Shown here: in pieces, positions 1 to 64,000 of the stretch
How the letters are laid out: each line of letters opens with the position of its first letter
Position numbering within the stretch: the first letter of the stretch is position 1
Source of the DNA: Asticcacaulis sp. AND118
GTDB lineage: Bacteria; Pseudomonadota; Alphaproteobacteria; Caulobacterales; Caulobacteraceae
Direction: 5' to 3'
NCBI RefSeq assembly: GCF_020535245.1
Contig: NZ_CP084910.1
Span: 1,402,501-1,466,500 of the forward strand
DNA length: 64,000 nucleotides
Position numbers and translations under genes: made by a program
Notes under the pieces: model-generated
Database searches by the model: none
What the model saw: only the letters and a program-made list of their open reading frames with translations
Told to the model about the DNA's origin: nothing

Positions 1-1055
1 TTTCCGGCGCTGTCTTGGGCGTCAAAGGCACCGTCAGATGGGTTTTCCCCATCGCGCGCGCGCATCATGAAGTTAGATTCTGAGTTAGATTCTAAGTTAA
101 GGGGTCGATTTCCGCTTTTGCCTCCGTGGGTTACACCCTGTTTGGGTTCCTGATAGCACGAGAGGGCGGTTCCTGATGGCACGTGTCCGAGGGTTCCCGA
201 TGGCACGAGGCTATCCACAGCCTGTCCACAGGCGGGATGAGGTTCGAAGGCGAGTAGCATTCGTCCGCCAACCTCGACCTCCAGAAACAGCGTGTAGCCC
301 GGCAGGGGCTGTCGGCGCACGATGTCACGCAGCTCGAAGGCGAAGCGCTTGAACGGCGATAGGGCGCCGGATTTCTGGTGCAGGTGACGGAAGTCGAACC
401 GCCAGCCGCTGCGCTGCCGGCCGCCATGCTTGCGCACAAGGCGATAGAGCCAGCGGTCAAGCCCGCCAGTCAGATCGAAATAGGCCCGGTCAATGGTGAG
501 GATAAGGGCGTTGTCGAGCACGGCCTGATAGAACCAGTCAGGAACGATCAGCTCGATGCCGTCTGGGCGACCGGTCCGATCCGTGCGCTCCTTCCATTCG
601 TTGATCCAGGAGAAGCGATGGCGGCGGCCTTCCGCCGCCTGACGGATGGAGGTGCTGACCGTCGTCGATTGCAGCCGGTCGAGCGCTGCCTTGAGGCGCT
701 GATAGTCGCGAAGTGATGTTCCACGACCGATGAAGGTGAGAATTTCATAGGGTGTCGCCGCCATGAGCCGCGAGGTCCGCAAGCCGGAGTCGCGGGCTTC
801 AACGATCTGGCTTGCGGCCCAGATCAGGATGTCGGCGTCCCAGATGGTGGCCATGCCATGGTCTGGCACAGCCTCGACGCGGATCGAGATGGCGCCCGCG
901 ACGAAGTCGATGGGCGTCACACGATGCGATTTGGACAGGGAGAAGAAGGGATAGGCCATGAGATCCTGCGCATCTCTTGGCGCGAAATCGCCAGGGAGTG
1001 CCCGAAAGAGATCGAGCTGCCCGCGCTCCGAGAGTGTTCGATGCCGCGCCGACAT
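1..1055 (-). CDS. RPA-type replication initiator protein, 3' end outside the window
   Basis: The minus strand from the ATG at 1055 is open to position 1 without a stop, giving at least 351 codons. I recognise the replication initiator protein A family (RPA) used by alphaproteobacterial plasmids and integrative elements. Near the N-terminus are LSERGQLDLF and LMAYPFFSLSK; in the middle are WDADILIWAAS, TPYEILTFIGRG and IDRAYFDLTGGLDRWLYRLV. These match the winged-helix initiator region. The C-terminal third is low in complexity and is encoded by a stretch full of direct repeats (71-207), consistent with an origin inside the gene. It lies 17 bp downstream of the excisionase-like gene on the same strand. 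Function (binding iterons and starting replication of the circular form) is inferred from family membership. Confidence 0.85.
   Translation of the reverse strand, partial: MSARHRTLSERGQLDLFRALPGDFAPRDAQDLMAYPFFSLSKSHRVTPIDFVAGAISIRVEAVPDHGMATIWDADILIWAASQIVEARDSGLRTSRLMAATPYEILTFIGRGTSLRDYQRLKAALDRLQSTTVSTSIRQAAEGRRHRFSWINEWKERTDRTGRPDGIELIVPDWFYQAVLDNALILTIDRAYFDLTGGLDRWLYRLVRKHGGRQRSGWRFDFRHLHQKSGALSPFKRFAFELRDIVRRQPLPGYTLFLEVEVGGRMLLAFEPHPACGQAVDSLVPSGTLGHVPSGTALSCYQEPKQGVTHGGKSGNRPLNLESNSESNFMMRARDGENPSDGAFDAQDSAG
65..232. other. Putative replication origin inside the rep gene
   Basis: Three kinds of origin element lie together. First, an AT-rich direct repeat, AGTTAGATTCT, at 71-81 and 83-93 with a partial third copy from 95 (12-bp period); each full copy contains a GATTC, that is a GANTC methylation site. 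Second, three 16-bp iteron-like repeats at 145-160, 168-183 and 192-207. Third, two DnaA-box-like sequences, CTATCCACA at 211-219 and CTGTCCACA at 222-230. The arrangement of DUE-like repeats, iterons and DnaA boxes matches iteron-type origins. Function is inferred and no experiment is implied. Confidence 0.55.
145..207. repeat. Three iteron-like 16-bp direct repeats
   Basis: GGTTCCTGATAGCACG (145-160), GGTTCCTGATGGCACG (168-183) and GGTTCCCGATGGCACG (192-207) differ from the middle copy by one base each. The periods are 23 and 24 bp. Because 23 is not a multiple of three, the first copy is read in a different protein frame from the other two. The conserved unit is therefore DNA, not a peptide repeat, as expected for initiator binding sites. 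Confidence 0.7.
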
Positions 1056-1072
1056 GGGATAGGGACGCCGGG

Positions 1073-1354
1073 TCAGCGCGCGAGGCGGCTTGGCTGGCCG
1101 CCCGACGGAAAGCCATGGCGCTTGGCGGGAAGAACCTGACCGCGCGGATCGGTTGTCGACGTCACCGCGCCGCGCTCGGCCCAGGCTTGCAGGTCGTCGA
1201 CGGCGTAGACGACGCGGCCTCCGAGCTTCTTGTAGGCCGGGCCGGTGCCATAGGTGCGGTGCTTTTCGAGGGTCCGGGCAGATAGGCTGAGAAATTCAGC
1301 GGCTTCCTTGGTGCGCAGAAAGCGCGGCGGCAAAACGGCGAGATCGGGGCGCAT
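1073..1354 (-). CDS. Small HTH DNA-binding protein, excisionase/AlpA-like
   Basis: A 93-aa protein with a MerR/HTH_17-type winged helix: FLRTKEAAEFLSLSARTLEKHR followed by a wing segment GRVVYAVDDLQAW. This is the fold of phage excisionases (Xis) and AlpA regulators. The ATG at 1354 is preferred because the upstream extension to 1474 lacks family character. It sits between the DUF2285 activator pair and the replication initiator. In ICEMlSymR7A the frameshifted DUF6499-DUF2285 activator FseA switches on an excisionase of this class (RdfS), so an RdfS-like role is the best inference. A simple transcription factor for the rep gene remains possible. Confidence 0.75.
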   Translation of the reverse strand: MRPDLAVLPPRFLRTKEAAEFLSLSARTLEKHRTYGTGPAYKKLGGRVVYAVDDLQAWAERGAVTSTTDPRGQVLPAKRHGFPSGGQPSRLAR

Positions 1355-1492
1355 GGATCGGCCTTTCGTGGTGTGCGTTGGAACCGTCGGGAACAGACGG
1401 CGAATGCAGGCCACGATGGCGAAGGGAAGCGGGTTGGATGGAGGAGGAATTTGCGGGGGTCGAATTTCCCACACCGCGTCAGTACAAGAGTT

Positions 1493-1999
1493 TCAGGGTT
1501 TGCGACGGTGGCGAAGGAGTTTGCGATAGCCGCCGGAAATCATCGAGCGTGCGTCGCGGAGGAGTGACATCACCGAATGGCGGATCGGGGACACTTGCCA
1601 TTCGCTGCGGCCCAATCGTTTGAGGCGGAAGAGGCTCTGGGCGATCTCCTGCTGGGTGGCGCCAGAGCGTAGTCCATCGATGGCCTGTAGCATGCGCCGT
1701 GCCCGGGCGCGTTGCTGTCGCGTCAGACGTGCGTCGGGCGGCACGGACCGGCCATGAAGGTGAGCGAGGAGGCGATAGACGGCTGCAAGCCGGTCGAAGC
1801 CTTCCAGCGTCAGGGGAATGATCGCGGCAAGGGGTTCGGCGTCCAGGCTGAACACTTGCAGCCTTTGATCATCCAGCAGAGGCAATAGCGCATGAAAGCC
1901 GTCAATGCTTTGCTGGTCTGTGGACAAGGCGATCGGCAAGGGACTGTCTTGCGAGCGCGCGTCTTGCAGCACCGGCGGCGGTGACGATAACAGAACCAC
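1493..1999 (-). CDS. DUF2285 (RovC-like DNA-binding) protein; 3' half of a frameshifted activator
   Basis: Read from the GTG at 1999 this is a 168-aa protein with a DUF2285 domain, a helix-turn-helix variant, visible as LTLEGFDRLAAVYRLL, RARRMLQAIDGLRSGATQQEIA and WQVSPIRHSVMSLLRDA. The frame is open further upstream to a stop at 2104-2102, and codons 2065-2000 still encode family-like sequence (VDPALDLPDAPVFWLPQA). No ATG, GTG or TTG lies in that upstream stretch, so the full domain can be made only by ribosomes that change frame from the DUF6499 gene, or it has been broken by a 1-nt mutation. Fused length would be about 255 aa, similar to FseA-type excision activators. Confidence 0.8.
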   Translation of the reverse strand: MVLLSSPPPVLQDARSQDSPLPIALSTDQQSIDGFHALLPLLDDQRLQVFSLDAEPLAAIIPLTLEGFDRLAAVYRLLAHLHGRSVPPDARLTRQQRARARRMLQAIDGLRSGATQQEIAQSLFRLKRLGRSEWQVSPIRHSVMSLLRDARSMISGGYRKLLRHRRKP

Positions 2000-2036
2000 G
2001 CTGGTATCGGCTTGCGGCAGCCAGAATACAGGCGCG

Positions 2037-2261
2037 TCAGGCAGGTCGAGTGCTGGATCGACGGCGAAATCGCAACCCCCAGTGCTGGCGGATTTTTTCC
2101 GTCAGCTGTTCGCGGTCCGCGCTGGGGTCATTCAGGGCTTCATAGTCCCTGTCGTAGCCTTCGTTGCGACGCAACCACTCCCAGGCGAGATCAGAGGCGC
2201 TCAGGGTGTCGACGTGTTCATAATTCGCGGCGGATCGCCAGCGAGACGCATCTGGCAGCAT
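2037..2261 (-). CDS. DUF6499 protein; 5' half of a frameshifted activator
   Basis: A 74-aa product starting at the ATG at 2261 with a clear GGAGGG ribosome-binding site. It contains the DUF6499 signature WRSAANYEHVDTLSASDLAWEWLRRN and the linker YDRDYEAL. After LRF the protein runs into an arginine/serine tail (RRRSSTRPA) and stops, while the +1 frame at the same point continues into DUF2285-type sequence. In ICEMlSymR7A the same two domains are joined by +1 programmed frameshifting to give the excision activator FseA. The product of zero-frame decoding alone may have no function of its own or a modulating one. Confidence 0.75.
   Translation of the reverse strand: MLPDASRWRSAANYEHVDTLSASDLAWEWLRRNEGYDRDYEALNDPSADREQLTEKIRQHWGLRFRRRSSTRPA
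2063..2075 (-). other. Putative +1 frameshift site joining DUF6499 to DUF2285
   Basis: On the minus strand the zero frame reads TTG CGA TTT CGC (2075-2064). Skipping the C at 2066 gives TTT then GCC GTC GAT, which enters the DUF2285 frame. UUU followed by C allows a phenylalanyl-tRNA to re-pair with UUC in the +1 frame, a plausible slip. A 1-nt insertion mutation or a sequencing error would look the same from this sequence alone. Confidence 0.5.
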
Positions 2262-2373
2262 CAGAACCCTCCATCAATGGTGCCGAATTGAGGGAGGGGT
2301 AAGATTCCCGGATGGGTTGTCGGGTGGAAGACAGAGAGTCGGCATCGCCTGATGCCGTAGAAGCATCACCCCG

Positions 2374-2646
2374 TTAAGCGGGTGGGTTCTTGCCGATCAG
2401 CTCCCGATAGCCATGCTCGCTCATCCATTGGGCACGAGCGAGATGAGCGGCATGAATGTGGCGACATCGTTCCGGATCGGTCGCTGGATCAAGGCCAAAC
2501 AGAACCTTCACGACATCGCGCCAGTCAGCGCCGTCGCGCGCGGCGTCCAGGAGCCGTAGATAGAGCGTCATATGCTCCCGGTCATAGACCGTGAGTGACG
2601 GCCCAGCTGGTGGCTCGTCCTGAAAATGTTGGGTTGATTGCGCCAT
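2374..2646 (-). CDS. Short DUF2285 protein, QseM-like antiactivator candidate
   Basis: A 90-aa protein made up almost entirely of a single DUF2285 domain: LTVYDREHMTLYLRLLDAARDG, DWRDVVKVLFGLDPATDPERC and HLARAQWMSEHGY. Stand-alone DUF2285 proteins of this size next to an XRE repressor and an FseA-type activator are the arrangement of QseM in ICEMlSymR7A, where QseM blocks the activators of excision and transfer. The start codon overlaps the stop of the preceding 46-codon ORF (TAATG at 2648-2644), which indicates translational coupling. The antiactivator role is an inference from domain and position. Confidence 0.75.
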   Translation of the reverse strand: MAQSTQHFQDEPPAGPSLTVYDREHMTLYLRLLDAARDGADWRDVVKVLFGLDPATDPERCRHIHAAHLARAQWMSEHGYRELIGKNPPA

Positions 2647-2786
2647 TACCGGACACCGTAGCAGATGATTTCCACGCCGTTAACTCTATGCACCGTGTCA
2701 ATGACCCGGGCATGATGAAGAACGGGGAAGACGGGCATGTTGTTCTCGGCGGTCAATCGACGATTATCTTTGCCGGGACTGTTCAT
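2646..2786 (-). CDS. Small 46-aa hypothetical protein between the XRE repressor and QseM-like gene
   Basis: An ATG at 2786 opens a 46-codon frame ending in TAA at 2648-2646. It overlaps the last 23 bp of the XRE gene and shares one base with the start codon of the DUF2285 gene. The product is slightly basic, with no signal peptide or membrane segment, and includes NMPVFPVLHHARVIDTV. I do not recognise the family. Its position in a run of overlapping genes is the main support; it may simply be a leader that couples translation. Confidence 0.45.
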   Translation of the reverse strand: MNSPGKDNRRLTAENNMPVFPVLHHARVIDTVHRVNGVEIICYGVR

Positions 2787-3009
2787 GATGTAGAAGCACG
2801 CCTTCACCCTTGTCGGTCAGCAGGAGCACAATGCCGGCCGCCTCCAGTGCCCTGCGAACCTGATCGCGCGTTGTTTCATACACCTCGAGGCCGCTTTCGG
2901 ATTCGAGGCGCTTGAGCGCGGTCAATGATACTCGGGCCTTGTCAGCGAGCGTCTCCTGCGTCCATCCCAGCAACGCGCGTGCGGCCCGTGATTGTCGGGC
3001 GGTGATCAT
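2764..3009 (-). CDS. XRE-family HTH transcriptional regulator
   Basis: An 81-aa protein with an N-terminal Cro/CI helix-turn-helix: ARALLGWTQETLADKARVSLTALKRLES, in which TQETLADKARVS and LTALKRLE form the two helices. The short C-terminal part (ALEAAGIVLLLTDKGEGVLL) resembles the tail common in XRE regulators of integrative elements. It is first in a minus-strand run with the small ORF and the DUF2285 gene, suggesting it represses its own operon. A perfect palindrome covers its start codon (3001-3020) and another operator-like repeat lies 44 bp upstream. A QseC-like role, controlling the antiactivator, is the inferred function. Confidence 0.85.
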   Translation of the reverse strand: MITARQSRAARALLGWTQETLADKARVSLTALKRLESESGLEVYETTRDQVRRALEAAGIVLLLTDKGEGVLLHHEQSRQR

Positions 3010-3020
3010 GCATGATCACC
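3001..3020. promoter_or_regulatory. Perfect 20-bp palindrome over the xre start codon
   Basis: GGTGATCATGCATGATCACC reads the same on both strands. It contains the ATG of the XRE gene (3009-3007) and its GGAGGTGAT ribosome-binding region. A repressor bound here, or an RNA hairpin, would block its own translation start. Confidence 0.55.
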
Positions 3021-3052
3021 TCCCACCGGCAGCAACGCATATGCCAGAACTA

Positions 3053-3067
3053 CGACTATAATAGTCG
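3053..3067. promoter_or_regulatory. Operator-like inverted repeat upstream of xre
   Basis: CGACTAT-A-ATAGTCG is a perfect inverted repeat with one central base, located 44 bp upstream of the XRE start codon in an otherwise unoccupied promoter region. Size and position fit an XRE dimer operator. The central TATAATA also resembles a -10 element. Confidence 0.5.
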
Positions 3068-3151
3068 CTCTTGGCGCGCGGTGCGAGTAAAAACCGTTGA
3101 AGATCGCGGCGCTAACCGGAATTGACCAGCAACTGATTCGGTTGTCAGGGG

Positions 3152-3181
3152 AAAGACCCCGGCCGGAGGGCCGGGGCCTTT
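3152..3181 (-). terminator. Hairpin downstream of the DUF736 gene
   Basis: CCCCGGCC (3157-3164), loop GGAG, GGCCGGGG (3169-3176), extended by AAAG/CTTT on the outside. On the minus strand it follows the DUF736 stop codon by about 10 bp and ends in CTTT, fitting a rho-independent terminator with a short T run. Confidence 0.6.
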
Positions 3182-3190
3182 GAGCCGGGG

Positions 3191-3517
3191 TCAGTCGCCG
3201 CGGCGGCCGTTGGGGCGGGACCAGATCAGCGAGTAGGTTTCGCCGTCTTCGTCGTCGAAGAGGTTGGCGTAGATGGGGGCGTTGAAGCTCGGATCGTCGA
3301 GCTTGAGGCCGAGATAGGGCCGGTCGTCGTTGGAGCGCTTCGACCAGGCCGCTCCGATTTCTGCCCGGCCGACCATGACGCGGTGGCTGGGGGCGTTTTC
3401 GCCGTTGGCGCGCAGGTCGGGGACGATGCGGACGCCCTTGGCCTGGACGCTCAGAGTGACGATCTCGCCGGTGAACTCGTTCGAGCCGGTTTTCTTGAAG
3501 GTGCCGATGGTAGCCAT
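3191..3517 (-). CDS. DUF736 domain protein
   Basis: A 108-aa protein matching DUF736 over its full length: MATIGTFKKTGSNEFTGEI at the N-terminus, a central VMVGRAEIGAAW and a C-terminal YLGLKLDDPSFNAPIYANLF. DUF736 proteins are small and found almost only on plasmids and integrative elements of Proteobacteria; their biochemical role is not established. It is a single-gene unit with a terminator at 3152-3181 and shares an upstream 26-bp element with the DUF2493 gene (3627-3652 and 6805-6830), suggesting common control. Confidence 0.85.
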   Translation of the reverse strand: MATIGTFKKTGSNEFTGEIVTLSVQAKGVRIVPDLRANGENAPSHRVMVGRAEIGAAWSKRSNDDRPYLGLKLDDPSFNAPIYANLFDDEDGETYSLIWSRPNGRRGD

Positions 3518-4099
3518 TTTAAAATCTCCGTTTTTCGTGTTCGAGCCCGCTACCGCAGCGGCCTCGATGGTGGTCGGGAGGCCGGAGGCGATCGACGCCG
3601 CATCGACAAATCATTCATGATGGCGACCGGAGCGAAGCGGAGGATGGCGACAGAGCGGTTTTCTTGGCTCGCGAGGAATGGGTGAAACCCAGGGGAAGAA
3701 AATTGCGTCGCGCCATTGCGGCTTAGGCGGTCGAGGCGAAGCCGTCCTTCGGCCAGATCAGCCCATTGGAGAGGCCGTGCAGGTAGCGGTTCTCAATGCG
3801 TCCGAACGGAGATAAATGGCTGCCCTGGTTCCTCATGAACCGGCACAGGCAGTGACATCGAGATCAATTGCCAGTGACTGGACCTTCGGCTTGCATCATC
3901 CTGACCGATGCCACCTGATAGCCCGCAGCAGTGCCGTCTGGTCGGCGGCGTCAGTCTGAGGCTTTTCTGTCGCGTGGCAAATGGCGATCGTGTTTCATCG
4001 GCTCAGATGATGAACGTTCTCACCGCCCGTCCCAAATACCTTGCGGCACAAGGCGGCGGAAGTCTTCGCTTGGCTGTCGACCTATGTTGATTGCGATGA
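3518..4099. other. Gene-poor stretch with a shared upstream element and a small ORF
   Basis: No full-length gene of recognisable family is visible here. The stretch contains the conserved 26-bp element at 3627-3652 and, on the minus strand at 3723-3836, a 37-codon frame whose product ends ENRYLHGLSNGLIWPKDGFA. This looks like the C-terminal remnant of a larger protein, although I cannot name the parent. The rest shows no convincing promoter, RNA gene or repeat. Confidence 0.4.
3627..3652. repeat. 26-bp upstream element, copy 1 (DUF736 side)
   Basis: The sequence from CCGGAGCGAAGC to GATGGCGACA is repeated at 6805-6830 with 25 of 26 bases identical. Both copies lie about 95-110 bp upstream of minus-strand start codons (3517 and 6710), and weaker similarity continues for about 30 bp beyond. 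It is probably a duplicated promoter region. Confidence 0.6.
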
Positions 4100-4540
4100 C
4101 TACGCCCGCGCCATGGTCCCGCTCGACGCTGGGGACACTGCCATGCCCGCCACCCTCAGAAACGCTGTGATCCCCACGGCGACCGCGCCGATGACGGAGA
4201 AGATGACCTGCCAGGTTTTCGACGGCATGGTGTGCTTGACGATCCCGTGTGTGGCGTGAAAGCCTGCGATTGCCGCGGGAAGCACAAAGGCAGCCGCGAC
4301 CAGCAGCCTGATCCAAAGTGGCCGCACGACGATCAGCAGAAATTGGCCGATACCCAGGGTCAACGCCGCCCCGATAAGGCCGATGAGGATTGCGCCAGGC
4401 CATCCAGCGCCCGTGCCATAAGCCCACGTTCCGATTGAAACGCCGGCGAAAAGCGGCAGTGCGAAGACCGCGAGTGTGAACAGCAGCCAGCACAGGAAGC
4501 CTATGGCGGCGATGGATGCGAGAATGCCGAGAAAGAGCAT
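4100..4540 (-). CDS. Hypothetical integral membrane protein of the element
   Basis: A 146-aa protein with about four hydrophobic segments: LFLGILASIAAIGFLCWLLF, then FALPLFAGVSIG, ILIGLIGAALTLGIGQFLLI, and a C-terminal VIFSVIGAVAVGITAFL. The ATG at 4540 is chosen because GGAGATACC lies just upstream and translation begins directly with a membrane segment; an upstream start at 4657 would add a tryptophan-rich stretch that looks non-coding. I do not recognise the family. Its neighbours suggest a conserved accessory membrane protein of the element. Confidence 0.65.
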   Translation of the reverse strand: MLFLGILASIAAIGFLCWLLFTLAVFALPLFAGVSIGTWAYGTGAGWPGAILIGLIGAALTLGIGQFLLIVVRPLWIRLLVAAAFVLPAAIAGFHATHGIVKHTMPSKTWQVIFSVIGAVAVGITAFLRVAGMAVSPASSGTMARA

Positions 4541-4679
4541 GGTGGTATCTCCGGGAGATGAACTCTGACGGTTGCGCCTCCACCACCACCACGGCGCAGC
4601 TGCATTATAGCAAATCGACAATGATAAGAGGAGTGGAAACCGGCGGGTTTCCGCCATTTGAGGCGAGGCGTTCGCCCCG

Positions 4680-4847
4680 TTAAGGGGCGAAGGGATCGAT
4701 TTCGCGCAGGATCGAGGCCTCGTCGCCGTCGAATTCGGCGGCCGGCGTAACCGAGAGCGTGCCGTCGCCGGCGCGGAAGATGATGATGGCCACCATCAGG
4801 GTTGAGGCGAGGCTGAGAGCGAAGGCGTAAGCGTAGGTGGAGGACAT
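4680..4847 (-). CDS. Small single-pass membrane protein
   Basis: A 55-aa frame beginning at the ATG at 4847, with AGGAGCC as ribosome-binding site. Residues 6-24 (YAFALSLASTLMVAIIIF) form one membrane helix, followed by an acidic C-terminal tail ending ILREIDPFAP. Family unknown. It lies 139 bp upstream of the larger membrane protein gene on the same strand, so the two may be co-transcribed. Confidence 0.5.
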   Translation of the reverse strand: MSSTYAYAFALSLASTLMVAIIIFRAGDGTLSVTPAAEFDGDEASILREIDPFAP

Positions 4848-5150
4848 TGATCCGGCTCCTGTTTGAAGCGGAGGACCATCCCCCACTGACAGGCGCCCGA
4901 AGCGTCCGGCCAAAGGCCGCAATCACCGATGAAGGCGAAGCCGCAAGCGGCGGCACGCGCATGCGTAGTCCGACCCTTTACGGGTTGATGGCGTCAGGCC
5001 GTTGGATGGATCAAGGATAAGCGCAAATGAAGCGGGGTGGCTCCTGCTCGAATATTCGCCGGAATCAGTTGCGTTCGGTGATGCTATTGGCTTGTTAAGT
5101 TCGTTGACTGCGCCTTGACGCATGGCCTTGGCTTCGGCATCGTCCTTGCT
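4848..5150. other. Divergent intergenic region
   Basis: About 300 bp between the minus-strand small membrane protein and the plus-strand pRiA4b ORF-3 gene. It must contain both promoters. I see no clear -35/-10 pair, repeat or RNA gene. Confidence 0.4.
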
Positions 5151-5768
5151 ATGTCCTCAGCGCTTAACGCCGTTCGCCTTCGTGTATCGATTGATGGTAT
5201 CCAGCCAGCCATCTGGCGGCGTTTGCTCATACCGGCACACTGGAATCTCGAACACCTCCACCTTGGAATTCAGGCCGCGTTCAATTGGTGGAACTACCAT
5301 CTCCACGAATTCCACATCGGCGGACTGCGCTTTGGCGATGTCGCCCTTCTGGAAGATGGGGCGGGTCCAGATGATCCGCGTGTTTTCGATGAACGGGATG
5401 TTCAACTTAAGGATTTTTCTCGATCCGGAAGCACTTTTACCTACACATATGACTTCGGCGACAACTGGCGACATACGGTTGAACTGGAGGAATGGCTTTG
5501 GCTTGATGTATTTCCCAAAAAGGCCATGTGCGAGGACGGTGCCTTTGCAAGGCCGCCTGAAGACGTCGGCGGGATCTCGGGATATGAGCATTTCCTCGAG
5601 GTGATGGGGGATCCTGGCGACCCTGAACACGCCGACATCAAGCGTTGGTGCGGTGGGCACTTCGATCCCGAGTGGTTTGATCTGGACCTCGTCAACAAGG
5701 ATGTCGGCAACGCACTGAAACCAAATGTTCGCCGGAGGTTGCATCAGCCCAAGCCAAAGCGGGTGTAG
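5151..5768 (+). CDS. pRiA4b ORF-3-like family protein
   Basis: A 205-aa protein matching the plasmid pRiA4b ORF-3 family: LRVSIDGIQPAIWRRLLIP, then the histidine-rich WNLEHLHLGIQAAFNWWNYHLHEF, TYTYDFGDNWRHTVELEE and the C-terminal YEHFLEVMGDPGDPEHADI and GHFDPEWFDL. The family is widespread on mobile elements and its molecular function is not established; the conserved histidine/aspartate pattern could bind metal. The ATG at 5151 is preferred over the TTG at 5115. It is the only plus-strand gene in the left 17 kb and its codon usage looks less GC-rich than its neighbours, so it may be a later insertion. Confidence 0.85.
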   Translation: MSSALNAVRLRVSIDGIQPAIWRRLLIPAHWNLEHLHLGIQAAFNWWNYHLHEFHIGGLRFGDVALLEDGAGPDDPRVFDERDVQLKDFSRSGSTFTYTYDFGDNWRHTVELEEWLWLDVFPKKAMCEDGAFARPPEDVGGISGYEHFLEVMGDPGDPEHADIKRWCGGHFDPEWFDLDLVNKDVGNALKPNVRRRLHQPKPKRV

Positions 5769-5783
5769 GCGTTCCAGCGGCGC

Positions 5784-6710
5784 TCACGCGCCGCCACCGC
5801 CGAATCGATAAACCGGGATGCCCAGCTTGCGGGCCTTGTCGGCGAGATTGTCCTGAATACCGGTGCCGGGGAAGACGATTACGCCGATTGGCATCACGGA
5901 GAGCATTTGGTCATTGCGCTTGAAGGGTGCGGCCTTGGCGTGCTTCACCCAGTCGGGCTTGAAGGCGACCTGTGGCACCTTGCGATGGTCAGCCCAGCGG
6001 GCGGCAATCTTTTCGGCGCCTTTGGGCGAGCCGCCGTGCATTAGGACCATGTCGGGATGCTTGGCGTGGACCTGATCGAGTTTGGCCCAGATCAGCTTGT
6101 GGTCGGCAGTGTCGCCGCCGGTGAAGGCGATCTTCGGCCCGGCGGGCATGAGCACTTCGGTCTCAGTGCGACGTTTGGCTGCCAGGAAGTCGCGGCTGTC
6201 GATCATCGCTGCGGTAAGATTGCGATGGTTGACCATCGATCCTGTGCGGGGCCTCCAGCTTGATCCGGTATGGCGCTCGAAATGGTCGGCGGCCTGATCG
6301 CGCATCAGTTCGAAGGCGTCGCGGCGCTCCAGAAGCGTCTGCCCCTCGGCGGTGAGGCGCTCCAGTTCGACTGATCTCACCTCGCTGCCGTCCTGTTCGC
6401 GCTGAAGGCGGCGCTGTCCTTGCTCGTTATCGTCCAATTCGCGTTCAATCCGGTGGCAAGCGCGGTGGAAAAGATTGACGGTTGACCAGAGGAGATCGTC
6501 GAGATCGGGTTCCAGGCGGGTGTCCATAAGGGTTGCGATCAGGGCGTCGAAGATGTCGGCGATAGCGCCGGTGACGCGGGTTGCTTCCGGCAGTGGGCGG
6601 GGGTCTGGTTCGCCCTCAAAAGGGCGATAGCCGAAAAGCTGAAGCTCCTGGAGGAGATGGTCCGTGGGAGAGGATGCGTGGTGGGGCTCGAAATCGTCGT
6701 GCTCGCTCAT
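5784..6710 (-). CDS. DUF2493 (YspA/YpsA-related SLOG fold) protein
   Basis: A 308-aa protein from the ATG at 6710. The N-terminal 170 residues are charged and helical (RELDDNEQGQRRLQREQDG). The C-terminal domain is DUF2493: KIAFTGGDTADHKLIWAKLD, MVLMHGGSPKGAEKIAARWA and VIVFPGTGIQDNLADKAR, which are the nucleotide-binding loops of a SLOG-type Rossmann fold. SLOG proteins bind or process nucleotide-derived ligands, and some act in bacterial conflict systems. This version is a standard backbone gene of such elements; its ligand is unknown. It shares its upstream 26-bp element with the DUF736 gene. Confidence 0.85.
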   Translation of the reverse strand: MSEHDDFEPHHASSPTDHLLQELQLFGYRPFEGEPDPRPLPEATRVTGAIADIFDALIATLMDTRLEPDLDDLLWSTVNLFHRACHRIERELDDNEQGQRRLQREQDGSEVRSVELERLTAEGQTLLERRDAFELMRDQAADHFERHTGSSWRPRTGSMVNHRNLTAAMIDSRDFLAAKRRTETEVLMPAGPKIAFTGGDTADHKLIWAKLDQVHAKHPDMVLMHGGSPKGAEKIAARWADHRKVPQVAFKPDWVKHAKAAPFKRNDQMLSVMPIGVIVFPGTGIQDNLADKARKLGIPVYRFGGGGA

Positions 6711-7031
6711 TGGATGCTCCATCGTTTGGACCGCGACCCTCGCGGCCTTCATGGCGACGAAGCTCATGGGCGGGACGGGACTGCACCCGGCGCGCAGCGC
6801 AGGGCCGGAGCAAAGCGGAGGATGGCGACAAGCCGGCTATTTTGTTTCGCGATGGAAAGGCGGCCCATCTTCTCTTTTGGGGCCGCCACCGGAAAATAGC
6901 TGGCGCAGCCATTGCCGCCCCGGCACGCCTATGGGCCGATCGCCCTCTCGAAAGCCGAGGCGTGGTCCTCTTCCGATGTAGGGGCATCCGGGCGAGCATG
7001 GCGATGACGTCGCCACTTTCCTCCCTGCCGG
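6711..7031. other. Intergenic region upstream of the DUF2493 gene
   Basis: About 320 bp containing the second copy of the 26-bp element (6805-6830) and presumably the DUF2493 promoter. No supported gene is seen. Confidence 0.5.
6805..6830. repeat. 26-bp upstream element, copy 2 (DUF2493 side)
   Basis: Second copy of the element at 3627-3652, with one base different (GCAAAGC for GCGAAGC). It lies 95 bp upstream of the DUF2493 start codon. Confidence 0.6.
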
Positions 7032-8072
7032 TTATGCCGCCAGCGCCATGAAGCGGGCGACGTCCTGTGGTGCGAGTTGGCCCCTGAGATTAGCCCGGAG
7101 TGTATCGAGGCCAAGGTACCGGAGATCCTCGTTGAAGTCCTGCAATACCGGTGACAGCACGATCGCCTCGATCCCGACCGCGTTCGCTCGTTCGATCAAA
7201 CTGTCCCGCGCGCCGTCGCCCGCCGGGTCGTTGTCGCGGATGACATAGAGCCGACGCAGCGTTTCCGGAAACAGAACGGCGGCGAGATGGGCAGCGGACA
7301 ATGCCGCCGCCATGGCCATGTCCGGTATGGCCTGGCTTACCGAAAGCACGCTTTCGATGCCTTCGCCCGCGGCCATCACATCACCCGGCACACCAAAGCG
7401 AACGGCGTGACCAAGCAGGTCTCCCATCGCCTTGCGCTGCGTTTCGACAGGCGCCTTGTCGGTGCCGTCAGGGGCGAGCCATGTCCGGTGGGCGCCAGTA
7501 ATCCGGCCGTTGAGATCGGTGACGGCGGCGATCATCGCTGGCCAGGTTTCAAGCGGGCCATGGTCATCTGGCCGATAATAGCAGCGTGGATGGAGGCGCA
7601 GGTTTCCGGTTCCGTGCAAAGCCGTAATGCCGCGTGTGCGGAAATACGTCTCTACGGGGGTGCCGCTGATCGGCTTCGACATGGCGAACAATCGCCTTGC
7701 CGCCTCGGCCGAGCCTGACGGAGCTGGTTTGCCCGGTCGCTCCTTCGGTGCTGCTGCGGGTTCAGGACGCGGCAGACTGAGAAAGGAACGCGCCTCGCCG
7801 ATGACATCGGCGAAGTCAATGAGGCCGCAACTTTCCCGGATCACGTCGAGCAGGTCGCCATGCTCGCCGGTGGCGGCGTCGGTCCATTTGCCGGCTGGGC
7901 CTTTCACCGTCTCCTTGAGCCGCACGAACATGGAGCGGCCGGGCGTGTTGCGGGCATCGCCAACCTGCCAGTAATTGCCCTGGCGACGGCCAGCGTCGAG
8001 ATAGTGGCGGCACACCGCCTCGGCCTCCCGGCCGAGACGGGTCGCCAGATCGGAAGCGTCGAGCCGGGCCAT
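7032..8072 (-). CDS. Toprim-domain (primase-like) protein
   Basis: A 346-aa protein from the ATG at 8072. The N-terminal part (NYWQVGDARNTPGRSMFVRL, KWTDAATGEHGDLLDVI) resembles the nucleic-acid-binding region of mobile-element primases. The C-terminal Toprim domain shows VMAAGEGIESVLSVSQA with the catalytic glutamate, and LYVIRDNDPAGDGARDSL with the DxD acidic pair. The start codon shares a base with the stop of the upstream helicase gene (TGATG), so the two are translationally coupled. A role in priming or processing DNA during element replication is inferred; a topoisomerase-like nicking role is an alternative. Confidence 0.85.
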   Translation of the reverse strand: MARLDASDLATRLGREAEAVCRHYLDAGRRQGNYWQVGDARNTPGRSMFVRLKETVKGPAGKWTDAATGEHGDLLDVIRESCGLIDFADVIGEARSFLSLPRPEPAAAPKERPGKPAPSGSAEAARRLFAMSKPISGTPVETYFRTRGITALHGTGNLRLHPRCYYRPDDHGPLETWPAMIAAVTDLNGRITGAHRTWLAPDGTDKAPVETQRKAMGDLLGHAVRFGVPGDVMAAGEGIESVLSVSQAIPDMAMAAALSAAHLAAVLFPETLRRLYVIRDNDPAGDGARDSLIERANAVGIEAIVLSPVLQDFNEDLRYLGLDTLRANLRGQLAPQDVARFMALAA

Positions 8073-11000
8073 CACGCCGCCTCGCGCTCGCCGATGCGCT
8101 GCACCGGATAGTGTCCCAGCACGCGCTCCAATACAGCCGGGCCGGCGGCATCTGTCGGCACGAACATCCTGAGCTTCCACGAGATGATCTCGTGGAACAG
8201 GCCATAGGCGGTAAGCCGCTCGCGCATGGTGTCGGTGAACCCCGACAATTCGATGCGATCTGCGCCCATGACGCGGACGCGGCGAAGCTGAAGCCCCTCA
8301 GCGAGATCGAGGATGGTGCGCCCATCCATCAGCGCCATGAAGGCATCGGCAGGCGTGAGCGTGGCTGCGCCGGTCGTGGTTGCGTTGGCCGCCCATGCCG
8401 GCGAGACCTTGCGGCCAACGATCCGTTCGCCATCGTCGGTCTGGAGCCGATAGACACGTGTGGATTCGTTCGGCAGCCGTTTCCAGATTGGCAGCAACAA
8501 GCCGGCGACGATGTGGATCGTGCTGTCGGAGAACTCCGGCACATCCGCAACCTCAACGGCCCAGGCCGTGGCGAAGGCGCTGCGCTCCGCCTCAATCCAA
8601 TGGGTCTCGCCCATCATCTTCAATGGAACAGTGTGCGATTCCATCGGCCGGACCAGCCGGACGCGGCGTTCGATCTCGCCATCGTCGAGCATGATCGAGG
8701 TGGAGGGGATCTGCACGGCTGCGCGGCCCGAACGCTCGTTGACCAGCAGCTTGGCGCTGGATTCGGCCATATGGGCGAGCGCGTCGTCCAGTGTGACCGG
8801 GCGGTTGCGGGCCCGCTGGGCGATCGTGAGGAGGCGGGTCTCGGCACCCGTGCCCGGATGCGTATAGATGGTCTGGCGGTCGGTGACGGTGAAGCCTTCC
8901 GCCGTCAAAGTTTCCAGCCCGACATCGTAGACGCCGCTGGCGATGGCGCCTTCGATCTTGGCGGTGAGAAGCTGCTCGAAGGCGGTAAACAGCACGCCCT
9001 GCAGCTCGATGGTCAGCGCCAGCAGCCGGTTGAGGAAGGTGGTGATCGGCGGCAACTCGTCTTTGATACCGTTTGCGTCCGTCAGCTTCAGGCCGGTGGC
9101 GGTTTCGAAGCGGTCGAGCGAGCAGCCTTCGACCTTGCCACGCACCAGCAACAGATAGAGCTGGCGCAGTGCATCACGGGCATAGGGGCTTTCGAGATTG
9201 TCCTCCGGGCGGAACAGGCCCTGACCGCCGGTCTGACGCTGGCCGCGCGTAATCGCCCCGAGCGTATCGAGCCGCCGGGCGATGGTGGAAAGAAAACGCT
9301 TCTCAGCCTTCACATCCGTGGCGATCGGCCGGAACAGGGGCGGCTGCGCCTGGTTGGTTCGGTGCGTGCGGCCGAGGCCCTGGATAGCAGCGTCCGCCTT
9401 CCAACCGGGTTCGAGCAGATAGTGGACGCGCAGCCGCGTGTTCCGCGCCGACAGTTCGGCATGGTAGCTGCGGCCGGTGCCACCCGCGTCCGAGAAAATC
9501 AGGATGCGCTTAATGTCATCCATGAAGCCTTGAGTCTCGGCGAGATTGGCGGCGGCGGCGCGTGTCTCGACGACAAGGCGGTCGCCACCCGAAGGCGTCC
9601 TCTTGCGGACGATGCGCCGTGAACGGCCCGTCACCTCGGCGACCAACTCCGTACCGAAATGCTGGACGATCTGGTCGAGCGCGCCGGGCACCGGCGGCAG
9701 GGAGGCAAGCTGCGCGATCAGCTCGTCGCGGCGCGCGACGGCTTCGCGGCTTTCGACGGGCTGACCGTCGCGATAGACCGGTCGCGAAAACAGGTTGCCC
9801 TCGCTGTCGGTGAAAGGCTCGTAGAGCTGCACCGGGAAGGAATGGGCGAGGTAGTCGAGAACGTATTCTCTGGGCGTGATGTCGATCCGAACGTCGTTCC
9901 ATTCCTCGGTTGGCAGTTCGGCCAGACGGCGTTCCATCAGCGCCTCGCCAGTCGAGACGATCTGGATCACGGCGGCATGGCCAGCTTCGAGATCGCTGCT
10001 GATCGACCGGATCAGGGTCGGCGTTTTCATACTGGTGAGCAGATGGCCGAAAAAGCGTTGTTTGGCGCTCTCGAAGGCCGAGCGGGCGGCGGACTTGGCC
10101 TGCCGGTTCAGCGTGCCGGAAGCGCCGGTGATATTGGCCGCTTCCATCGCAGCATCCAGATGGTTGTGGATGATGGCGAAGGCCCCGGCATAGGCGTCGT
10201 AGATGCGGGTCTGCTCAGAGCTTAGCGCATGCTCGACCAGCTCATATTCCACGCCGTCGAAGGAGAGCGAGCGGGCGGTGTAAAGGCCGAGCGCGCGGAA
10301 GTCGCGGGCCAGCACTTCCATCGCTGCAACGCCGCCGTCCTCGATCGCTTCGACGAATTCGGTCCTGGTCGAGAACGGAAAATCCTCGCCACCCCAGAGC
10401 CCGAGGCGCTGAGCGTAGGCCAGGTTATGGACCGTGGTGGCGCCGGTCGCCGATACATAGACAACGCGGGCGTTCGGCAGGGCATGCTGAAGGCGCAGAC
10501 CGACGCGACCTTGCTGCGAGGCGGCCACATCGCCGCGTTCTCCCTTGCCGCCCCCGGCGTTTGCCATCGCGTGCGCCTCGTCGAAAATGATCGCTCCATC
10601 AAAATCAGAGCCCAACCATTCAACGATCTGCCGGACGCGGGAAACCTTGCTCCCGCGGTCGTCGGAGCGTAGCGTGGCATAGGTCGTAAATAGGACGCCT
10701 TCCGGCAATGTGATCGGCCGCCCTTGGGGGAAACGCGACAGCGGCGTGACCAACAAGCGCTCCATGCCGAGCGCCGACCAGTCACGCTGCGCGTCCTCGA
10801 TGAGCTTGTCGGATTTGCTGATCCAGACGGCTTTACGGCGACCCTGAAGCCAGTTGTCGAGAATGATCGCGGCGGACTGGCGGCCTTTGCCAACGCCAGT
10901 ACCGTCACCGATCATGAAGCCGCGCCGGAAGCGAACGGCATCATTCGCATCCTCGCGGGCAGCACTGACCACGTCGAAGGTGGCGTCCACCGTCCAAGAT

Positions 11001-12418
11001 CCGGCGAGATGATCGGCGTGCGCTTCGCCCGCGTAGATGACGGTCTCGAGCTGGGCGTCCGACAGCAGATCATGGATATTGGCTGGGAGGCGTGGCCGAT
11101 AGCTCGGCTTGGGCGGTGCGACCGATGCCATCGCTGCGGATTGCACGAGCTTGGTCGGGTGCGCCTGAGAGCCGAGAATACGGATCGACTGCAATCCGTA
11201 TTCTTCATAGATGCCATCGGACGGGCGTCCGCCTTCGCTGGTCGGCCCGTCTATAGTCTCGTAAGCAAGCGGCACGCCCTCGGGCTCGGCCAAAGGCGCG
11301 GTCGTCGGCGCGACCTTGGCGGCACGATTGATATAACCGCGCACGCTGCGCGGGGCAGCGGCCGGGGTCGCCGGTACCATGACGGAGGGATCGACGGCGA
11401 GCCGTTCCGGCAGGTGCTCGGTGAGCCAACACAGCAAGGTTGCAGCGTCGGGCGCGATACCGGGTGCGACCGGGAACACGGCAGGATCATCGGCGGGGCG
11501 TTTATCGATGACGGTCAGCCGCGTCGGAAATGTCGTGCCATGCTTGGCATAGACAGCGCCGTCGATGGCAGCCGAGAACACGATCTGCCCGCGTTCCTGC
11601 AATCGCATGAAGATGTCCGTCCAGGCCGGATTGTCGGGCGCGAAACTGGCGCCAGTGATCGTGACCAGCCGCCCGCCGGGAGCCAGGCGCGCCAAGGCTG
11701 AGGTGAGATGGCGGTAAGCGGCGTCTGCCACGCGGCCCTCGACATTGGCCATGACCGAAAAGGGCGGATTCATCAGCACGACGCTGGGCGTGACGGCGGG
11801 GTCCAGATGATCGTCTATCTGCGCCGCGTCGAAGTGGGTGACGGAAATGGCCGGGAAGAGGAGCGACAGCAGTCTGGCGCGGGTGTCGGCCAACTCGTTG
11901 AGGACGAGCGTACCGCCAGCGATCTCGGCCAGGATGGCCAGCAGGCCGGTGCCCGCCGAGGGTTCGAGAACCCGGTCGGCGGGGGTGATGGCCGCGGCGT
12001 GGGCAGCGACCAGCCCGAGCGGGATCGGCGTCGAGAATTGCTGAAAGGTCTGGCTTTCGGTCGAGCGCCGCGTATGTGTCGGTAGAAGGCCGGCGATTTT
12101 CGTCAGCGCGGACAGCCTTGCCGCAGGCGTTCCGGCTTTGCGGAAAAGCGTAGGTCCGTACTTGCGGAGGAACAGGACGGTTGCGGCTTCGCAGGCGTCA
12201 TAGGCCGTCTTCCAGTCCCAGGCGCCGGCCGCATCCGACGCGCCATAGGCGGTTTCCATCGCCGCACGCAGAACTGCGGCGTCGACCCGCTCGCCACGTT
12301 CGAGATGCGGCAGCAGCTGGCCGGCGGCCGCGAAGATGCCGTCGGCGTGCTCGTGGGTGGAGCCAAACGGAAGTGTTGCGGCGACGGTCGCCGTCGTGGA
12401 TCCGGAGATCATGGTCAT
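8072..12418 (-). CDS. Giant methyltransferase / Strawberry-notch DEAD-type helicase protein
   Basis: A 1,448-aa protein from the ATG at 12,418 (GAGG nine bases upstream; a GTG at 12,433 is less likely). The N-terminal domain is a class I SAM-dependent methyltransferase: motif I LEPSAGTGLLAILAEI and motif IV VVLMNPPFS, the form used for adenine-N6 methylation. The central part is an SF2 helicase with Walker A GDGTGVGKGRQ and Walker B IIFDEAHAMANA, plus the Strawberry-notch C-terminal helicase region (FSDAGGTGRSYHAE, IQGLGRTHRTNQ). These proteins are typical of large plasmids and integrative elements and their role is unsettled; DNA remodelling or modification during transfer, or counter-defence, are candidates. 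It is coupled to the Toprim gene downstream. Confidence 0.88.
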   Translation of the reverse strand: MTMISGSTTATVAATLPFGSTHEHADGIFAAAGQLLPHLERGERVDAAVLRAAMETAYGASDAAGAWDWKTAYDACEAATVLFLRKYGPTLFRKAGTPAARLSALTKIAGLLPTHTRRSTESQTFQQFSTPIPLGLVAAHAAAITPADRVLEPSAGTGLLAILAEIAGGTLVLNELADTRARLLSLLFPAISVTHFDAAQIDDHLDPAVTPSVVLMNPPFSVMANVEGRVADAAYRHLTSALARLAPGGRLVTITGASFAPDNPAWTDIFMRLQERGQIVFSAAIDGAVYAKHGTTFPTRLTVIDKRPADDPAVFPVAPGIAPDAATLLCWLTEHLPERLAVDPSVMVPATPAAAPRSVRGYINRAAKVAPTTAPLAEPEGVPLAYETIDGPTSEGGRPSDGIYEEYGLQSIRILGSQAHPTKLVQSAAMASVAPPKPSYRPRLPANIHDLLSDAQLETVIYAGEAHADHLAGSWTVDATFDVVSAAREDANDAVRFRRGFMIGDGTGVGKGRQSAAIILDNWLQGRRKAVWISKSDKLIEDAQRDWSALGMERLLVTPLSRFPQGRPITLPEGVLFTTYATLRSDDRGSKVSRVRQIVEWLGSDFDGAIIFDEAHAMANAGGGKGERGDVAASQQGRVGLRLQHALPNARVVYVSATGATTVHNLAYAQRLGLWGGEDFPFSTRTEFVEAIEDGGVAAMEVLARDFRALGLYTARSLSFDGVEYELVEHALSSEQTRIYDAYAGAFAIIHNHLDAAMEAANITGASGTLNRQAKSAARSAFESAKQRFFGHLLTSMKTPTLIRSISSDLEAGHAAVIQIVSTGEALMERRLAELPTEEWNDVRIDITPREYVLDYLAHSFPVQLYEPFTDSEGNLFSRPVYRDGQPVESREAVARRDELIAQLASLPPVPGALDQIVQHFGTELVAEVTGRSRRIVRKRTPSGGDRLVVETRAAAANLAETQGFMDDIKRILIFSDAGGTGRSYHAELSARNTRLRVHYLLEPGWKADAAIQGLGRTHRTNQAQPPLFRPIATDVKAEKRFLSTIARRLDTLGAITRGQRQTGGQGLFRPEDNLESPYARDALRQLYLLLVRGKVEGCSLDRFETATGLKLTDANGIKDELPPITTFLNRLLALTIELQGVLFTAFEQLLTAKIEGAIASGVYDVGLETLTAEGFTVTDRQTIYTHPGTGAETRLLTIAQRARNRPVTLDDALAHMAESSAKLLVNERSGRAAVQIPSTSIMLDDGEIERRVRLVRPMESHTVPLKMMGETHWIEAERSAFATAWAVEVADVPEFSDSTIHIVAGLLLPIWKRLPNESTRVYRLQTDDGERIVGRKVSPAWAANATTTGAATLTPADAFMALMDGRTILDLAEGLQLRRVRVMGADRIELSGFTDTMRERLTAYGLFHEIISWKLRMFVPTDAAGPAVLERVLGHYPVQRIGEREAA

Positions 12419-12484
12419 CGTGGGGAACCTCACGGAGAGCGGGAAGGAACGAGCCCGCGCGGCGCTCTCTCAACCGCTCCGGCT

Positions 12485-12514
12485 CAAACCCGTCCCGGCA
12501 GCCCTCTCACTCTC
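12485..12514 (-). promoter_or_regulatory. Shared leader motif, copy A (upstream of the helicase gene)
   Basis: AACCCGTC (12,487-12,494) followed after 9 bp by CTCTCACTCT (12,504-12,513). The same pair occurs upstream of the parB-like gene and the ardC gene. Read on the minus strand it is AGAGTGAGAG then GACGGGTT, located 70-95 bp before the start codon. Confidence 0.5.
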
Positions 12515-12577
12515 AAGACATCCGCATGGAAAAAGCGCCCGACCGTGAGGTGGGGCGCTTTTCGAAGGGGTTTAGTT

Positions 12578-12868
12578 CTAGAGCCCATCCGCGATCTCGG
12601 AGGCGACGAGTCTGCGGGCTTTGCGGAGCAGGTCGTCGCCGCAGGTATCGACGTGGCCGAAAAAACGGGCACGCGCGCCATTTTCTGTCCAGTCGGCATA
12701 GGTGCAATATTCTCGAGCGTTGGATCGAAACGCCCGCATATCGCTGGCCCAATGCGGCTTGGGCTCGACAACGACGGTGAGGTCGCCTCTGGTTTCCGGC
12801 CAGGGCAGGGACCGTTCATGCGGCGGATGCTGGCGATCCGCCGCGAAGATGGCGTCGATGTCGGTCAT
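12578..12868 (-). CDS. Conserved hypothetical protein of the element
   Basis: A 96-aa acidic/basic protein (MTDIDAIFAADRQHPPHERS, YADWTENGARARFFGHVDTC) with no membrane segment. The family is one I do not recognise by name. Its start overlaps the stop of the DUF6117 gene by four bases (ATGA), and that gene in turn overlaps the next one upstream, so three small genes form one translationally coupled unit transcribed towards the helicase. Confidence 0.65.
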   Translation of the reverse strand: MTDIDAIFAADRQHPPHERSLPWPETRGDLTVVVEPKPHWASDMRAFRSNAREYCTYADWTENGARARFFGHVDTCGDDLLRKARRLVASEIADGL

Positions 12869-13128
12869 GGCGCCTCTCCCGGATCGGTCCGTACGAAGCC
12901 TTCAGGATCGCCAGGATCGGGCGGCAGGTAGGCGTCATAGGGGTTGCCGTCGGCGAGATGGCCGAAAGGCGTGAAGACGTAATCACCATCGTCTCGCCCC
13001 ACGGCGCAGATGACGTAGCGCGGAATGCCCGTCGCCGCGTCGAGGCACTGCATGAGGGCGAGATTGCCGTCGCCCGCCGCGCGCAGCAGGGTCTGGAAAT
13101 TGCTCCGGGCATGGGCGGGGATGCTCAT
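12865..13128 (-). CDS. DUF6117 family protein
   Basis: An 87-aa protein beginning MSIPAHARSNFQTLLRAAGD, with the family-typical continuation NLALMQCLDAATGIPRYVIC and YVFTPFGHLADGNPYDAYLP. DUF6117 proteins are small and carried on alphaproteobacterial mobile elements; their function is unknown. It overlaps both neighbours by four bases (12,865-12,868 and 13,125-13,128), which marks it as the middle gene of a coupled trio. Confidence 0.8.
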   Translation of the reverse strand: MSIPAHARSNFQTLLRAAGDGNLALMQCLDAATGIPRYVICAVGRDDGDYVFTPFGHLADGNPYDAYLPPDPGDPEGFVRTDPGEAP

Positions 13129-13541
13129 AGCGGACCTCCCACGCTGGAGATGGTCTCGGCAAGCCAGCCATCGGTGTATATCCAGTCCACAGTCTCGCCG
13201 GTGGCGAGGTCGAGGACGTGGGCGCCGCCGCCGAAGCCGTCGAGACGCGGCCGCGAGCAGGTATTGCCGTATTGAAAGCCCCATCTGCCTGTCAGGCCGA
13301 ACTCGGCGGCGCAGCGGTTCACGAACTGGATAACGCGCTCGGGATCGCCGGTCACGTCGTCGCGTATCCAGAGTTGGCTGCCGCCGTGCTCGGGCTGGAT
13401 CGAGAGAAGAAAGCCTTCGGAGGGCGGCTCCTCCGACGCGCCTTCCGCGGCCTGTGTGTTGTAGAGGGCGAGCGCACGGGCGGCGTTCTCGGGCGTGCCG
13501 ACGTCCAGCAGGCACGAGAAATGAGTGAAATAATCGGCCAT
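13125..13541 (-). CDS. Conserved hypothetical protein of the element
   Basis: A 138-aa protein from the ATG at 13,541: MADYFTHFSCLLDVGTPENA, then SEGFLLSIQPEHGGSQLWI, VIQFVNRCAAEFGLTGRWGF and GFGGGAHVLDLATG. It is conserved in elements of this class, but I know of no assigned function. No signal peptide or membrane helix is present. It is first of the coupled trio with DUF6117. A short hairpin in its leader (GCGTGGC/GCCACGC around 13,574-13,590) may be regulatory. Confidence 0.7.
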   Translation of the reverse strand: MADYFTHFSCLLDVGTPENAARALALYNTQAAEGASEEPPSEGFLLSIQPEHGGSQLWIRDDVTGDPERVIQFVNRCAAEFGLTGRWGFQYGNTCSRPRLDGFGGGAHVLDLATGETVDWIYTDGWLAETISSVGGPL

Positions 13542-13667
13542 GACAGGCTCCTGATACGAGAAAGCCCAGCCCGCGTGGCATCGCCACGCAAACTTTGGGT
13601 CTTGGGGCCGGGCTGAGAGGGTGGAGAAGGAAGGTGCAGGACGGCAGTTGCCGTCCCGCATAGCCCG

Positions 13668-15779
13668 CTATTCGGCGGCGACGGCGTGCGAAGCCTCGTC
13701 CTCTTCGTCGGAGAGCGCCTCGTCGTCATCGAGGAATGCGGGGAGCGCTTCGTCGCCTTCGCCGTTCATGGCCGGTTCGTCCTGATCGACCAGGCGAAGT
13801 GGCTCGGGCAGCCAGCCGGTGTCGGCCAACAGGCGTTCGGCTTCCTTGGCCATGTCGCCCTTTTTCAAATGGTCGATGAGCCCTGCTGCCCGCTCGCCCG
13901 CGCCCTCCCGAACGGCTTCGAGAATGCGGGGCTTGGTGACGCGGCCGAGATAGTTGCCAACAGTCGGCTTCCAGCCCGCCGTCGCCATGTCGAGGCCAAC
14001 CGCTCGCGCCAACCGGTCGGCCTGCGCCAGGCGCACATCCAAACCATGCTGACTGATGCCCGATCCGTAAGGGTTTGGCCGCTCGAACAGGGCGTTCACG
14101 CCGAAGCTGACGCAATGGGCGAGCAGATCGAGGCGTGTGCCATCGTCGAGGTGAGCCAACCAATCCCAGAGCCCCTGATCGTCAGCAGGAACATGATCGC
14201 CCCAGCGCTCGTGCCGTTCGGCGACCTCCCGCGCCGCTGTGCTGTCCTTCAATTCCTCGGACTGTGCCGAGAAGAAGATATGATTGACGCGGGCCTCGAG
14301 GCAGCCAGCGGGCGCGGTGCGCCGGAACGTGTCGCTGACCAGCTTGTGCAGCAGCATGGTCATGGCGACATCCGGATGTTCGGCCACCGCGTTGCGCAGA
14401 GCCAGCGTACGATGCGCGGTTAATTCGATGACGAGGCGCTCGGGCAGCGGCTTGATGCCATCCTCTTCGTCGTCTTCCGGCTCCGCAGGCTGGCCGCCGA
14501 TCGTGATGACGGCGCGATGAACGGCGGGCGCGGCCTGCTGGTCCACTTCGCCGTCAACCTCCGCCGCATCGCTGCCTTCGGTCCCAACGTGACGTTCATC
14601 CTCAGGACGGACATAGCCGCGATCCACCGACAGTGAGCCGTCGGCATCGAGACTGACGAAGACGCCGGCGATGGCAATTTCGGCCGGATCGTAGATCGAC
14701 GGGCGCTGCTCGAAGGCGTTGAGCGCTTGTTCGATCTCGCCGAGTCTCGCGTCGATCTCGTCGGGCAGTTCGTCGGCCTCGCCATATTCGGCTTCGAGCC
14801 TGTCATATTCCTCGCGCAACGCCTCACGAGTGGCACGTTCCTCTTCGGTCAGGTCGACTGCGACGCCGACAAGCGCCCGCAGTCCATGCTCGTGTCCGTA
14901 GGGAAAGCTCAAGCTGGCTTCGACCCATTTCCAGCCTTCGCTTGCGATCTCGTCGGCGACGGTCTTCAGCTTTTCGGCTACCAGGCGGTCGAGCAAGGCG
15001 GCATCTTGAAGCCAGCCGCCATCGTCGGACTGGAACAGGTCGCGCAGCACGGTGCCGCCGGCCGCCTCATAGGCTTCGATGCCCACAAAGACGGCTCGCT
15101 TGTCGGAGGCCCGTACTGTGGTTTCGGTTAGCATCCGGCGGATGTGGTAGGGTTCTTTCTGCCAGCCATCCTTGATCGCGTCCCAGACCTGTTCCTGTCG
15201 GGCATGGTCGGAACTGACGGTGAAGGCCATGAGCTGTTCGAGCGTCATGCCGTCGTCGGCGTAGATTTCCAGTAAGGTTGGCGAAACGGACGCGAGGCGC
15301 AGGCGCTGCTTGACAATATTGACGCCGATAAAGAAGGCGGCGGCGATGGCTTCCTCAGTCATGCCCTTGTCCCGCATGGCCTGAAAGGCGCGAAACTGAT
15401 CGAGCGGGTGGAGGGGGGCTCGCTCCATGTTCTCGACGAGCGACACTTCCTCGATCAGAACGTCGCTATTGGCCTCACCGACCACACAGGGGACCGGCGC
15501 CGTCTTGGCCAGGCGCTTCTGCTTCACCAGCAGTTCAAGGGCGCGGTAGCGACGGCCACCGGCGGGCACCTCGAACATCCCGGTTTCGGTGCCGTCGGCG
15601 TCGAGGATGGGGCGGACATGCAGGGACTGGATGAGGCCGCGCCGGGCGATGGACTCGGCCAGCTCCTCGATCGAGACGCCAGCCTTGACGCGCCGAACGT
15701 TGGACTGGCTCAGCGCCAGCTTGTTAAAGGGAATGTCGCGCGCCGACGACAGGGTGATCTTCTGAATGGCAATCGCCAT
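13668..15779 (-). CDS. Large ParB/Spo0J-like protein
   Basis: A 703-aa protein from the ATG at 15,779. Residues 1-200 form a ParB N-terminal domain: IPFNKLALSQSNVRRVKAGV, IEELAESIARRGLIQSLHVRP, VPAGGRRYRALELLV and the ENMERAPLHPLDQFRAFQ box, followed by a helix-turn-helix (KGMTEEAIAAAFFIGVNIVK). The C-terminal 500 residues are acidic, partly coiled-coil and unlike chromosomal ParB, which is less than half this length. No parA lies beside it in the window. Large solitary ParB proteins are usual in these elements and may regulate transcription or organise DNA rather than partition it. It has the shared leader motif upstream. Confidence 0.85.
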   Translation of the reverse strand: MAIAIQKITLSSARDIPFNKLALSQSNVRRVKAGVSIEELAESIARRGLIQSLHVRPILDADGTETGMFEVPAGGRRYRALELLVKQKRLAKTAPVPCVVGEANSDVLIEEVSLVENMERAPLHPLDQFRAFQAMRDKGMTEEAIAAAFFIGVNIVKQRLRLASVSPTLLEIYADDGMTLEQLMAFTVSSDHARQEQVWDAIKDGWQKEPYHIRRMLTETTVRASDKRAVFVGIEAYEAAGGTVLRDLFQSDDGGWLQDAALLDRLVAEKLKTVADEIASEGWKWVEASLSFPYGHEHGLRALVGVAVDLTEEERATREALREEYDRLEAEYGEADELPDEIDARLGEIEQALNAFEQRPSIYDPAEIAIAGVFVSLDADGSLSVDRGYVRPEDERHVGTEGSDAAEVDGEVDQQAAPAVHRAVITIGGQPAEPEDDEEDGIKPLPERLVIELTAHRTLALRNAVAEHPDVAMTMLLHKLVSDTFRRTAPAGCLEARVNHIFFSAQSEELKDSTAAREVAERHERWGDHVPADDQGLWDWLAHLDDGTRLDLLAHCVSFGVNALFERPNPYGSGISQHGLDVRLAQADRLARAVGLDMATAGWKPTVGNYLGRVTKPRILEAVREGAGERAAGLIDHLKKGDMAKEAERLLADTGWLPEPLRLVDQDEPAMNGEGDEALPAFLDDDEALSDEEDEASHAVAAE

Positions 15780-15820
15780 GTTCCTTACTCCGCGACGGGC
15801 GGCCGGGAGCCTCTCTCTCG

Positions 15821-15862
15821 ACCTCCAACCCGTCACGAAGCGAAGCGCCGCCCTCTCACTCT
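15821..15862 (-). promoter_or_regulatory. Shared leader motif, copy B (upstream of the parB-like gene)
   Basis: AACCCGTC (15,827-15,834), 18-bp gap, CTCTCACTCT (15,853-15,862). Spacing is identical to copy C. Confidence 0.55.
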
Positions 15863-15938
15863 TTGAGGGCAGCGCCAGGCCAGCGGAAAAGCGTAAAGCC
15901 GGAAATCCGCATCGTCGCCTTTCCGGTTTTCAGGATCG

Positions 15939-16889
15939 TCATGCCGCTTCCCGTTCGTCGCCAGGGACGCCCGCAACTGCGTCCGGCAGGTGAGCGAGCA
16001 GCCAGTCGGCTGCCTTGCTTGCCTGGGAGGCGGCGCGGACGATAGCGCGGTTGTCCTCGCGCAACACCTCAAGCCAGGAGCCGATATAGTCAGCATGGCG
16101 GACGGTGGGCGTGATACCGAGCGAGGCGCAGCAGAAGGCTGCGTTTATCTCAGCAATCAGTTCCTCGAAGGCGTATGTCTTTGAGCCGAAGGAACCGGAG
16201 AAATCGCGGTTCAGGCGCGAGGGGTGGCCCGTCGCGTGCCCCATCTCATGCAGGGCCGTCCTGTGCCAGTTGATCGGCTCGAAATACCTGTGGGGCGGCG
16301 GCACCTGCACATAATCGTGTGTGGGCACATAGAAGGCGCGGTCGCCGCCGATGCGGAAGTCGATGCCGGTCGCCTGGATCAGGGCCTCGACCTGTGGTTC
16401 GATGAGGCCGGGCGGAGGTGGTGGAGCCACGATGGCGACATCATCTGGCAGGCCGTCGCATTGCGCCGTATTGAACACCGTGAATCGTTTGAGGAACGGG
16501 ATCGCGGCAGCTTCCTCGCCGGTCGCGCGGGCGCGGCGCTTTTCGTCCTCCGGGGTGAAGCGATCGGCATAGACGACGGTGGTGCCGCGTTCGCCTTTGC
16601 GGACGTTGCCGCCAAGCGACAGGGCCTGGCGGAAGGTCAGCCAGCTCTGACCTGGAAAGCCGTGCTGGATCACCGCGCCCCAGAGGATTAGCACATTGAT
16701 GCCCGAATAATGCCGTCCGGTCGCGGCGCTCCTCGGCATGGCGAGGGGTGCCTTGGCTGCGACGGTCCCCCAGGGCTGGACCCAAGGGAAGCGGTCGGCC
16801 TCCAGTTCGGCGATAATTTTGCCGGTGATGTCGTCGTAAAGGCTTGTCCGGTTGGAACTGGGGCGCCCGCTGCGGTTACTCCTGAACAT
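15939..16889 (-). CDS. ArdC-like antirestriction protein with zincin domain
   Basis: A 316-aa protein. The N-terminal half is the ArdC ssDNA-binding domain (DUF1738): YDDITGKIIAELEADRFPWVQPW, SGINVLILWGAV, WLTFRQALSLGGNVRKGERG. The C-terminal half is a zincin metallopeptidase with HEMGHATGHPSRLNR as the zinc-binding HExxH motif and YAFEELIAEINAAF carrying the downstream acidic residue. ArdC proteins protect incoming single-stranded DNA from host restriction during conjugation. Length and order of domains are normal for the family. It has the shared leader motif upstream and stands divergently from the defence operon. Confidence 0.9.
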   Translation of the reverse strand: MFRSNRSGRPSSNRTSLYDDITGKIIAELEADRFPWVQPWGTVAAKAPLAMPRSAATGRHYSGINVLILWGAVIQHGFPGQSWLTFRQALSLGGNVRKGERGTTVVYADRFTPEDEKRRARATGEEAAAIPFLKRFTVFNTAQCDGLPDDVAIVAPPPPPGLIEPQVEALIQATGIDFRIGGDRAFYVPTHDYVQVPPPHRYFEPINWHRTALHEMGHATGHPSRLNRDFSGSFGSKTYAFEELIAEINAAFCCASLGITPTVRHADYIGSWLEVLREDNRAIVRAASQASKAADWLLAHLPDAVAGVPGDEREAA

Positions 16890-16928
16890 CGTCGTTCTCC
16901 ATGACGGGCGCCAGAAACCTCTTTTCCG

Positions 16929-16971
16929 ACCTTCAACCCGTCACGGAAAACCCGTCCACACTCTCACTCTC
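16929..16971 (-). promoter_or_regulatory. Shared leader motif, copy C (upstream of ardC)
   Basis: CTTCAACCCGTCACGGAA with AACCCGTC at 16,935-16,942, an 18-bp gap, then CTCTCACTCT at 16,961-16,970. Matches copies A and B upstream of other backbone genes. Confidence 0.55.
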
Positions 16972-17073
16972 GGGGGCGTTGCGGGGTCTCCCCGCAGAAG
17001 GGGTTGGCCGAGACCTCGGCTCGGTCACAGGGGAATGCCTTCCCCATATCAAGCTGCATTCCCAAGGGCTTCC

Positions 17074-17110
17074 TTGAAAACTGTCAGAAACTCGCGTATA
17101 TTTCCGACAG
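17074..17110 (+). promoter_or_regulatory. Defence-operon promoter with overlapping operator
   Basis: TTGAAA (17,074-17,079) and TATATT (17,097-17,102) are separated by 17 bp, an ideal sigma-70-type promoter. An inverted repeat CTGTCAGAAA (17,081-17,090) / TTTCCGACAG (17,101-17,110), with one mismatch and a 10-bp spacer, covers the spacer and the -10. AbiEi antitoxins repress their own promoters through inverted repeats, so this is the likely AbiEi operator. It lies 11 bp before the start codon. Confidence 0.7.
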
Positions 17111-17120
17111 GAGAAAGACA

Positions 17121-17714
17121 ATGACACGGCTGACCGAACAAATTCTGGCCCATGCAACGGGATTGCCCGAAGGTGCCCCCTTGTCTGCTAAGGGCCTGCT
17201 TCACCTCGGAAACCGGGCGGCCGTGGATCAGGCATTGTCGCGCCTGACCGAGCGCGGGCAACTCATCCGTGCCGGTCGCGGCATCTATATGCGTCCCATC
17301 GCCAGCCGGTTCGGCACGCGCGCGCCATCGGTCGAACAGGCCGTTGAGGCCCTCGCGGCCCAGAAAGGCGAGATCATCGTCTCGAACGGCGCTGCCGCGG
17401 CGAACGCCCTTGGTCTAACGACGCAAGTGCCCGTCCGCTCCGTCTATCTGACCTCCGGGCGCAGTCGGAAAATGCACCTCGGAAAGCAGGTCGTGGAATT
17501 GCGACACGCGCCGCGCTGGCAACTTGCCCTCGCCAATCGCCCGGCGGGGGAGGTCGTGCGAGCGCTGGCCTGGCTCGGCCCCGAAAGGGCGGAAGCCGCG
17601 CTGACGACCTTGAAGCGGAAGATGCCGTCCGGCGTGTTGGTAGAATTGGTTGCCGCCGCACCGCAGCTTCCGACATGGCTCGCGCAGAGCGTCGGAAAGG
17701 TGGCCTATGGCTGA
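17121..17714 (+). CDS. AbiEi-type antitoxin (DUF6088)
   Basis: A 197-aa protein from the ATG at 17,121 (AGGAGA upstream). The N-terminal winged helix (LLHLGNRAAVDQALSRLTER, LIRAGRGIYMRPI) is the DNA-binding part of AbiEi antitoxins; the C-terminal region (EIIVSNGAAAANALGLTTQV, VYLTSGRSRKMHLG, ALAWLGPERAEAALTTLK) is the antitoxin domain. In type IV systems it neutralises AbiEii without stable contact and represses its own promoter, which fits the inverted repeat at 17,081-17,110. Its last codons overlap the toxin gene by 8 bp, so synthesis is coupled. Confidence 0.88.
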   Translation: MTRLTEQILAHATGLPEGAPLSAKGLLHLGNRAAVDQALSRLTERGQLIRAGRGIYMRPIASRFGTRAPSVEQAVEALAAQKGEIIVSNGAAAANALGLTTQVPVRSVYLTSGRSRKMHLGKQVVELRHAPRWQLALANRPAGEVVRALAWLGPERAEAALTTLKRKMPSGVLVELVAAAPQLPTWLAQSVGKVAYG

Positions 17715-18723
17715 CGTCTTTCTCCAGCTGTCGGCCGAGGACCGGCGCGATGCGCTGGGCGTCGTCGCCGATCGCTCGGGCCGTCCCATCCATCTTCTCG
17801 AAAAGGATGTGTGGGTGGTATGGGCGCTCGCGACACTCTACGAAGCGCCTCTCGGGGAACATCTGGTTTTCAAGGGCGGCACGTCGTTGTCGAAAGCCTA
17901 TCAGGTCATTCGCCGGTTTTCCGAGGATGTGGACCTGACCTACGACATTCGAGCGATCGCGCCCGATCTGGTCGGGGACAATGGCGAGGGGCTGCCGAAA
18001 ACGCGAAGCGAGGAAAAGCGCTGGTCCAGCGAGGTCCGCAAGCGGTTGCCGGCATGGGTCGCGGATGCCGTACAGCCGGTGATCGCAAATGCGCTAGCCG
18101 CCGAAGGATTGGCGGCAGCCGTTCGCGTCGAGGATGACAAGCTCTTTATAGACTATGAGGCAACCGCGACCGGGTCCGGCTATGTCGCGCCCAGCGTTAT
18201 GCTGGAGTTCGGCGCCCGTTCGACAGGAGAACCAGCTAGCCTGCGCGACGTCGTTTGCGATGCGGCCGGCCTGATCGATGGGCTGGTATTCCCGACGGCG
18301 CAACCGCGCGTCATGCACGCTGAGCGGACCTTCTGGGAGAAGGCGACGGCGATCCATGTCTTCTGCCTTCAGGAAAGGCTGCGCGGCGATCGCTTTGCGC
18401 GACACTGGCACGATGTTGTTCGGCTGGATGAAGCCGGCTTCGCCGACGCCGCTTTCGCCGATCGCGGCTTGGCCAACGCTGTCGCTCGCCACAAGTCGAT
18501 GTTCTTCGCGGAGAAGGCAGCCGACCGCACGCCGATCGACTATGCAGCTGCGGTCAACGGCGGCTTGCAGCTCGTGCCGGTCGGCGACGGCGCGAAGGCG
18601 CTGGAGGATGACTATGCCCGCATGGTCGAGGATGGGCTACTCTTCGATGACGCGGAGTCGTTCGAAGCGCTCATGGCGCGATGCGCTGACATGGCAAGGC
18701 GGGCCAATCGAGCTGGTGCATAG
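17707..18723 (+). CDS. AbiEii-type nucleotidyltransferase toxin
   Basis: A 338-aa protein of the AbiEii/AbiGii family. Nucleotidyltransferase motifs are intact: KGGTSLSK at residues 56-63 and SEDVDL at 72-77 with the two aspartates of the DxD pair. A later conserved stretch is ERTFWEKATAIHVFCLQE. AbiEii homologues such as MenT transfer nucleotides to the acceptor end of tRNAs and stop translation; the substrate here cannot be read from sequence. It starts inside the antitoxin gene and ends 11 bp before the OLD-family gene, so AbiE and the nuclease genes are likely one transcript. Confidence 0.9.
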   Translation: MADVFLQLSAEDRRDALGVVADRSGRPIHLLEKDVWVVWALATLYEAPLGEHLVFKGGTSLSKAYQVIRRFSEDVDLTYDIRAIAPDLVGDNGEGLPKTRSEEKRWSSEVRKRLPAWVADAVQPVIANALAAEGLAAAVRVEDDKLFIDYEATATGSGYVAPSVMLEFGARSTGEPASLRDVVCDAAGLIDGLVFPTAQPRVMHAERTFWEKATAIHVFCLQERLRGDRFARHWHDVVRLDEAGFADAAFADRGLANAVARHKSMFFAEKAADRTPIDYAAAVNGGLQLVPVGDGAKALEDDYARMVEDGLLFDDAESFEALMARCADMARRANRAGA

Positions 18724-18734
18724 AGGGGCGGACG

Positions 18735-20522
18735 GTGAAAATATACTCGGTAGCGATCGAAAACTTTCGCGGCATCCATTCGGCCAGACTTGTCCTGCCT
18801 GACCACGCCGTGTTGATCGGCGACAACAACACCGGCAAATCCTCGGTATTCGAGGCGATCGATCTCGCCTTGGGGCCAGACCGGCTTAGCCGGCGACCGC
18901 CAGTGGATGAGCATGATTTCTATCAGGGGCGCTATCTTCCCACACCAAATCCAGAGGCTCCGGACGGTGCTGAGCCAGGCCCCGCGCCAAAAATCACGAT
19001 CGAGGTGACGATCACCAATCTGTCGCCGGAGCAGGAGGCGCGATTTGGAGCCAACGTCGAGTGGCTGAATACGGCTACCGGAAATTTTTATCAGGAGGCG
19101 AACCCGGCAGGGGTAGATGCTGCTGAGATCAAGGCGGCGCTACGCGTCACATTCGTCGGCGAATACGATCCCGATGAGGATGATTTTGTCGGCAACAGTT
19201 ATTTCACGCGCAGCCTTTCGGAGGATGAGACGCCTGCGTCGTTCTCGAAGAAAGACAAGCAACATTGCGGCTTTCTTTTCTTGCGTTCTCTGAGGACCGG
19301 ATCTCGGGCACTCAGCTTGGAACACGGCAGCCTGTTGGACATCATTCTACGGCTGAAGGAAATCCGGCCGCAGATGTGGGAAGGGACGATTGGAACGCTC
19401 GCAGCCTTCGATGTCGCAAGCGACCCGGCCATCGGCATTTCGGGGGTACTCGAGAGCATCGACAAATCGCTGAAGAAATACGTTCCGCGCGAATGGGGTG
19501 TAAAGCCGCACCTGAAAGTGTCGAACCTGACGCGCGAGCATTTGCGCAAGGTCATCACCGCGTTCATCGCTACTGGTGCGGGCGATCATGCCGCTCCCTT
19601 CTTTCGGCAGGGAACGGGTACGATCAACATGCTCGTGCTCGCGATGCTGTCACAGATCGCCGAGGATAAGCAGAATGTCATTTTCGCTATGGAGGAAGCC
19701 GAAACGGCCATTCCGCCATATGCGCAGAAGCGGATTGTCCATGAGCTGCGCAAGCTGTCGGCGCAGTCGCTCTTCACGTCGCACTCGCCCTATGTGCTCG
19801 AAGAGTTCAGTCTCGAGGAAACCGTCATCCTCTCGCGATCGGACGATGGCCAACTGAGCCAATCAAAAATTGAGTTGCCGGAGAGCATCAAGCACAAGCG
19901 TTATCGGCAGGATTTCCGAACCCGGTTTTGCGAAGGACTCCTTTCGCGCCGGGTTCTCATCGCCGAAGGTGCCACGGAGGCGACTTCCTTTCCTGTAGTG
20001 GCGCGGCGACTGGCAGAGCTTAACCCGGCTACCTATGCGTCTTTGGAAGCCTTGGGCGTCTGCGTGATAGACGCTGGAAGCGAGACCCAGATCGCCGACC
20101 TTGGAGCGCTGTACAAAAGCCTCGGGAAACGGACCTTTGCATTATGCGACAAGCAGACGGATGCCGCCAAGATGGCCATAGAGGCCCAGGTGGAACAACT
20201 GTTCATGCATGACGAGAAGGGTATTGAGGATATGATCCTCAAGAACACCACTCAAGCTGCCCTGGAGCGGTTTGCCGATCAGATTGATTGGCCGCAACAC
20301 CTTCTCGTGAAATACCCTGATCCGAAGGCTCAGGCTTCTGCGGCGATTAAGGACTATTTTGGCTGGTCGAAAGGGAATTGGGGAATAGCTGAATTCTTGG
20401 CACAGTGTTCCGAGGCTGAGATTCCGCAATGGCTACGCAATGCCTGCGTTAAGCTGAAAGAGCTGTGTGATCCGCCGCCGGCGGCTGATGACGACGATCT
20501 ATTCGCGGACCTTCTCGGATAG
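18735..20522 (+). CDS. OLD-family ATPase-nuclease, GajA-like
   Basis: A 595-aa protein starting at a GTG with GAGGGG upstream. The N-terminal ABC-type ATPase has Walker A GDNNTGKSS (residues 29-37), a signature-like FFRQGTGTINMLVLAML, Walker B VIFAMEEAET and H-loop TSHSPYVLEEF. The C-terminal Toprim domain shows LIAEGATEA with the catalytic glutamate, VCVIDAGSE and TFALCDKQTD with acidic residues. Size and order match class 2 OLD proteins, of which GajA of the Gabija antiphage system is the best-studied: a sequence-specific DNA nickase held off by nucleotides. The UvrD-like gene follows after 9 bp, as in Gabija. Base composition is visibly lower in GC than the element backbone. Confidence 0.88.
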   Translation: MKIYSVAIENFRGIHSARLVLPDHAVLIGDNNTGKSSVFEAIDLALGPDRLSRRPPVDEHDFYQGRYLPTPNPEAPDGAEPGPAPKITIEVTITNLSPEQEARFGANVEWLNTATGNFYQEANPAGVDAAEIKAALRVTFVGEYDPDEDDFVGNSYFTRSLSEDETPASFSKKDKQHCGFLFLRSLRTGSRALSLEHGSLLDIILRLKEIRPQMWEGTIGTLAAFDVASDPAIGISGVLESIDKSLKKYVPREWGVKPHLKVSNLTREHLRKVITAFIATGAGDHAAPFFRQGTGTINMLVLAMLSQIAEDKQNVIFAMEEAETAIPPYAQKRIVHELRKLSAQSLFTSHSPYVLEEFSLEETVILSRSDDGQLSQSKIELPESIKHKRYRQDFRTRFCEGLLSRRVLIAEGATEATSFPVVARRLAELNPATYASLEALGVCVIDAGSETQIADLGALYKSLGKRTFALCDKQTDAAKMAIEAQVEQLFMHDEKGIEDMILKNTTQAALERFADQIDWPQHLLVKYPDPKAQASAAIKDYFGWSKGNWGIAEFLAQCSEAEIPQWLRNACVKLKELCDPPPAADDDDLFADLLG

Positions 20523-20531
20523 GGATGTGCG

Positions 20532-22358
20532 ATGGTCGACCTAACCGAAACGCAGAAGGAAATTTTACAAGCCGGTGGACATCAACTCGTTACCGGCGGT
20601 CCCGGTTCGGGGAAGACTACCGTATCTATCCTCAAAGCGGCCAAAATTTCCCGGGAGAAATTGAAGCCAGGACAGCGCATCCTTTTTCTTAGCTTCGCGC
20701 GTGCTACCGTTTCGCGCGTTCTAGAGGCGATCGACGAAGAAAGCGCAATCACGCGGGAGGAGAGGCGACAGATCGAGGTCGATACCTACCATTCGTTCTT
20801 CTGGCGAATCCTCAAAGCGCACGGATACCTTGTCGGATTCCCAAGGCGTATGACGATCCTGACGCCTCCGAATGAGGCGATCGCGTTGTCGACGGTTCGA
20901 AGCGGCTACAAGGCGGCCAAGAATTTGTCGGACGAGGAAAAGGCAGAGAAGCGCTCGAAGGAGGAAGCGGAGCGCGCCCGGTTGGCGACAGAAGAAGGAA
21001 AGGTTTGCTTCGACCTGTTCGCGGGGCGAGTGGCAACCCTATTGCATGGCTCAGGTAAGGTCCGAGCACTCATCTCGACGATGTATCCGTACATTGTCTT
21101 GGATGAGTTTCAGGACACTAGCGAAGATCAATGGCGAGTCGTCCAGGCGCTCGGCACCAACAGCACTTTGATTGCTCTTGCCGACCCGGAGCAGCGCATC
21201 TTCGATTTCATCGGCGCCGATCCGGAAAGGTTGAACCACTTTAAGGCGGCTTTCGCCCCCACGATCCACGATCTCGCCGGTGACAACCATCGGAGCAAGG
21301 GCACCGAGATTGCCCTATTCGGGAACGACATCCTGACGGGAAAATTTCGTCAGAATGACTACAAAGGGATCGGCTGTACGCTGTTTGAGTCGAACCCCAA
21401 CCAGGCTTATGCCTCACTGGTCGGTCAGGTGTTGCAAGCCCGGAAGCGGTTGATCGAGACCGGCCGCAGCGATTGGTCATTGGCGATTCTCGTGCCGACC
21501 AAAAAAATGACCCGGATGGTGTCGGATATTCTGCGTGAGCCATTCGGCAATGTCCCGCCGATTTCCCATACGGCCGCCGTCGACATGGAAGGCCCACTCC
21601 TAGCCGCAGAGATCATCGCCTTCCTGCTCCAGCAACGTCAGCATGACGGATGTTTCGATGAATTTGTCGAGCTGATATGCAGCTATTTCCACGGTCGAGG
21701 TGGCGCCACGCCGACCAAGGGAGACATGGACGAGGCTGCGCGCTTTCGCGCGGCACTGGCCAAGTGGAACGATTGTCTAGCGACAGAACGACCGACACCG
21801 GGGAACAGCGTCTTGAAGGGAACCTACTCCGTTCATCAAGCAGTTGCTGCTCTGACGTTCTCGGGTGATCCGGATGCCGATTGGGTCATGGTGCGCGGCG
21901 TGTTGGAAGCTGGGGCCTGCCAGCGACTGAAGGATGTCGCAAAGGACGCCCGCAACGTGCGCCTACTTGAGCGAGGTATGCAGCTGCGTCGTGGGTTGGC
22001 GCAGGATTGGCGCGACATCGGTGGCTATGGCAACGCCCTTGCAATCACCCGCCAGTCGTTTGTTCAAGAGCATTTCGCAACAGCCCATAAGCCGGAATCC
22101 GGCATCGTGGTGATGAACATGCATAAGGCGAAGGGAAAGCAATTCGACGAGGTTGTGATCTTTGAAGGATGGCCAAAACGGTTCAAGGGCGAAATCGTGG
22201 CAAATCCTGATCGGATCGTTTCCGGCAACGTCCACGACGGCGTGATGACACAGGCGCGTCAGAATTTTCGGGTCAGCGTAACGCGTGCCAAGGAACGCAC
22301 GACGATCATGACACCAAGGGATGACGTCTGTGTTTTACTCAGGCCTGGAGCGGCGTGA
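20532..22358 (+). CDS. UvrD/Rep-type helicase, GajB-like
   Basis: A 608-aa SF1 helicase. Motifs in order: Q-motif LTETQKEIL, Walker A TGGPGSGKTT (21-30), motif Ia ILFLSFARA, Walker B YIVLDEFQDT, motif III ALADPEQRIF, motif V MNMHKAKGKQFDEVVI and motif VI VSVTRAKERT. It is longer than typical GajB (about 500 residues) owing to an insert after motif IV and a lysine/glutamate-rich stretch near residue 140. Pairing with an OLD nuclease defines class 2 OLD/Gabija, in which the helicase senses or unwinds DNA and the complex cuts phage DNA. The next gene begins three bases after its stop. Confidence 0.88.
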   Translation: MVDLTETQKEILQAGGHQLVTGGPGSGKTTVSILKAAKISREKLKPGQRILFLSFARATVSRVLEAIDEESAITREERRQIEVDTYHSFFWRILKAHGYLVGFPRRMTILTPPNEAIALSTVRSGYKAAKNLSDEEKAEKRSKEEAERARLATEEGKVCFDLFAGRVATLLHGSGKVRALISTMYPYIVLDEFQDTSEDQWRVVQALGTNSTLIALADPEQRIFDFIGADPERLNHFKAAFAPTIHDLAGDNHRSKGTEIALFGNDILTGKFRQNDYKGIGCTLFESNPNQAYASLVGQVLQARKRLIETGRSDWSLAILVPTKKMTRMVSDILREPFGNVPPISHTAAVDMEGPLLAAEIIAFLLQQRQHDGCFDEFVELICSYFHGRGGATPTKGDMDEAARFRAALAKWNDCLATERPTPGNSVLKGTYSVHQAVAALTFSGDPDADWVMVRGVLEAGACQRLKDVAKDARNVRLLERGMQLRRGLAQDWRDIGGYGNALAITRQSFVQEHFATAHKPESGIVVMNMHKAKGKQFDEVVIFEGWPKRFKGEIVANPDRIVSGNVHDGVMTQARQNFRVSVTRAKERTTIMTPRDDVCVLLRPGAA

Positions 22359-22361
22359 CCC

Positions 22362-23279
22362 ATGACGCTGGACATGAATTGTAGAACGACGTCTTCTGAC
22401 CATCTGGAGACCCTGGCGCACACACTGGAGGCCACGGGGGACTACCGGGTGATCCGGCGTCTCAAGCCGCGCCCTCGCACCGTTCCGCCTTCCGGCACAC
22501 CGCTGCGCCTTGGCCTGTTGGTCGATGTGGAGACGACGGGGCTCGACCCTCAGCGCGACGAGATCATCGAACTCGCGATGACGCCGTTCAACTACGGCTT
22601 GGATGGCACGGTTTTTAGCGTGGGCGACAGCTTTCAAGGTATGCGTCAGCCGAGCGAGCCTATCTCCCCGGAAATCACTGCGATCACGGGGATCACGAAT
22701 GAAATGGTGGCCGGTCAGATCATCGATCCCGGCGTGGTGACCACATTCGCGGCGCCGGCTTCACTCGTTATCGCACATAACGCCGCGTTCGATCGCCGCT
22801 TCCTAGAAAGATTCAGCGACGTATTCTCCACGAAGCCTTGGGCCTGTTCGCTTAGCCAAGTCGACTGGGCATCGGAGGGGTTCGAGGGCACGAAGCTTGC
22901 CTATCTCGCTCAAGCCGCCGGCTTCTTCTACGAGCGCCATCGCGCGCTGCACGACTGTCTTGCGACGGTCGAGTTACTGGCTATGCCGCTTCCTAGATCT
23001 GGTGTCACGGGCCTCAGCCGCCTCCTAGAGGGAGCCCGTGCCATTTCTTGGCGCATCTGGGCGGAAAACTCGCCCTTTGACCTAAAGGAAATTCTCAAGG
23101 CGCGGGGATACCGCTGGAACGGCGATCCCGGTCCGCAACCCCGTGCTTGGTATATCGACGTTCCCGAAGCCCAACTGGAGACGGAGCTGCGGTTCTTGAG
23201 AACGGAAATCTATCGGTATGAGGTCGATCCTCCGGTCCGGCGGATCGATGCGTATGCTCGGTTTTCAGACCGGATTTGA
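22362..23279 (+). CDS. DEDDh 3'-5' exonuclease (DnaQ-like)
   Basis: A 305-aa protein with a DnaQ/RNase T-type fold in residues 50-200: VDVETTGLDP (D55, E57), HNAAFDRRF (D144) and HRALHDC (H193, D198), a complete DEDDh active site. The N-terminal 45 residues and the C-terminal 100 residues (ILKARGYRWNGDPGPQPRAW) are extra; the latter resembles a tail seen in stand-alone exonucleases of mobile elements. It would remove nucleotides from 3' ends of DNA or RNA. It is separated from the helicase gene by three bases, with its ribosome-binding site inside that gene, so it belongs to the same transcript. It is not a component of canonical two-gene Gabija. Confidence 0.88.
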   Translation: MTLDMNCRTTSSDHLETLAHTLEATGDYRVIRRLKPRPRTVPPSGTPLRLGLLVDVETTGLDPQRDEIIELAMTPFNYGLDGTVFSVGDSFQGMRQPSEPISPEITAITGITNEMVAGQIIDPGVVTTFAAPASLVIAHNAAFDRRFLERFSDVFSTKPWACSLSQVDWASEGFEGTKLAYLAQAAGFFYERHRALHDCLATVELLAMPLPRSGVTGLSRLLEGARAISWRIWAENSPFDLKEILKARGYRWNGDPGPQPRAWYIDVPEAQLETELRFLRTEIYRYEVDPPVRRIDAYARFSDRI

Positions 23280-23297
23280 AGGTGATTGAAGGCTGGT

Positions 23298-23744
23298 TTA
23301 TTGCTTGCCTGGGCCATATCCATTGCCGCCCTCAATAGTCCCGGCAGCTCTCAGCAGATCGCCGATGGAACGCCCACCGATCCGGCAAGCGGCGACGACG
23401 CGGTCGTAAGACTGGTGGTTGGCGACGCATTCCGCGCTCCGCCCCATCGCGATCTTTTCTAGCGCGGCCTTGGCGGCGGGTCCGTTGTGGGAGTGGAGTT
23501 CCGGCGCATAAAAATCCTCAAGCCGAATCTCTACCCAGTTGGCCGACCCTTGGCCCACAGCCACGCACAGAGAGTCACCGTCACCGACATATACCACGGG
23601 ACCGGAGAAGTGCGCGCCGCGGTGTAGAAAGGACGGCATCGGCCCACGATCCGGAATAGCCTTGCAGGGATCAGCTTTGGCGACGGTCGCTGTAGCCAGC
23701 ACGGTTAGCAATGCCAACCCGATTTTGAGACGTTTATGGTTCAT
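23298..23744 (-). CDS. Secreted thermonuclease-family (SNase-like) protein
   Basis: A 148-aa protein with an N-terminal signal peptide (KIGLALLTVLATATVAKA) and a staphylococcal-nuclease-like fold: FSGPVVYVGDGDSLCVAV, VEIRLEDFYAPEL and YDRVVAACRIGGRSIGDLL. Catalytic-type arginines (IRL and DRVV) and the acidic residue after the first arginine are present. The start codon overlaps the integrase stop by four bases (23,741-23,744), so it is translated with the recombinase. An exported nuclease coupled to an integrase is unusual; it could act on DNA in the periplasm during transfer, but this is inference. Confidence 0.8.
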   Translation of the reverse strand: MNHKRLKIGLALLTVLATATVAKADPCKAIPDRGPMPSFLHRGAHFSGPVVYVGDGDSLCVAVGQGSANWVEIRLEDFYAPELHSHNGPAAKAALEKIAMGRSAECVANHQSYDRVVAACRIGGRSIGDLLRAAGTIEGGNGYGPGKQ

Positions 23745-24982
23745 GCTGCTGCCTTCAACCGCTTTTTGGCCAGCATGGCACGGACGAACTTGTCCCATTT
23801 GGCCATGCCAGCGCGCTTCTCAACCATGTAGTTCCAGCGGTCGTAATGCTTAGAGCTGACATCCTGTAAGGCGTGGTTCTGGAGGCGGTCGCGCATTTCC
23901 TTCGGGATGCCAGCCTTGCCGGCCAAGGTTTTGAAGGTCCGACGAAGGTCGCGGTTGGTCGCATGGGGGATTACGCCGCGATCTCGCTGGCGCCAGATGA
24001 AGTTGTAGAGCGTGCCATGGCTGACGGGCTTTGATGGGTCTTTGGCAGACGGGAAAAACCAGCCGTACTCGTTTGGGATGATCGATTCGATCAGCTCAGC
24101 GGCCAAAGATGGCACTGGAACAGCGTGCGGCTGAAGATTCTTGGTCTTAGTCCAGTCGATGATCCGCTCTTTTGCGTCCCATTGATCAATATGCAGGCGA
24201 GCGATTTCCTCGACTCGTTGGCCGGTCAACATGATGATCTGAACGGCGCGTGCATAGGGCGGATGAACCGGGGTGTCGGGGCATTCGAGCCAGCGATAGA
24301 GGCGAACGAACTCGTCCTCGCTCAACCAGCGCGTCCCAATTGTCTTGGGTTCCGTCGGTATGCCCGCAGCGGGATTGTAGGTCAGACGGAAGCGACGCGC
24401 GGCGGTGGACCGATAGTCGTGCTCGGATTTCAAGCCCCAGCTGAAAGCGGATCGAATATAGCTGCGTACATGATCGGCCATTGAACGTTTGCCGCGCTCA
24501 TATATTGGTCGAATGATCGCCGTGATCTCATCCGGCTCGATGTCGCGGGCCGGGCGGTTTCGGCCGAGTGTATCCGCGATTTTGTTGAGGCCCTTTTCAG
24601 CTTCCTTCCAGGACGATTTCCCGCCATCCTTGAGATACGCTACATAAGCCTCGAACAGGTCCGCAACCGTCCCCGGCCGCGTGTCGCCGGCTATTTTTAT
24701 GCTTCGGCCTTTCTGGATCATGTCAGCGAAGTCGCGATTGAATAATTCGCGCGCCTTGCTGAGGGGCATCGACGGATAGGAGCCGAGTTTCTTCTTGAGG
24801 CGTTTCCCGTCGCGCCATTGCTGCGCCATCCAGTCCGCGGTCACGCGGGTCGGCATGGGCTTCATGACGAGGATCAGGCGGCCGGTCCCGTGACCCTCGC
24901 CGTCGACCAAGGTAAGCTGCTTGCCGGTCGTTTCCACCTGCTTCAAGGCGCGGCGAATTTCTCCATCTGTAAGGCTTGGCAT
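23741..24982 (-). CDS. Tyrosine recombinase (integrase)
   Basis: A 413-aa integrase at the end of the element next to the interrupted radC. The core-binding domain covers roughly residues 100-190. Catalytic residues: R256 in LTGQRVEEIARL, a lysine in TKTKNL, R347 in RDLRRTF, H370 in LQNHALQ and the nucleophile Y380 in SKHYDRW. The box II histidine of the usual HxxR is arginine here (R344-D-L-R347), a tolerated but uncommon variant. The protein directs site-specific insertion, most likely at radC given its position. It overlaps the SNase gene by four bases. Confidence 0.92.
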   Translation of the reverse strand: MPSLTDGEIRRALKQVETTGKQLTLVDGEGHGTGRLILVMKPMPTRVTADWMAQQWRDGKRLKKKLGSYPSMPLSKARELFNRDFADMIQKGRSIKIAGDTRPGTVADLFEAYVAYLKDGGKSSWKEAEKGLNKIADTLGRNRPARDIEPDEITAIIRPIYERGKRSMADHVRSYIRSAFSWGLKSEHDYRSTAARRFRLTYNPAAGIPTEPKTIGTRWLSEDEFVRLYRWLECPDTPVHPPYARAVQIIMLTGQRVEEIARLHIDQWDAKERIIDWTKTKNLQPHAVPVPSLAAELIESIIPNEYGWFFPSAKDPSKPVSHGTLYNFIWRQRDRGVIPHATNRDLRRTFKTLAGKAGIPKEMRDRLQNHALQDVSSKHYDRWNYMVEKRAGMAKWDKFVRAMLAKKRLKAAA

Positions 24983-25006
24983 TGGGGTTCTCCGTCGGCT
25001 TCCAAC

Positions 25007-25081
25007 TGGGGTCGCTCGACGGGTTCGTGGGGTCGGCGACTGGGGGCAAAAAGGGCTTCGATCCCCTTAAAACCGACCCCA
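25007..25081. repeat. TGGGGTCG octamers upstream of the integrase gene
   Basis: TGGGGTCG occurs at 25,007-25,014 and 25,028-25,035 (21-bp spacing, about two helical turns) and inverted as CGACCCCA at 25,074-25,081. Position between the int start and the attachment site fits integrase arm-type sites or an autoregulatory operator. Confidence 0.4.
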
Positions 25082-25101
25082 ATATGCCACAGTGACCGAC
25101 T

Positions 25102-25755
25102 CTACGACAAGCTAAAAATGTGTTGTGTTTCAGTATGATGGTGCGTGATTGAGCGTGACTTAAAAGGCCAAGTGGGATGGTTGTGCACCAGAATCACCGA
25201 CGACGCCGACAGCTCCAGCGCCCGGCGCATGATCTCGCGCGGATAGGCCGGGGCGTGGTCGACCGTGCCGTAATTCATGATCTCGTCAGCGATAAGCTGG
25301 TTCTTCTTGTCGAGGAACAGCAGGCGGAACTGCTCGCGCGGTTCGTGGGCCAGGGTCACGCGCAGATAAGACAGGAGCGCCTGCCAGCTTGAAATGACCG
25401 TGCCGCGCTTCAGCGGCTCGGCCATCAGCCGGCGTGTCCCTTCGAACATCAGTTGCAGATCGAGCGCGATGTCGGGTGTCATCTTCAACGCCCGACCTTT
25501 GTTGTCGAGTGCCGAGACCTGAAGCATGTCCTCCAGCGGCGCCGACAACACGGCGGACAGGCCGCCGAAACGGCTCAGCAGCGCCTTGGCCAACGGTTTC
25601 ACGTCGCGCTGGGGGATCGAGCGGAAAAGGAAGAGTTCCAGCAGTTCGTAATCGGGCAGGACCGACACGCCGCCGCGCCTTGCCCGATCGCGCAGCCGCT
25701 GACGATGGCCGCCGTGGTCTGGTAATTCGGTTGTCGGCGGCTCCCCCTCAGCCAT
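25102..25755 (-). pseudogene. radC: RadC, truncated by the integrated element
   Basis: The minus strand from the ATG at 25,755 encodes a standard RadC/UPF0758 N-terminus: HGGHRQRLRDRARRGGVSVL, the HhH-like YELLELFLF and LLSRFGGLSAVL, then the JAB/MPN domain up to SSVILVHNHP. There the family sequence ends and 22 foreign residues follow to a stop at 25,102. The metal-binding HxH is kept, but the following serine and aspartate of the JAMM motif (HxH-x7-S-x2-D) are lost, so the domain should be inactive. The remaining C-terminal part is expected beyond the left end of the element. RadC is dispensable in most bacteria, which makes it a tolerant insertion target. It lies 10 bp downstream of map. 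Confidence 0.85.
25166..25190. other. Probable attachment-site junction (element/radC)
   Basis: On the minus strand, codons for VHNHP (CAC AAC CAT CCC at 25,185-25,174) are followed by ACT TGG CCT instead of the family-standard SGDP codons. The crossover therefore lies at or just before 25,174, within or beside the sequence GGGATGGTTGTGCAC. The exact core cannot be set without the left junction. Confidence 0.6.
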
Positions 25756-25765
25756 ATCCGATGCC

Positions 25766-26578
25766 TCAGATCACCGGTTGGGGACGGAACTTGTCCGAGG
25801 CCGTGAATATCTCAATCCCGTCCTTCGTCACGCCGATGCTGTGTTCGCACTGGGCCGTCAGCGACTTGTCGCGCGTCACAGCGGTCCAGCCGTCATTGAG
25901 CACCTTCACCTCCGGGCGGCCGAGATTGATCATCGGCTCGACGGTGAAGAACATGCCTTCTTCCAGCACCGGGCCGGAACCCGCGCGGCCGAAGTGCAGG
26001 ACGTTCGGATTGTCGTGGAAGACCTGACCCAGACCGTGGCCGCAGAAGTCGCGCACTACGGTGCAGCGCTGGGCTTCGGCATATTTCTGGATGGCGTGGG
26101 CGATGTCGCCGAAGGTGTTGCCCGGCTTGATCTGCTCAAGGCCGAGGCGCAGCGATTCGTAGGTCACGTCGACCAGGCGCTTCGCCTTCTGGTTAACGGT
26201 GCCGACCTCGTACATGCGCGAGGTGTCGCCGTGCCAGCCGTCGACGATAGCCGTAACATCGATATTGACGATGTCGCCGTCTTTCAGCGTCTTGGCTTCG
26301 GACGGGATGCCGTGACAGACCACGTGGTTCGGCGAAATACAAACCGTGTGCTGATAGCCGCGATAGAAGACACAGGCGGGCAGGGCGCCGTGGTCGAAGA
26401 TGAATTCGCGCGCCAGATCGTCGAGATAGGAGGTCTTCACGCCCGGCGTTACGTAGGGGATGAGCATGTCGAGGCATTCGGCGGCGACCTTGCCGGCGCG
26501 GCGCATGCCTTCGAAACCCTCGGGGCCGTGGATTTTGATACGGTCGGTGCGGGTGATGTAATCGCTGTCTGTGGTCAT
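25766..26578 (-). CDS. map: Methionine aminopeptidase, type I
   Basis: A 270-aa enzyme that removes the initiator methionine from new proteins. Metal ligands of the pita-bread fold are visible: IVNIDVTAIVDGWHGDTSRMY (two aspartates), CGHGLGQVFHD (histidine), FFTVEPMIN (glutamate) and the C-terminal TAQCEHSIGVT (glutamate and histidine). CGHGLG and YRGYQHTVCISPNHVVCHG are family signatures. Length is normal. radC follows after 10 bp and is probably co-transcribed; mipZ is divergent. The usual Caulobacteraceae map-radC neighbourhood supports the call. Confidence 0.95.
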   Translation of the reverse strand: MTTDSDYITRTDRIKIHGPEGFEGMRRAGKVAAECLDMLIPYVTPGVKTSYLDDLAREFIFDHGALPACVFYRGYQHTVCISPNHVVCHGIPSEAKTLKDGDIVNIDVTAIVDGWHGDTSRMYEVGTVNQKAKRLVDVTYESLRLGLEQIKPGNTFGDIAHAIQKYAEAQRCTVVRDFCGHGLGQVFHDNPNVLHFGRAGSGPVLEEGMFFTVEPMINLGRPEVKVLNDGWTAVTRDKSLTAQCEHSIGVTKDGIEIFTASDKFRPQPVI

Positions 26579-26674
26579 GGCGGCAATATAGTCCCTGCCT
26601 CATCAAATGGCTAGGGTTTAAGGCTTTGCGACGGACCGGACGTGCGGGGGCGTCCCTCTGTCCACGTCAAAATG

Positions 26675-26689
26675 TTAACCCATTATTGA
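26675..26689. promoter_or_regulatory. CtrA-like box upstream of mipZ (one mismatch)
   Basis: TTAA-CCCATTA-TTGA matches the CtrA consensus TTAA-N7-TTAA with one mismatch. It lies 69 bp upstream of the mipZ start codon in the map/mipZ divergent region. Confidence 0.4.
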
Positions 26690-26757
26690 CCTATTGCGGG
26701 TCTGCCCCAAAATGAAGGGACCGGATCAGGACGTGATTCGGGTGTGGAGTGAAAGTC

Positions 26758-27639
26758 ATGTCGAACGCGCGCATTCTGGTTTTTGGCAACGAAAAGGGCG
26801 GGGCAGGTAAGTCCACAGTCGCCATGCACGTTGCCGCCGCCCTGCTGCATCAGGGCAAGCGCGTCGCCATTATCGACCTCGACCTGCGTCAGCGCTCGCT
26901 GGCGCACTTCTTCGAGAGCCGCAAGAAGTGGGCGGCGGCCAACGAAAAGATACTGCCGCACGCCGTCGAGCCCTTTCTCCACAAGACTCCCGCCGAACTG
27001 GTCAAGGCGCCGGACGCCGAGGCCAAGGCCGCCTTCGACCGCGCGCTCAGCGAAGCCATCGACGTCGCCGACTATGTGATCATCGATACGCCGGGCGGCG
27101 ACAGCTTCCTGTCGCGCCGCGCTCACGCCGTGGCCCACGTCATCATCACGCCGATGAACGACAGCTTTATCGATTTCGACCTCTTGGGTCAGGTCGATCC
27201 GGTGACTCTGGACGTCAAACGCCCGTCGATCTACGCCGAAACCGTGTGGAACTCACGCAAGACCCGCGCCACCTGGGACGGCAAGACGATCGACTGGATC
27301 GTGCTGCGCAACCGTCTGGCCACCAATCAGGCGCGTAACGCCAAGCGCATCGACGACCGGCTTCAGGCGCTGGGCAAGCGCATCGGCTTCCGCGTCGCGG
27401 CGGGCCTGCGCGACCGCGTCCTGTACCGCGAACTCTTCCCGTTCGGCCTGACTGTGCTCGACCTCAGCGAGGATATCAAGCCGGTGGCCGTATCGATGGC
27501 GCACGTGTCGGCGCGCAGCGAAATCCGCGCCGTCATGCTGGCGCTCGACCTCGAAAACGAGGCCGCCGTCTCCGAACAGTTGACGGAACTGGGGCCTCAG
27601 CTAGAAACGGACGAGGACGATTTCGAAGCGGCTGAGTAA
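26758..27639 (+). CDS. mipZ: MipZ, ParA-like division-site regulator
   Basis: A 293-aa P-loop ATPase with the deviant Walker A of the ParA/MinD group, GNEKGGAGKST (residues 10-20), and the MipZ-typical IIDLDLRQRSLAHFFE and DYVIIDTPGGDSFLSRRAH. MipZ binds ParB near the origins and blocks FtsZ assembly at the poles, so the Z ring forms at midcell. The C-terminal HVSARSEIRAVMLAL also matches Caulobacter MipZ; the family is restricted to alphaproteobacteria. The ATG at 26,758 has GGAG upstream; the GTG three codons earlier is less likely. The protein carries about 20 extra acidic C-terminal residues. Confidence 0.92.
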   Translation: MSNARILVFGNEKGGAGKSTVAMHVAAALLHQGKRVAIIDLDLRQRSLAHFFESRKKWAAANEKILPHAVEPFLHKTPAELVKAPDAEAKAAFDRALSEAIDVADYVIIDTPGGDSFLSRRAHAVAHVIITPMNDSFIDFDLLGQVDPVTLDVKRPSIYAETVWNSRKTRATWDGKTIDWIVLRNRLATNQARNAKRIDDRLQALGKRIGFRVAAGLRDRVLYRELFPFGLTVLDLSEDIKPVAVSMAHVSARSEIRAVMLALDLENEAAVSEQLTELGPQLETDEDDFEAAE

Positions 27640-27666
27640 TTCGGCCGCCGTCCGGGACAACGCCCT

Positions 27667-28107
27667 GTGTATCTGATCATCGCCGCCGTCGCCGCCTTTG
27701 CCCTGCTGGTCTGGGTCGGCCGTCAATCGCGGCTGGGCAAGCTCAAACCCGGCCCGTGGATCAGGCAAAAGCGCGCCTTGATCGCCGTAGGGGCCGTGGC
27801 CGTGGCCATGGCGGGTGTCATTTGCGTGGCGCGAGGACAATACATTCTGGCCAGCATTCTGGTGTCCATCGCCTTTGCCATGGCGGGCGGGGCGCGGTAT
27901 CGCCCTGAGCCCAGACCGGCGGGGGCGTGGACACATGCCGAGATCGAGGCCTATCGTACGCTGGGGCTGGAGGTCGGGGCCGACCGCCGCGCCATAGTGA
28001 AAGCATGGAAACAGCACATGAAGGCGGCACACCCGGATCAGGGCGGTTCGGACGCGCTAGCGGCGAAGCTCAACGCGGCGCGGGACACGTTATTGAAGAA
28101 AAGATAG
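27667..28107 (+). CDS. Membrane-anchored J-domain protein
   Basis: A 146-aa protein starting at GTG. Two hydrophobic segments (YLIIAAVAAFALLVWVG and a second around ALIAVGAVAVAMAGVICVA) anchor it, and a C-terminal J domain follows: EAYRTLGLEVGADRRAIVKAW and HMKAAHPDQGGSDALAAKLN with the HPD motif that stimulates DnaK ATPase. This is the topology of small DnaJ-like co-chaperones found next to mipZ in related genomes. The gene begins 27 bp after mipZ and probably shares its transcript. Confidence 0.85.
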   Translation: MYLIIAAVAAFALLVWVGRQSRLGKLKPGPWIRQKRALIAVGAVAVAMAGVICVARGQYILASILVSIAFAMAGGARYRPEPRPAGAWTHAEIEAYRTLGLEVGADRRAIVKAWKQHMKAAHPDQGGSDALAAKLNAARDTLLKKR

Positions 28108-28112
28108 AAAGG

Positions 28113-28132
28113 GCAGGGGACGCGTCCCCTGC
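28113..28132. repeat. Perfect 20-bp palindrome before the low-GC gene
   Basis: GCAGGGGACGCGTCCCCTGC is its own reverse complement. It lies just after the J-domain gene and 10 bp before the next start codon. There is no T run, so it is not a standard terminator. Confidence 0.6.
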
Positions 28133-28142
28133 ACCCCCATTG

Positions 28143-28445
28143 ATGAGTGATGTCGATAACCTGACTAAGCGAATGCAAGAAGCTAAAAGGGACGAGTTAC
28201 TGATGCTTCTTGCGATGAGTATTTCTGAATTTACCCTTACGGGGCGTTTCCATTATTGCAATGATCAGGAATTGCAGCGTTTGCGCGATGTCAATGAAGC
28301 CATACATCGGCTTTCAGGTCATCTGAGAGATTTGTGCGATCCTGAGATGCCGCTTACGCAAAGTCGTGCCGAAGGAATCCGTGAGCAATTGGGCTTACTG
28401 CCTTTTCAATCGGTGGCTCGTATATTGGTTGTTAGACCTCGTTAA
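28143..28445 (+). CDS. Low-GC hypothetical protein (ORFan candidate)
   Basis: A 100-aa frame from the ATG at 28,143. The product is soluble and mostly helical (LTKRMQEAKRDELLMLLAMS, LRDVNEAIHRLSGHLRDLCD) with no recognised motif. GC content is about 46 percent by counting, far below the neighbouring genes. The gene is bracketed by two GC-rich palindromes (28,113-28,132 and 28,457-28,475) and followed by a strong bidirectional terminator. This suggests a recently acquired gene, but I cannot name its family. Confidence 0.6.
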   Translation: MSDVDNLTKRMQEAKRDELLMLLAMSISEFTLTGRFHYCNDQELQRLRDVNEAIHRLSGHLRDLCDPEMPLTQSRAEGIREQLGLLPFQSVARILVVRPR

Positions 28446-28456
28446 AGTTCTGGGGT

Positions 28457-28475
28457 GTGGGGTCCGCGACCCCAC
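28457..28475. repeat. GC-rich inverted repeat after the low-GC gene
   Basis: GTGGGGTC-CGC-GACCCCAC, perfect 8-bp arms with a 3-nt loop, located 12 bp after the stop codon. It forms a bracket with the palindrome at 28,113. Confidence 0.55.
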
Positions 28476-28489
28476 GCCTTAGATCTCTC

Positions 28490-28530
28490 AAAAGAAAAGC
28501 CCAACTTCAAGAAGCTGGGCTTTTCTTTTG
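28490..28530. terminator. Bidirectional rho-independent terminator
   Basis: CAAAAGAAAAGCCCA-A-CTTC, two-base loop, GAAG-C-TGGGCTTTTCTTTTG: a long stem with one mismatch, flanked by A and T runs on both sides. It serves the plus-strand small gene and the convergent D,D-carboxypeptidase gene. Confidence 0.85.
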
Positions 28531-28582
28531 AGGTAAAGTTTTGGGGCCACTAAGAAGCTTCTTTGGTCCCAACGCCCTAACC

Positions 28583-29989
28583 TTACGACTTCACCACCAT
28601 GCAATCGAGACGCTTGGCCTCGATGGCCTTGCAGGCCTTTTGCGCCTCGGCCTTGGTCATGTCGATAAAGCGCGTGCGATAGCGGCCGGCTTCGTTCTTC
28701 GACACTTCGCTTTCGACGGCTTTAAGGGTCGGGAAGCGCTTCTTGACGTCCTTGGCCCAATCGGCGGCCAGCGACTTTTGCTTGAAGGCGCCGACCTGAA
28801 TGGCCCAGACGGCGTCCGGGTCCTTTTTCTTCTTCTTGGCCGCGGCGGTGGTCGAGGTCTTCTTCGCCGAGGCCTTGTCGTCGGCGGCCTTTTCAGCCTT
28901 GCTCAGGGCGGCCACTACGCCGGGGGCCTTGGCCGTGCCCGACAGGCGCTGAACGGTCGCGCCGTCCTCGGTGTCCTGCGCGTCGAGCGCCGCCATCAGG
29001 GCGGTGGAATCGCCGACCACCTGATATTTCGGTGCCATGGCGCTGCGGAATTCGTTCTGGGCGACGAGAATCTCCTCGCCCTTGTCGCGGCGGGCGAAGA
29101 CGTCGAAGCCGGTATTCATCAGGCTGGTGACGTGCTCGCGACGCTGGGCCTTGTCCGAGCCGCCCAGCATGACGGCGATCAGGCGGTGCTTGCCCTTGCG
29201 TTGTGAAGCAACGAGGTTATAGCCGGCGGCGTTGATATAGCCGGTCTTCATGCCGTCGACGCCCGGATAGGCCAGCAGCGGATTGTGGTTCGTATAGGTG
29301 CGGCCGTTGAACTGCACCGAACGCACGTGGAAATATTCGTAATATTGCGGGAAGTCGCGCATCACGGCGCGGGCCAGCACCGCAAAATCGCGCGCCGACG
29401 ACACCTGACGCGAGTCAGGCAGACCCGAAGCGTTGACGAAGTTCGAGCGCGTCATGCCCAGTTCCTGCGCCTTGACGGTCATCAGGGCGGCGAAACGCTG
29501 TTCCGAACCGCCGATGTGCTCCCCCAGAGCGGCGGCCAGATCGTTGGCGGAATAGGCGGCGATCAGGCGCATGGCCATGTCGACCGTGATGGTGTCGCCG
29601 GCCTTCAGGCCCGACTTGGTGGGCGGCATGGATGCCGCGTGCGAGGAGAGGGTGATGACGTCGTCCGGCTTGAGGCGGCCCTGCGCCATTTCCTCGAATG
29701 CCATGTAAAGGGTCATGACCTTGGTCAGCGAGGCGGGGTAGCGCGGGCTATCCGCGCGCATGGCGTAGAAGACTTCGCCGGACTGCGCATCGACCACGAT
29801 GGCGGCATAGCGGTCGCTGGCCGCCGGGTCCTGAGCACGGGCCGGAGATACGGCCAGAACACCGATCAGGGCCAGGGCGGCGGCGGTCGTCGCCAGCATC
29901 GCCTTGAGCGTGCCGCCATCTTTGGCGGCGACCCGAACCTTGGCTGCCCCCACTTGGGCCGCATAAGAAGTCTTTTGACGCATTCGCAT
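28583..29989 (-). CDS. D-alanyl-D-alanine carboxypeptidase with SPOR domain
   Basis: A 468-aa penicillin-binding protein of the S11 (DacA) family. N-terminal signal segment (residues 30-52) ending SPARAQ. Catalytic motifs: SLTK (S87, K90), SAN (147-149) and KTG (248-250). After an alanine/lysine-rich linker (KTSTTAAAKKKKKD) comes a C-terminal SPOR domain (VWAIQVGAFKQKSLAADWA) that binds denuded glycan at division sites. It trims the terminal D-Ala of peptidoglycan stem peptides in the periplasm. A perfect CtrA box lies about 105 bp upstream, suggesting cell-cycle control. DacA plus SPOR is a common alphaproteobacterial architecture. Confidence 0.93.
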   Translation of the reverse strand: MRMRQKTSYAAQVGAAKVRVAAKDGGTLKAMLATTAAALALIGVLAVSPARAQDPAASDRYAAIVVDAQSGEVFYAMRADSPRYPASLTKVMTLYMAFEEMAQGRLKPDDVITLSSHAASMPPTKSGLKAGDTITVDMAMRLIAAYSANDLAAALGEHIGGSEQRFAALMTVKAQELGMTRSNFVNASGLPDSRQVSSARDFAVLARAVMRDFPQYYEYFHVRSVQFNGRTYTNHNPLLAYPGVDGMKTGYINAAGYNLVASQRKGKHRLIAVMLGGSDKAQRREHVTSLMNTGFDVFARRDKGEEILVAQNEFRSAMAPKYQVVGDSTALMAALDAQDTEDGATVQRLSGTAKAPGVVAALSKAEKAADDKASAKKTSTTAAAKKKKKDPDAVWAIQVGAFKQKSLAADWAKDVKKRFPTLKAVESEVSKNEAGRYRTRFIDMTKAEAQKACKAIEAKRLDCMVVKS

Positions 29990-30092
29990 ATCCCACTTGT
30001 TTACGCTGCTACTGACTGAACGGCGACCAAACGCCGCAAGGGGAGAGGGTTAAGCATAACACCATGAAAGGAGAGGTCTGTCAGGCGCTAAA

Positions 30093-30107
30093 TTAACCCG
30101 TGCTTAA
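30093..30107. promoter_or_regulatory. Perfect CtrA box
   Basis: TTAA-CCCGTGC-TTAA, an exact match to the CtrA consensus TTAA-N7-TTAA, followed by C. It is 104 bp upstream of the carboxypeptidase start codon and 251 bp upstream of the phasin start. Confidence 0.65.
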
Positions 30108-30239
30108 CAGCAGACCGCGATTTCCTTACCAAGCCCTTACAGAAGCCTTTATTTTTGACCAAAATGCGCCCGGATTCGTCCGCAGGGCGAGGAAAGGACA
30201 TCACGATTGCGTTAGTTTTTGTGCAGCGCACAATAATCA

Positions 30240-30267
30240 TTGACCTCATGCTGCGATTGCGTTATAC
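30240..30267 (+). promoter_or_regulatory. Phasin promoter
   Basis: TTGACC (30,240-30,245) and TTATAC (30,262-30,267) with a 16-bp spacer, 91 bp upstream of the phasin start codon. Matches the sigma-70/73 consensus well. Confidence 0.5.
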
Positions 30268-30357
30268 ACAGGATCATTACGGGTGACCTGCAAATACCAA
30301 CGGCGCGTTCAACCCGGTTTTTAGACATCCCGCCTAACCCTATGTGGAGATAATGCC

Positions 30358-30792
30358 ATGGTTGATACCGAAACCTACAAGTCGACCGTCGAAAAAGTGA
30401 CCGCTGCCTCGAACCAGGCGTTCAAGGACGGCGTCGAGAAGACGCTGGGTGCGCTGAACGAAGTCAATACGCTGTCGAAGGCCAATGTCGAAGCCGTCGT
30501 CGAAAGCCTGACCGCCGCCACCAAGGGCGCCGAAACCGTTGGCGCGCAAGCCGCGGCCTACAGCAAGAAGAGCTGGGAAGAAGCCGTTTCGGCTGCCAAG
30601 ACGCTGTCGACCGCCAAGTCGGTGCAGGAAGTGATCGAACTGCAGTCCTCCTACGCCAAGTCGGCGCTCGAAGCCTATGTGTCGGAAATGAACGCCCTGA
30701 CCGAGACCCTGTCGGCCTCGTTCAAGGACACCTTCAAGCCGATCAACGCGCGCATGACCGCGACCGTCGAGAAGTTCCAGTCCTACCGTTAA
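30358..30792 (+). CDS. Phasin family protein
   Basis: A 144-aa, all-helical amphipathic protein typical of phasins: TYKSTVEKVTAASNQAFKDG, KANVEAVVESLTAATKGAET and SVQEVIELQSSYAKSALEAY. Phasins coat polyhydroxyalkanoate granules and control their size and number; some also have chaperone-like effects. No PHA synthase is in the window. The gene has its own strong promoter and a terminator at 30,816, so it is a monocistronic, probably highly expressed unit. The choice of codons is strongly biased, also suggesting high expression. Confidence 0.9.
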   Translation: MVDTETYKSTVEKVTAASNQAFKDGVEKTLGALNEVNTLSKANVEAVVESLTAATKGAETVGAQAAAYSKKSWEEAVSAAKTLSTAKSVQEVIELQSSYAKSALEAYVSEMNALTETLSASFKDTFKPINARMTATVEKFQSYR

Positions 30793-30815
30793 TTCACGGT
30801 TCGGTCTGAAAAAAC

Positions 30816-30848
30816 AAATCCCCGCAAGCGACTGCGGGGATTTTTTTG
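30816..30848 (+). terminator. Rho-independent terminator of the phasin gene
   Basis: AAATCCCCGCA-AGCGAC-TGCGGGGATTT followed by a T run (TTTTTTTG). Begins 23 bp after the stop codon. Confidence 0.9.
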
Positions 30849-30859
30849 TTTTGGATTGG

Positions 30860-30992
30860 CCACGGAAAACACAGAAAGCACGGAAAAAGGACGCCATCAC
30901 GATCCGCCCCAAGGGGCTGATGCGACCCTGTAATGGGCGCTTCGCGCGATCTTTCCCCGCGATGAAGTCCGTGCTTTCTGTGTTTTCCGTGG
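30860..30992. repeat. Element bounded by perfect 25-bp inverted repeats
   Basis: The 25 bp at 30,860-30,884 (CCACGGAAAACACAG to AGCACGGA) are repeated exactly in inverted orientation at 30,968-30,992, with 83 bp between. No gene lies inside. The unit resembles a MITE or a long regulatory hairpin between the phasin terminator and the convergent acetyltransferase gene. Confidence 0.7.
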
Positions 30993-31002
30993 TTGAAATC
31001 TC

Positions 31003-31539
31003 TTACGTCCCCCAGCCCTTGCCCTGGGCGGGACCGTCGGTCGGACGCAGAGCCTTGCTCATGAAGATGACATCGAGCCAGCGGTCGAATTTGTACCCCG
31101 CCTGCGGCAGCTTGCCCGTATGCTCGAACCCCGCAGACTCGTGCAAACGGATCGAGCCGGTATTTTCCGCGTCGCCGATGACGGCATACATGTAGTAGAA
31201 GCCGGCCTCGGTCGAGGCCTTGATCAGCGCCTCAAGCAGCGCCTTGCCCACGCCCTTGCCCTTGTGATCGGGGTGGACGTAGATGCTGTCCTCCACGCCG
31301 TAGCGGTAAGCGATGCGTTCGCGAAACGGAGAGGCGTAGGCATAGCCGATGACGGTCTTGCCTTCGACCGCCACCAGATAGGGCAGGTTCATCGCCCGCA
31401 ATTCGTACCAGCGCGTCATCATGTACTGCGCCGTCGGCGGTTCGGTATCGAAGGTGCCGGTGCCGTGCAGGACGCCGTCCTTGTAGATGTCGGCAATGGC
31501 GGCGAAGTCGGTGACCTGAACCTTACGTATTTCGGGCAT
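31003..31539 (-). CDS. GNAT-family N-acetyltransferase, phosphinothricin acetyltransferase-like
   Basis: A 178-aa protein with the GNAT fold: N-terminal IRKVQVTDFAAIADIY, the acetyl-CoA-binding V/IxxxxxGxG/A segment IYVHPDHKGKGVGKALLEAL, then YMYAVIGDAENTGSIRLHES and the final GFEHTGKLPQAGYKFDRWLD. These match the phosphinothricin/methionine-sulfoximine acetyltransferase branch, which acetylates small amino-acid-like substrates. The substrate here cannot be decided. Single gene next to two repeat elements. Confidence 0.85.
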   Translation of the reverse strand: MPEIRKVQVTDFAAIADIYKDGVLHGTGTFDTEPPTAQYMMTRWYELRAMNLPYLVAVEGKTVIGYAYASPFRERIAYRYGVEDSIYVHPDHKGKGVGKALLEALIKASTEAGFYYMYAVIGDAENTGSIRLHESAGFEHTGKLPQAGYKFDRWLDVIFMSKALRPTDGPAQGKGWGT

Positions 31540-31566
31540 GGGAAGCTCTAACAGAACAGTCGGTTT

Positions 31567-31761
31567 CTCCTCCCTGTGCCGAAGGCATGGGGAGGTGTCA
31601 GGACGCGAAGCGGACTGACGGAGGGGGATGACTCAGGTCTTTTCCTCAAACTCGATATCTGGTTCAGGGACTGAGTCTCTAAAATCTTCGGAGGTATCCC
31701 CCTCCGTCATTTTCGCTACCGCTCAAATGCCACCTCCCCATCGCTGCGCGACAGGGAGGAG
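31567..31761. repeat. Long imperfect palindromic repeat (CTCCTCCCTGT family), copy 1
   Basis: The left arm starts CTCCTCCCTGTGCCGAAGG and includes GGGGAGGTG and GACGGAGGGGG; the right arm is its approximate reverse complement (CCCCCTCCGTC, CACCTCCCC, ACAGGGAGGAG). Related units are at 38,404, 41,884 and 61,235. It fills the gap between two minus-strand genes. Confidence 0.75.
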
Positions 31762-31770
31762 GGTGTTAAA

Positions 31771-34056
31771 TCAGGCTGGTTTCGTCCAGCCCTTGTCCAG
31801 CGCCCAGATGGCGAAGGCGTAGTTCAGAGCGGTTTCTTTCAGGCGGTCGAAGCGGCCCGAAGCGCCGCCGTGCCCGGCCTCCATATTGATCTTGAGCAGG
31901 ATGGGCGAACCTGAGGTGGTGTATTCGCGCAGCCTGGAGGCCCATTTCATCGGCTCCCAGTAGGTGACGCGCGGATCAGACAGGCCGCCCGTCGCCAGCA
32001 CCGGCGGATAGGCCTTCGTCGTCACATTGTCGTAGGGCGAGTAGGAGGCGATATATTCGTAGGCCGCCTTGTCTTCCAGCGGGTTGCCCCATTCCGGCCA
32101 TTCCGGCGGGGTCAGCGGCAGCGAGGTGTCGCTCATGGTGTTGAGCACGTCGACGAACGGCACCTGACCGATGACGCCGCCCCACAGGTCCGGACGCAGA
32201 TTGGTGACGGCGCCCATCAGCATGCCGCCGGCGGAACCGCCCTGCGCCACGATGCGGCCCTTCGCGCCGTAACCGTTGGCGATCAGGTGCTCGGCCGAAG
32301 CGATGAAATCGGTGAAGGTGTTCTTTTTCTTGAACTTGCGCCCGTCGAGGAACCAGTTGTAGCCCTTTTCCGTGCCGCCGCGGATGTGGGCGATGGCGTA
32401 GATGAAGCCGCGATTGACCAGACTGAGGTTCGACACCGAGAAGGTCGGCTCCATCGACAGGCCGTAGGAGCCGTAACCGTAGAGCAGCAGCGGCGCGGAA
32501 CCGTCGAGCGGGGTGTCCTTTTTCATCAGTACGGTCACCGGCACTTCGGCGCCGTCCGGGGCCTTGGCGTAGAGGCGCTTGGCGACATAGTCAACGGGAT
32601 TATGACCCGAAGGCACGACCTGCGTCTTGCGCAGGACCTTTTCCCTGGTGGCCATGTCGTAGTCATAGGTCTGGGCCGGGGTGGTCGGCGAGGTGTAGTT
32701 GTAGCGCATCACCGTCGTGTCGTATTCCAGCGACCCGCCGAGGCCCAGCGCATAGGCCTCTTCCTTCACCGCGATCTCGTGCTCGCTGAGGTCGGCCTTG
32801 GCGGTGATGACGATGCGCGAATTGGCGTTTTCGCGCTCGGTGCGCACCATATAGCCCTTGAACAGGCCGAAACCGGTGACGTAGATGCCCGGACGGTGGG
32901 CGATCCACGGCTTCCACGTCGAGCGCGCCGGCACGGCGGCGGTCGAGGTCATGATCTTGAAATCCACCGCCTCGTCGGCATTGGTCAGAATGACGAAACG
33001 CCCCTCTCCACTTTCATCTCCCCAGCGGTCGATCTGATATTGCACGCCCGTCTTGCGCGGCTCGACCACCACGGGGGCGGCGGTCGGCGTCTTGACCGGG
33101 ATGAGGCGCGCCTCGCTCGTTTCGTGGTCGTTGATGCTGACCAGAATGTGGCTTTCGTCCGAGGTCAGGCCGACGCCCATGAAAAAGCCGGGATCGGTCT
33201 CTTCATAGACCAGCACGTCCTCGCCCCCCTTGGCCGGCCGGCGGTAGAGCTTCGACGGACGACCGTTATCGTCGCGGAAGGTCCAGAAGATGTATTGCGA
33301 ATCCGGCGTGAAGAGGAAATCGCCCGTGGCGCTTTCGACCGGCGTGCCCAGCCGTTTGCCGGTGGCGAGGTCCTTCACGAAAATCCTGTAGACCTCCGAG
33401 CCCTGCGTGTCCTCGGCCCAGGCGTAGAGCTTGTGATCCGGGCTGTGGGTCGTGGTCGCCGTGGCGTAGTATTCGTGACCCTTGGCGGCGGCGTCTTCGT
33501 CGAGCAGGATTTGTTCGTCGGCGGGAATCCTGGCGAAGGGCACGGTTTCGGTGCTGATCTTGGCCTCGCCGCGTGGCTTGCGGGCGTTGATCGGGTGCTG
33601 ACCGCCGATATTGTAGCGGATATAGTATTCCCACTGACCGTCCGGCGCGGGCACCGAGGAGTCGTCTTCCTTGATACGGCCCTTGATCTCTTCGAAGATG
33701 GTGGTCTGCAGCGCTTCGGTCGGCTTGAGCAGGGCGGCCGTATAGGCGTTTTCCTCGATCAGTTGCGCCTTGACGTCGGCCTTGATCGCCGCCGGGTCGC
33801 GCAGGACGGCCTGCCAGTTGTCGTCCTTCATCCAGAAATAGTCGTCGGTGCGCCTGAAACCCAGTTGCTCGATGGTGTGCGGCTTCTTCAGGGGCTTGGG
33901 GGCAGGGGTTTTTGACATCAGGCTCTCTGCGGCAAAGACGGGGGAGGGGCTTAGAACCAGGCCCGCACTCACGACCGTATTCAGGGCAACGGTGGCCCCG
34001 AGGCTGTAGTTCAGGAAGTTTCGACGATTAAGGGCGCGGACCGGGTGGTTTTTCAT
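31771..34056 (-). CDS. Oligopeptidase B-like S9 serine peptidase with TAT-type signal
   Basis: A 761-aa prolyl-oligopeptidase family enzyme. It begins with a twin-arginine-like signal (RALNRRNFLNYSLGA then a hydrophobic run), so it should be exported folded. A beta-propeller precedes an alpha/beta hydrolase domain with nucleophile S608 in QGGSAGGMLMG, D694 in LSDPRVTYWEP and H729 in EAGHGGASGR. LLLYGYGSYG and AHIRGGTEKGYNW are typical of oligopeptidase B, which cuts after basic residues in short peptides. Cytoplasmic oligopeptidase B lacks a signal; an exported form is common in alphaproteobacteria and Xanthomonads. Confidence 0.92.
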   Translation of the reverse strand: MKNHPVRALNRRNFLNYSLGATVALNTVVSAGLVLSPSPVFAAESLMSKTPAPKPLKKPHTIEQLGFRRTDDYFWMKDDNWQAVLRDPAAIKADVKAQLIEENAYTAALLKPTEALQTTIFEEIKGRIKEDDSSVPAPDGQWEYYIRYNIGGQHPINARKPRGEAKISTETVPFARIPADEQILLDEDAAAKGHEYYATATTTHSPDHKLYAWAEDTQGSEVYRIFVKDLATGKRLGTPVESATGDFLFTPDSQYIFWTFRDDNGRPSKLYRRPAKGGEDVLVYEETDPGFFMGVGLTSDESHILVSINDHETSEARLIPVKTPTAAPVVVEPRKTGVQYQIDRWGDESGEGRFVILTNADEAVDFKIMTSTAAVPARSTWKPWIAHRPGIYVTGFGLFKGYMVRTERENANSRIVITAKADLSEHEIAVKEEAYALGLGGSLEYDTTVMRYNYTSPTTPAQTYDYDMATREKVLRKTQVVPSGHNPVDYVAKRLYAKAPDGAEVPVTVLMKKDTPLDGSAPLLLYGYGSYGLSMEPTFSVSNLSLVNRGFIYAIAHIRGGTEKGYNWFLDGRKFKKKNTFTDFIASAEHLIANGYGAKGRIVAQGGSAGGMLMGAVTNLRPDLWGGVIGQVPFVDVLNTMSDTSLPLTPPEWPEWGNPLEDKAAYEYIASYSPYDNVTTKAYPPVLATGGLSDPRVTYWEPMKWASRLREYTTSGSPILLKINMEAGHGGASGRFDRLKETALNYAFAIWALDKGWTKPA

Positions 34057-34207
34057 AGGGGCACCTTTGACAAATTGCGTTTCCGACGCAAGGATGAAGT
34101 GGGTTGAGGTTGATATGATCCACGTCTCGGCGTCAACTTACGGCTTGTTTATTTCGCGGCGCGGTTTGGGCATGGTTTCGGCCCATTTGGGGGGTAAGTA
34201 ATAAGGG

Positions 34208-35092
34208 ATGGATGCTGACCTGACCCTCAACCTGATCGACGCCACCGTGCAGATCGACCAGCCGGTAAACGATCAGAAGCGCATGGTGGGCACCGGCTTC
34301 CTCGTGGCCGTGCCGCGCGAAGGCGCCGCGCCCGAAGTGGTGCTGGTGACCGCCGCTCACGTCTTCGAGCGTATGCCGCAGAACGAGGTGCGCATCGGCT
34401 GGCGCGTCAAGGCCGCTAACGGCGCCTGGCAGTACAGCCCGACCCGCATTCCCATCCGCACCGACGCCGGGCCTTTGTGGACGCAGAACCCCAAGCAGGA
34501 CGTGGCGGTCATCGCCGTTCAGGTGCCGCCCGCCTATAAGGATAAGGCGATTCCCTTAAGCTGGCTGGCCGACGAGCGCAGCTTTGATCAACTGCACGTC
34601 TCGCCCGGCGACGAGATGATGACGCTCGGCTATCCGCACGGCTATTCGGCCAATACGATCGGCTTTCCCATCCTGCGCGCCGGACGGCTGGCCTCGTATC
34701 CTGTGGGGCCGGTGTCGAGCTTCCCGACCTTTCTGATCGACCTGACGGCCATCCCCGGCAATTCCGGCGGGCCGGTCTTCATGACCGACCGCACCGAGCG
34801 CGGTCCGGGGACGGAAATGCCCAGCGTGACCCTGGTGTCGGGTATCCTGACCAAGCAGGTCGAGGTCAATTCGCAGCGGCTCGAACTGGGGCTGGTCACC
34901 CACGCCGTCTTCGTGCGGCAGACCATCGAGCAGATGTACGCCGCGCGTGGTCAGGGGCCCGGCGTCAGAGCCGGGGTGACCTCTTCGGCGTCTCCGCCGC
35001 CGGTGGTTATCCTGCCGAAAAAGGCCGCCCCCGCACCGGCTAAGGCGCCGGCCAATAACGCCGCGGCCGGTCAGAAGAAGCCCAACCCCTGA
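34208..35092 (+). CDS. Trypsin-like serine protease domain protein
   Basis: A 294-aa protein with a chymotrypsin-type fold: GTGFLVAV, then catalytic H51 in VTAAHVF, D98 in KQDVAVIAV and S186 in IPGNSGGPVF, a full triad. There is no signal peptide or membrane helix, so it appears cytoplasmic unless exported by another route. The C-terminal 50 residues are proline/alanine/lysine-rich (KKAAPAPAKAPANNAAAG) and probably disordered. Substrate unknown; it lacks the PDZ domains of DegP. It ends one base before the convergent acyl-CoA dehydrogenase stop. Confidence 0.85.
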   Translation: MDADLTLNLIDATVQIDQPVNDQKRMVGTGFLVAVPREGAAPEVVLVTAAHVFERMPQNEVRIGWRVKAANGAWQYSPTRIPIRTDAGPLWTQNPKQDVAVIAVQVPPAYKDKAIPLSWLADERSFDQLHVSPGDEMMTLGYPHGYSANTIGFPILRAGRLASYPVGPVSSFPTFLIDLTAIPGNSGGPVFMTDRTERGPGTEMPSVTLVSGILTKQVEVNSQRLELGLVTHAVFVRQTIEQMYAARGQGPGVRAGVTSSASPPPVVILPKKAAPAPAKAPANNAAAGQKKPNP

Positions 35093-35093
35093 C

Positions 35094-36854
35094 TTAGGAC
35101 AGCGCTTCCGGCGACAGGGCCTCAAGCGAGGCCGCGCCGGCGGTGAGGGCGGCCTTCAGCGCTTCAGCGTGCGGCAGGACGTGCGCGGCGTAGAGCTTCC
35201 ACAATTCGATCTTGCCTTTCAGCCACACAGGGTCGCCGTCATTGGCCGCAAGCCGGCCGCTGGCGGCCAGCGCGCCGCGCAGCAGGACGTAGCCGCCGAC
35301 CACATCACCGGCCAGTTTCAGATAGGCCGTGGCCCCGGCCTGCACGTCGGCGGGGCGGGATTTTTTTTGTCCCACCAGCCACAGGCTGGCGGTTTCGAAG
35401 GCTTTCAGGGCCCCGCGCAAGGCTTCAACCGATGTTGCAATATCTGACGGCAAGCTGTTGTTCAGTATAAAACTTTCGATATCCTGTTTAAGTTCTACCG
35501 CAGAAGCGGCGTCGTCGCCCAGCTTGCGCCCGACAAGGTCGCCGGCCTGAATGCCGTTGGTGCCTTCATAGATGGGGGCGATGCGCGCGTCACGGTAATG
35601 CTGGGCCGCGCCGGTCTCTTCGATAAAGCCCATGCCGCCGTGGACCTGCACGCCCGTCGACGCCACCTCGACCCCGACATCCGTGCCCCAGGCCTTGGCG
35701 ATGGGGACGAGGAAATCCTCACGGCGTTTGACCCGCGCATCGCCGCTCAGGCGGTGTTCGTCGGCGGCGATGGCGGTCAGCAGACAGATGCCGCGCGCCG
35801 CTTCGATCTTCGCCTTGGACAGGGCCAGCATCAGCCGCACGTCCGGATGGTCGAAGATGGGGGCCTTCTTTTCGCCGGTGAGGATCGAATTGCCCTGACG
35901 GCGTTCCCGCGCATAGGCCAGCGCCTGCTGATAGGCGCGCTCGGCAATCCCCACGCCCTGCACCCCGACGGCGAGGCGGGCGGCATTCATCATGGTGAAC
36001 ATGGCCATCAGCCCCTGATGCGGTTGCCCGACCAGTTCGGCCTGCGCCCCTTCAAACGCCATGACGCAGGTCGGCGACGCGTGGATGCCTAGTTTATGTT
36101 CCAATCCCACGGCGCGCAGGCTGTTGCGCGCGCCCAGCGAGCCGTCTGCGTTGACAAGGTATTTCGGGCACAAAAACAGCGAGATACCCCGCGTGCCTTC
36201 AGGTGCGCCGGGAAGTCGCGCCAGCACCAGATGCAGGATATTGTCGCGCGTTTCGTGATCGCCCCAGGTGATGAAGATCTTCTGTCCGGTCAGGCGATAG
36301 GCGTCGCCGTCCGGCACGGCCTGCGTGGTCAGAAGCGCCAGATCGGACCCGGCCTGCGGCTCGGTCAGGTTCATCGTTCCCGACCACTCGCCGCTGGTCA
36401 GGCGCGGCAGATAGAGCGCCTTTTGCCGTTCGGTGCCGTGATGGTGCAGGGCCTCGATCGCCGCCTGCGACAGGGTGGGGTAAAGGGCAAAGGCCATATT
36501 GGCGGCATGGAACATTTCATAGGCCGCCATCTCCAGCGCCTTGGGCATGGCCTGACCGCCGTGCGCTTCGGGGGCGCCCAGTCCGGCCCAGCCGCCTTCG
36601 GCAAAGGCGGAGACGGCCTCGGCAAAGCCGGGCGCGACGATGACCTGACCGTTTTCCAGCTTGGCCCCGTGGGCGTCTCCGACGCGATTGAGCGGGGCCA
36701 GCACCTCTTCGGACAATTGCCCGGCGGCGTCGAGAATGGCGTCGAGGAGGTCGCCGTCGAAGTCGGGATAGGCAGCGCTCTGGTACAGGCGCTCTATGCC
36801 CGTCACCGCGGTCAGGCTGAACTTCAGGTCCGCGAGCGGCGCACGGTAGGTCAT
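35094..36854 (-). CDS. Acyl-CoA dehydrogenase (long, FadE/DmdC type)
   Basis: A 586-aa flavoenzyme. Core acyl-CoA dehydrogenase signatures: MNLTEPQAGSDLALLTTQA, KIFITWGDHE, RNSLRAVGLEHKLGIHASPT and the C-terminal VHGGMGFIEETGAAQHYRDA, then IYEGTNGIQAGDLVGRKL. The length exceeds the usual 380-400 residues because of an N-terminal extension and a C-terminal helical domain, as in 3-methylmercaptopropionyl-CoA dehydrogenase (DmdC) and related FadE-type enzymes. It oxidises an acyl-CoA thioester to the enoyl form using FAD; the acyl substrate is not predictable. Start has GAGGA upstream. Confidence 0.9.
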   Translation of the reverse strand: MTYRAPLADLKFSLTAVTGIERLYQSAAYPDFDGDLLDAILDAAGQLSEEVLAPLNRVGDAHGAKLENGQVIVAPGFAEAVSAFAEGGWAGLGAPEAHGGQAMPKALEMAAYEMFHAANMAFALYPTLSQAAIEALHHHGTERQKALYLPRLTSGEWSGTMNLTEPQAGSDLALLTTQAVPDGDAYRLTGQKIFITWGDHETRDNILHLVLARLPGAPEGTRGISLFLCPKYLVNADGSLGARNSLRAVGLEHKLGIHASPTCVMAFEGAQAELVGQPHQGLMAMFTMMNAARLAVGVQGVGIAERAYQQALAYARERRQGNSILTGEKKAPIFDHPDVRLMLALSKAKIEAARGICLLTAIAADEHRLSGDARVKRREDFLVPIAKAWGTDVGVEVASTGVQVHGGMGFIEETGAAQHYRDARIAPIYEGTNGIQAGDLVGRKLGDDAASAVELKQDIESFILNNSLPSDIATSVEALRGALKAFETASLWLVGQKKSRPADVQAGATAYLKLAGDVVGGYVLLRGALAASGRLAANDGDPVWLKGKIELWKLYAAHVLPHAEALKAALTAGAASLEALSPEALS

Positions 36855-37063
36855 GGGATTTCCTCGATATTATTCTACTGTCTTGGTGATGACGCATGAC
36901 GTGGCGGCAGGGAAATTCACAGTTCCGTGAACTTCCCTTACGGCATTAGGCGCAATCGAACCGCCTGCGGAGCTTGATATGTAATTTATTTGGTTACATA
37001 TAAGCGTTGATTTTCGCTTCCGGCCTGACATACTTGGTCCAGCTTACCCACAGGAGTCGTTTG

Positions 37064-38359
37064 ATGACGTCCCCCCAAATAACGCCAAATGTCTACCACC
37101 GCGCCTCGCGCTATCTGCACTGGGCCATGGCTGCCCTGATCTTTTATATGGTCTTCCTCGGCTGGACGCTGGAGGACAAGGATGGCGGCCTCTTCTCGCG
37201 CTATCAGATGCACAAGTCGGTGGGCTTTCTGATCCTGTTGCTGACGGTGGTGCGGATCGGCCTGCGCGTAGCCTATAAGGCCCCGGCGGAAATCGAAGGA
37301 CCGAAATGGCAGATGTGGGCGGCGCGTGCCGTGCATATCGCCTTCTACGTGCTGATGATCGGCCTGCCCCTGTCGGGCTGGGCGCTGGTCTCGACGGCCA
37401 AGGTGCCGGTGCCGACCCTGTGGTTCGGCGTACTGCCGATTCCGCACCTGCCGCTGGGGCATGAGACCCATGCGGTGTTCGAGAACCTGCACGGTATTTT
37501 CGCCAAGCTGATCTTCTATGTGCTGATCCCGCTGCACGTCGGCGCGGCGCTTATGCACCATTTCATCCACAAAGACGATACGGTGACGCGCATGTTGCCG
37601 GGGCTGGAGCCGAAACCGACGATCCTGCAAAGCGCGCTGAATGTGCGCTGGCTGGTGCCGGCGGTAGCGGTGGTCGGGGCCTTTGTACTGGCCACCTTCA
37701 TGATGCGCGGGGCCCGCGCGCCGGAACCTGCCCCCGTGGCCGCGCCGGAAGCGATGGAGTCGGTCGCTGAAACCTCGCCCGAAGCCGGTGCGGTTGTCCC
37801 CGAAGCATCCTCAGCCTCGTCCACGGAATCCGCGGCTTCATCCACAGACCTATCCACACCCGTGCCCGTATGGGCGGTCAATAAATCCGCGTCGCACATC
37901 AACTTCGCCACCACCTTCAACGGCGAGGCCATCAAGGGCGGCTTCGGCAGCTATACGGCGGATATCGCCTTCGATCCGGAACGCCTCGATCAGTCCGGAG
38001 CGACGGTGGTGATCGATCTGGCCTCGGTCAACAGCGGCGATTCCACACGCGACGATACGCTGAAAAGCGACAGCTTCTTCAACACGGCCGCCAGTCCGAA
38101 GGCGACCTTCAAGGCGACGAATTTCACCAGGACGGGCACGGATCGCTACGTCGCCAAGGGCCGCCTGACCCTGCACGGCCAGACCAAACCGTTCGACCTG
38201 CCGTTTACCCTGAAAATCAACGGCAAGCAGGCGGTGATGACGGCGACGGCTAAGCTCAATCGCCTCGACTATGGCGTGGGCACGGGCGAATGGGCGGCGA
38301 CCGACGCGGTGCCGAATGCCGTGTCGCTCGACCTCAAGGTCACGGCCACAACGAAATAG
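37064..38359 (+). CDS. Cytochrome b561-YceI fusion protein
   Basis: A 431-aa membrane protein from the ATG at 37,064 (CAGGAG upstream; the frame is open to 37,007 but the extension lacks a ribosome-binding site). The N-terminal half is a cytochrome b561 of the YceJ type with four helices and haem-ligand histidines in YHRASRYLHWAMAAL, QMHKSVGFLIL, LHGIFAKLIF and LHVGAALMHHF. After a fifth helix and an acidic, alanine/serine-rich linker comes a C-terminal YceI lipocalin-like domain (INFATTFNGEAIKGGFGSY, GRLTLHGQTKPFDLPF). In E. coli these are two adjacent genes, yceJ-yceI. YceI binds isoprenoid-type lipids; the fusion suggests electron transfer to or from such a ligand. Confidence 0.92.
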   Translation: MTSPQITPNVYHRASRYLHWAMAALIFYMVFLGWTLEDKDGGLFSRYQMHKSVGFLILLLTVVRIGLRVAYKAPAEIEGPKWQMWAARAVHIAFYVLMIGLPLSGWALVSTAKVPVPTLWFGVLPIPHLPLGHETHAVFENLHGIFAKLIFYVLIPLHVGAALMHHFIHKDDTVTRMLPGLEPKPTILQSALNVRWLVPAVAVVGAFVLATFMMRGARAPEPAPVAAPEAMESVAETSPEAGAVVPEASSASSTESAASSTDLSTPVPVWAVNKSASHINFATTFNGEAIKGGFGSYTADIAFDPERLDQSGATVVIDLASVNSGDSTRDDTLKSDSFFNTAASPKATFKATNFTRTGTDRYVAKGRLTLHGQTKPFDLPFTLKINGKQAVMTATAKLNRLDYGVGTGEWAATDAVPNAVSLDLKVTATTK

Positions 38360-38403
38360 GGCTTACGCGCGCGATTCTCTGTGATAAAGCGCGCTCTCCT
38401 TTT

Positions 38404-38579
38404 CTCCTCCCTGTCGCGTAGCGATGGGGAGGGGGACCATCAAGCGCAGCGCAGAGGGTGGAGGGGGATAGCGCCTCTGCTTTAAAGGTCTCTGGCCTTG
38501 GCCGGATTTCGCGTCATCCCCCTCCGTCAGCATCGCTGCGCTCGCTGCCACCTCCCCATGCTTTCAGCACAGGGAGGAG
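38404..38579. repeat. Long imperfect palindromic repeat (CTCCTCCCTGT family), copy 2
   Basis: Left arm from CTCCTCCCTGTCGCG, right arm ending CACAGGGAGGAG, with CCCCCTCCGTCAG and CCACCTCCCCAT between. The right arm ends only 10 bp before the tsaC-like start, so it may supply a purine-rich ribosome-binding site (GGGAGGAGAGG). Confidence 0.75.
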
Positions 38580-38589
38580 AGGTTTCGAT

Positions 38590-39531
38590 ATGTCCACCAT
38601 CAACGACGCCATTGCCGCGCTGGGACGCGGCGACCTGATCCATCTGCCGACCGAGACGGTCTATGGTCTGGGGGCGCGCGCCGACGATCCGGCGGCGGTG
38701 GCCAAGGTCTTCGAGGCCAAGGGCCGGCCACGCTTCAATCCGCTGATCGTGCACGTTGCTTCGCTGGAGGCCGCTGAGTCCATCGGCGTGTTCGATGATC
38801 GCGCGCGGGCATTGGCCAAGGCCTTCTGGCCGGGGCCGCTGACCCTGGTGGTGCCGGTGCGCGACACGCAAAAGGTCTGCGATCTGGCACGGGCCGGGCT
38901 CGACAGCGTCGCCATCCGCGTCCCGTCGCACCCTGCGGCGCGCGCCATTCTCGAAGGCTTTGGCAAAGACTTTTCTGGCGGCGTGGTTGCGCCTTCGGCC
39001 AACCGTTCCGGCCGCCCCAGCCCGACGCGCTTTGCCGATGCCGTGGCTGAGACCGGCGCCTTTGTCGGTGCTTCGGTCGATGGTGGCGACTGTCAGGTCG
39101 GGTTGGAATCGTCGGTAGTCAGCCTACTCGGCGATGTGCGCTATCTGCGTCCGGGCGCGGTGACGCGCGCCGAGGTCGAGGCCGTCGTCGGACCGCTGGC
39201 CGATGACGCCGCCGAAGGGCACCGTTCGCCGGGGCGGTTGAGTTTGCATTACGCGCCCGACGCGCCTGTGGAAATCAATGTGGACAACCCGCCGACGGAC
39301 TGTGTGTATCTGGCCTTCGGACCGGTGGATAAGGCTGTGGATTTTGCGGGGACCGTTTTGAATCTCAGCCCGTCGGGTGACCTATCCGAAGCCGCCGCCA
39401 ACCTGTTCAGCTATCTGCGCCAAGCCGACGCCCATAAGCCTGCGCGCATCTGCGTCGCCCCCATTCCCGATGAGGGTCTGGGCGAGGCGATCAATGACCG
39501 GCTGAAACGCGCGGCGGGGTTTGTCGGCTAG
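38590..39531 (+). CDS. Threonylcarbamoyl-AMP synthase (Sua5/YwlC type)
   Basis: A 313-aa enzyme that makes threonylcarbamoyl-AMP from threonine, bicarbonate and ATP, the first step of the t6A37 modification of ANN-decoding tRNAs. The YrdC fold shows HLPTETVYGLGARAD, the KxR motif in EAKGRPRFNPLIVHV and the SxN motif in APSANRSGRPSPTRF. The extra C-terminal domain (from RSPGRLSLHYAPDAPVEI) makes it the longer Sua5 type rather than short TsaC. The ATG at 38,590 begins directly with the family N-terminus. Its stop overlaps that of yaaA by four bases. Confidence 0.93.
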   Translation: MSTINDAIAALGRGDLIHLPTETVYGLGARADDPAAVAKVFEAKGRPRFNPLIVHVASLEAAESIGVFDDRARALAKAFWPGPLTLVVPVRDTQKVCDLARAGLDSVAIRVPSHPAARAILEGFGKDFSGGVVAPSANRSGRPSPTRFADAVAETGAFVGASVDGGDCQVGLESSVVSLLGDVRYLRPGAVTRAEVEAVVGPLADDAAEGHRSPGRLSLHYAPDAPVEINVDNPPTDCVYLAFGPVDKAVDFAGTVLNLSPSGDLSEAAANLFSYLRQADAHKPARICVAPIPDEGLGEAINDRLKRAAGFVG

Positions 39532-40295
39532 GCCGTCGGATGCTTGCGTGAAAACGTCCACACCGTGTCGGTCGAGTGTTCGGGTACGAAACGATAGCCT
39601 TCTGAGTCGAAGGCTTTTGCCTTATCGGCATCGGTGATGCGGTTGTCGATGACGTAACGCGCCATCAGGCCGCGCGCCTTTTTGGCGAAGAACGAAATCA
39701 TCGAGGTCTTGTCCTCCTTGATCTCCAGGAATTTCACCTCGATGACCTTCAGCCTCAGCGCCTTGGTCAGGGCGGCGCGGGCATATTCCTGACTGGCGAG
39801 ATTAAGCACGGTCTTTGTCCCGACCGCCCCGGCGTCGGCGACGATGGCCTTGGCGATGCGGTCGCCCCAGAAGGCGTAAAGGTTCGCGCCCTTGGCCGTC
39901 GCAAGACCGGTGCCCATTTCCAGTCGGTAGGGGCGAATCAGGTCCAGCGGCCGCAGCAGGCCATAGAGGCCCGACAATATCCGCACATGGTCCTGCGCAA
40001 AGGCCAGCCCCTCGGCATCGAGGTCGCGTGCACGCAGGCCGGTATAGACGTCGCCGTCGAACATCAGGGCGGCGGGCAGGGCAGGCTGATCGGCAAAGCC
40101 CTTGTAGCGGTGATGGTTCAGTTCGCCCAGCTTGGCGGAAATGTCCATCAGCCGCTGCAGGTCCGCCGGCTTCTGTGTCTTCATGACCTTGAGCAGGCTG
40201 TGCGTCTCGCGCGCAAAGCGCGGCTCGCTGGTCGCAAGCGGCGGCGTCACCGGAGTTTCGTCGAGGGATTTGGCAGGGGAAAGCAGCAGGATCAT
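39528..40295 (-). CDS. yaaA: YaaA-type peroxide stress protein
   Basis: A 255-aa member of the YaaA/DUF328 family, recognised by MILLLSPAKSLDETP at the start, then HRYKGFADQPALPAALMFDGDVYTG and LRPLDLIRPYRLEMG, and FFAKKARGLMARYVI in the second half. In E. coli YaaA limits intracellular iron and protects DNA and proteins during hydrogen peroxide stress; it has a DNA-binding fold. Length is normal. It is convergent with the Sua5 gene and probably transcribed alone. Confidence 0.95.
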   Translation of the reverse strand: MILLLSPAKSLDETPVTPPLATSEPRFARETHSLLKVMKTQKPADLQRLMDISAKLGELNHHRYKGFADQPALPAALMFDGDVYTGLRARDLDAEGLAFAQDHVRILSGLYGLLRPLDLIRPYRLEMGTGLATAKGANLYAFWGDRIAKAIVADAGAVGTKTVLNLASQEYARAALTKALRLKVIEVKFLEIKEDKTSMISFFAKKARGLMARYVIDNRITDADKAKAFDSEGYRFVPEHSTDTVWTFSRKHPTA

Positions 40296-40586
40296 ATGTC
40301 CTATTTAAGCGCATTTCGGCGCGTGTGAAGCGTTTTCAAGAAACAAAGAGGCCGCGTTTTGTGACTCTGACGTTACGGCAGAAGGGCCGCAATGTGGCAA
40401 AATACAGAACGGCAAGTATAGAATAAAAAATCCATAAATATCCGCCCTATTGGCGAGTTGATCATCATGGTAACGGAGGCGGTAAGATATTATGTTTTTG
40501 ACTCTTTAATGAATCTGTCATCCTAATGCCCGTGTTATTCTGTGTTTAGTTGGCGTAACCTATGTGATGTAAGCGAAGGGGCAAAG

Positions 40587-41438
40587 ATGAACGCGGAAAG
40601 GGGGCCTTCCGCAAGTTACGGCAGCGTTCTGGTGCTGGATTCCGACAAGGAACAGGCGCGCGAGATGGCGCGCCAGTTGACCCGCCAGAACTGGAACTCC
40701 GTACTTTGCTTCAACGAAGTGATGGCCATCCGCAGCCTTAAACACAACCGCTTCCAGTTGTTCGTCATGGACGGCTATGTCGATGGCGTCGACATGCTGA
40801 AGAAGGTCGATGCCTTCAAGGCGCAGATGCAGGATACGCCCTTGGCCCTGATGTCCTTCGTGTGGAAGGGGGCGGGCGCGTCCCAGAAGGTGCGCGATCA
40901 GGCGTTGAAGGCCGGGGCCGACTTCATGCTGCCCAAACCGGTCGATCCGTCCGAGTTGAAGATTTTGCTGGCCGAGACGCTCAAATACCATCGCGCCCGT
41001 CAGGCTGATTTCCACGTGCTGGTCGTCGATCCGGACGTGCAGTTGCGCACCTTTATCGGCATGACGCTGCAGCAGGTCGGCTATAAGGTCAGCGTCGCCA
41101 ACACCATGGAAGACGTGCTGTTCGATCATAATCTGGGGCTGGTCGACGCCGTAGTGACGGCGGTGCTCATCCCCGGCATGGGCGGCGTCGAAGGCATCAT
41201 GCAGTTGCGCAAGGACTATCCCCACATCCGGACTCTGGCTATGTCCGAGGGCATAAACGACAAGATCGGCGCCATGCACGTGCTGGCGGCGGCCAAGGAT
41301 GCCGGGGCGGAGGAACTTCTGCCCAAGCCTTTCGTCATTCCCGAATTGCTCAACGCCGTGGCACGGCTGGCCAAACACAAGATTCAGGCCAAGAACGAGG
41401 CGGCGAAGGCTGTGATCGACCCGACCAAGGTCGGTTAG
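40587..41438 (+). CDS. Tandem receiver-domain protein with a degenerate second receiver
   Basis: A 283-aa protein of two response-regulator receiver domains and no output domain. The first has VLVLDSDKE, the phospho-acceptor-like D62 in FVMDGYVDG and the lysine of MLPKPVDP. The second keeps LVVDPDVQL and LLPKPFVIP, but the phosphorylation site is replaced: AVVTAVLIPGMGG has alanine (A192) four residues before the conserved proline, where aspartate is expected. A stand-alone adaptor or phosphate-transfer partner is likely. The ATG at 40,587 has AAGGGG upstream. Preceded by an AT-rich 290-bp intergenic region without other features. Confidence 0.85.
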   Translation: MNAERGPSASYGSVLVLDSDKEQAREMARQLTRQNWNSVLCFNEVMAIRSLKHNRFQLFVMDGYVDGVDMLKKVDAFKAQMQDTPLALMSFVWKGAGASQKVRDQALKAGADFMLPKPVDPSELKILLAETLKYHRARQADFHVLVVDPDVQLRTFIGMTLQQVGYKVSVANTMEDVLFDHNLGLVDAVVTAVLIPGMGGVEGIMQLRKDYPHIRTLAMSEGINDKIGAMHVLAAAKDAGAEELLPKPFVIPELLNAVARLAKHKIQAKNEAAKAVIDPTKVG

Positions 41439-41499
41439 GGCTCGCCTCTCGCGAGATATATGTTATGACTCTCGCCATTCTGCGCAATGGGGGAGTGGG

Positions 41500-41874
41500 A
41501 TGAAGGCGTTTCTGGAAGGTATCGAGGGATTGTCGATTCTCGACGTGGTGATGTTCGCCGTGCCGACGACCAAGCTAAGTCTGGCCTTGCTGATAGCGGC
41601 GGCGATGGTCGTGTCGGTGCTGGCGGTCAAACGTCGCGCCGCGGACGGTCCGCGTTCGGCGGCGTTGTTCGTTATCGGCGTCGTCGGGCCGGGGCTCGGC
41701 CTCCTGGCGGCCCTCTATGACGGCCTGATGATCAAGCAGGCCTCCGATGCGACGGGCGTGACCGACCTGCACATTCTCGCTCCGTCGATACTGGGCGTGT
41801 TGCTGTTGCTGGGGCTGAGCCTGATCGTGGCGGCTATCGCCTTTATCGGCAATGCCGGCGCACGGCGAATTTGA
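41500..41874 (+). CDS. Hypothetical three-helix membrane protein
   Basis: A 124-aa protein with three hydrophobic helices: LSLALLIAAAMVVSVLAV, ALFVIGVVGPGLGLLAAL and ILGVLLLLGLSLIVAAIAF. The layout is loosely like the start of MotA/TolQ/ExbB proton-channel proteins, but it is too short and lacks their motifs. I cannot name the family. It starts 61 bp after the receiver protein gene on the same strand and could be co-transcribed. Confidence 0.6.
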   Translation: MKAFLEGIEGLSILDVVMFAVPTTKLSLALLIAAAMVVSVLAVKRRAADGPRSAALFVIGVVGPGLGLLAALYDGLMIKQASDATGVTDLHILAPSILGVLLLLGLSLIVAAIAFIGNAGARRI

Positions 41875-41883
41875 TGGCGTATT

Positions 41884-42018
41884 CTCCTCCCCTGTGGCGA
41901 AGCGTACGGGGGAGGTGTCGCCGAGTGTAACGAGGTGACGGAGGGGGCATTCCGACGCCTTTTGCCCCCTCCGTCAGCGACTTCGCGCTGACACCTCCCC
42001 CGCCGTGCAGGGGAGGAG
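41884..42018. repeat. Long imperfect palindromic repeat (CTCCTCCC family), copy 3
   Basis: CTCCTCCCCTGTGGCGAAGCG and GACGGAGGGGGCA on the left; TGCCCCCTCCGTCAGCG and GCAGGGGAGGAG on the right. It separates convergent genes and could act as a transcription stop in both directions. Confidence 0.75.
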
Positions 42019-42031
42019 GGAGTATTTGCAC

Positions 42032-43456
42032 TTAGAACAGCACGTGCGGATTCATGATGCGCTTCGGGTCGAGCGCCAGACGGATGGCGCGCATGGCCGC
42101 CACGGCTGCGGGGTCCTTATACTGCAGCGCTTCCTGCGTCTTCATACGGCCCAGACCGTGCTCGGCCGAGATCGAGCCCTCGTACGCGTGGACCAGATCG
42201 TGGACCACCTTGGCCCCGGCGTCGCGCAGGTCGTTGAAGGTCGCCGCGTCCATGCCCTCCGGCACGATGACGTTGAAGTGGACATTGCCGTCGCCGACGT
42301 GGCCGAAGGTGACCAGACGCGCGCCGGGCAGGAAGGCTTCGACCGCCGCCGCGCCCTTTTCGATATAGTCGGCCATCTGCGACAATGGCACGGAAACGTC
42401 GTGCTTCCACGCCGCGCCCTCGACCTTTTCGGCGGCGGAGTGTTCTTCACGCAGACGCCAGAAAGCCGCAGCCTGCGTTTCGTTCTGCGCGATGGCGGCG
42501 TCGACGATCAGTTCTTCCTCGAAGGCCGCCGTCAGCAGGCGCTCCATCGAACCCTCCGCGCCGTCCGGATCGCCCGAAGCGACCTCGATCAGGGCGTACC
42601 ACGGATATTCGCCTTCCAGCGGTTCGCGCGTGTCGGGGATGTTCTTGAGCACCAGCGACAGGCCGTAGCGGCCCATCAGTTCGAAGGCCTCGACCTGACC
42701 GCCGGTCTCCTGCTTGGCGCGGCCCAAGAGGTCGATGGCCTTCTGCGCCGTTTCGAAGCCGACAATGGCCACGCAGCGCGAATTCATCACCGGGAACAGT
42801 TTGAGCGAGGCGGCGGTGATGATGCCCAGCGTGCCTTCGGCGCCGATGAACATCTGCTTGAGGTCGTAGCCGGTATTGTCCTTGCGCAGACGCTTCAGAC
42901 CATGAAAGATGTCCCCATTGGGCAGAACCACTTCGAGGCCGGAAACGAGGTCGCGGGTGACGCCGTAACGCAGCACCGCCGTGCCGCCGGCGTTTGTGCT
43001 GATCACGCCGCCGACCGTCGCCGTGCCTTCGGCGGCCAAAGACAGCGGGAAGAAGCGGTTGGCCTTTTCGGCGATGTCCTGCGCTTCGAGGAGCGTGATG
43101 CCGGCCTCCAGCACCATGGTGTCGTCGGTCGGGGCCACGTCGCGGATGGCGCGCATCCGCTCCAGCGAGACGAGGATTTCACCGAACGGGATCTGACCGC
43201 CGACCAGACCGGTATTGCCGCCCTGCGGCGTGATGGCGACGCCGTTATCGAAACAGATTTTCACGACCTGCGACAGCTCTTCGGTGGTTTTCGGCAGGAC
43301 CAGCAGCGGGGTGTTGCCCTTCCACTTGCCGCGCCACTCGGTCAGCTTGGCCGTCACGCGCAGGTCGTCGTCGGACCAGCCAGTGTCGCCGACCACAGCC
43401 TTGATCTGCGCGATCACTTCGGGCGCGACGGGCGGGCATTGGGCGAAATCGGTCAT
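42032..43456 (-). CDS. FAD-linked 2-hydroxyacid dehydrogenase/oxidase
   Basis: A 474-aa protein of the FAD-binding oxidase family that includes D-lactate, glycolate and D-2-hydroxyglutarate dehydrogenases. The PCMH-type FAD domain shows ITPQGGNTGLVGGQIPFGE, GTATVGGVISTNAGGTAVLRYG and IGAEGTLGIITAASLKLFP. The C-terminal substrate-capping domain has VTFGHVGDGNVHFNVIVPEG, with the histidines that bind metal in this family, and ISAEHGLGRMKTQ. Closest in pattern to D-2-hydroxyglutarate dehydrogenase, which also recycles by-products of serine synthesis, but the substrate is not certain. Confidence 0.88.
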   Translation of the reverse strand: MTDFAQCPPVAPEVIAQIKAVVGDTGWSDDDLRVTAKLTEWRGKWKGNTPLLVLPKTTEELSQVVKICFDNGVAITPQGGNTGLVGGQIPFGEILVSLERMRAIRDVAPTDDTMVLEAGITLLEAQDIAEKANRFFPLSLAAEGTATVGGVISTNAGGTAVLRYGVTRDLVSGLEVVLPNGDIFHGLKRLRKDNTGYDLKQMFIGAEGTLGIITAASLKLFPVMNSRCVAIVGFETAQKAIDLLGRAKQETGGQVEAFELMGRYGLSLVLKNIPDTREPLEGEYPWYALIEVASGDPDGAEGSMERLLTAAFEEELIVDAAIAQNETQAAAFWRLREEHSAAEKVEGAAWKHDVSVPLSQMADYIEKGAAAVEAFLPGARLVTFGHVGDGNVHFNVIVPEGMDAATFNDLRDAGAKVVHDLVHAYEGSISAEHGLGRMKTQEALQYKDPAAVAAMRAIRLALDPKRIMNPHVLF

Positions 43457-43518
43457 GTGCGTATCCCCGGAAACAGGCGTGCGATATATGGAGCGGGGTT
43501 TAAACGGAGAATCGTCAA

Positions 43519-43956
43519 GTGCAAGCCAAAATCGAGCGTCCGGTCCCGGCGGTGGGCGTTGTTTGCTGGCGCGATGATGAAGTTCTGCTAATCCGACGCG
43601 GACGCGAACCGCGCAAGGGGCATTGGTCGATACCCGGCGGCAAGGTCGAGCGCTTCGAAGCCCTCAAGGAGACGGCCCTGCGGGAACTGCGCGAAGAGAC
43701 GGGCGTCACGGCGCGACTGGGGCCGCTGATCGAGGTCTATGAGATTATCGAACCGGGGACGGACGCCCATCCTGACGGCTTCCATCTGGTGCTGATCGAC
43801 TATGTGGCGGAATGGCTGTCAGGGGAGCCTGTGGCGGCGGACGATGCCGATGAGGCGCGCTTCGTTTTATACGATGAAGCGCTGACCTTGCTGATAGAGG
43901 ACGATCTGAAGGATGTGGTGACGCGATCGCGTGGTTTGCGAAAATCGGTGACTTAA
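43519..43956 (+). CDS. Nudix hydrolase
   Basis: A 145-aa protein with an intact Nudix box: GGKVERFEALKETALRELREETGV, matching GX5EX7REUXEEXGU. The N-terminal VGVVCWRDDEVLLIRRGREP and WSIPGG are typical of ADP-ribose pyrophosphatase-like enzymes. It hydrolyses a nucleoside diphosphate linked to another moiety; the exact substrate is open. It starts at a GTG with ACGGAGA upstream and is divergent from the FAD-linked oxidase. The SPFH gene follows 69 bp downstream. Confidence 0.88.
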   Translation: MQAKIERPVPAVGVVCWRDDEVLLIRRGREPRKGHWSIPGGKVERFEALKETALRELREETGVTARLGPLIEVYEIIEPGTDAHPDGFHLVLIDYVAEWLSGEPVAADDADEARFVLYDEALTLLIEDDLKDVVTRSRGLRKSVT

Positions 43957-44025
43957 CCTCCGGTTTTCATGGCAATTCCCACCGGTTGCGTTACACTGTG
44001 CACATATCCACGGAGGGGAGTATCC

Positions 44026-44964
44026 ATGTTCAGTATCTTTGCCGGCGTCCTGATCGTCGTGACCTTTTTCGTCCTCTTCTCGGTCATCAAGATCGTGCCG
44101 CAGGGCCGCGAATTTACTGTCGAGCGCTTCGGGCGCTTCACCCGCACGCTCAAGCCCGGAATCTCCTTCCTGACCCCGTTTATCGAGACCGTGGGGAAGA
44201 AGGTCAATATGATGGAGCAGGTCTTCGACGTGCCCCAGCAGGACGTGATCACCAAGGACAACGCCATCGTCAAGGTCGACGGCATCGTCTTCATTCAGGT
44301 GATCGATGCCGCCGCCGCCGCCTATCGCGTCGACAATCTGAACAACGCCATCACGCAGTTGTCCATGACCAACCTGCGCACCGTGGTCGGCTCGATGGAA
44401 CTGGACGAGGTATTGTCGCAGCGCGACGCCATCAATACGCGGCTGCTGACCGTCATCGACCACGCCACCTCGCCCTGGGGGATCAAGGTGACGCGTATCG
44501 AGATCAAGGACCTGCGTCCGCCGCACGACATTACCGACGCCATGGCGCGTCAGATGAAGGCCGAACGCGAACGCCGCGCCCTGATCATTGAGGCCGACGG
44601 CGATCGTCAGGCGGCCATCGCCCGCGCCGAAGGGGCCAAGCAGGCCGCCGTTCTGGAAGCCGAAGGCCGTAAGGAAGCCGCCTTCCGCGACGCCGAAGCC
44701 CGCGAACGCGCCGCCGAGGCCGAAGCCAGGGCGACGCAGATGGTGTCGGACGCTATCGCCTCCGGCGACACCAAGGCCATCAACTACTTCGTGGCCCAGA
44801 AATATGTCGAGGCCTTCGGTAAGTTCGCCTCATCGAACAACACCAAGACCTTGATCCTGCCCGCCGATCTGGCGTCGCTGTCGGGCTCGGTGGCCGGGGT
44901 GGCCGAACTGTTGAAGACCGTGACTGATAAAGACGCGGGCGCGACGGCGACCCGCACCAAATAG
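44026..44964 (+). CDS. SPFH/band 7 membrane protein (QmcA/paraslipin type)
   Basis: A 312-aa protein with one N-terminal membrane helix (IFAGVLIVVTFFVLFSVI), an SPFH domain (VPQGREFTVERFGRFTRTLK, GISFLTPFIETVGKKVNMME, TSPWGIKVTRIEIKDLRPP) and a long alanine/glutamate coiled coil (RAEGAKQAAVLEAEGRKEAA). These proteins oligomerise in the inner membrane and scaffold membrane microdomains or protease complexes. The ATG at 44,026 has GGAGGGGA upstream. The NfeD-like partner follows after 22 bp, the standard SPFH-NfeD operon. Confidence 0.93.
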   Translation: MFSIFAGVLIVVTFFVLFSVIKIVPQGREFTVERFGRFTRTLKPGISFLTPFIETVGKKVNMMEQVFDVPQQDVITKDNAIVKVDGIVFIQVIDAAAAAYRVDNLNNAITQLSMTNLRTVVGSMELDEVLSQRDAINTRLLTVIDHATSPWGIKVTRIEIKDLRPPHDITDAMARQMKAERERRALIIEADGDRQAAIARAEGAKQAAVLEAEGRKEAAFRDAEARERAAEAEARATQMVSDAIASGDTKAINYFVAQKYVEAFGKFASSNNTKTLILPADLASLSGSVAGVAELLKTVTDKDAGATATRTK

Positions 44965-44986
44965 GGCAAAATAAGGGGAGGCAAAG

Positions 44987-45469
44987 ATGGTCGAGTTTCT
45001 GTTGGCGCAACCGCAGGGGCCGCAACTGTTCTGGGTCTGGCTGAGCATCGGCGGCGCGCTGCTGGCGCTGGAGATGGTGGTGGGGACGCAGTGGTTGCTG
45101 TGGCCCGCCGCCGCGGCCGGCATCGTGTCGGTCATCACCCTGACCGGTGCGCCGGCCAATCTGCTGGTGCAGATCGTCGTCTTCTGCGTGCTGACCCTGG
45201 CCATGACGTTGCTGTCGCGGCGCTTCCTCAAGCCGCCGCTGGTGGAGGGGGCGGACATCAACGACCCGCAAGGGCGTCTGATCGGTCAGGAAGCCACCGT
45301 CATCGAGGCTTTCGACGATCCCGAAGGTCAGCAAAGCCGGGGCCGGGTCATCCTCGACGGCGTCGAATGGCCGGCGCGCAGCGAACGCGGCGATGCGCCT
45401 ATCGGCATTGCCGAAAAGGTACGTATTCTTGCTGTTGCGGAAGGTAAGTTGATCGTGGCAAGAGTTTGA
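44987..45469 (+). CDS. NfeD-like membrane protein
   Basis: A 160-aa short-form NfeD protein (YbbK type) without the protease domain. Two to three helices occupy residues 14-75 (FWVWLSIGGALLALEMVVG, IVSVITLTGAPANLLVQIVV), followed by a C-terminal OB-fold: GRLIGQEATVIEAF, GRVILDGVEWPAR and VRILAVAEGKLIVARV. It works with the upstream SPFH protein, probably stabilising or modulating its assemblies. A terminator follows. Confidence 0.93.
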   Translation: MVEFLLAQPQGPQLFWVWLSIGGALLALEMVVGTQWLLWPAAAAGIVSVITLTGAPANLLVQIVVFCVLTLAMTLLSRRFLKPPLVEGADINDPQGRLIGQEATVIEAFDDPEGQQSRGRVILDGVEWPARSERGDAPIGIAEKVRILAVAEGKLIVARV

Positions 45470-45496
45470 TCTGTAATACTAAGTTTGATTTCTTGC

Positions 45497-45532
45497 AAGT
45501 GACGCCTGCGATGCGGGCGTCACTTTTATTTT
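45497..45532 (+). terminator. Rho-independent terminator after the SPFH-NfeD operon
   Basis: AAGTGACGCC (45,497-45,506), 9-nt loop, GGCGTCACTT (45,516-45,525), then TTATTTTA. Begins 27 bp after the NfeD stop codon. Confidence 0.85.
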
Positions 45533-45632
45533 ACCGGTTTCCGGAAATATTGACACGGTTTCCGCGGCTTCATGGCCCTCATCCGCGCAATCCGGTTGAC
45601 TTACCGTACGTCAATTCCCTGTCATCGTAATT

Positions 45633-45689
45633 CTTGAGTGGTTGCGCAATTTTTCCCGAAAAGTGGTGCCCACCTTATCGGATTGCGCT
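45633..45689. repeat. Palindromic intergenic repeat (GTGGTYGCGCAAT family), copy 1
   Basis: From GAGTGGTTGCGCAAT to ATCGGATTGCGCTT. The outer arms GCGCAAT/ATTGCGC and an inner AAGTGG/CCAC pair. It is about 90 percent identical to 61,172-61,230. I have seen similar repeats in other alphaproteobacterial genomes. Confidence 0.7.
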
Positions 45690-45712
45690 TAAACAGACAG
45701 GGAGATTGCTTC

Positions 45713-46516
45713 ATGCCCGCCGACACCGCTCCGGCTGACCCGCTGATCAGCCCGGCCGAATGGGCCATTCGCAAGGACCTGGCCGCGCTCTATCGCCTTG
45801 TGGCGCTGTTCGGCTGGGACGACACCATCTTCACCCATATTTCGGCGCGCGTACCGGCCAAGGACTCGCGGGTGACCGGCCCGGACGGCCCTGTGGCGTC
45901 ACAGGTCGACCATTTCCTGATCAACCCCTACGGCATGTTTTTCGAGGAGATGACGGCTTCGGCGCTGATCAAGGTCGATCTCGACGGCAATATGGTCGGG
46001 CGCAGCGAGGGCTTCGTAAACCCGGCGGGCTTCACCATCCACAGCGCCCTGCACGCGGCCTGCCCTGACGCCCATGTGGTCATCCATCTGCATACGGACG
46101 CCATGACCGGCGTATCGGCGCAGAAGGAAGGCCTGCTGCCCCTGACGCAGAATGCCCTGCTTCTGGGGCCGCATATAACCTATCACGGCTATGAAGGGGT
46201 CGCTCTGGACCCTGATGAGCGGCAGCGCATCGTCGCCGATCTGGGGCAAAAGAAGATCATGCTGTTGCGTAACCACGGTGCGCTGGCCTATGGTGCTTCC
46301 GCCGCCGAAGCCTTCACCCTGATCTACTTCCTGGAACAGGCCTGCCGTCAGCAGATTGCCGCCCTGTCCGCCGGACGCGACGGCGTGCTGGAGGCGTCTC
46401 AGGACGCTCAGGACAAGGTTGCGCCGCTGGGCGCGGGTGTGGGTTTTGTCTCGGGGCTTTTGTGGCCGGGGCTGATGCGGCGGCTGGAACGTAATTATCC
46501 CGGTTGGGATGCCTAG
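45713..46516 (+). CDS. Class II aldolase/adducin family protein
   Basis: A 267-aa protein of the class II aldolase/adducin fold: RKDLAALYRLVALFGWDDTI, THISARVP, FLINPYGMFFEEMTASALIK, then IHSALHAACPDAHVVIHLHT with the zinc-binding HxH, and MLLRNHGALAYGASAAEAF with the third histidine. Zinc ligands are intact. Such proteins cleave or epimerise phosphorylated sugars, but many members, especially in alphaproteobacteria, have no assigned substrate. The ATG at 45,713 (CAGGGAGA upstream) is preferred; the longer frame runs into the repeat element. Confidence 0.88.
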   Translation: MPADTAPADPLISPAEWAIRKDLAALYRLVALFGWDDTIFTHISARVPAKDSRVTGPDGPVASQVDHFLINPYGMFFEEMTASALIKVDLDGNMVGRSEGFVNPAGFTIHSALHAACPDAHVVIHLHTDAMTGVSAQKEGLLPLTQNALLLGPHITYHGYEGVALDPDERQRIVADLGQKKIMLLRNHGALAYGASAAEAFTLIYFLEQACRQQIAALSAGRDGVLEASQDAQDKVAPLGAGVGFVSGLLWPGLMRRLERNYPGWDA

Positions 46517-46533
46517 AGGAACTGAGCTTGGTG

Positions 46534-47313
46534 ATGTGGGGGCGGTGGATCGTAACGATGATGGTGGCGTGCGCGCCTGCCACAGCGTGGGCGTCTGCCT
46601 GGGGCCCTGACGCCAGGGCGACCGAGGTGATCGTCAAGGCCGAGGTCGTCACCGCCAACAAGGCCTTCGATGATTCCGGCAACAAGGCGGTCGATCTGCC
46701 CAACTGGGAAGAGAAGCGCATTACCATCTTCACCGAACACGGCCTGAACGAGATGCTGAGCGTTTTCGCCAAGGCGAATATTCAGGATATTCAAACGCCT
46801 CAAGAGGATTTCTCAGGCGTTGGTTCCGTTGAAATCGGGCTGAAAACGCCGCTCTATCGCTCCGAGGATACCGCCGTCAGTGCCAGCGTTTCGGTCGAAG
46901 GTTTCGGCCAAGGGCGGCGCGACGAATTCTCCGCGCCGGGCGACGAAGACCCGGATATCGAGGTGCGGGTCTATGCCGGTCACAGCACCGAAGTGGCCAA
47001 GCTGCCGGTGTTTGTGGACGCTCAGGTGGCGCGCCGCGTGCGCAGCGGTGATAATGCCGATCAATGGCGCTTCGACCTTACGCTGGGGGCGCGGCCGTCG
47101 CCTAAATGGATCGTGCTGGCGCAGGTCTTTGCCGGCACGACCGACCGGCTGAATAATTTCGAAGCCAAATGGACCCATGTCGAGGTCGGGGCGGTGCGCT
47201 TCTTCGACCACAAGCAGACGCTGGGTGTGCAGTTCGGCGTGCGCCAGACGGTCAGCGGCGAGAATGTCCCGCAGTCGAATGCGGTCACGCTGGGGCTGTG
47301 GAAACGCTTCTGA
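46534..47313 (+). CDS. Putative outer-membrane or periplasmic protein
   Basis: A 259-aa protein with a signal peptide (IVTMMVACAPATAWASA). The rest is rich in alternating hydrophobic/polar beta-strand-like segments (TAVSASVSVEGFGQG, KLPVFVDAQVARRV, FDLTLGARPSPKWIVLAQVF, TLGVQFGVRQTVSG) and it ends in phenylalanine (LWKRF), the usual last residue of outer-membrane beta-barrels. I recognise no specific family. The start is the ATG at 46,534; the GTG immediately before it is possible. AGAGGA precedes it. Its ribosome-binding site overlaps the aldolase stop, so the two may be co-transcribed. Confidence 0.65.
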   Translation: MWGRWIVTMMVACAPATAWASAWGPDARATEVIVKAEVVTANKAFDDSGNKAVDLPNWEEKRITIFTEHGLNEMLSVFAKANIQDIQTPQEDFSGVGSVEIGLKTPLYRSEDTAVSASVSVEGFGQGRRDEFSAPGDEDPDIEVRVYAGHSTEVAKLPVFVDAQVARRVRSGDNADQWRFDLTLGARPSPKWIVLAQVFAGTTDRLNNFEAKWTHVEVGAVRFFDHKQTLGVQFGVRQTVSGENVPQSNAVTLGLWKRF

Positions 47314-47384
47314 AGGGCCGCAGGCCCTTCACCCGTAACCGGGAGCAAAAGGCATGGCCAGCGTTACTGAGGACAGTTATGGGG

Positions 47385-47406
47385 TTTGGGGCCAACTGGC
47401 CCCAAA
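47385..47406. terminator. Hairpin between convergent genes
   Basis: TTTGGGGCCA (47,385-47,394), 2-nt loop, TGGCCCCAAA (47,397-47,406). A perfect 10-bp stem between the plus-strand putative outer-membrane gene and the convergent rsmA. It lacks a long T run, so termination efficiency is uncertain. Confidence 0.5.
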
Positions 47407-47410
47407 AATC

Positions 47411-48244
47411 TTAAAGGGCTTCTGCCAACCTCAAGAAGTCCGCCGGGCTGATATTCTCGGCGCGTAACGTCGGATCGATCCCGACCTTAGCCAATAACGT
47501 CTCCCCACCCAGCCCCTTTAACGACGCCCGCAGCATCTTGCGGCGCTGACCGAAGGCGGCCGCAGTGATCATTTCCAGATTTCTGATAATTTTCGGCGTC
47601 GGACGTTCGGCCCTGGGGATCAGGCGCACCACGGCGCTATCGACCTTGGGCGGCGGGGTGAAGGCGCGCGCCGGCAGGTCCATGAGCTTCTCACAGTCGC
47701 ACAGGACCTGGGAGATAACCCCCAGACGCCCGTAGTCGTCATCGCCGACGGGGGCGACGACGCGCAGGGCGACTTCGAGTTGGAACATCAGGGTGAGGGA
47801 TTTGGGCTGCCACGGGCCGGTCAGCCATTTGATCAGCAGCGGCGTGCCGACATTATAGGGCAGGTTGGACACCAGATGCGCTTCGGGGGGCAGGCCGCGT
47901 TCGGCCAGCAGGGCCGGCTCATCGACCTTGAGCGCATCGGCCTCGACCACGCCGAAACGATCGGGATAGGCGGCGTCGAGCTCGCTCAATAATTCAATAA
48001 ATCTGGAATCTTTTTCGATGGCGAGCACAAAGGCGGCGTCGCTTTCCAGCGCCGCGCGCGTCAGGCCGCCGGGGCCGGGGCCGACCTCGATCACCACCTG
48101 ACCGTCGAAGGGATTGGCTTCCTGCCCCAGCCGCACGATCTTGCGCGTGACATTGAGGTCGAGCAGGAAGTGCTGACCGAAGCTCTTTTTGGCCATCAGG
48201 CCGTGGGCTTCGAGGCTTTCGCGGAGGGGGGGCAGTTCGGGCAT
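47411..48244 (-). CDS. rsmA: 16S rRNA dimethyladenosine transferase (KsgA/RsmA)
   Basis: A 277-aa SAM-dependent enzyme that dimethylates two adjacent adenines in the 3' hairpin of 16S rRNA, a late check in 30S assembly. Signatures: KKSFGQHFLLDLNVTRKIV, motif I VIEVGPGPGGLTRAALE, EADALKVDEPALLAERG and catalytic VSNLPYNVGTPLLIKWL. Length is normal. It is the last gene of the lptD-surA-pdxA-rsmA block; its start codon follows the pdxA stop directly, indicating translational coupling. This order is conserved from gamma- to alphaproteobacteria. Confidence 0.97.
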   Translation of the reverse strand: MPELPPLRESLEAHGLMAKKSFGQHFLLDLNVTRKIVRLGQEANPFDGQVVIEVGPGPGGLTRAALESDAAFVLAIEKDSRFIELLSELDAAYPDRFGVVEADALKVDEPALLAERGLPPEAHLVSNLPYNVGTPLLIKWLTGPWQPKSLTLMFQLEVALRVVAPVGDDDYGRLGVISQVLCDCEKLMDLPARAFTPPPKVDSAVVRLIPRAERPTPKIIRNLEMITAAAFGQRRKMLRASLKGLGGETLLAKVGIDPTLRAENISPADFLRLAEAL

Positions 48245-49252
48245 CTATTTCCGGCGCTGTTCACTGATGTCGTACGCGGCCCGAATGGCGTTGATCAGGC
48301 TGTCGGGGCGGGCGATGCCCTTGCCGGCGATGCCGAAACCGGTGCCGTGATCGGGGGAGGTGCGCACGATGGGCAGGCCGAGCGTTATATTGACGCCGCC
48401 CCAGAAGTCCAGCGTCTTGAGCGGGATCAGCCCCTGATCGTGATAGAGGCAAAGGGCCGCGTCGTAGGTGCGGCGCGCCTCTTCGTGGAACAGGGTGTCG
48501 GCGGGCAAAGGGCCGGCGATGTCCAGTCCTTCGCTGCGCAGCGCCTTGACCAGCGGCGTCAGAAGTTCGACCTCTTCCCGCCCGATGGTGCCGTCTTCGC
48601 CGGCATGGGGGTTGAGCCCGGCCAGCACCAGACGGGGTTTCTCTACGCCGAAATCGCGGATCAGGGCTTCGTGGGTGACGTGGGCGAGCGTGCGGATGAC
48701 CCCGGCGGACAGGCGGGTTTTCACCTCTGACAGCGGGATGTGGATGGTGGCCAGCACGACGCGCAGAGCGCTGTCATTGGCCGCGTCCGGGGCGGTCAGC
48801 ATCATCACCGGGCCGCGCGTGCCCGTATAGGGCGTGGCGGCGGTCAGGTCGCCGAGATATTCGGTATGGCCCGGAAAGCCGAATCCGGTGGCGTACAGCA
48901 CCGACTTGGCGATGGGGGCGGTGACGAGGCCGCGCGCCGCGCCCGTCAGGCAGAAGTCCACGCCTTCGCGGATCCAGCCGATGATGTGCGGGGCGTGGAC
49001 CGGGTCGGGCTGACCGGGGATGGCCGGTGCGGTCAAAGGGCGGTCGAGAACGGGCAGGGCGTCGGCGAAGGCCGCAGCGGCTTCGGCGGGGCTGCCGATG
49101 CGGCGGATCGGTCCGAGGCTTTCCAGCAGGGCGGCATCGCCCAGCACGGCAAAGGCGGAGGGCGGATGTGCCCTCAACGCCGCCCAGGCCTTATGCGCCA
49201 GTTCCGGACCCGTGCCGCAGGGATCGCCTAAAGACAGGACGAGAGGCGACAA
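48245..49252 (-). CDS. pdxA: 4-hydroxythreonine-4-phosphate dehydrogenase
   Basis: A 335-aa enzyme of pyridoxal 5'-phosphate synthesis that oxidises 4-hydroxythreonine phosphate with NAD. Recognised by LVLSLGDPCGTGPELA, GFPGHTEYLGDL (metal-ligand histidine), LAGLNPHAGEDGTIG with another metal-binding histidine and MVTAPIAKS-like LVTAPIAKSVLY. The start is TTG at 49,252 with AAGGGG inside the end of surA. DxA-type pathway implies the organism uses the DXP-dependent B6 route. It lies between surA and rsmA in the conserved block. Confidence 0.95.
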   Translation of the reverse strand: MSPLVLSLGDPCGTGPELAHKAWAALRAHPPSAFAVLGDAALLESLGPIRRIGSPAEAAAAFADALPVLDRPLTAPAIPGQPDPVHAPHIIGWIREGVDFCLTGAARGLVTAPIAKSVLYATGFGFPGHTEYLGDLTAATPYTGTRGPVMMLTAPDAANDSALRVVLATIHIPLSEVKTRLSAGVIRTLAHVTHEALIRDFGVEKPRLVLAGLNPHAGEDGTIGREEVELLTPLVKALRSEGLDIAGPLPADTLFHEEARRTYDAALCLYHDQGLIPLKTLDFWGGVNITLGLPIVRTSPDHGTGFGIAGKGIARPDSLINAIRAAYDISEQRRK

Positions 49253-49258
49253 CGCCCC

Positions 49259-50611
49259 TTACCGGGTTTCGATGGTGGCGCCGTCGCGGATGTCGCGCAG
49301 GTAGCGGCGGCCCAGCATGGACACCTTCTGCTGCGTCAGGCGCTGCTCGATCATGTCGCGCGACGGCGCGTCGTCACCGGCGGCGGTCTTGTCGCACAGA
49401 TAGACGACATTGACGTTCATGGTGTTCTGCATCGGCGCGGTGCTGTCTCCGACCTTAAGCGCCTGCAGCGCCGTGGCGTATTCGGGTTTCAGGTCGCTGA
49501 GCGTGGTGAAACCGAGATCGGCGACGCTGACCTGACCGCTGCCTTTTTCGCCCGACAGGGCGGCGCAGGTCGGATATTTGGCGCGGAAGCTGGCCAAGGC
49601 GCGCAGGGCCGAATCGCCGCCGGTCAGCGGCACGGAGGCCTGCTTGAGGCGCAGTTTGGCGTCGGCCTTGCCGTCCTTCTTTTCACGCAGATAGTAGATG
49701 TAGACGCCTTCGTCGGTGACGATGGGGCGGGTCATCTGACCGGCATTCATGCCTTGCAGCACGGTTTCGATCTTGGGGTCGATGGTGCCGGAGACCAGCC
49801 ATCCGGCGTCGCCGCCATTGGCCGCGGACGGGGCGTTGGAAAACTGACGCGCGACCGACTGGAACGGGGCCACGCCCTGTACGATCTGGTCGAACAATTG
49901 CTGGGCGCCGGCCTCGGCTTCCTTCTGACCGCCCGCGGTTTCCGGATCGATCAGGATTTCCGCCACCAGATACTGCGGCTTCTGGCTGTCTTCGGTCAGC
50001 TTGGCCATATAGGCGTCGACCTGATCCTTGCCCACGCGGGCCTTCGGGCGGAAGCGGCCGTTGACCAGATTGCCCCAGGCGATTTCGGCCTTGATCTGAT
50101 CGCGCAGGGTCTGCGCCTCGATACCGGCGCGCTTCAGTTCGGCGAGAAGCTGCTCGGTGCTGAGGCCCGACTGTTGCGCCATATTGCCGATTTCCTCGTT
50201 GATTTCCTCATCGGAAATCTTGAGTTCGAAACGGTCGGCTTCGCCCAGTTGCAGGTGCTCGTCGATCAGGGCGCGCAGGGCCTGCTGCTGAAAGGCGGCA
50301 TAGTTCTGCTGGGTGACCTGAACGCCCGATGTGATGATCAGCAGCAGCATGCGCTGCTTGAGGTCGTAGGACGAGATCAGCTTGTCATTGACCAGCGCCA
50401 CCACGCCTTCGCCCAAAGGGCGCGCTTGCTGAGAAGCTTGTTGGGGCGCGGCAGCTTGCTGCGCGGCGGCAGGCAGGCTGGTGCCAAGCGTCAGGCCGGA
50501 AAAGGACAGGCAGGTGCAGAGCAGCAGCGCGGAACGGCGGAAGGCAACGGAGGTCATGTCGTTCGTTTGGATCTTTTTCAACAAGGATGGCGCTGCGGCC
50601 GGATCAGGCAT
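49259..50611 (-). CDS. surA: Periplasmic chaperone/prolyl isomerase SurA
   Basis: A SurA-type protein of up to 450 aa. The ATG at 50,557 gives a normal signal peptide (RRSALLLCTCLSFSGLTLG then LPAAAQQ); the ATG at 50,611 adds 18 residues. The SurA N-terminal domain shows VALVNDKLISSYDLKQRMLL, RALIDEHLQLGEADRF and ISDEEINEEIGNMAQQ. A parvulin domain follows (QYLVAEILIDPETAGGQ, GDAGWLVSGTIDPKIE). SurA escorts outer-membrane proteins, including LptD, through the periplasm, which explains its position directly after lptD. Confidence 0.93.
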   Translation of the reverse strand: MPDPAAAPSLLKKIQTNDMTSVAFRRSALLLCTCLSFSGLTLGTSLPAAAQQAAAPQQASQQARPLGEGVVALVNDKLISSYDLKQRMLLLIITSGVQVTQQNYAAFQQQALRALIDEHLQLGEADRFELKISDEEINEEIGNMAQQSGLSTEQLLAELKRAGIEAQTLRDQIKAEIAWGNLVNGRFRPKARVGKDQVDAYMAKLTEDSQKPQYLVAEILIDPETAGGQKEAEAGAQQLFDQIVQGVAPFQSVARQFSNAPSAANGGDAGWLVSGTIDPKIETVLQGMNAGQMTRPIVTDEGVYIYYLREKKDGKADAKLRLKQASVPLTGGDSALRALASFRAKYPTCAALSGEKGSGQVSVADLGFTTLSDLKPEYATALQALKVGDSTAPMQNTMNVNVVYLCDKTAAGDDAPSRDMIEQRLTQQKVSMLGRRYLRDIRDGATIETR

Positions 50612-50629
50612 CTATAAACCATACGGTGT

Positions 50630-53578
50630 CTAGCGTACATTGACAAAATCATCGTCAGATGGCGCCAATGTGGCAAGACTTATCCGGATCGAAATAGACT
50701 CGCTGGCCTTGCCCGGAACCGTCTGCAACAGGGCGGTTTCGTCGCGCTGATAGACCAGTTCAAGGCGCGCGCAATCGTCCTGATAGATGATCGAGGCTTC
50801 CGAACGCAGCCAGCGGTCGCGCAGCATATCGCGGCTGATCTGACCCGACACGCCCCAACTGGGGGTGAAAAAGTGACGCCCGAACAGTTGCAGGTCGTGA
50901 TAGCCTACCGCCGGCACCAGTTCGCCATTGACCACGGTGAAATTATAATTGTTGCGCGGGTCGCGCACGGAGGTCTTGTCGTACTGATGGCGCAGGGTCA
51001 GTTGCGTCGAGGCGCTGAAATAGCTGGCGCCCGTTTCGCTGCGGCGGATATTGCCATCATCGGCGATGCGCTGGCGCGTATAGAGGCGCAGACCCTTGCC
51101 CGTATCCGCTTCAGCCTGCACCACCCAGTCGGATTTGGTGCCGGCGAGGCTTGAGGCGTCGTAGCGATAGGTTGTGCCGTTGACCGTATAGGACCGGTAG
51201 AAGTTCTCTTCGGGGTCCTGACGGAAGGCGCGGCCCACCAGGGTCGAGACCTTCAGGCCTGAATCGAAATTGAGCTGTGTCTTGACGCCGATATTCAGAC
51301 GCTTACCGCCCTCGTACAGGTCGAAGCCCGGCGAGCGGTTGGACTTGAACAGGGTCGTGTCGTCAAATTCGAAGGCATTGGAGTCCTCGTTGGTGAGGAC
51401 GGAATCGACCTGCGAATCGGGCGACAGGGCCAGTTGCGCGATCGGCTCGACCACCACGGTCAGGTTCTGGAACTTGCGCAGCAGGGGGTAGGAGACGTCG
51501 AGGCCGACGGTGCCGAGGCTGCGCGAGACGCGGCGGGTTTCTTTTTCACCCGGTTGCAGGACGTAGCCCGGCGCATAGTAGTCGCGCAGGTAGTATTCGT
51601 CCTGCCGTGCATCGAAGAAGGGGGCGACCTTTACTCCGCCGGGCGTGATCATATCGCGACGCCAAGACAGACCGATATTGGCGCGCGCCGTGTCGACGGA
51701 GCCGCGATTATTCGAATTGGCAATGTCCGGAGCGAGGAATATGTCGGTCGAAGGCGCTGTTTTGCGGATCACCGACACGGCATTGGCCGACAGGGTCAGG
51801 CGTCCGCCCAGAATGTCCTGATCCGGCGACCAGTAGGCGTCGATCATCGGCGCGACGGCCGGTTGCTCCCGGTCGCGCTGGGCCAGGTAGAGTAGCGGGC
51901 TGTTGTTGAGATTGGAACTCAACTGGTGCTGCGACGCGATGGCCAGGCTCTGGAAGGTGAACAGAGAGGCGCTGAAGAAGGCCGTGTCGGTCTGGCGGAT
52001 CAGGTTGATCTGGCTGATCAGGCGGCGGGAATTGCTCGAATAGTCGCCGGTGAAGGGGAAGCCGTCGTCGATCTTATAGCGTTCGTAGAGGTTCGAAATC
52101 GGCTGACCCGCCGCGATGGGCGTCGAGACTGGCGTGCCGTTGCCGTCATCGCGCCACGACAGCAGGCCGTCACTGGTCTTGTCCCACACCCGTTGCGCCG
52201 TGAAGTTCCAGCGCCAGTCTTCGTTGATGTCGAACTTGCCGTCGAGCAGCATGTAGCCGCGCGTGTCGCTCTCGCCCCACTTCTCGCCCTTGTTGTCGAA
52301 GAAGCGCTCGTTGGTGACGCCGATGCGCGTATGCAGGTCGCCCGAATAGAATTTGCGGTTGACCTCAAGGTTCAGCAGCGGGTTGAGATTGGTCGAAAAT
52401 TCCGGGCTGATGATGATGTCGGTATAGGGCGAAACCGCCCACAGATACGGCAGTTCCAGCGTCGCGCCGCGGCGTTGCGAATAGCCGGGCTTCGGGATCA
52501 GGAAGCCGGAACTGCGCTTGGCGGTGACGTCGGCGTGCCACAGGACCGGCAGGTAGAAGACCGGCACGCCCTTGGCCTTGAACACGGCATTGCGGTAGAT
52601 GACCACGCGGCGCCTCTTGTCCTGCGTGATCGATCCGGCCTGAATGTGCCAGGTCGGTTCCTGAGTCACATTGTCCTTCACGCACAGTTCGCACGGCGTG
52701 AAGATGACTTCGGACAGGCGGTTGGTTTGATCATCCACGCGTTCGACCTTGTTGGCGAACAGTTTGGAATTTTCGGTGTCGATATAGGCGATACGGTCGC
52801 CGGTGCCGGCGGAATGTTCGTTATCGACCTCCAGCCGGTCGGCATACTGGATCGAGCCGTCGGGATTGATGGTCTGAACATTGCCGCTGGCGACCGTCTT
52901 GCCGGTCGCCTGATCGTAACGCACCTCGTCGGCGCGGATCAGGCGGCCTTCCCAGCGCATCTCGACCTTGCCGCGCGCCAGCATGACGTTTTCTTCGGGG
53001 GAGGTCACTTCGTCGGCGGTGATGAAGGCGCCGTCTTCGCCCAGTCCGTCGTCGGGCAGGGGCGTCTCTTCCGCCTGAGCGGTCTCTGCCGGGTCTTCCT
53101 TGCCGTTGAGGCGGTCGCGTTCGGCCTTGAGCCACTGTTCGTCAGTCAGTTTTGGGGTGAGGCGCGGGGTGATGACGACGGGCCGGGGGGCCGGCGTCGG
53201 CGTTTCAGTGCGCGCCTGAGCGGCGGCCACCGGGGCGATGTCCTCGACCGATTCGACCTGACGGTCCTCCACGACGCGGCGCGTGCGGGTCGGCACGGCT
53301 TCGTTCGCTGACTGAGGCGCGGTCTCCGCGGGTGCGGGCGCCGGCAGGGCGACGGGCGCGGAGGCCGGGGCTGCGATTACGGGCGCGGGAGACGCCACGG
53401 TTTCAACCGACGGCGGGGCGGTTTCAGAGCCCTCGTCGGCGCTGAAAAAGCGGATGCCCTTCTGTCGCAGTTCCCCTTCGACCTCGGCGTCCGGACGCGC
53501 CGCGGCCTGCCCGCTGACGACGCCGGCCGCCACGAGGGTCAGGACTCCTACGCTCAGCTTGAGCGACGCTTTTCTCAT
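50630..53578 (-). CDS. lptD: LPS-assembly protein LptD
   Basis: A 982-aa outer-membrane protein that inserts lipopolysaccharide into the outer leaflet with LptE. It has a signal peptide (LSVGVLTLVAAGVVSGQAAA), a long proline/alanine-rich segment (residues 50-150) not usual in enterobacterial LptD, an OstA/LptA-like jellyroll (ENVMLARGKVEMRWEGRLIRADEV, GNVQTINPDGSIQYADRLEV), then a large barrel (YLPVLWHADVTAKRSSGFLIPK, GATLELPYLWAVSPYTDI). It is followed by surA after 18 bp and preceded by lptG. The proline-rich insert may span the periplasm. Confidence 0.95.
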   Translation of the reverse strand: MRKASLKLSVGVLTLVAAGVVSGQAAARPDAEVEGELRQKGIRFFSADEGSETAPPSVETVASPAPVIAAPASAPVALPAPAPAETAPQSANEAVPTRTRRVVEDRQVESVEDIAPVAAAQARTETPTPAPRPVVITPRLTPKLTDEQWLKAERDRLNGKEDPAETAQAEETPLPDDGLGEDGAFITADEVTSPEENVMLARGKVEMRWEGRLIRADEVRYDQATGKTVASGNVQTINPDGSIQYADRLEVDNEHSAGTGDRIAYIDTENSKLFANKVERVDDQTNRLSEVIFTPCELCVKDNVTQEPTWHIQAGSITQDKRRRVVIYRNAVFKAKGVPVFYLPVLWHADVTAKRSSGFLIPKPGYSQRRGATLELPYLWAVSPYTDIIISPEFSTNLNPLLNLEVNRKFYSGDLHTRIGVTNERFFDNKGEKWGESDTRGYMLLDGKFDINEDWRWNFTAQRVWDKTSDGLLSWRDDGNGTPVSTPIAAGQPISNLYERYKIDDGFPFTGDYSSNSRRLISQINLIRQTDTAFFSASLFTFQSLAIASQHQLSSNLNNSPLLYLAQRDREQPAVAPMIDAYWSPDQDILGGRLTLSANAVSVIRKTAPSTDIFLAPDIANSNNRGSVDTARANIGLSWRRDMITPGGVKVAPFFDARQDEYYLRDYYAPGYVLQPGEKETRRVSRSLGTVGLDVSYPLLRKFQNLTVVVEPIAQLALSPDSQVDSVLTNEDSNAFEFDDTTLFKSNRSPGFDLYEGGKRLNIGVKTQLNFDSGLKVSTLVGRAFRQDPEENFYRSYTVNGTTYRYDASSLAGTKSDWVVQAEADTGKGLRLYTRQRIADDGNIRRSETGASYFSASTQLTLRHQYDKTSVRDPRNNYNFTVVNGELVPAVGYHDLQLFGRHFFTPSWGVSGQISRDMLRDRWLRSEASIIYQDDCARLELVYQRDETALLQTVPGKASESISIRISLATLAPSDDDFVNVR

Positions 53579-53651
53579 ATCGGTGAACCTGATGGATGGG
53601 GAACGCGGAACGGACTGAACTGTCGCTAATAAAGCGCCGTGAGACGTCTGC

Positions 53652-54791
53652 CTAGCCGTCTTCGGTATAAACGAGCAATGTCATCGCCGTCAAAAAGGCG
53701 ACGGCGGGGGTGGCCCAGCCGGCCAGAAACACCGGGATGACCTCGGCCTTGCCCAGCGAACCGCAGAGCTGATTGAGGAAGAAGACCATGAAGCCCAGCA
53801 CGACGCCCGACAGGGTCAGGCGCGCCAGCCCGCCTATGCGCATCAGGCGCAGCGAGAAGGCGGCCCCCAGCGCCGTCATGGCGGCGAACATCAGCGGCGT
53901 GGCCAGCAACTGATGCAGGCGCAGGATATAGGAGGCGGCGGAAAAGCCCGACCCTTCGATTTGCGCGATCGTGCCGGGCAGTTGCCAGAAATTGGTCGAC
54001 TGCGGCGCGGCGAAGCGGGTGAAGGCGCGCTCCGGGCTCAGGTTCGAATCGATCGACAGCGTATTGTAATAGAGGGTGGTTTCGCCCGGCTTGCTGACGC
54101 GCGCGCTCTTGAGCTGCCACGTGCCGGGGCGCAGCGTGGCCTCGGTGGCGTCGATGCGGGTCAGGAAGCGCGGGATTTCCTTGTCGTCAAGCACGAAGGT
54201 CCAGAAACTGGCCTCGATCAGACGGCCGTCGGCCTCCTGACGCAGGGCGTGGATGACGGTCTGCTGCTTGCCGTCGCCCTGACGCAGATAGACCTCGTCG
54301 GTCTTGACGCGGGTGTCGGACTGCGTGACGCGGGCGGCGAAGCGGTCGTATTCGTCGGCCAGCATAGTGGCGAGCGGGTTGATAACGGTGATGGTCAGCG
54401 CGCCCAGAATCGCCGCCATGCCGGTGGCCGGCAGGACAAAGCGCCAGGCCGACATGCCGGCGGCGCGCATGGCGATCAGTTCCGAACGCCGGTTCAGCCC
54501 GACAAAGGCCGATAGCGTGCCGAACAGGAAGGCGAAGGGCAGCAGCACCAGAATGATGTTGGGCGATTTCAGCAGCAGCAGGCCGACGATCTGCAGGCTC
54601 GACAATTCGCCGCGCTGGCCCAGCGATTTCGACACCTCGACATAGTCGATCAGGAAGATGATGCTGGAAACGATGATCAGCGCCGTCAGGATCGCCATCA
54701 GGCAGCGCGTGATAATGTAGGTGGTCAGGCGCTCCTGCCGCCACGGATTGACATAGCCCAGAAGGCTCACGACGGACTGGATGGGGTTCAT
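53652..54791 (-). CDS. lptG: LPS export permease LptG
   Basis: A 379-aa inner-membrane permease of the YjgP/YjgQ family with three helices at each end: YIITRCLMAILTALIIVSSIIFLI and LLKSPNIILVLLPFAFLFG near the N-terminus, MFAAMTALGAAFSLRLMRI and LTLSGVVLGFMVFFLNQLCG near the C-terminus, and a periplasmic jellyroll between. With LptF and LptB it drives lipopolysaccharide from the inner membrane to the LptA bridge. The start overlaps the lptF stop by four bases (54,788-54,791). As second gene of the pair and next to lptD it is named LptG. Confidence 0.92.
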   Translation of the reverse strand: MNPIQSVVSLLGYVNPWRQERLTTYIITRCLMAILTALIIVSSIIFLIDYVEVSKSLGQRGELSSLQIVGLLLLKSPNIILVLLPFAFLFGTLSAFVGLNRRSELIAMRAAGMSAWRFVLPATGMAAILGALTITVINPLATMLADEYDRFAARVTQSDTRVKTDEVYLRQGDGKQQTVIHALRQEADGRLIEASFWTFVLDDKEIPRFLTRIDATEATLRPGTWQLKSARVSKPGETTLYYNTLSIDSNLSPERAFTRFAAPQSTNFWQLPGTIAQIEGSGFSAASYILRLHQLLATPLMFAAMTALGAAFSLRLMRIGGLARLTLSGVVLGFMVFFLNQLCGSLGKAEVIPVFLAGWATPAVAFLTAMTLLVYTEDG

Positions 54792-55942
54792 GTCCGGCCT
54801 CCCAGCGGCGCAAGCTCGGTCAGGCCGTGCACGCCCTTGCCCTTGCCGCGGATGCAGGTGCGGTCATTCTTGCCGATAACGGCGAGGCAGCCCCAGATCA
54901 GGCCCAAAGGCACCGCATATTGCAGGATATTAGCCACCGGCGTGTCGGCGCATCCCGCCTCGACCGCGAAGCCGAAGATGCGGATGCCGGCCGCGATGAA
55001 GGAGACGACCGCGATGCGTTTGGTGTAGCCCTGACGGCTGAAGCTGCCGCCCAGCACGCCCACGACAGCCAGCAGGCAGAACCCCAGATTGTACAGCGGC
55101 CCCGATATGCGCGCATGACCTTCGGCCATCAGCTTTTTCCAGTTGCCGTTTTCCCACTCCATAGCCCGGTTGGGGAAGAACAGTTCGTGGATGAAGCGGT
55201 CGGAATCCTTATAGTGCAGATAGTCTTCGGAAATCACGTACTGCGAAATGTCGAAGGAATATTCCTGAAAAGTCAGGTGGTTGAGCACGCCTTCGGGCGA
55301 AAGCTGCTGCGTCGAGCCGTCGCGCAGGATCAGCACCTGACCGCCCTTGGCAGGGGTGATGACGCGGCCTTCGCGCGCCGAATAGGTGCGGTCCTGCCCG
55401 TTGGGACCCGGCGTGCGGATGAATATCTGACGCAGCAGGCCGCTCTGATCGATGCGCTGCACGTAGATGGTCATGCCCGACCGTGTGGTCGAAAAGTCGC
55501 CTTCGCGCACGGCGGCGGCGATGACGTCGGTCTTGATCTTGAACAGTTCCTCACGCATGGCGCGCGACGCGGCGGGCTGAACGAACAGGGTCATCAGCAG
55601 GCCGGTCAGGGTGATATAGACGCCGAAGCGCACCACGGGCGAGGCGATGCGCCACAGCGACATGCCGTTGGCGTAGCCCGCCACGATCTCATGGTCGTTG
55701 TGCAGGCGGTTGAGCGCCACCAGCGTGCCCACGAAGATGGCCACCGGAAAGATCAGGCCGGACAGTTGCGGCAGGGCCAAGAAGGTGATCTTGAGGAAGG
55801 TGCTCAGGCTCTGGCCGCGCTCGACGATGACGTCGAACTGCGTCAGGGACTGCGACAATATCGCAATGGCCGTCAGCGCAGCGATCGCGCCGAGAATAGG
55901 CGTGCGCATCTGGCGCGAAATGTAGCATTCAATCGTACGCAA
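54788..55942 (-). CDS. lptF: LPS export permease LptF
   Basis: A 384-aa YjgP/YjgQ-family permease. It starts MRTIECYISRQMRTPILGAI, has the conserved SLTQFDVIVERGQSLSTFLKI and LSGLIFPVAIFVGTLVALNRL, a central periplasmic jellyroll (GMTIYVQRIDQSGLLRQIFI, EGRVITPAKGGQVLIL) and C-terminal helices (GPLYNLGFCLLAVVGVLGG). It forms the LptF/LptG channel of the LptB2FG transporter. It is first of the lptF-lptG-lptD-surA-pdxA-rsmA run and divergent from pepA; the promoter must lie in 55,943-56,225. Confidence 0.92.
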   Translation of the reverse strand: MRTIECYISRQMRTPILGAIAALTAIAILSQSLTQFDVIVERGQSLSTFLKITFLALPQLSGLIFPVAIFVGTLVALNRLHNDHEIVAGYANGMSLWRIASPVVRFGVYITLTGLLMTLFVQPAASRAMREELFKIKTDVIAAAVREGDFSTTRSGMTIYVQRIDQSGLLRQIFIRTPGPNGQDRTYSAREGRVITPAKGGQVLILRDGSTQQLSPEGVLNHLTFQEYSFDISQYVISEDYLHYKDSDRFIHELFFPNRAMEWENGNWKKLMAEGHARISGPLYNLGFCLLAVVGVLGGSFSRQGYTKRIAVVSFIAAGIRIFGFAVEAGCADTPVANILQYAVPLGLIWGCLAVIGKNDRTCIRGKGKGVHGLTELAPLGGRT

Positions 55943-56225
55943 TGGACGGCCTGAAATGGGGCGAAATAGGGTGTCGGCTTAGGCGGCCGCTTTGTCCAAA
56001 TCATGACAGGCCTGCCGTTCCACGGCCTGTTTTGACCGCATCCGCAGGCAATAGCAAGCCATCCGCCCCGGCGCAGGCGAAAAATCGGTTGTTTGTTTCG
56101 CTTGCCAAGACTGTGACCGTCTTGCCACGCCCCGGTAAAAGGTGCTTAAACGGGCCCGGATCGCGGGCCCCCGCCTGAAAGACAGGTGATGAGCGCCGCC
56201 CGCCGCTTACGCAGATGGAGTTTCC

Positions 56226-57695
56226 ATGCAGATCGAACTGTCCGCCAACATCCCTTCCGACACCGCCCTGGCCGTTATCGTCGGCGAAGGCCTGAGCCTG
56301 ACGCAGGGCGCCGAAGCGCTCGACGCCGCCACCGCCGGACACCTGAGCGCGGCGCTGAAAAAGGCGGGGTTCACCGGCGCCAGGGGCAAGGTGCAGACGG
56401 TTTCGGCGCTGGCCGATCAGTCCTATGCCGCGCTGGCGGCGGTGGGCGCCGGTCCGCTGGCCGACCTTAAGGGCCAAGCGCTCGAATCGGTGGCCGGCAG
56501 CCTGTGGCACGGCCTGAAGGCGTCGGGCCTGACCGCGGTGGCGCTCGATCTGTCGGGCTTTTCGGCGCAGGACGTGGCGACGGTACGTTTCGCCCTGACT
56601 CTGGCCTCCTACCGCTTCGACAAATATTTCGGTCAGGCCAAGCTGGATAAGCTGCCGGCGTTGAAGACGATCACGCTGGTGACTTCGGAAGCCGCTGCCG
56701 CCGAAGCCGCGTATCAGCCGTTGAAAGCCATCGCCGACGGCGTCATTCTGGCGCGCAATCTGGTGTCGGAGCCGCCGAACGTCCTCTATCCGGAGTCGTA
56801 TGCGCAGATCATCAAGGGCTACGAGTCGCTGGGCCTCAAGGTCGAGGTGCTGGGCGAGGCCGAGATGCAGGCGCTGGGCATGAACTCGCTGCTGGGCGTG
56901 GGGCAGGGCTCGCGCAAGGAATCGAAGCTGGTCGTCATGCAATGGAACGGCGCGGGCGACGCCCGGCCGGTCGCTTTTGTCGGTAAGGGCGTGACCTTCG
57001 ACACCGGCGGCATTTCGATCAAGCCCGCCGAGGGCATGGAAGACATGAAGTGGGACATGGGCGGTTCGGCCGCCGTGGTCGGCGCCATGGTCGCTCTGGC
57101 CGGGCGCAAGGCCAGGGTCAATGCCGTCGGCATCGTCGGTCTGGTCGAAAACATGCCGGACGGCAATGCCCAGCGTCCGGGCGATGTGGTCACCGCCATG
57201 TCGGGCACGACGATCGAGGTCATCAATACCGACGCCGAAGGCCGCCTCGTTCTGGCCGACGCCCTGTGGTACTGTCAGGACCGCTTCAAGCCGCAGTTCA
57301 TGATCGATCTGGCCACCCTGACCGGGGCTATGATCATCGCGCTGGGCATGGATTATGCCGGGGTCTTCTCGAACAATGACGATCTGGCCGATAAGCTGGC
57401 CAGCGCGTCGAAGTCGGTGTCGGAAAACACCTGGCGTATGCCGCTGCCGCCGCAATACGAAAAGCAGATCGATTCCAAGATCGCCGACATCCGCAATATC
57501 GGCGGGCGTCCGGCGGGCTCGATCACCGCCGCCCTGTTCCTGCAGCGCTTCGTCAACGACGTGCCGTGGGCGCATATCGATATCGCGCCGACGGCGTGGA
57601 CCAATGAGCAACGCCTGACCACCGTACCCGAAGGCGGCACGGGCTTCGGCGTACGCACGCTGAATGCGCTGGTTGAAGCGTATTACGAGCAATAA
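56226..57695 (+). CDS. pepA: Cytosol (leucyl) aminopeptidase
   Basis: A 489-aa M17 aminopeptidase that removes N-terminal residues, preferring leucine, in the cytoplasm. The catalytic C-terminal domain is intact: VGKGVTFDTGGISIKPAEGM, KWDMGGSAAVVGAMVAL and the family signature NTDAEGRLVLADALWY, with the two-metal ligands (K, D, D, D, E) in these segments. In some bacteria PepA also binds DNA as an architectural regulator; that cannot be judged here. holC follows downstream after a repeat, a common neighbourhood. Confidence 0.96.
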   Translation: MQIELSANIPSDTALAVIVGEGLSLTQGAEALDAATAGHLSAALKKAGFTGARGKVQTVSALADQSYAALAAVGAGPLADLKGQALESVAGSLWHGLKASGLTAVALDLSGFSAQDVATVRFALTLASYRFDKYFGQAKLDKLPALKTITLVTSEAAAAEAAYQPLKAIADGVILARNLVSEPPNVLYPESYAQIIKGYESLGLKVEVLGEAEMQALGMNSLLGVGQGSRKESKLVVMQWNGAGDARPVAFVGKGVTFDTGGISIKPAEGMEDMKWDMGGSAAVVGAMVALAGRKARVNAVGIVGLVENMPDGNAQRPGDVVTAMSGTTIEVINTDAEGRLVLADALWYCQDRFKPQFMIDLATLTGAMIIALGMDYAGVFSNNDDLADKLASASKSVSENTWRMPLPPQYEKQIDSKIADIRNIGGRPAGSITAALFLQRFVNDVPWAHIDIAPTAWTNEQRLTTVPEGGTGFGVRTLNALVEAYYEQ

Positions 57696-57700
57696 TTTAA

Positions 57701-57804
57701 CCCCCTCTCCCTTGAGGGAGAGGGCCGGGGTGAGGGGGAACCCTACATTCCGTTTCCCCCTCACCCGGCCCTTACGGGCCACCCTCTCCCTCAAGGGAGA
57801 GGGG
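57701..57804. repeat. Palindromic repeat (CCCTCTCCCTTGAGGGAGAGGG family), copy 1
   Basis: CCCTCTCCCTTGAGGGAGAGGG then CCGGGGTGAGGGGG on the left; CCCCCTCACCCGG and CCCTCTCCCTCAAGGGAGAGGG on the right, forming a large cruciform. It sits between pepA and holC. A second copy is at 63,779-63,885. Confidence 0.8.
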
Positions 57805-57820
57805 TGCTCTTTAAATCGTA

Positions 57821-58270
57821 ATGACCCAGGTCTGGTTCTATCACCTCGAACGCACACCGCTGAAGGCCGCCCTGCCGGACCTGCTCGAAAAGACCCTGCA
57901 GAAAGGCTGGAAGGCCTATGTGCTGGGCGAGGCGGGCGACACGCTCGACGGCCTCGATCAGCACCTGTGGGCCTATCGCGAAGACGCCTTCCTGCCGCAC
58001 GGGCTGGAGAGCGAAGCGCAGGGCCCGCGTCAGCCGGTGCTGCTGGGCGACAGCGCCGCCAATGCCAACGGCGCAGAGGTGCTGTTCTCGGTTTCGGCCA
58101 TGAATTTGCCCGAACTTTCGCCGTATCAGAGGTGTCTGATCCTTTTCGAGGGGCAGGACGAGACGCATCTCAACTGGGCGCGCGCCCAGTGGAAGACGCT
58201 CAAGTCCCAAAACCTCGATCTGGCCTACTGGAAGCAAAACGACGCAGGTCGTTGGGAGAAGGTCCAATGA
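57821..58270 (+). CDS. holC: DNA polymerase III subunit chi
   Basis: A 149-aa protein matching HolC: VWFYHLERTPLKAALPDLLEK, AYVLGEAGDTLDGLDQHLWA and the conserved FLPHGLESE followed by RQPVLLGDSAANANGAEVLF. Chi links the clamp loader (through psi) to single-stranded DNA-binding protein in the replisome. Length is normal. It follows pepA as in many Proteobacteria. The last bases overlap the start of the lipoprotein gene (ATGA at 58,267-58,270). Confidence 0.93.
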   Translation: MTQVWFYHLERTPLKAALPDLLEKTLQKGWKAYVLGEAGDTLDGLDQHLWAYREDAFLPHGLESEAQGPRQPVLLGDSAANANGAEVLFSVSAMNLPELSPYQRCLILFEGQDETHLNWARAQWKTLKSQNLDLAYWKQNDAGRWEKVQ

Positions 58271-58602
58271 TGAAGAAACTGGCCGCAGGTTCCGCATTCC
58301 TCGTGGTGGCCGCCTGTTCGACGCCCGCCCCGCCGCCGGCGCCACCCCCGCCGCCGCTCGTGTCGCGCCCGACGCCGCAAAAGCCGCCGGAACTGAAACC
58401 CGTCGATACCGACCGCTGCGGGGCCACCGACCTGCAATATCTGATCGGCAAGCCGCGCACGGAAATCCCGGTGCCGCTGGAGCCTTCCAAACGTCGCGTG
58501 CTGTGCTCGACCTGCGCCGCGACCATGGATTACCGCGCCGACCGTCAGACGATCGTGTTCGACACCGAGACGGGCATCATCAAGTCGGTCAACTGCGGCT
58601 AA
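58267..58602 (+). CDS. I78-family protease-inhibitor-like lipoprotein
   Basis: A 111-aa protein with a lipoprotein signal peptide and lipobox (LVVAACS; lipidated Cys near residue 17), a proline-rich linker (PAPPPAPPPPP) and a C-terminal domain resembling peptidase inhibitor I78: CGATDLQYLIGKPRTEIPVP and MDYRADRQTIVFDTETGIIK. Members inhibit subtilisin-like proteases in vitro; the role of bacterial envelope forms is not established. It overlaps holC by four bases and is therefore translated with it. Confidence 0.85.
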   Translation: MMKKLAAGSAFLVVAACSTPAPPPAPPPPPLVSRPTPQKPPELKPVDTDRCGATDLQYLIGKPRTEIPVPLEPSKRRVLCSTCAATMDYRADRQTIVFDTETGIIKSVNCG

Positions 58603-58611
58603 GCCACATAT

Positions 58612-58640
58612 CTCCTCCCTGCGCGGAGCGTGGGGAGGAG
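58612..58640. terminator. Short palindrome between convergent genes
   Basis: CTCCTCCC and GGGGAGGAG flank a 12-nt loop; a cut-down version of the CTCCTCCC repeat family. Located between the lipoprotein gene and the convergent ABC-F gene, it could stop transcription from both sides, though no T run is present. Confidence 0.45.
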
Positions 58641-58646
58641 GGAAGC

Positions 58647-60548
58647 CTACAACCCTGCCTCACTCTTGGCCGTTTCATAGATTTCGGCGGCTTCCATCCA
58701 GTCGCCTTCCATCTTCACCAGATCGTCCTCAAGCTTCGCCTTTTCCTTGCCGAGCTTTACCGCTTCGGCCGGGGCCTTCACGTAGATGTCGGCGTCCGAG
58801 AGCTTGAGGTCGAGCAACTTGATCTTGTTGCCCAGAGTCTCGATCTGACGCTCGAGGTCGTCGGCCTTCTTCTTCAGCGGCGCGATGGCGTTACGGGCGG
58901 CGGCCGCGGCCTTGCGCGCGTCCTTCGAATTGACGCCCACCGGCTTGTCTTTCGCGATGGCCTGCGCCTCTTCGCGCGTCGCGGTCTTGGCGCGCTCGAC
59001 CACCAGTTTGGCGTAGTCGTCCATGCTCCCGGTATAGGTCTTCACCGTCCCGTCATTGACCAGCCACAGCTTGTCCGCCACCAGTTCGATCAGCGAGCGG
59101 TCGTGGGTGATGATCAGCACCGCGCCCTCATAGTCGTTCAGCGCGTCGAGCAGGGCGCGGCGCGAGTCGATATCGAGGTGGTTGGTCGGTTCGTCGAGGA
59201 TCAGCAGGTGCGGGCCGTCCATCGCCACCATATTGAGCAGCAGGCGCGCGCGCTCGCCGCCCGACAGGTCTTTCACTTTCGTTTCGACCTTTTCGACCGT
59301 CATGCCGAACGAGCCCAGACGGCCGCGGCGTTTCGATTCGGTCTCGTCCGGGCGGGCGCGGCGCATCATCTCCAGCGGCGTGTCTTCCGGGTCCATCGCC
59401 TCGATCTGATGCTGATGGAACCAGGCCACGGTCATGCGGCGGTCGCGCCACTGCGTGCCGTGCATCTCGGTCAGCGCCCCGGCCAGCAGTTTGGCGAAGG
59501 TCGATTTACCCGCGCCATTGACCCCCAGCACACCGATACGATCGTCGGGATCGAGGCGGATGGTGACATTGCGCAGGATGACCGTGTCGCCATAGCCGAT
59601 GGCGGCGTCGTCCAGACGCAGGATCGGCGGGGCCAACTCCTTTTCTGGCGAGGGCAGACGGAAGGGCGCGACGCGGTCCTGAATATTGGCAGCGATCGGC
59701 GGCAGCTTTTCCAGCTTCTTCATGCGCGACTGCGCCTGAGACGCCTTGGACGCCTTGGCGCGGAAGCGGTCCACAAAGGCCTGAAGGTGGGCGCGCTCGG
59801 CCTCCTGCTTGGCGGCGTTGGCGGCGTTGAGGCGGGCCTTTTCGGCGCGCATCCGCTCGAAATTGTCGTAATTGCCGCTGTAATAGTCGAGCCTCTGACC
59901 CACGACGTGCACGATGGCGTCGACCGACTCGTTGAGCAGGTCGCGGTCGTGCGAGATCATCAGGGCGGCATTGGGATAGCGCTTCAGCCGGGCTTCGAGC
60001 CACAGCGCGCCCTCGAGGTCCAGATAGTTGGTCGGCTCGTCCAGCAGCAGCAGGTCAGGCTCGGCCAACAGCGCCCCGGCCAGCGCCGCGCGCATCCGCC
60101 AGCCGCCGGAAAAGTCCGAGATGGGGCGCGTCAGGTCGGCATTGGAAAAGCCCAAGCCGCTGAGGATTTCGGCTGCCCGTGAGGGCGCACGATCCGCCCC
60201 GATGGCATAGAGGTCGTGATGGATTTCCGCCTGCTGCATCGGATCGGCGGTTTCAAGCGCTTTCAGCAGGTTGGCGCGGCGCGTGTCGATGGCCAGCACG
60301 GCGTCGATGAGGTGCTGCGGCGAGGCGGCGATTTCCTGATCGACGCTGGCCACGCGCCAGCCCTTTGGCGTGGTGATTTCGCCGCCGCCCGGTTGCGACT
60401 TACCCAGGATCAGCCCGAACAGGGTCGATTTGCCGACGCCGTTCAGCCCCACCAGACCGGCCTTGGTGCCCGGCGGCAGGCTCAGGCTGGCGCCGTCGAA
60501 AAAGCGGCGGCCATAGGCGTCGTAGGTCAGGTTGGTGATCTGAAGCAT
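58647..60548 (-). CDS. ABC-F family ATPase
   Basis: A 633-aa soluble protein with two ABC ATPase domains and no membrane segments. First domain: GLVGLNGVGKSTLFGLI and LLLDEPTNYLDLEGALWLE; second: GVLGVNGAGKSTFAKLL, LSGGERARLLLNMV and LLILDEPTNHLDIDSRRALL. A linker between them and a C-terminal coiled coil (KKKADDLERQIETLGNKI) match the YheS branch of ABC-F proteins. ABC-F factors bind the ribosomal E site and relieve stalled translation or antibiotic block; the precise target here is unknown. Confidence 0.92.
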   Translation of the reverse strand: MLQITNLTYDAYGRRFFDGASLSLPPGTKAGLVGLNGVGKSTLFGLILGKSQPGGGEITTPKGWRVASVDQEIAASPQHLIDAVLAIDTRRANLLKALETADPMQQAEIHHDLYAIGADRAPSRAAEILSGLGFSNADLTRPISDFSGGWRMRAALAGALLAEPDLLLLDEPTNYLDLEGALWLEARLKRYPNAALMISHDRDLLNESVDAIVHVVGQRLDYYSGNYDNFERMRAEKARLNAANAAKQEAERAHLQAFVDRFRAKASKASQAQSRMKKLEKLPPIAANIQDRVAPFRLPSPEKELAPPILRLDDAAIGYGDTVILRNVTIRLDPDDRIGVLGVNGAGKSTFAKLLAGALTEMHGTQWRDRRMTVAWFHQHQIEAMDPEDTPLEMMRRARPDETESKRRGRLGSFGMTVEKVETKVKDLSGGERARLLLNMVAMDGPHLLILDEPTNHLDIDSRRALLDALNDYEGAVLIITHDRSLIELVADKLWLVNDGTVKTYTGSMDDYAKLVVERAKTATREEAQAIAKDKPVGVNSKDARKAAAAARNAIAPLKKKADDLERQIETLGNKIKLLDLKLSDADIYVKAPAEAVKLGKEKAKLEDDLVKMEGDWMEAAEIYETAKSEAGL

Positions 60549-60645
60549 GAGACTGTAAAAAGCGTCGTAAAAAACAGGTTGGCGGATGCGTTGGGCCTCG
60601 CTATAAGCCGCCCAACTTCAAACGCAAGACAATTCAGGATTTCCT

Positions 60646-61062
60646 ATGTCCCGCACCTTCTCGATCATCAAGCCCGACGCCACCCGCCGCAACCTGACCG
60701 GCGCCATCAACGCCGTCATCGAATCCGCCGGCCTGCGCATCGTCGCCCAAAAGCGCGTGAAGCTGTCGACGGCTCAGGCCGAGCAGTTCTACGGCGTCCA
60801 CAAGGAGCGCCCCTTCTTCGGCGAACTGGTCGGTCAGATGACCGCCGAGCCGGTCGTGGTTCAGGTGCTGGAAGCCGACGACGCCGTGCCGAAGTACCGC
60901 GCGGTCATGGGTGCCACCAACCCGGAACAGGCCGAAGAGGGCACGATCCGCAAGCTGTTCGCCCTGTCGATCGGTGAAAACTCGGTCCACGGTTCGGACT
61001 CCGACGAAAACGCCGCTATCGAAATCGCCCAGTTCTTCACGGAAGACGAAATCGTCGGCTAA
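60646..61062 (+). CDS. ndk: Nucleoside diphosphate kinase
   Basis: A 138-aa enzyme that transfers the gamma phosphate of ATP to nucleoside diphosphates. Signatures: [55 protein letters not shown] and catalytic H115 in [13 protein letters not shown]. Length is normal. A strong terminator follows, so it is a monocistronic unit divergent from the ABC-F gene. Confidence 0.97.
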
Positions 61063-61086
61063 TCCGCGATCCCTCGCTGGAAATTG

Positions 61087-61120
61087 AAAACCCCCGCCGG
61101 ACGCTCCGGCGGGGGTTTTT
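61087..61120 (+). terminator. Rho-independent terminator of ndk
   Basis: AAAACCCCCGCCGG, 5-nt loop, CCGGCGGGGGTTTTT. A 14-bp GC-rich stem followed by T residues, 25 bp after the stop codon. Confidence 0.92.
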
Positions 61121-61128
61121 GTTATTCT

Positions 61129-61167
61129 AGAGCGAGATGATTTAAAGTGGAAACATCATCTCGCTCT
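61129..61167. repeat. Inverted repeat AGAGCGAGATGAT
   Basis: AGAGCGAGATGAT (61,129-61,141), 13-nt spacer, ATCATCTCGCTCT (61,155-61,167); perfect 13-bp arms. Similar units with the same TTAAAGTGGAAAC spacer are familiar from intergenic regions of other alphaproteobacteria. Confidence 0.7.
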
Positions 61168-61171
61168 CAGT

Positions 61172-61230
61172 TTTTGAGTGGTCGCGCAATTTTTCCGAAA
61201 AGTGGTGCCCACTTTATCGGATTGCGCTCT
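61172..61230. repeat. Palindromic intergenic repeat (GTGGTYGCGCAAT family), copy 2
   Basis: From GAGTGGTCGCGCAAT to ATCGGATTGCGCTCT. Near-identical to 45,633-45,689. Confidence 0.7.
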
Positions 61231-61234
61231 AATA

Positions 61235-61372
61235 TCCTCCCCTGTAGCGCAGCGTACGGGGGAGGTGGCAGCGAATGAAATGAGCTGACGGAGGGGGCAA
61301 ACAACAGAGCAATGCCCCTCCGCTTCGACGCGCTTCGCTGGCTCAGCACCTCCCCCGCTTCGCAGGGGAGGA
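61235..61372. repeat. Long imperfect palindromic repeat (CTCCTCCC family), copy 4
   Basis: TCCTCCCCTGTAGCGCAGCGT and GACGGAGGGGGCA on the left, TGCCCCTCCGC, CACCTCCCCCGC and CAGGGGAGGA on the right. Closest to copy 3 at 41,884. Together with the two units before it, three repeat families stand in a row between ndk and rnd. Confidence 0.75.
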
Positions 61373-61377
61373 TGCTT

Positions 61378-62526
61378 TTAATCCAGTTCGACCACCTCAA
61401 CGCGGACGCCGTTGAGCACCAGCGCCAGTTCGCCCTTCTTGAGCTTGATAGCGTCGTCGCCGAACACCTTGCGCCGCCAGCCTTCCAGCGCCGGGACATC
61501 GGCCTTGTCGTCCAGCGCGATCTTTTCCAGATCGGCCACGGAAGCGATCAGTTTCGGCGCGACGCCCTCATCTTCGCAGCGCACGCGCAGCAGCACCTTG
61601 AGCAGTTCGACGACCGAGGCCGGGACCTGCATCGGCGGCGGGGACTTATCGACCTTGGGGGCGTACTTGTCCGGGTCGGCCAGCGCCGTCTGGATCACTT
61701 CGCACAGTTCGATGCCGAATTTCGACGCGCCGAAGCCCTTGGGGGTCGAGCGCAGACGGTCGAAGGCCGCCGCGTCGGTGGGCAGTTGCGTGGCGATCTC
61801 GTCCACGCCTTCGTCCTTGAGGATACGGCCGCGCGGCTGGTCGCGCTCCTGCGCCACGCGTTCGCGCCACGCTGCGACCTCCTTGAACACCGCCATATAT
61901 TTCTGCGAGGGCTTGCGCGGACGCAAACGCCGCCAGGCGTCGTCGGGCGAGGTGTTGTAGAGCTTAGGATCGGTCAGGTCGGCCATTTCGGCGGCGACCC
62001 ACTCGTAACGGTTCTGCGCCTTCAGCTTTTCGACCAGCTTGGGATAGAGCCGGGCCAGATGCGTCACATCGCCCAGCGCGTATTGCAGTTGCTGTTCCGA
62101 CAGGGGGCGGCGCGACCAGTCGGTGAAGCGCGAGCCCTTGTCGATATCGACCTTGATCACCTGCCGCACCAGCGAATCATAGGCGACCTGATCGCCGAAG
62201 CCCGCCGCCATCGCCGCGACCTGCGTGTCGAACACCGGCGCGGGCATGGCCCCCAGATTGTTGAAGATTTCTACGTCCTGACGGCAGGCGTGGAACACCT
62301 TGAGGATGTTCGTATCGGTCAGGATGTCGAGAAACGGCTTGAGGTCGAGACCCGGCGCCAGCGGATCGATAATGGCCGCGTGTTCCTCGGAAGCGGCCTG
62401 GATCAGGCACAGCTTGGGCCAATAGGTCGTTTCGCGCATGAATTCCGTATCGACGGTGATGAACGGGGCGCTGGCGATCTTGCTGCAGAATTCGGTGAGG
62501 GCGGCGGTGGTTGTGATTGTGGGCAT
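61378..62526 (-). CDS. rnd: Ribonuclease D
   Basis: A 382-aa 3'-5' exoribonuclease that trims tRNA and other small RNA 3' ends. The DEDDy active site is intact: FITVDTEFMRE (D and E), FHACRQDVEIFNNLG (D) and QLQYALGDVTHLARLY (Y and D). Two HRDC-like regions follow (PRKPSQKYMAVFKEVAAWRE and VPASVVELLKVLLRVRCED). The ATG at 62,526 starts the family N-terminus (MPTITTTAALTEFC); longer frames add an unlikely leader. It is divergent from purM. Confidence 0.95.
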   Translation of the reverse strand: MPTITTTAALTEFCSKIASAPFITVDTEFMRETTYWPKLCLIQAASEEHAAIIDPLAPGLDLKPFLDILTDTNILKVFHACRQDVEIFNNLGAMPAPVFDTQVAAMAAGFGDQVAYDSLVRQVIKVDIDKGSRFTDWSRRPLSEQQLQYALGDVTHLARLYPKLVEKLKAQNRYEWVAAEMADLTDPKLYNTSPDDAWRRLRPRKPSQKYMAVFKEVAAWRERVAQERDQPRGRILKDEGVDEIATQLPTDAAAFDRLRSTPKGFGASKFGIELCEVIQTALADPDKYAPKVDKSPPPMQVPASVVELLKVLLRVRCEDEGVAPKLIASVADLEKIALDDKADVPALEGWRRKVFGDDAIKLKKGELALVLNGVRVEVVELD

Positions 62527-62742
62527 AAGACGACTTTGTGCGTGAAGCTCGACGGGGATGCCCGTCTTTTTCCACGGCGATGAGAGAAGAGGACCGCACG
62601 GCGACGATCCGGCGCACGATTTGACGAATTTGCGAATAGCTATAGCAAGTTTTTGCGGGACGAAAAGCGTCAAGCCCGCTATAGAGCGCCCAAATCACCC
62701 TCAAATCGCTTTTTTTGGCGCGCACACCTAAGGTTAGCTTTT

Positions 62743-63771
62743 ATGACCGAGCCCCAATCCAACGGCCTCACCTATGCCCAGTCCGGCGTCGATATCGATG
62801 CGGGCGAAGCGCTTGTGGACGCCATCAAGCCGCTGGCCAAGGCGACCCGTCGTCCGGGCGCGGAAGCCAGCCTCGGCGGGTTCGGTGCGCTGTTCGACCT
62901 CAAGGCCGCGGGCTATGACGATCCGCTGATCGTCACCACGACCGACGGGGTGGGCACCAAGCTGCGCATCGCCATCGACACCAACCGCCACGATCAGGTC
63001 GGCATCGACCTTGTGGCCATGTGCGTCAACGACCTCCTGGCGCAGGGCGCGGAGCCGCTGATGTTCCTCGACTATTACGCCACGTCCAAGCTCGACATCG
63101 ACACCGCGCGTCGCGTGGTGGCCGGCATCGCCGAAGGCTGCAAGCGCGCGGGCTGCGCGCTGGTCGGCGGCGAGACGGCGGAAATGCCGGGCATGTACGA
63201 AGGCGAGGACTACGATCTGGCCGGGTTCAGCGTCGGCGCGGTCAATCGCGACAAGGTGCTGCCGAAACTCGCCGCGCAGGCCGCCGGCGACCTGATCATC
63301 GCGCTGGGCTCTTCGGGTCCGCACTCCAACGGCTATTCGCTGATCCGCAAGGTGGTCGAGCGTTCGGGGCTCGGCTGGGCCGACGACGCGCCGTTCGCCA
63401 CCGAAAAGTCGCTGGCTCAGGCCCTGCTGGAGCCGACGCGCATCTATATCAAGTCGGTCCTGCCGCTGATGAAGGCGGGGCTGGTCACCGGCGGGGCGCA
63501 CATCACCGGTGGCGGTCTGATCGAAAATCCGGGCCGCGCCATCGCCGAAGGTCTGAAGGCCGAGTTCGACTTCGACGGCTGGGTCTTCCCGCCGGTCTTC
63601 CAGTGGCTGATGGAGGTCGGCAATATCGAGAAGCGCGAAATGCTGCGGACCTTCAACTGCGGCGTTGGCTTCGTGCTGTATGTGAAGCCGCAGAATGCCG
63701 ATGCGGTTCTGGCGGCGCTGCTCAATGCGGGCGAAGACGCCTTTATCTGCGGTCAGTTGGTCGCGGCGTAA
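62743..63771 (+). CDS. purM: Phosphoribosylformylglycinamidine cyclo-ligase
   Basis: A 342-aa enzyme that makes aminoimidazole ribonucleotide in step five of purine synthesis, using ATP. Signatures: TYAQSGVDIDAGEALVDAIK, VTTTDGVGTKLRIAID, GIDLVAMCVNDLLAQGAEPL, GCALVGGETAEMPGMYEGED and VTGGAHITGGGLIENPGR. The ATG at 62,743 is chosen because AAGG precedes it and the family N-terminus starts there. purN follows after a repeat, the usual purM-purN pair. Confidence 0.97.
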   Translation: MTEPQSNGLTYAQSGVDIDAGEALVDAIKPLAKATRRPGAEASLGGFGALFDLKAAGYDDPLIVTTTDGVGTKLRIAIDTNRHDQVGIDLVAMCVNDLLAQGAEPLMFLDYYATSKLDIDTARRVVAGIAEGCKRAGCALVGGETAEMPGMYEGEDYDLAGFSVGAVNRDKVLPKLAAQAAGDLIIALGSSGPHSNGYSLIRKVVERSGLGWADDAPFATEKSLAQALLEPTRIYIKSVLPLMKAGLVTGGAHITGGGLIENPGRAIAEGLKAEFDFDGWVFPPVFQWLMEVGNIEKREMLRTFNCGVGFVLYVKPQNADAVLAALLNAGEDAFICGQLVAA

Positions 63772-63778
63772 TTATCAA

Positions 63779-63885
63779 CCTCCTCTCCCTGAGGGAGAGG
63801 GTTGGGGTGAGGGGGGCTTCGGAGGCTCCGGCTCCCCCTCATCCGGCGCTGGCGCGCCACCTTCTCCCTCAAGGGAGAAGGGAGG
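63779..63885. repeat. Palindromic repeat (CCTCTCCCTGAGGGAGAGGG family), copy 2
   Basis: CCTCTCCCTGAGGGAGAGGG and TTGGGGTGAGGGGG on the left; CTCCCCCTCATCCGG and CTTCTCCCTCAAGGGAGAAGG on the right. Same architecture as 57,701-57,804. It lies inside the purM-purN unit and ends just before the purN start. Confidence 0.8.
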
Positions 63886-63895
63886 GTTTGCGAAT

Positions 63896-64000
63896 ATGAA
63901 AACCAAAACCGCCATCTTTATTTCCGGGCGCGGGTCCAACATGATGGCCCTTGTCGAAGCCGCGAAATCGCCTGACTTTCCGGCGGAGTTCGTCGCCGTG
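63896..64000 (+). CDS. purN: Phosphoribosylglycinamide formyltransferase, 5' end only
   Basis: The first 35 codons are in the window. TAIFISGRGSNMMALVEAAK is the N-terminal strand-loop-helix of PurN, whose glycine-rich loop binds the substrate phosphate. PurN adds the first formyl group in purine synthesis from 10-formyl-tetrahydrofolate. Position after purM supports the call. The rest lies beyond the right edge. Confidence 0.92.
   Translation, partial: MKTKTAIFISGRGSNMMALVEAAKSPDFPAEFVAV

Follow-up and report, generated by a model that had tools for sequence, protein, structure and literature searches.

A Gabija pair in an exchangeable slot beside a DEDDh exonuclease that is probably a shared accessory in Asticcacaulis sp. 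AND118

A Gabija-like antiphage gene pair in Asticcacaulis sp. AND118 is followed, after only 3 bp, by a gene for a DEDDh 3'-5' exonuclease, and the question raised by this locus is whether the exonuclease belongs to the system as a third functional subunit, as a preliminary description had proposed. The locus was analysed within a window of 64,000 nucleotides (the whole stretch of DNA under study), in which gajA (18735..20522), gajB (20532..22358) and the exonuclease gene (22362..23279) lie on the forward strand with gaps of 9 and 3 bp, exactly as originally placed. The packed run does not begin with gajA, however, but opens on the same strand with genes for an AbiEi-family antitoxin (DUF6088 by Pfam/PADLOC; 17121..17714, the start being a codon-model gene call) and an AbiEii nucleotidyltransferase toxin (PF08843, PDLC02289; 17707..18723); according to the gene calls these two overlap by 8 bp, and AbiEii is separated from gajA by 11 bp. 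A putative promoter-like site precedes AbiEi (17074..17102, forward strand), which is a consensus match only (10/12) and no proof of function. The surrounding element backbone, all on the reverse strand, comprises a ParB-N domain protein (13668..15836; Pfam ParB_N), an ArdC-like anti-restriction protein (15939..16889; Pfam ArdcN and MPTase-PolyVal), a small conserved gene labelled TNuc by eye (23298..23744; no Pfam match) and the tyrosine integrase of the element (23741..24982; Pfam Phage_integrase), which was also matched in sister elements.

That the OLD and UvrD-like pair is Gabija was borne out by PADLOC model matches over nearly the full length of both proteins (GajA: PDLC00086 over residues 1-585, 902 bits; GajB: PDLC00104 over residues 2-604, 792 bits), together with Pfam AAA_15 and OLD-like_TOPRIM in the former and UvrD-helicase in the latter. 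GajA is an OLD-family protein with an N-terminal ABC-type AAA ATPase and a C-terminal Toprim nuclease domain, in which what we take to be the Walker A motif (residue 29), MEEAE (319) and a Toprim-like LIAEGATEA (408) are intact, while the adjoining GajB, on the same strand, is a UvrD-like SF1 helicase with Walker A at residue 22, VLDEFQD at 189 and the VTRAKE region at 580. GajB had also been considered some 100 residues longer than usual; this is true relative to the solved GajB chains (493-499 aa) but not to the PADLOC GajB models, and since the best-matching of these has 574 positions and others up to 647, a GajB of 608 aa is nothing out of the ordinary and the idea of an exceptional length was rejected. 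A 4:4 GajA-GajB complex and phage protection are further marks of a Gabija system. Gabija is described with two components in the portions of PMC10781630, PMC10822852 and PMC10568477 that were available; the adjacent GajA and GajB of the window conform to this, and differ in being preceded by AbiEi/AbiEii and followed by a PRK09182-type exonuclease.

The DEDDh site of the exonuclease was found to be complete, as first reported (D55, E57, D144, H193 and D198), and the protein scored 426 bits against NCBIfam NF006615/PRK09182 (cut-off 207), so that by score and intact catalytic residues it is a member of the PRK09182 subfamily, a name that was not found in the literature searched. Its AlphaFold model (mean pLDDT 89.6) matched DinG-exo, PolC, ExoX and ExoI in Foldseek, with whole-protein TM-scores of only 0.37-0.50 among the 50 matches listed, and the predicted fold is DnaQ-type. 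The DEDDh nuclease fold is thus common to the window protein and to ExoX and the PolC/DnaQ proofreading exonucleases, whereas a conserved C-terminal region of about 90 residues (approximately 215-305), lying beyond the nuclease fold, is its own. The only PADLOC families matched by the exonuclease were CRISPR-associated DEDDh and PDC-S48, and a scan of the five operon proteins gave no CBASS family among the matches listed, which for GajA and for GajB were the first 25 each. An apparent exonuclease fusion in another genome (G356, an open frame of 611 aa) was set aside, as its N-terminal extension looks like an over-extended gene call.

If the exonuclease were a fixed third gene of Gabija it should accompany related GajAB pairs, yet none was found beside the pair in 21 loci centred on GajA of the window's lineage, lineage a (0/13 and 0/8), whose GajA proteins are 36-85% identical to the window's. 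This count is made without L139, L140 and L127 (gajB missing or cut off), retains L009 (gajA and gajB split) and includes L136-L138, which are 98.5% identical to one another. In an evenly drawn order sample the exonuclease was present in one of nine lineage-a loci, that one being the window's own. Remnants of the gene were seen in L223 and L266. The plasmid loci were picked by hand (12 of 144 records for GajA of lineage b, 7 of 75 for lineage a and 4 of 7 for HerA), and the search by exonuclease had already turned up the four lineage-b picks that have the gene. Across the wider lineage to which the window's Gabija belongs, the exonuclease is rarely linked to OLD/UvrD pairs elsewhere, the outcome that the preliminary description had named as refuting its proposal. 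The closest GajA proteins (92-97% identical to the window's) all carry it, but all were found through the exonuclease, as was every case above 90% identity, which makes this a biased sample; a small exonuclease-bearing clade is accordingly possible.

Linkage appears different when counted from the exonuclease. Among 80 genome loci, which were the best of 413 confirmed and for that reason favour exonucleases like the window's, SIR2-HerA adjoined the exonuclease in 24, Gabija in 12 and neither in 44, where neither means no probe match beside the gene (in L036 a Gabija-like pair lies about 6 kb off) and some loci end at contig ends (e.g. L033, L040 and L068; L016 ends before SIR2). The neighbour table covers 84 of 88 loci, the remaining four (L061, L081, L082 and L092, with no exonuclease gene called) being read from tblastn; one member per Gabija lineage was scored with PADLOC models and the other members were assigned by tblastn. 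The 12 Gabija cases, within the same best 80 of 413, fell into lineages a (6), b (4), c (1) and d (1), of which c and d are represented by a single locus each, the exonuclease lying on the opposite strand in the latter. Lineage b has the order exo-GajA-GajB on elements other than the window's backbone, and in seven loci (L012, L034, L037, L043, L226, L232 and L233) the exonuclease precedes GajA by 30-56 bp. Linkage to Gabija was seen in exonuclease-centred loci but not in lineage-a pairs fetched through GajA, and an exclusive tie to Gabija is contradicted by the SIR2-HerA neighbours. On these 24 and 12 neighbours, the exonuclease does not behave as random cargo; judged from sequence, its linkage is promiscuous, and as a neighbour of Gabija it both recurs and is constrained.

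Sister elements sharing the window's backbone carry SIR2-HerA (PDLC04090/PDLC04102) in the position of Gabija, followed by the same exonuclease. One such pair is L031 (Gabija) and L018 (SIR2-HerA): identity is 97.7% across the 6307 bp that run to the end of AbiEii and 97.1% from the exonuclease start onward, the difference being limited to the cassette between the AbiEii 3' end and the exonuclease 5' end. In blastn of the window against L018 the match breaks at 18695 and resumes at 22388, which places the exchangeable cassette at 18696..22387 (forward strand) with AbiEii as its left and the exonuclease as its right border; in all five Gabija/SIR2-HerA pairs that were compared the match stopped 3-28 bp before the AbiEii end and resumed at the exonuclease start. 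The window itself has GajA/GajB upstream of the exonuclease, and no PDLC04102 HerA was found in its genome at E <= 1e-60. In the exonuclease tree (n=90; of 'quick' grade with many open forks, L068 being left out as too short), the window falls in a clade of 23 rows (SH-aLRT 100), of which 15 are SIR2-HerA, seven Gabija-a and one contig-end.

These results bear directly on the proposal of a dedicated Gabija variant of three genes, with the exonuclease joining the GajAB machine as its third functional subunit. Such a variant would fit the 3-bp, same-strand spacing, the occurrence of seven Gabija-a/exonuclease, eight Gabija-b and one Gabija-c loci, and the closest GajA relatives described above; however, the same exonuclease clade serves SIR2-HerA, the exonuclease stays put when the cassette is exchanged, and the 3-bp spacing is itself derived, through loss of the ancestral ATG. 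Furthermore, between the window and L029 dS is 0.64 for the exonuclease as against 0.24 for GajA and GajB, the excess coming from a diverged tract. The mixed clade, the cassette exchange and the 21 exonuclease-less loci led us to reject a fixed third subunit for the wider lineage to which the window's Gabija belongs, and we regard a dedicated variant as highly improbable overall.

In 21 of 25 called loci the exonuclease gene overlaps that for HerA by 1-17 bp (the gap being 1 bp in L072 and 117-131 bp in L032, L049 and L051), and the HerA-adjoining exonucleases are 52-93% identical to the window's. Together with the nesting of Gabija-a exonucleases among SIR2-HerA ones in the tree, this overlap could suggest that the window gene properly belongs, as third gene, to a SIR2-HerA-exonuclease system, and that it stayed on when Gabija took the place of SIR2-HerA and is now idle. 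Beside Gabija, however, the exonuclease is under purifying selection, with dN/dS of 0.07-0.10 (five Gabija-linked pairs of copies gave 0.066-0.102, similar to 0.076-0.116 in three SIR2-HerA-linked pairs), and has all five catalytic residues kept in seven of seven Gabija-linked copies. The separate association with Gabija-b, the SIR2-HerA of G015 without an adjacent exonuclease and the mere remnant in L266 also argue against such a relic, which is improbable.

A further possibility is that the exonuclease serves the element in repair, proofreading or transfer and is a fixed landmark for cassettes with no role in defence. An evenly drawn class sample of 385 genomes held 20 copies of the exonuclease, the window's among them, and 17 of these had neither system nearby, that is within about 8 kb or to the contig end, using Gabija probes from four lineages and SIR2-HerA (G175 and G334 are not independent of the records behind L005 and L030). 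The exonuclease gene overlaps dinB by 4 bp in L013 and L036, and from these two observations the family also occurs in non-defence contexts. Exonuclease matches were likewise found in 690 plasmid records, mostly at less than 60% identity, with only 361 extending over 80% of the query. Against a housekeeping role, SIR2-HerA-exo is kept together with overlapping genes in L019, L022, L047, L059 and L071, where none of the ParB, ArdC, AbiE or Int of the window's backbone was matched, and exo-GajA-GajB recurs in another Gabija lineage on other elements; we consider such a role rather unlikely. A scan of viral_contigs yielded three relatives at 42-56% identity (L142-L144), with 77 further kept loci at 24-38%, and no confirmed HerA; the idea of phage-borne copies was set aside, as neither Gabija nor SIR2-HerA turned up on L142-L144 in tblastn with the probes.

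Because the exonuclease adjoins a different defence system in sister elements, it has the appearance of an optional accessory that is shared, and not of a new subunit of Gabija. The window thus holds a complete, ordinary two-gene Gabija in an exchangeable slot, next to what is probably an optional accessory common to Gabija and SIR2-HerA. We infer that its role would be in defence: the exonuclease may be expressed along with whichever system fills the slot and may trim the DNA 3' ends which that system exposes, these being GajA nicks opened by GajB in the one case and the ends left by SIR2-HerA in the other. Phage DNA trimmed in this way could not be re-joined, circularised or repaired, and the enzyme would not be strictly required. 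Accessory exonucleases have been described in a defence operon before: Cap18 of CBASS is a predicted 3'-5' exonuclease whose catalytic-dead form left protection unaffected in the one system tested, according to the available part of PMC9122588; its partner is CBASS, and the comparison with the window exonuclease is by description only. Among the matches listed in a search of titles and the openings of abstracts, with subscription papers largely outside its scope, no description tying the exonuclease to Gabija or SIR2-HerA was found.

More tentatively, the PRK09182-type DEDDh subfamily might be a plug-in nuclease, a shared accessory that strengthens or broadens DNA-targeting defence systems of unrelated mechanism (several Gabija lineages and SIR2-HerA), with cassettes being swapped beside it without loss of cooperation. 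L031 and L018, near-identical except for the cassette, provide a natural matched pair for testing. Close spacing of genes in a single element gives weak grounds for proposing a new subunit, and if the exonuclease does work with both Gabija and SIR2-HerA, an accessory enzyme would be shareable and defence systems exchangeable as cassettes.

Five tightly packed genes were identified in the window, encoding, in order, AbiEi (17121-17714), AbiEii (17707-18723), the Gabija proteins GajA and GajB, and an exonuclease (22362-23279, forward strand), with intergenic gaps of -8, 11, 9 and 3 bp and a promoter-like site, matching the consensus only, 5' of AbiEi (17074-17102). The preliminary description had placed the last three genes exactly and had rightly named the Gabija pair; GajA (902 bits) and GajB (792 bits) matched the PADLOC Gabija models over nearly their entire length. 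The third gene encodes a PRK09182-subfamily 3'-5' exonuclease (NF006615, 426 bits; cut-off 207), with the complete DEDDh site reported earlier (D55, E57, D144, H193 and D198). The gene surroundings resemble a mobile element, with a ParB-N protein, ArdC and an integrase plus, farther left, a Toprim protein and a helicase of the strawberry-notch type; the genes from approximately 28.5 kb onward look chromosomal. A second exonuclease copy in the same genome was 43% identical, with no match to Gabija or SIR2-HerA probes nearby.

The backbone of the window (ParB, DUF2958, ArdC, DUF6088/AbiEi and AbiEii) was also found on Haematobacter plasmid pOT1-2, where AbiEii is followed by a SIR2 gene, a gene for an ATP-binding protein and then an exonuclease 90% identical to that of the window; in Novosphingobium, PADLOC assigns the two corresponding genes to SIR2 and HerA (PDLC04090 and PDLC04102). 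Among genome contigs, retrieved loci L031 (Gabija) and L018 (SIR2-HerA) were 97.7% identical across 6307 bp to the end of AbiEii, carried different cassettes thereafter and were again 97.1% identical from the exonuclease start. Five Gabija/SIR2-HerA pairs were compared, and in each of them the match ended 3-28 bp short of the AbiEii end and restarted at the exonuclease start. Across the 17 loci of the junction comparison, an ATG lies at, or one codon before, the conserved exonuclease start in the ten SIR2-HerA loci and five of the Gabija loci (L031, L015, L020, L021 and L023). This ATG was lost in the window and L029, where the frame can begin upstream, in the window 3 bp past the gajB stop. 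Because the ATG of the other loci is gone in these two, the 3-bp spacing, previously taken as a hint that the exonuclease is a third Gabija subunit, would most simply be a late change.

Genome contigs were scanned with a seven-sequence exonuclease alignment and the best 80 of 413 confirmed loci were kept, of which 24 had SIR2-HerA as the exonuclease neighbour, 12 had Gabija and 44 had neither. HerA was directly upstream in 22 of the 24 (including L016, which ends before SIR2); of the other two, L061 has an upstream HerA fragment and L069 has SIR2-HerA downstream. The 12 Gabija loci represent four GajA lineages, assigned by running PADLOC models on one member per lineage and tblastn for the rest: Gabija-a (PDLC00086, the window's model; six loci, exonuclease downstream), Gabija-b (PDLC00072; four loci, exonuclease upstream of GajA), Gabija-c (PDLC04168; L045, exonuclease 80 bp downstream) and Gabija-d (PDLC00071; L083, exonuclease on the opposite strand). 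In L023 (4856-8136), GajA is split into two parts by intervening genes; GajB and the exonuclease are intact. A KAP-type NTPase gene 3' of SIR2-HerA-exonuclease in L053 (10974-12842), L057 and L058 (Pfam on L053 only) may also belong to that neighbourhood. Further exonuclease neighbours were AbiEii, a TOTE-like system, an AAA+ M41-peptidase gene and dinB. The peptidase gene overlaps the exonuclease by 4 bp (L087:6626-8803, with weak IetA similarity, and L076:1555-4020), as does dinB, encoding DNA polymerase IV (L013:2877-4894 and L036:7727-9726), which suggests that some members of the family have a role in repair.

Searches that started from Gabija gave few exonuclease neighbours: all 13 loci retrieved with the window's GajA or with the corresponding PADLOC model (gajB present, >1 kb beyond) lacked the exonuclease. 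In 398 genomes drawn evenly from the window's order, nine GajA matches (E <= 1e-60) were obtained, with the exonuclease at the window's own only, and in an even class sample (385 genomes) PDLC00086 matched in four (E <= 1e-20), with an exonuclease over the cut-off in the window's genome only. GajA identity to the window's was 36-85% in loci without the exonuclease versus 92-97% beside it, every one of the latter having been found through its exonuclease. Twelve lineage-(b) plasmid loci were opened and an intact exonuclease was present in four (L012, L226, L232 and L233), each of which the exonuclease search had previously turned up; it was absent from all eight viral-contig loci. At the site before lineage-(b) GajA, some loci carry a Shedu nuclease gene (L128, and L224 and L225 at the exonuclease's position) or an AbiJ-NTD4 gene (L227 and L228), as if an exchangeable partner slot lay upstream. 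From the SIR2-HerA side, nine genomes of the class sample matched PDLC04102 (E <= 1e-60), the exonuclease adjoining in two; of seven plasmid records, four were opened, three of which carried it and the fourth (L266) a remnant. This 44-residue remnant beside HerA (L266:6028-6159) and one of 38 residues immediately 5' of GajA in L223 (4850-4963; GajA 86% identical to that of L012) suggest loss of the exonuclease gene. The exonuclease is optional from both sides.

In a tree of 90 exonucleases, that of the window fell in a 23-row clade (SH-aLRT 100) of 15 SIR2-HerA, seven Gabija-a and one contig-end row; the Gabija-a label requires five changes on the tree, only one being forced by starred branches alone. 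Between the window and L029, dS was 0.24 for both GajA and GajB and 0.64 for the exonuclease, the excess being due to a diverged tract (window ~22750-23550; 72-84% identity, versus 86-98% elsewhere), which looks like a separate recombination. The tract runs through the 3' half of the exonuclease and the small gene that follows. Similar dN/dS values were obtained for Gabija-linked (0.066-0.102, five pairs) and SIR2-HerA-linked exonucleases (0.076-0.116, three pairs), and the catalytic residues were intact in all seven Gabija-linked copies; selection therefore indicates a working gene beside Gabija and does not tell its purpose.

In the even class sample, 18 of the 385 genomes held a total of 20 exonucleases that passed the cut-off, window's included: Gabija adjoined one copy, SIR2-HerA adjoined two, and the other 17 had neither (no match to four Gabija-lineage probes and one SIR2-HerA probe within ~8 kb or the contig end). 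The defence link is concentrated in exonucleases nearer the window's, and the 17 of 20 weigh against a strong defence interpretation. The AlphaFold model (mean pLDDT 89.6) was of a DnaQ-type exonuclease, with DinG-exo, PolC, ExoX and ExoI as first Foldseek matches, and a conserved C-terminal region is also carried. Among the literature matches listed, there was no description of this exonuclease cooperating with Gabija or SIR2-HerA. A 2025 preprint (PMC12407980) describes P. aeruginosa Gabija as stopping a phage's genome from circularising and linear DNA processed by RecBCD as resisting Gabija. The exonuclease may trim ends or nicks, which would fit a circularisation-blocking Gabija and equally any system leaving DNA ends. 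That an optional exonuclease can sit in a defence operon has a precedent in CBASS Cap18; a catalytic-dead Cap18 mutant left protection unchanged in the system tested (PMC9122588). Cassettes are exchanged and the exonuclease is promiscuous; we infer that it may cooperate with the defence systems it adjoins. The window holds an ordinary Gabija in an exchange slot, next to a shared, constrained and optional exonuclease.
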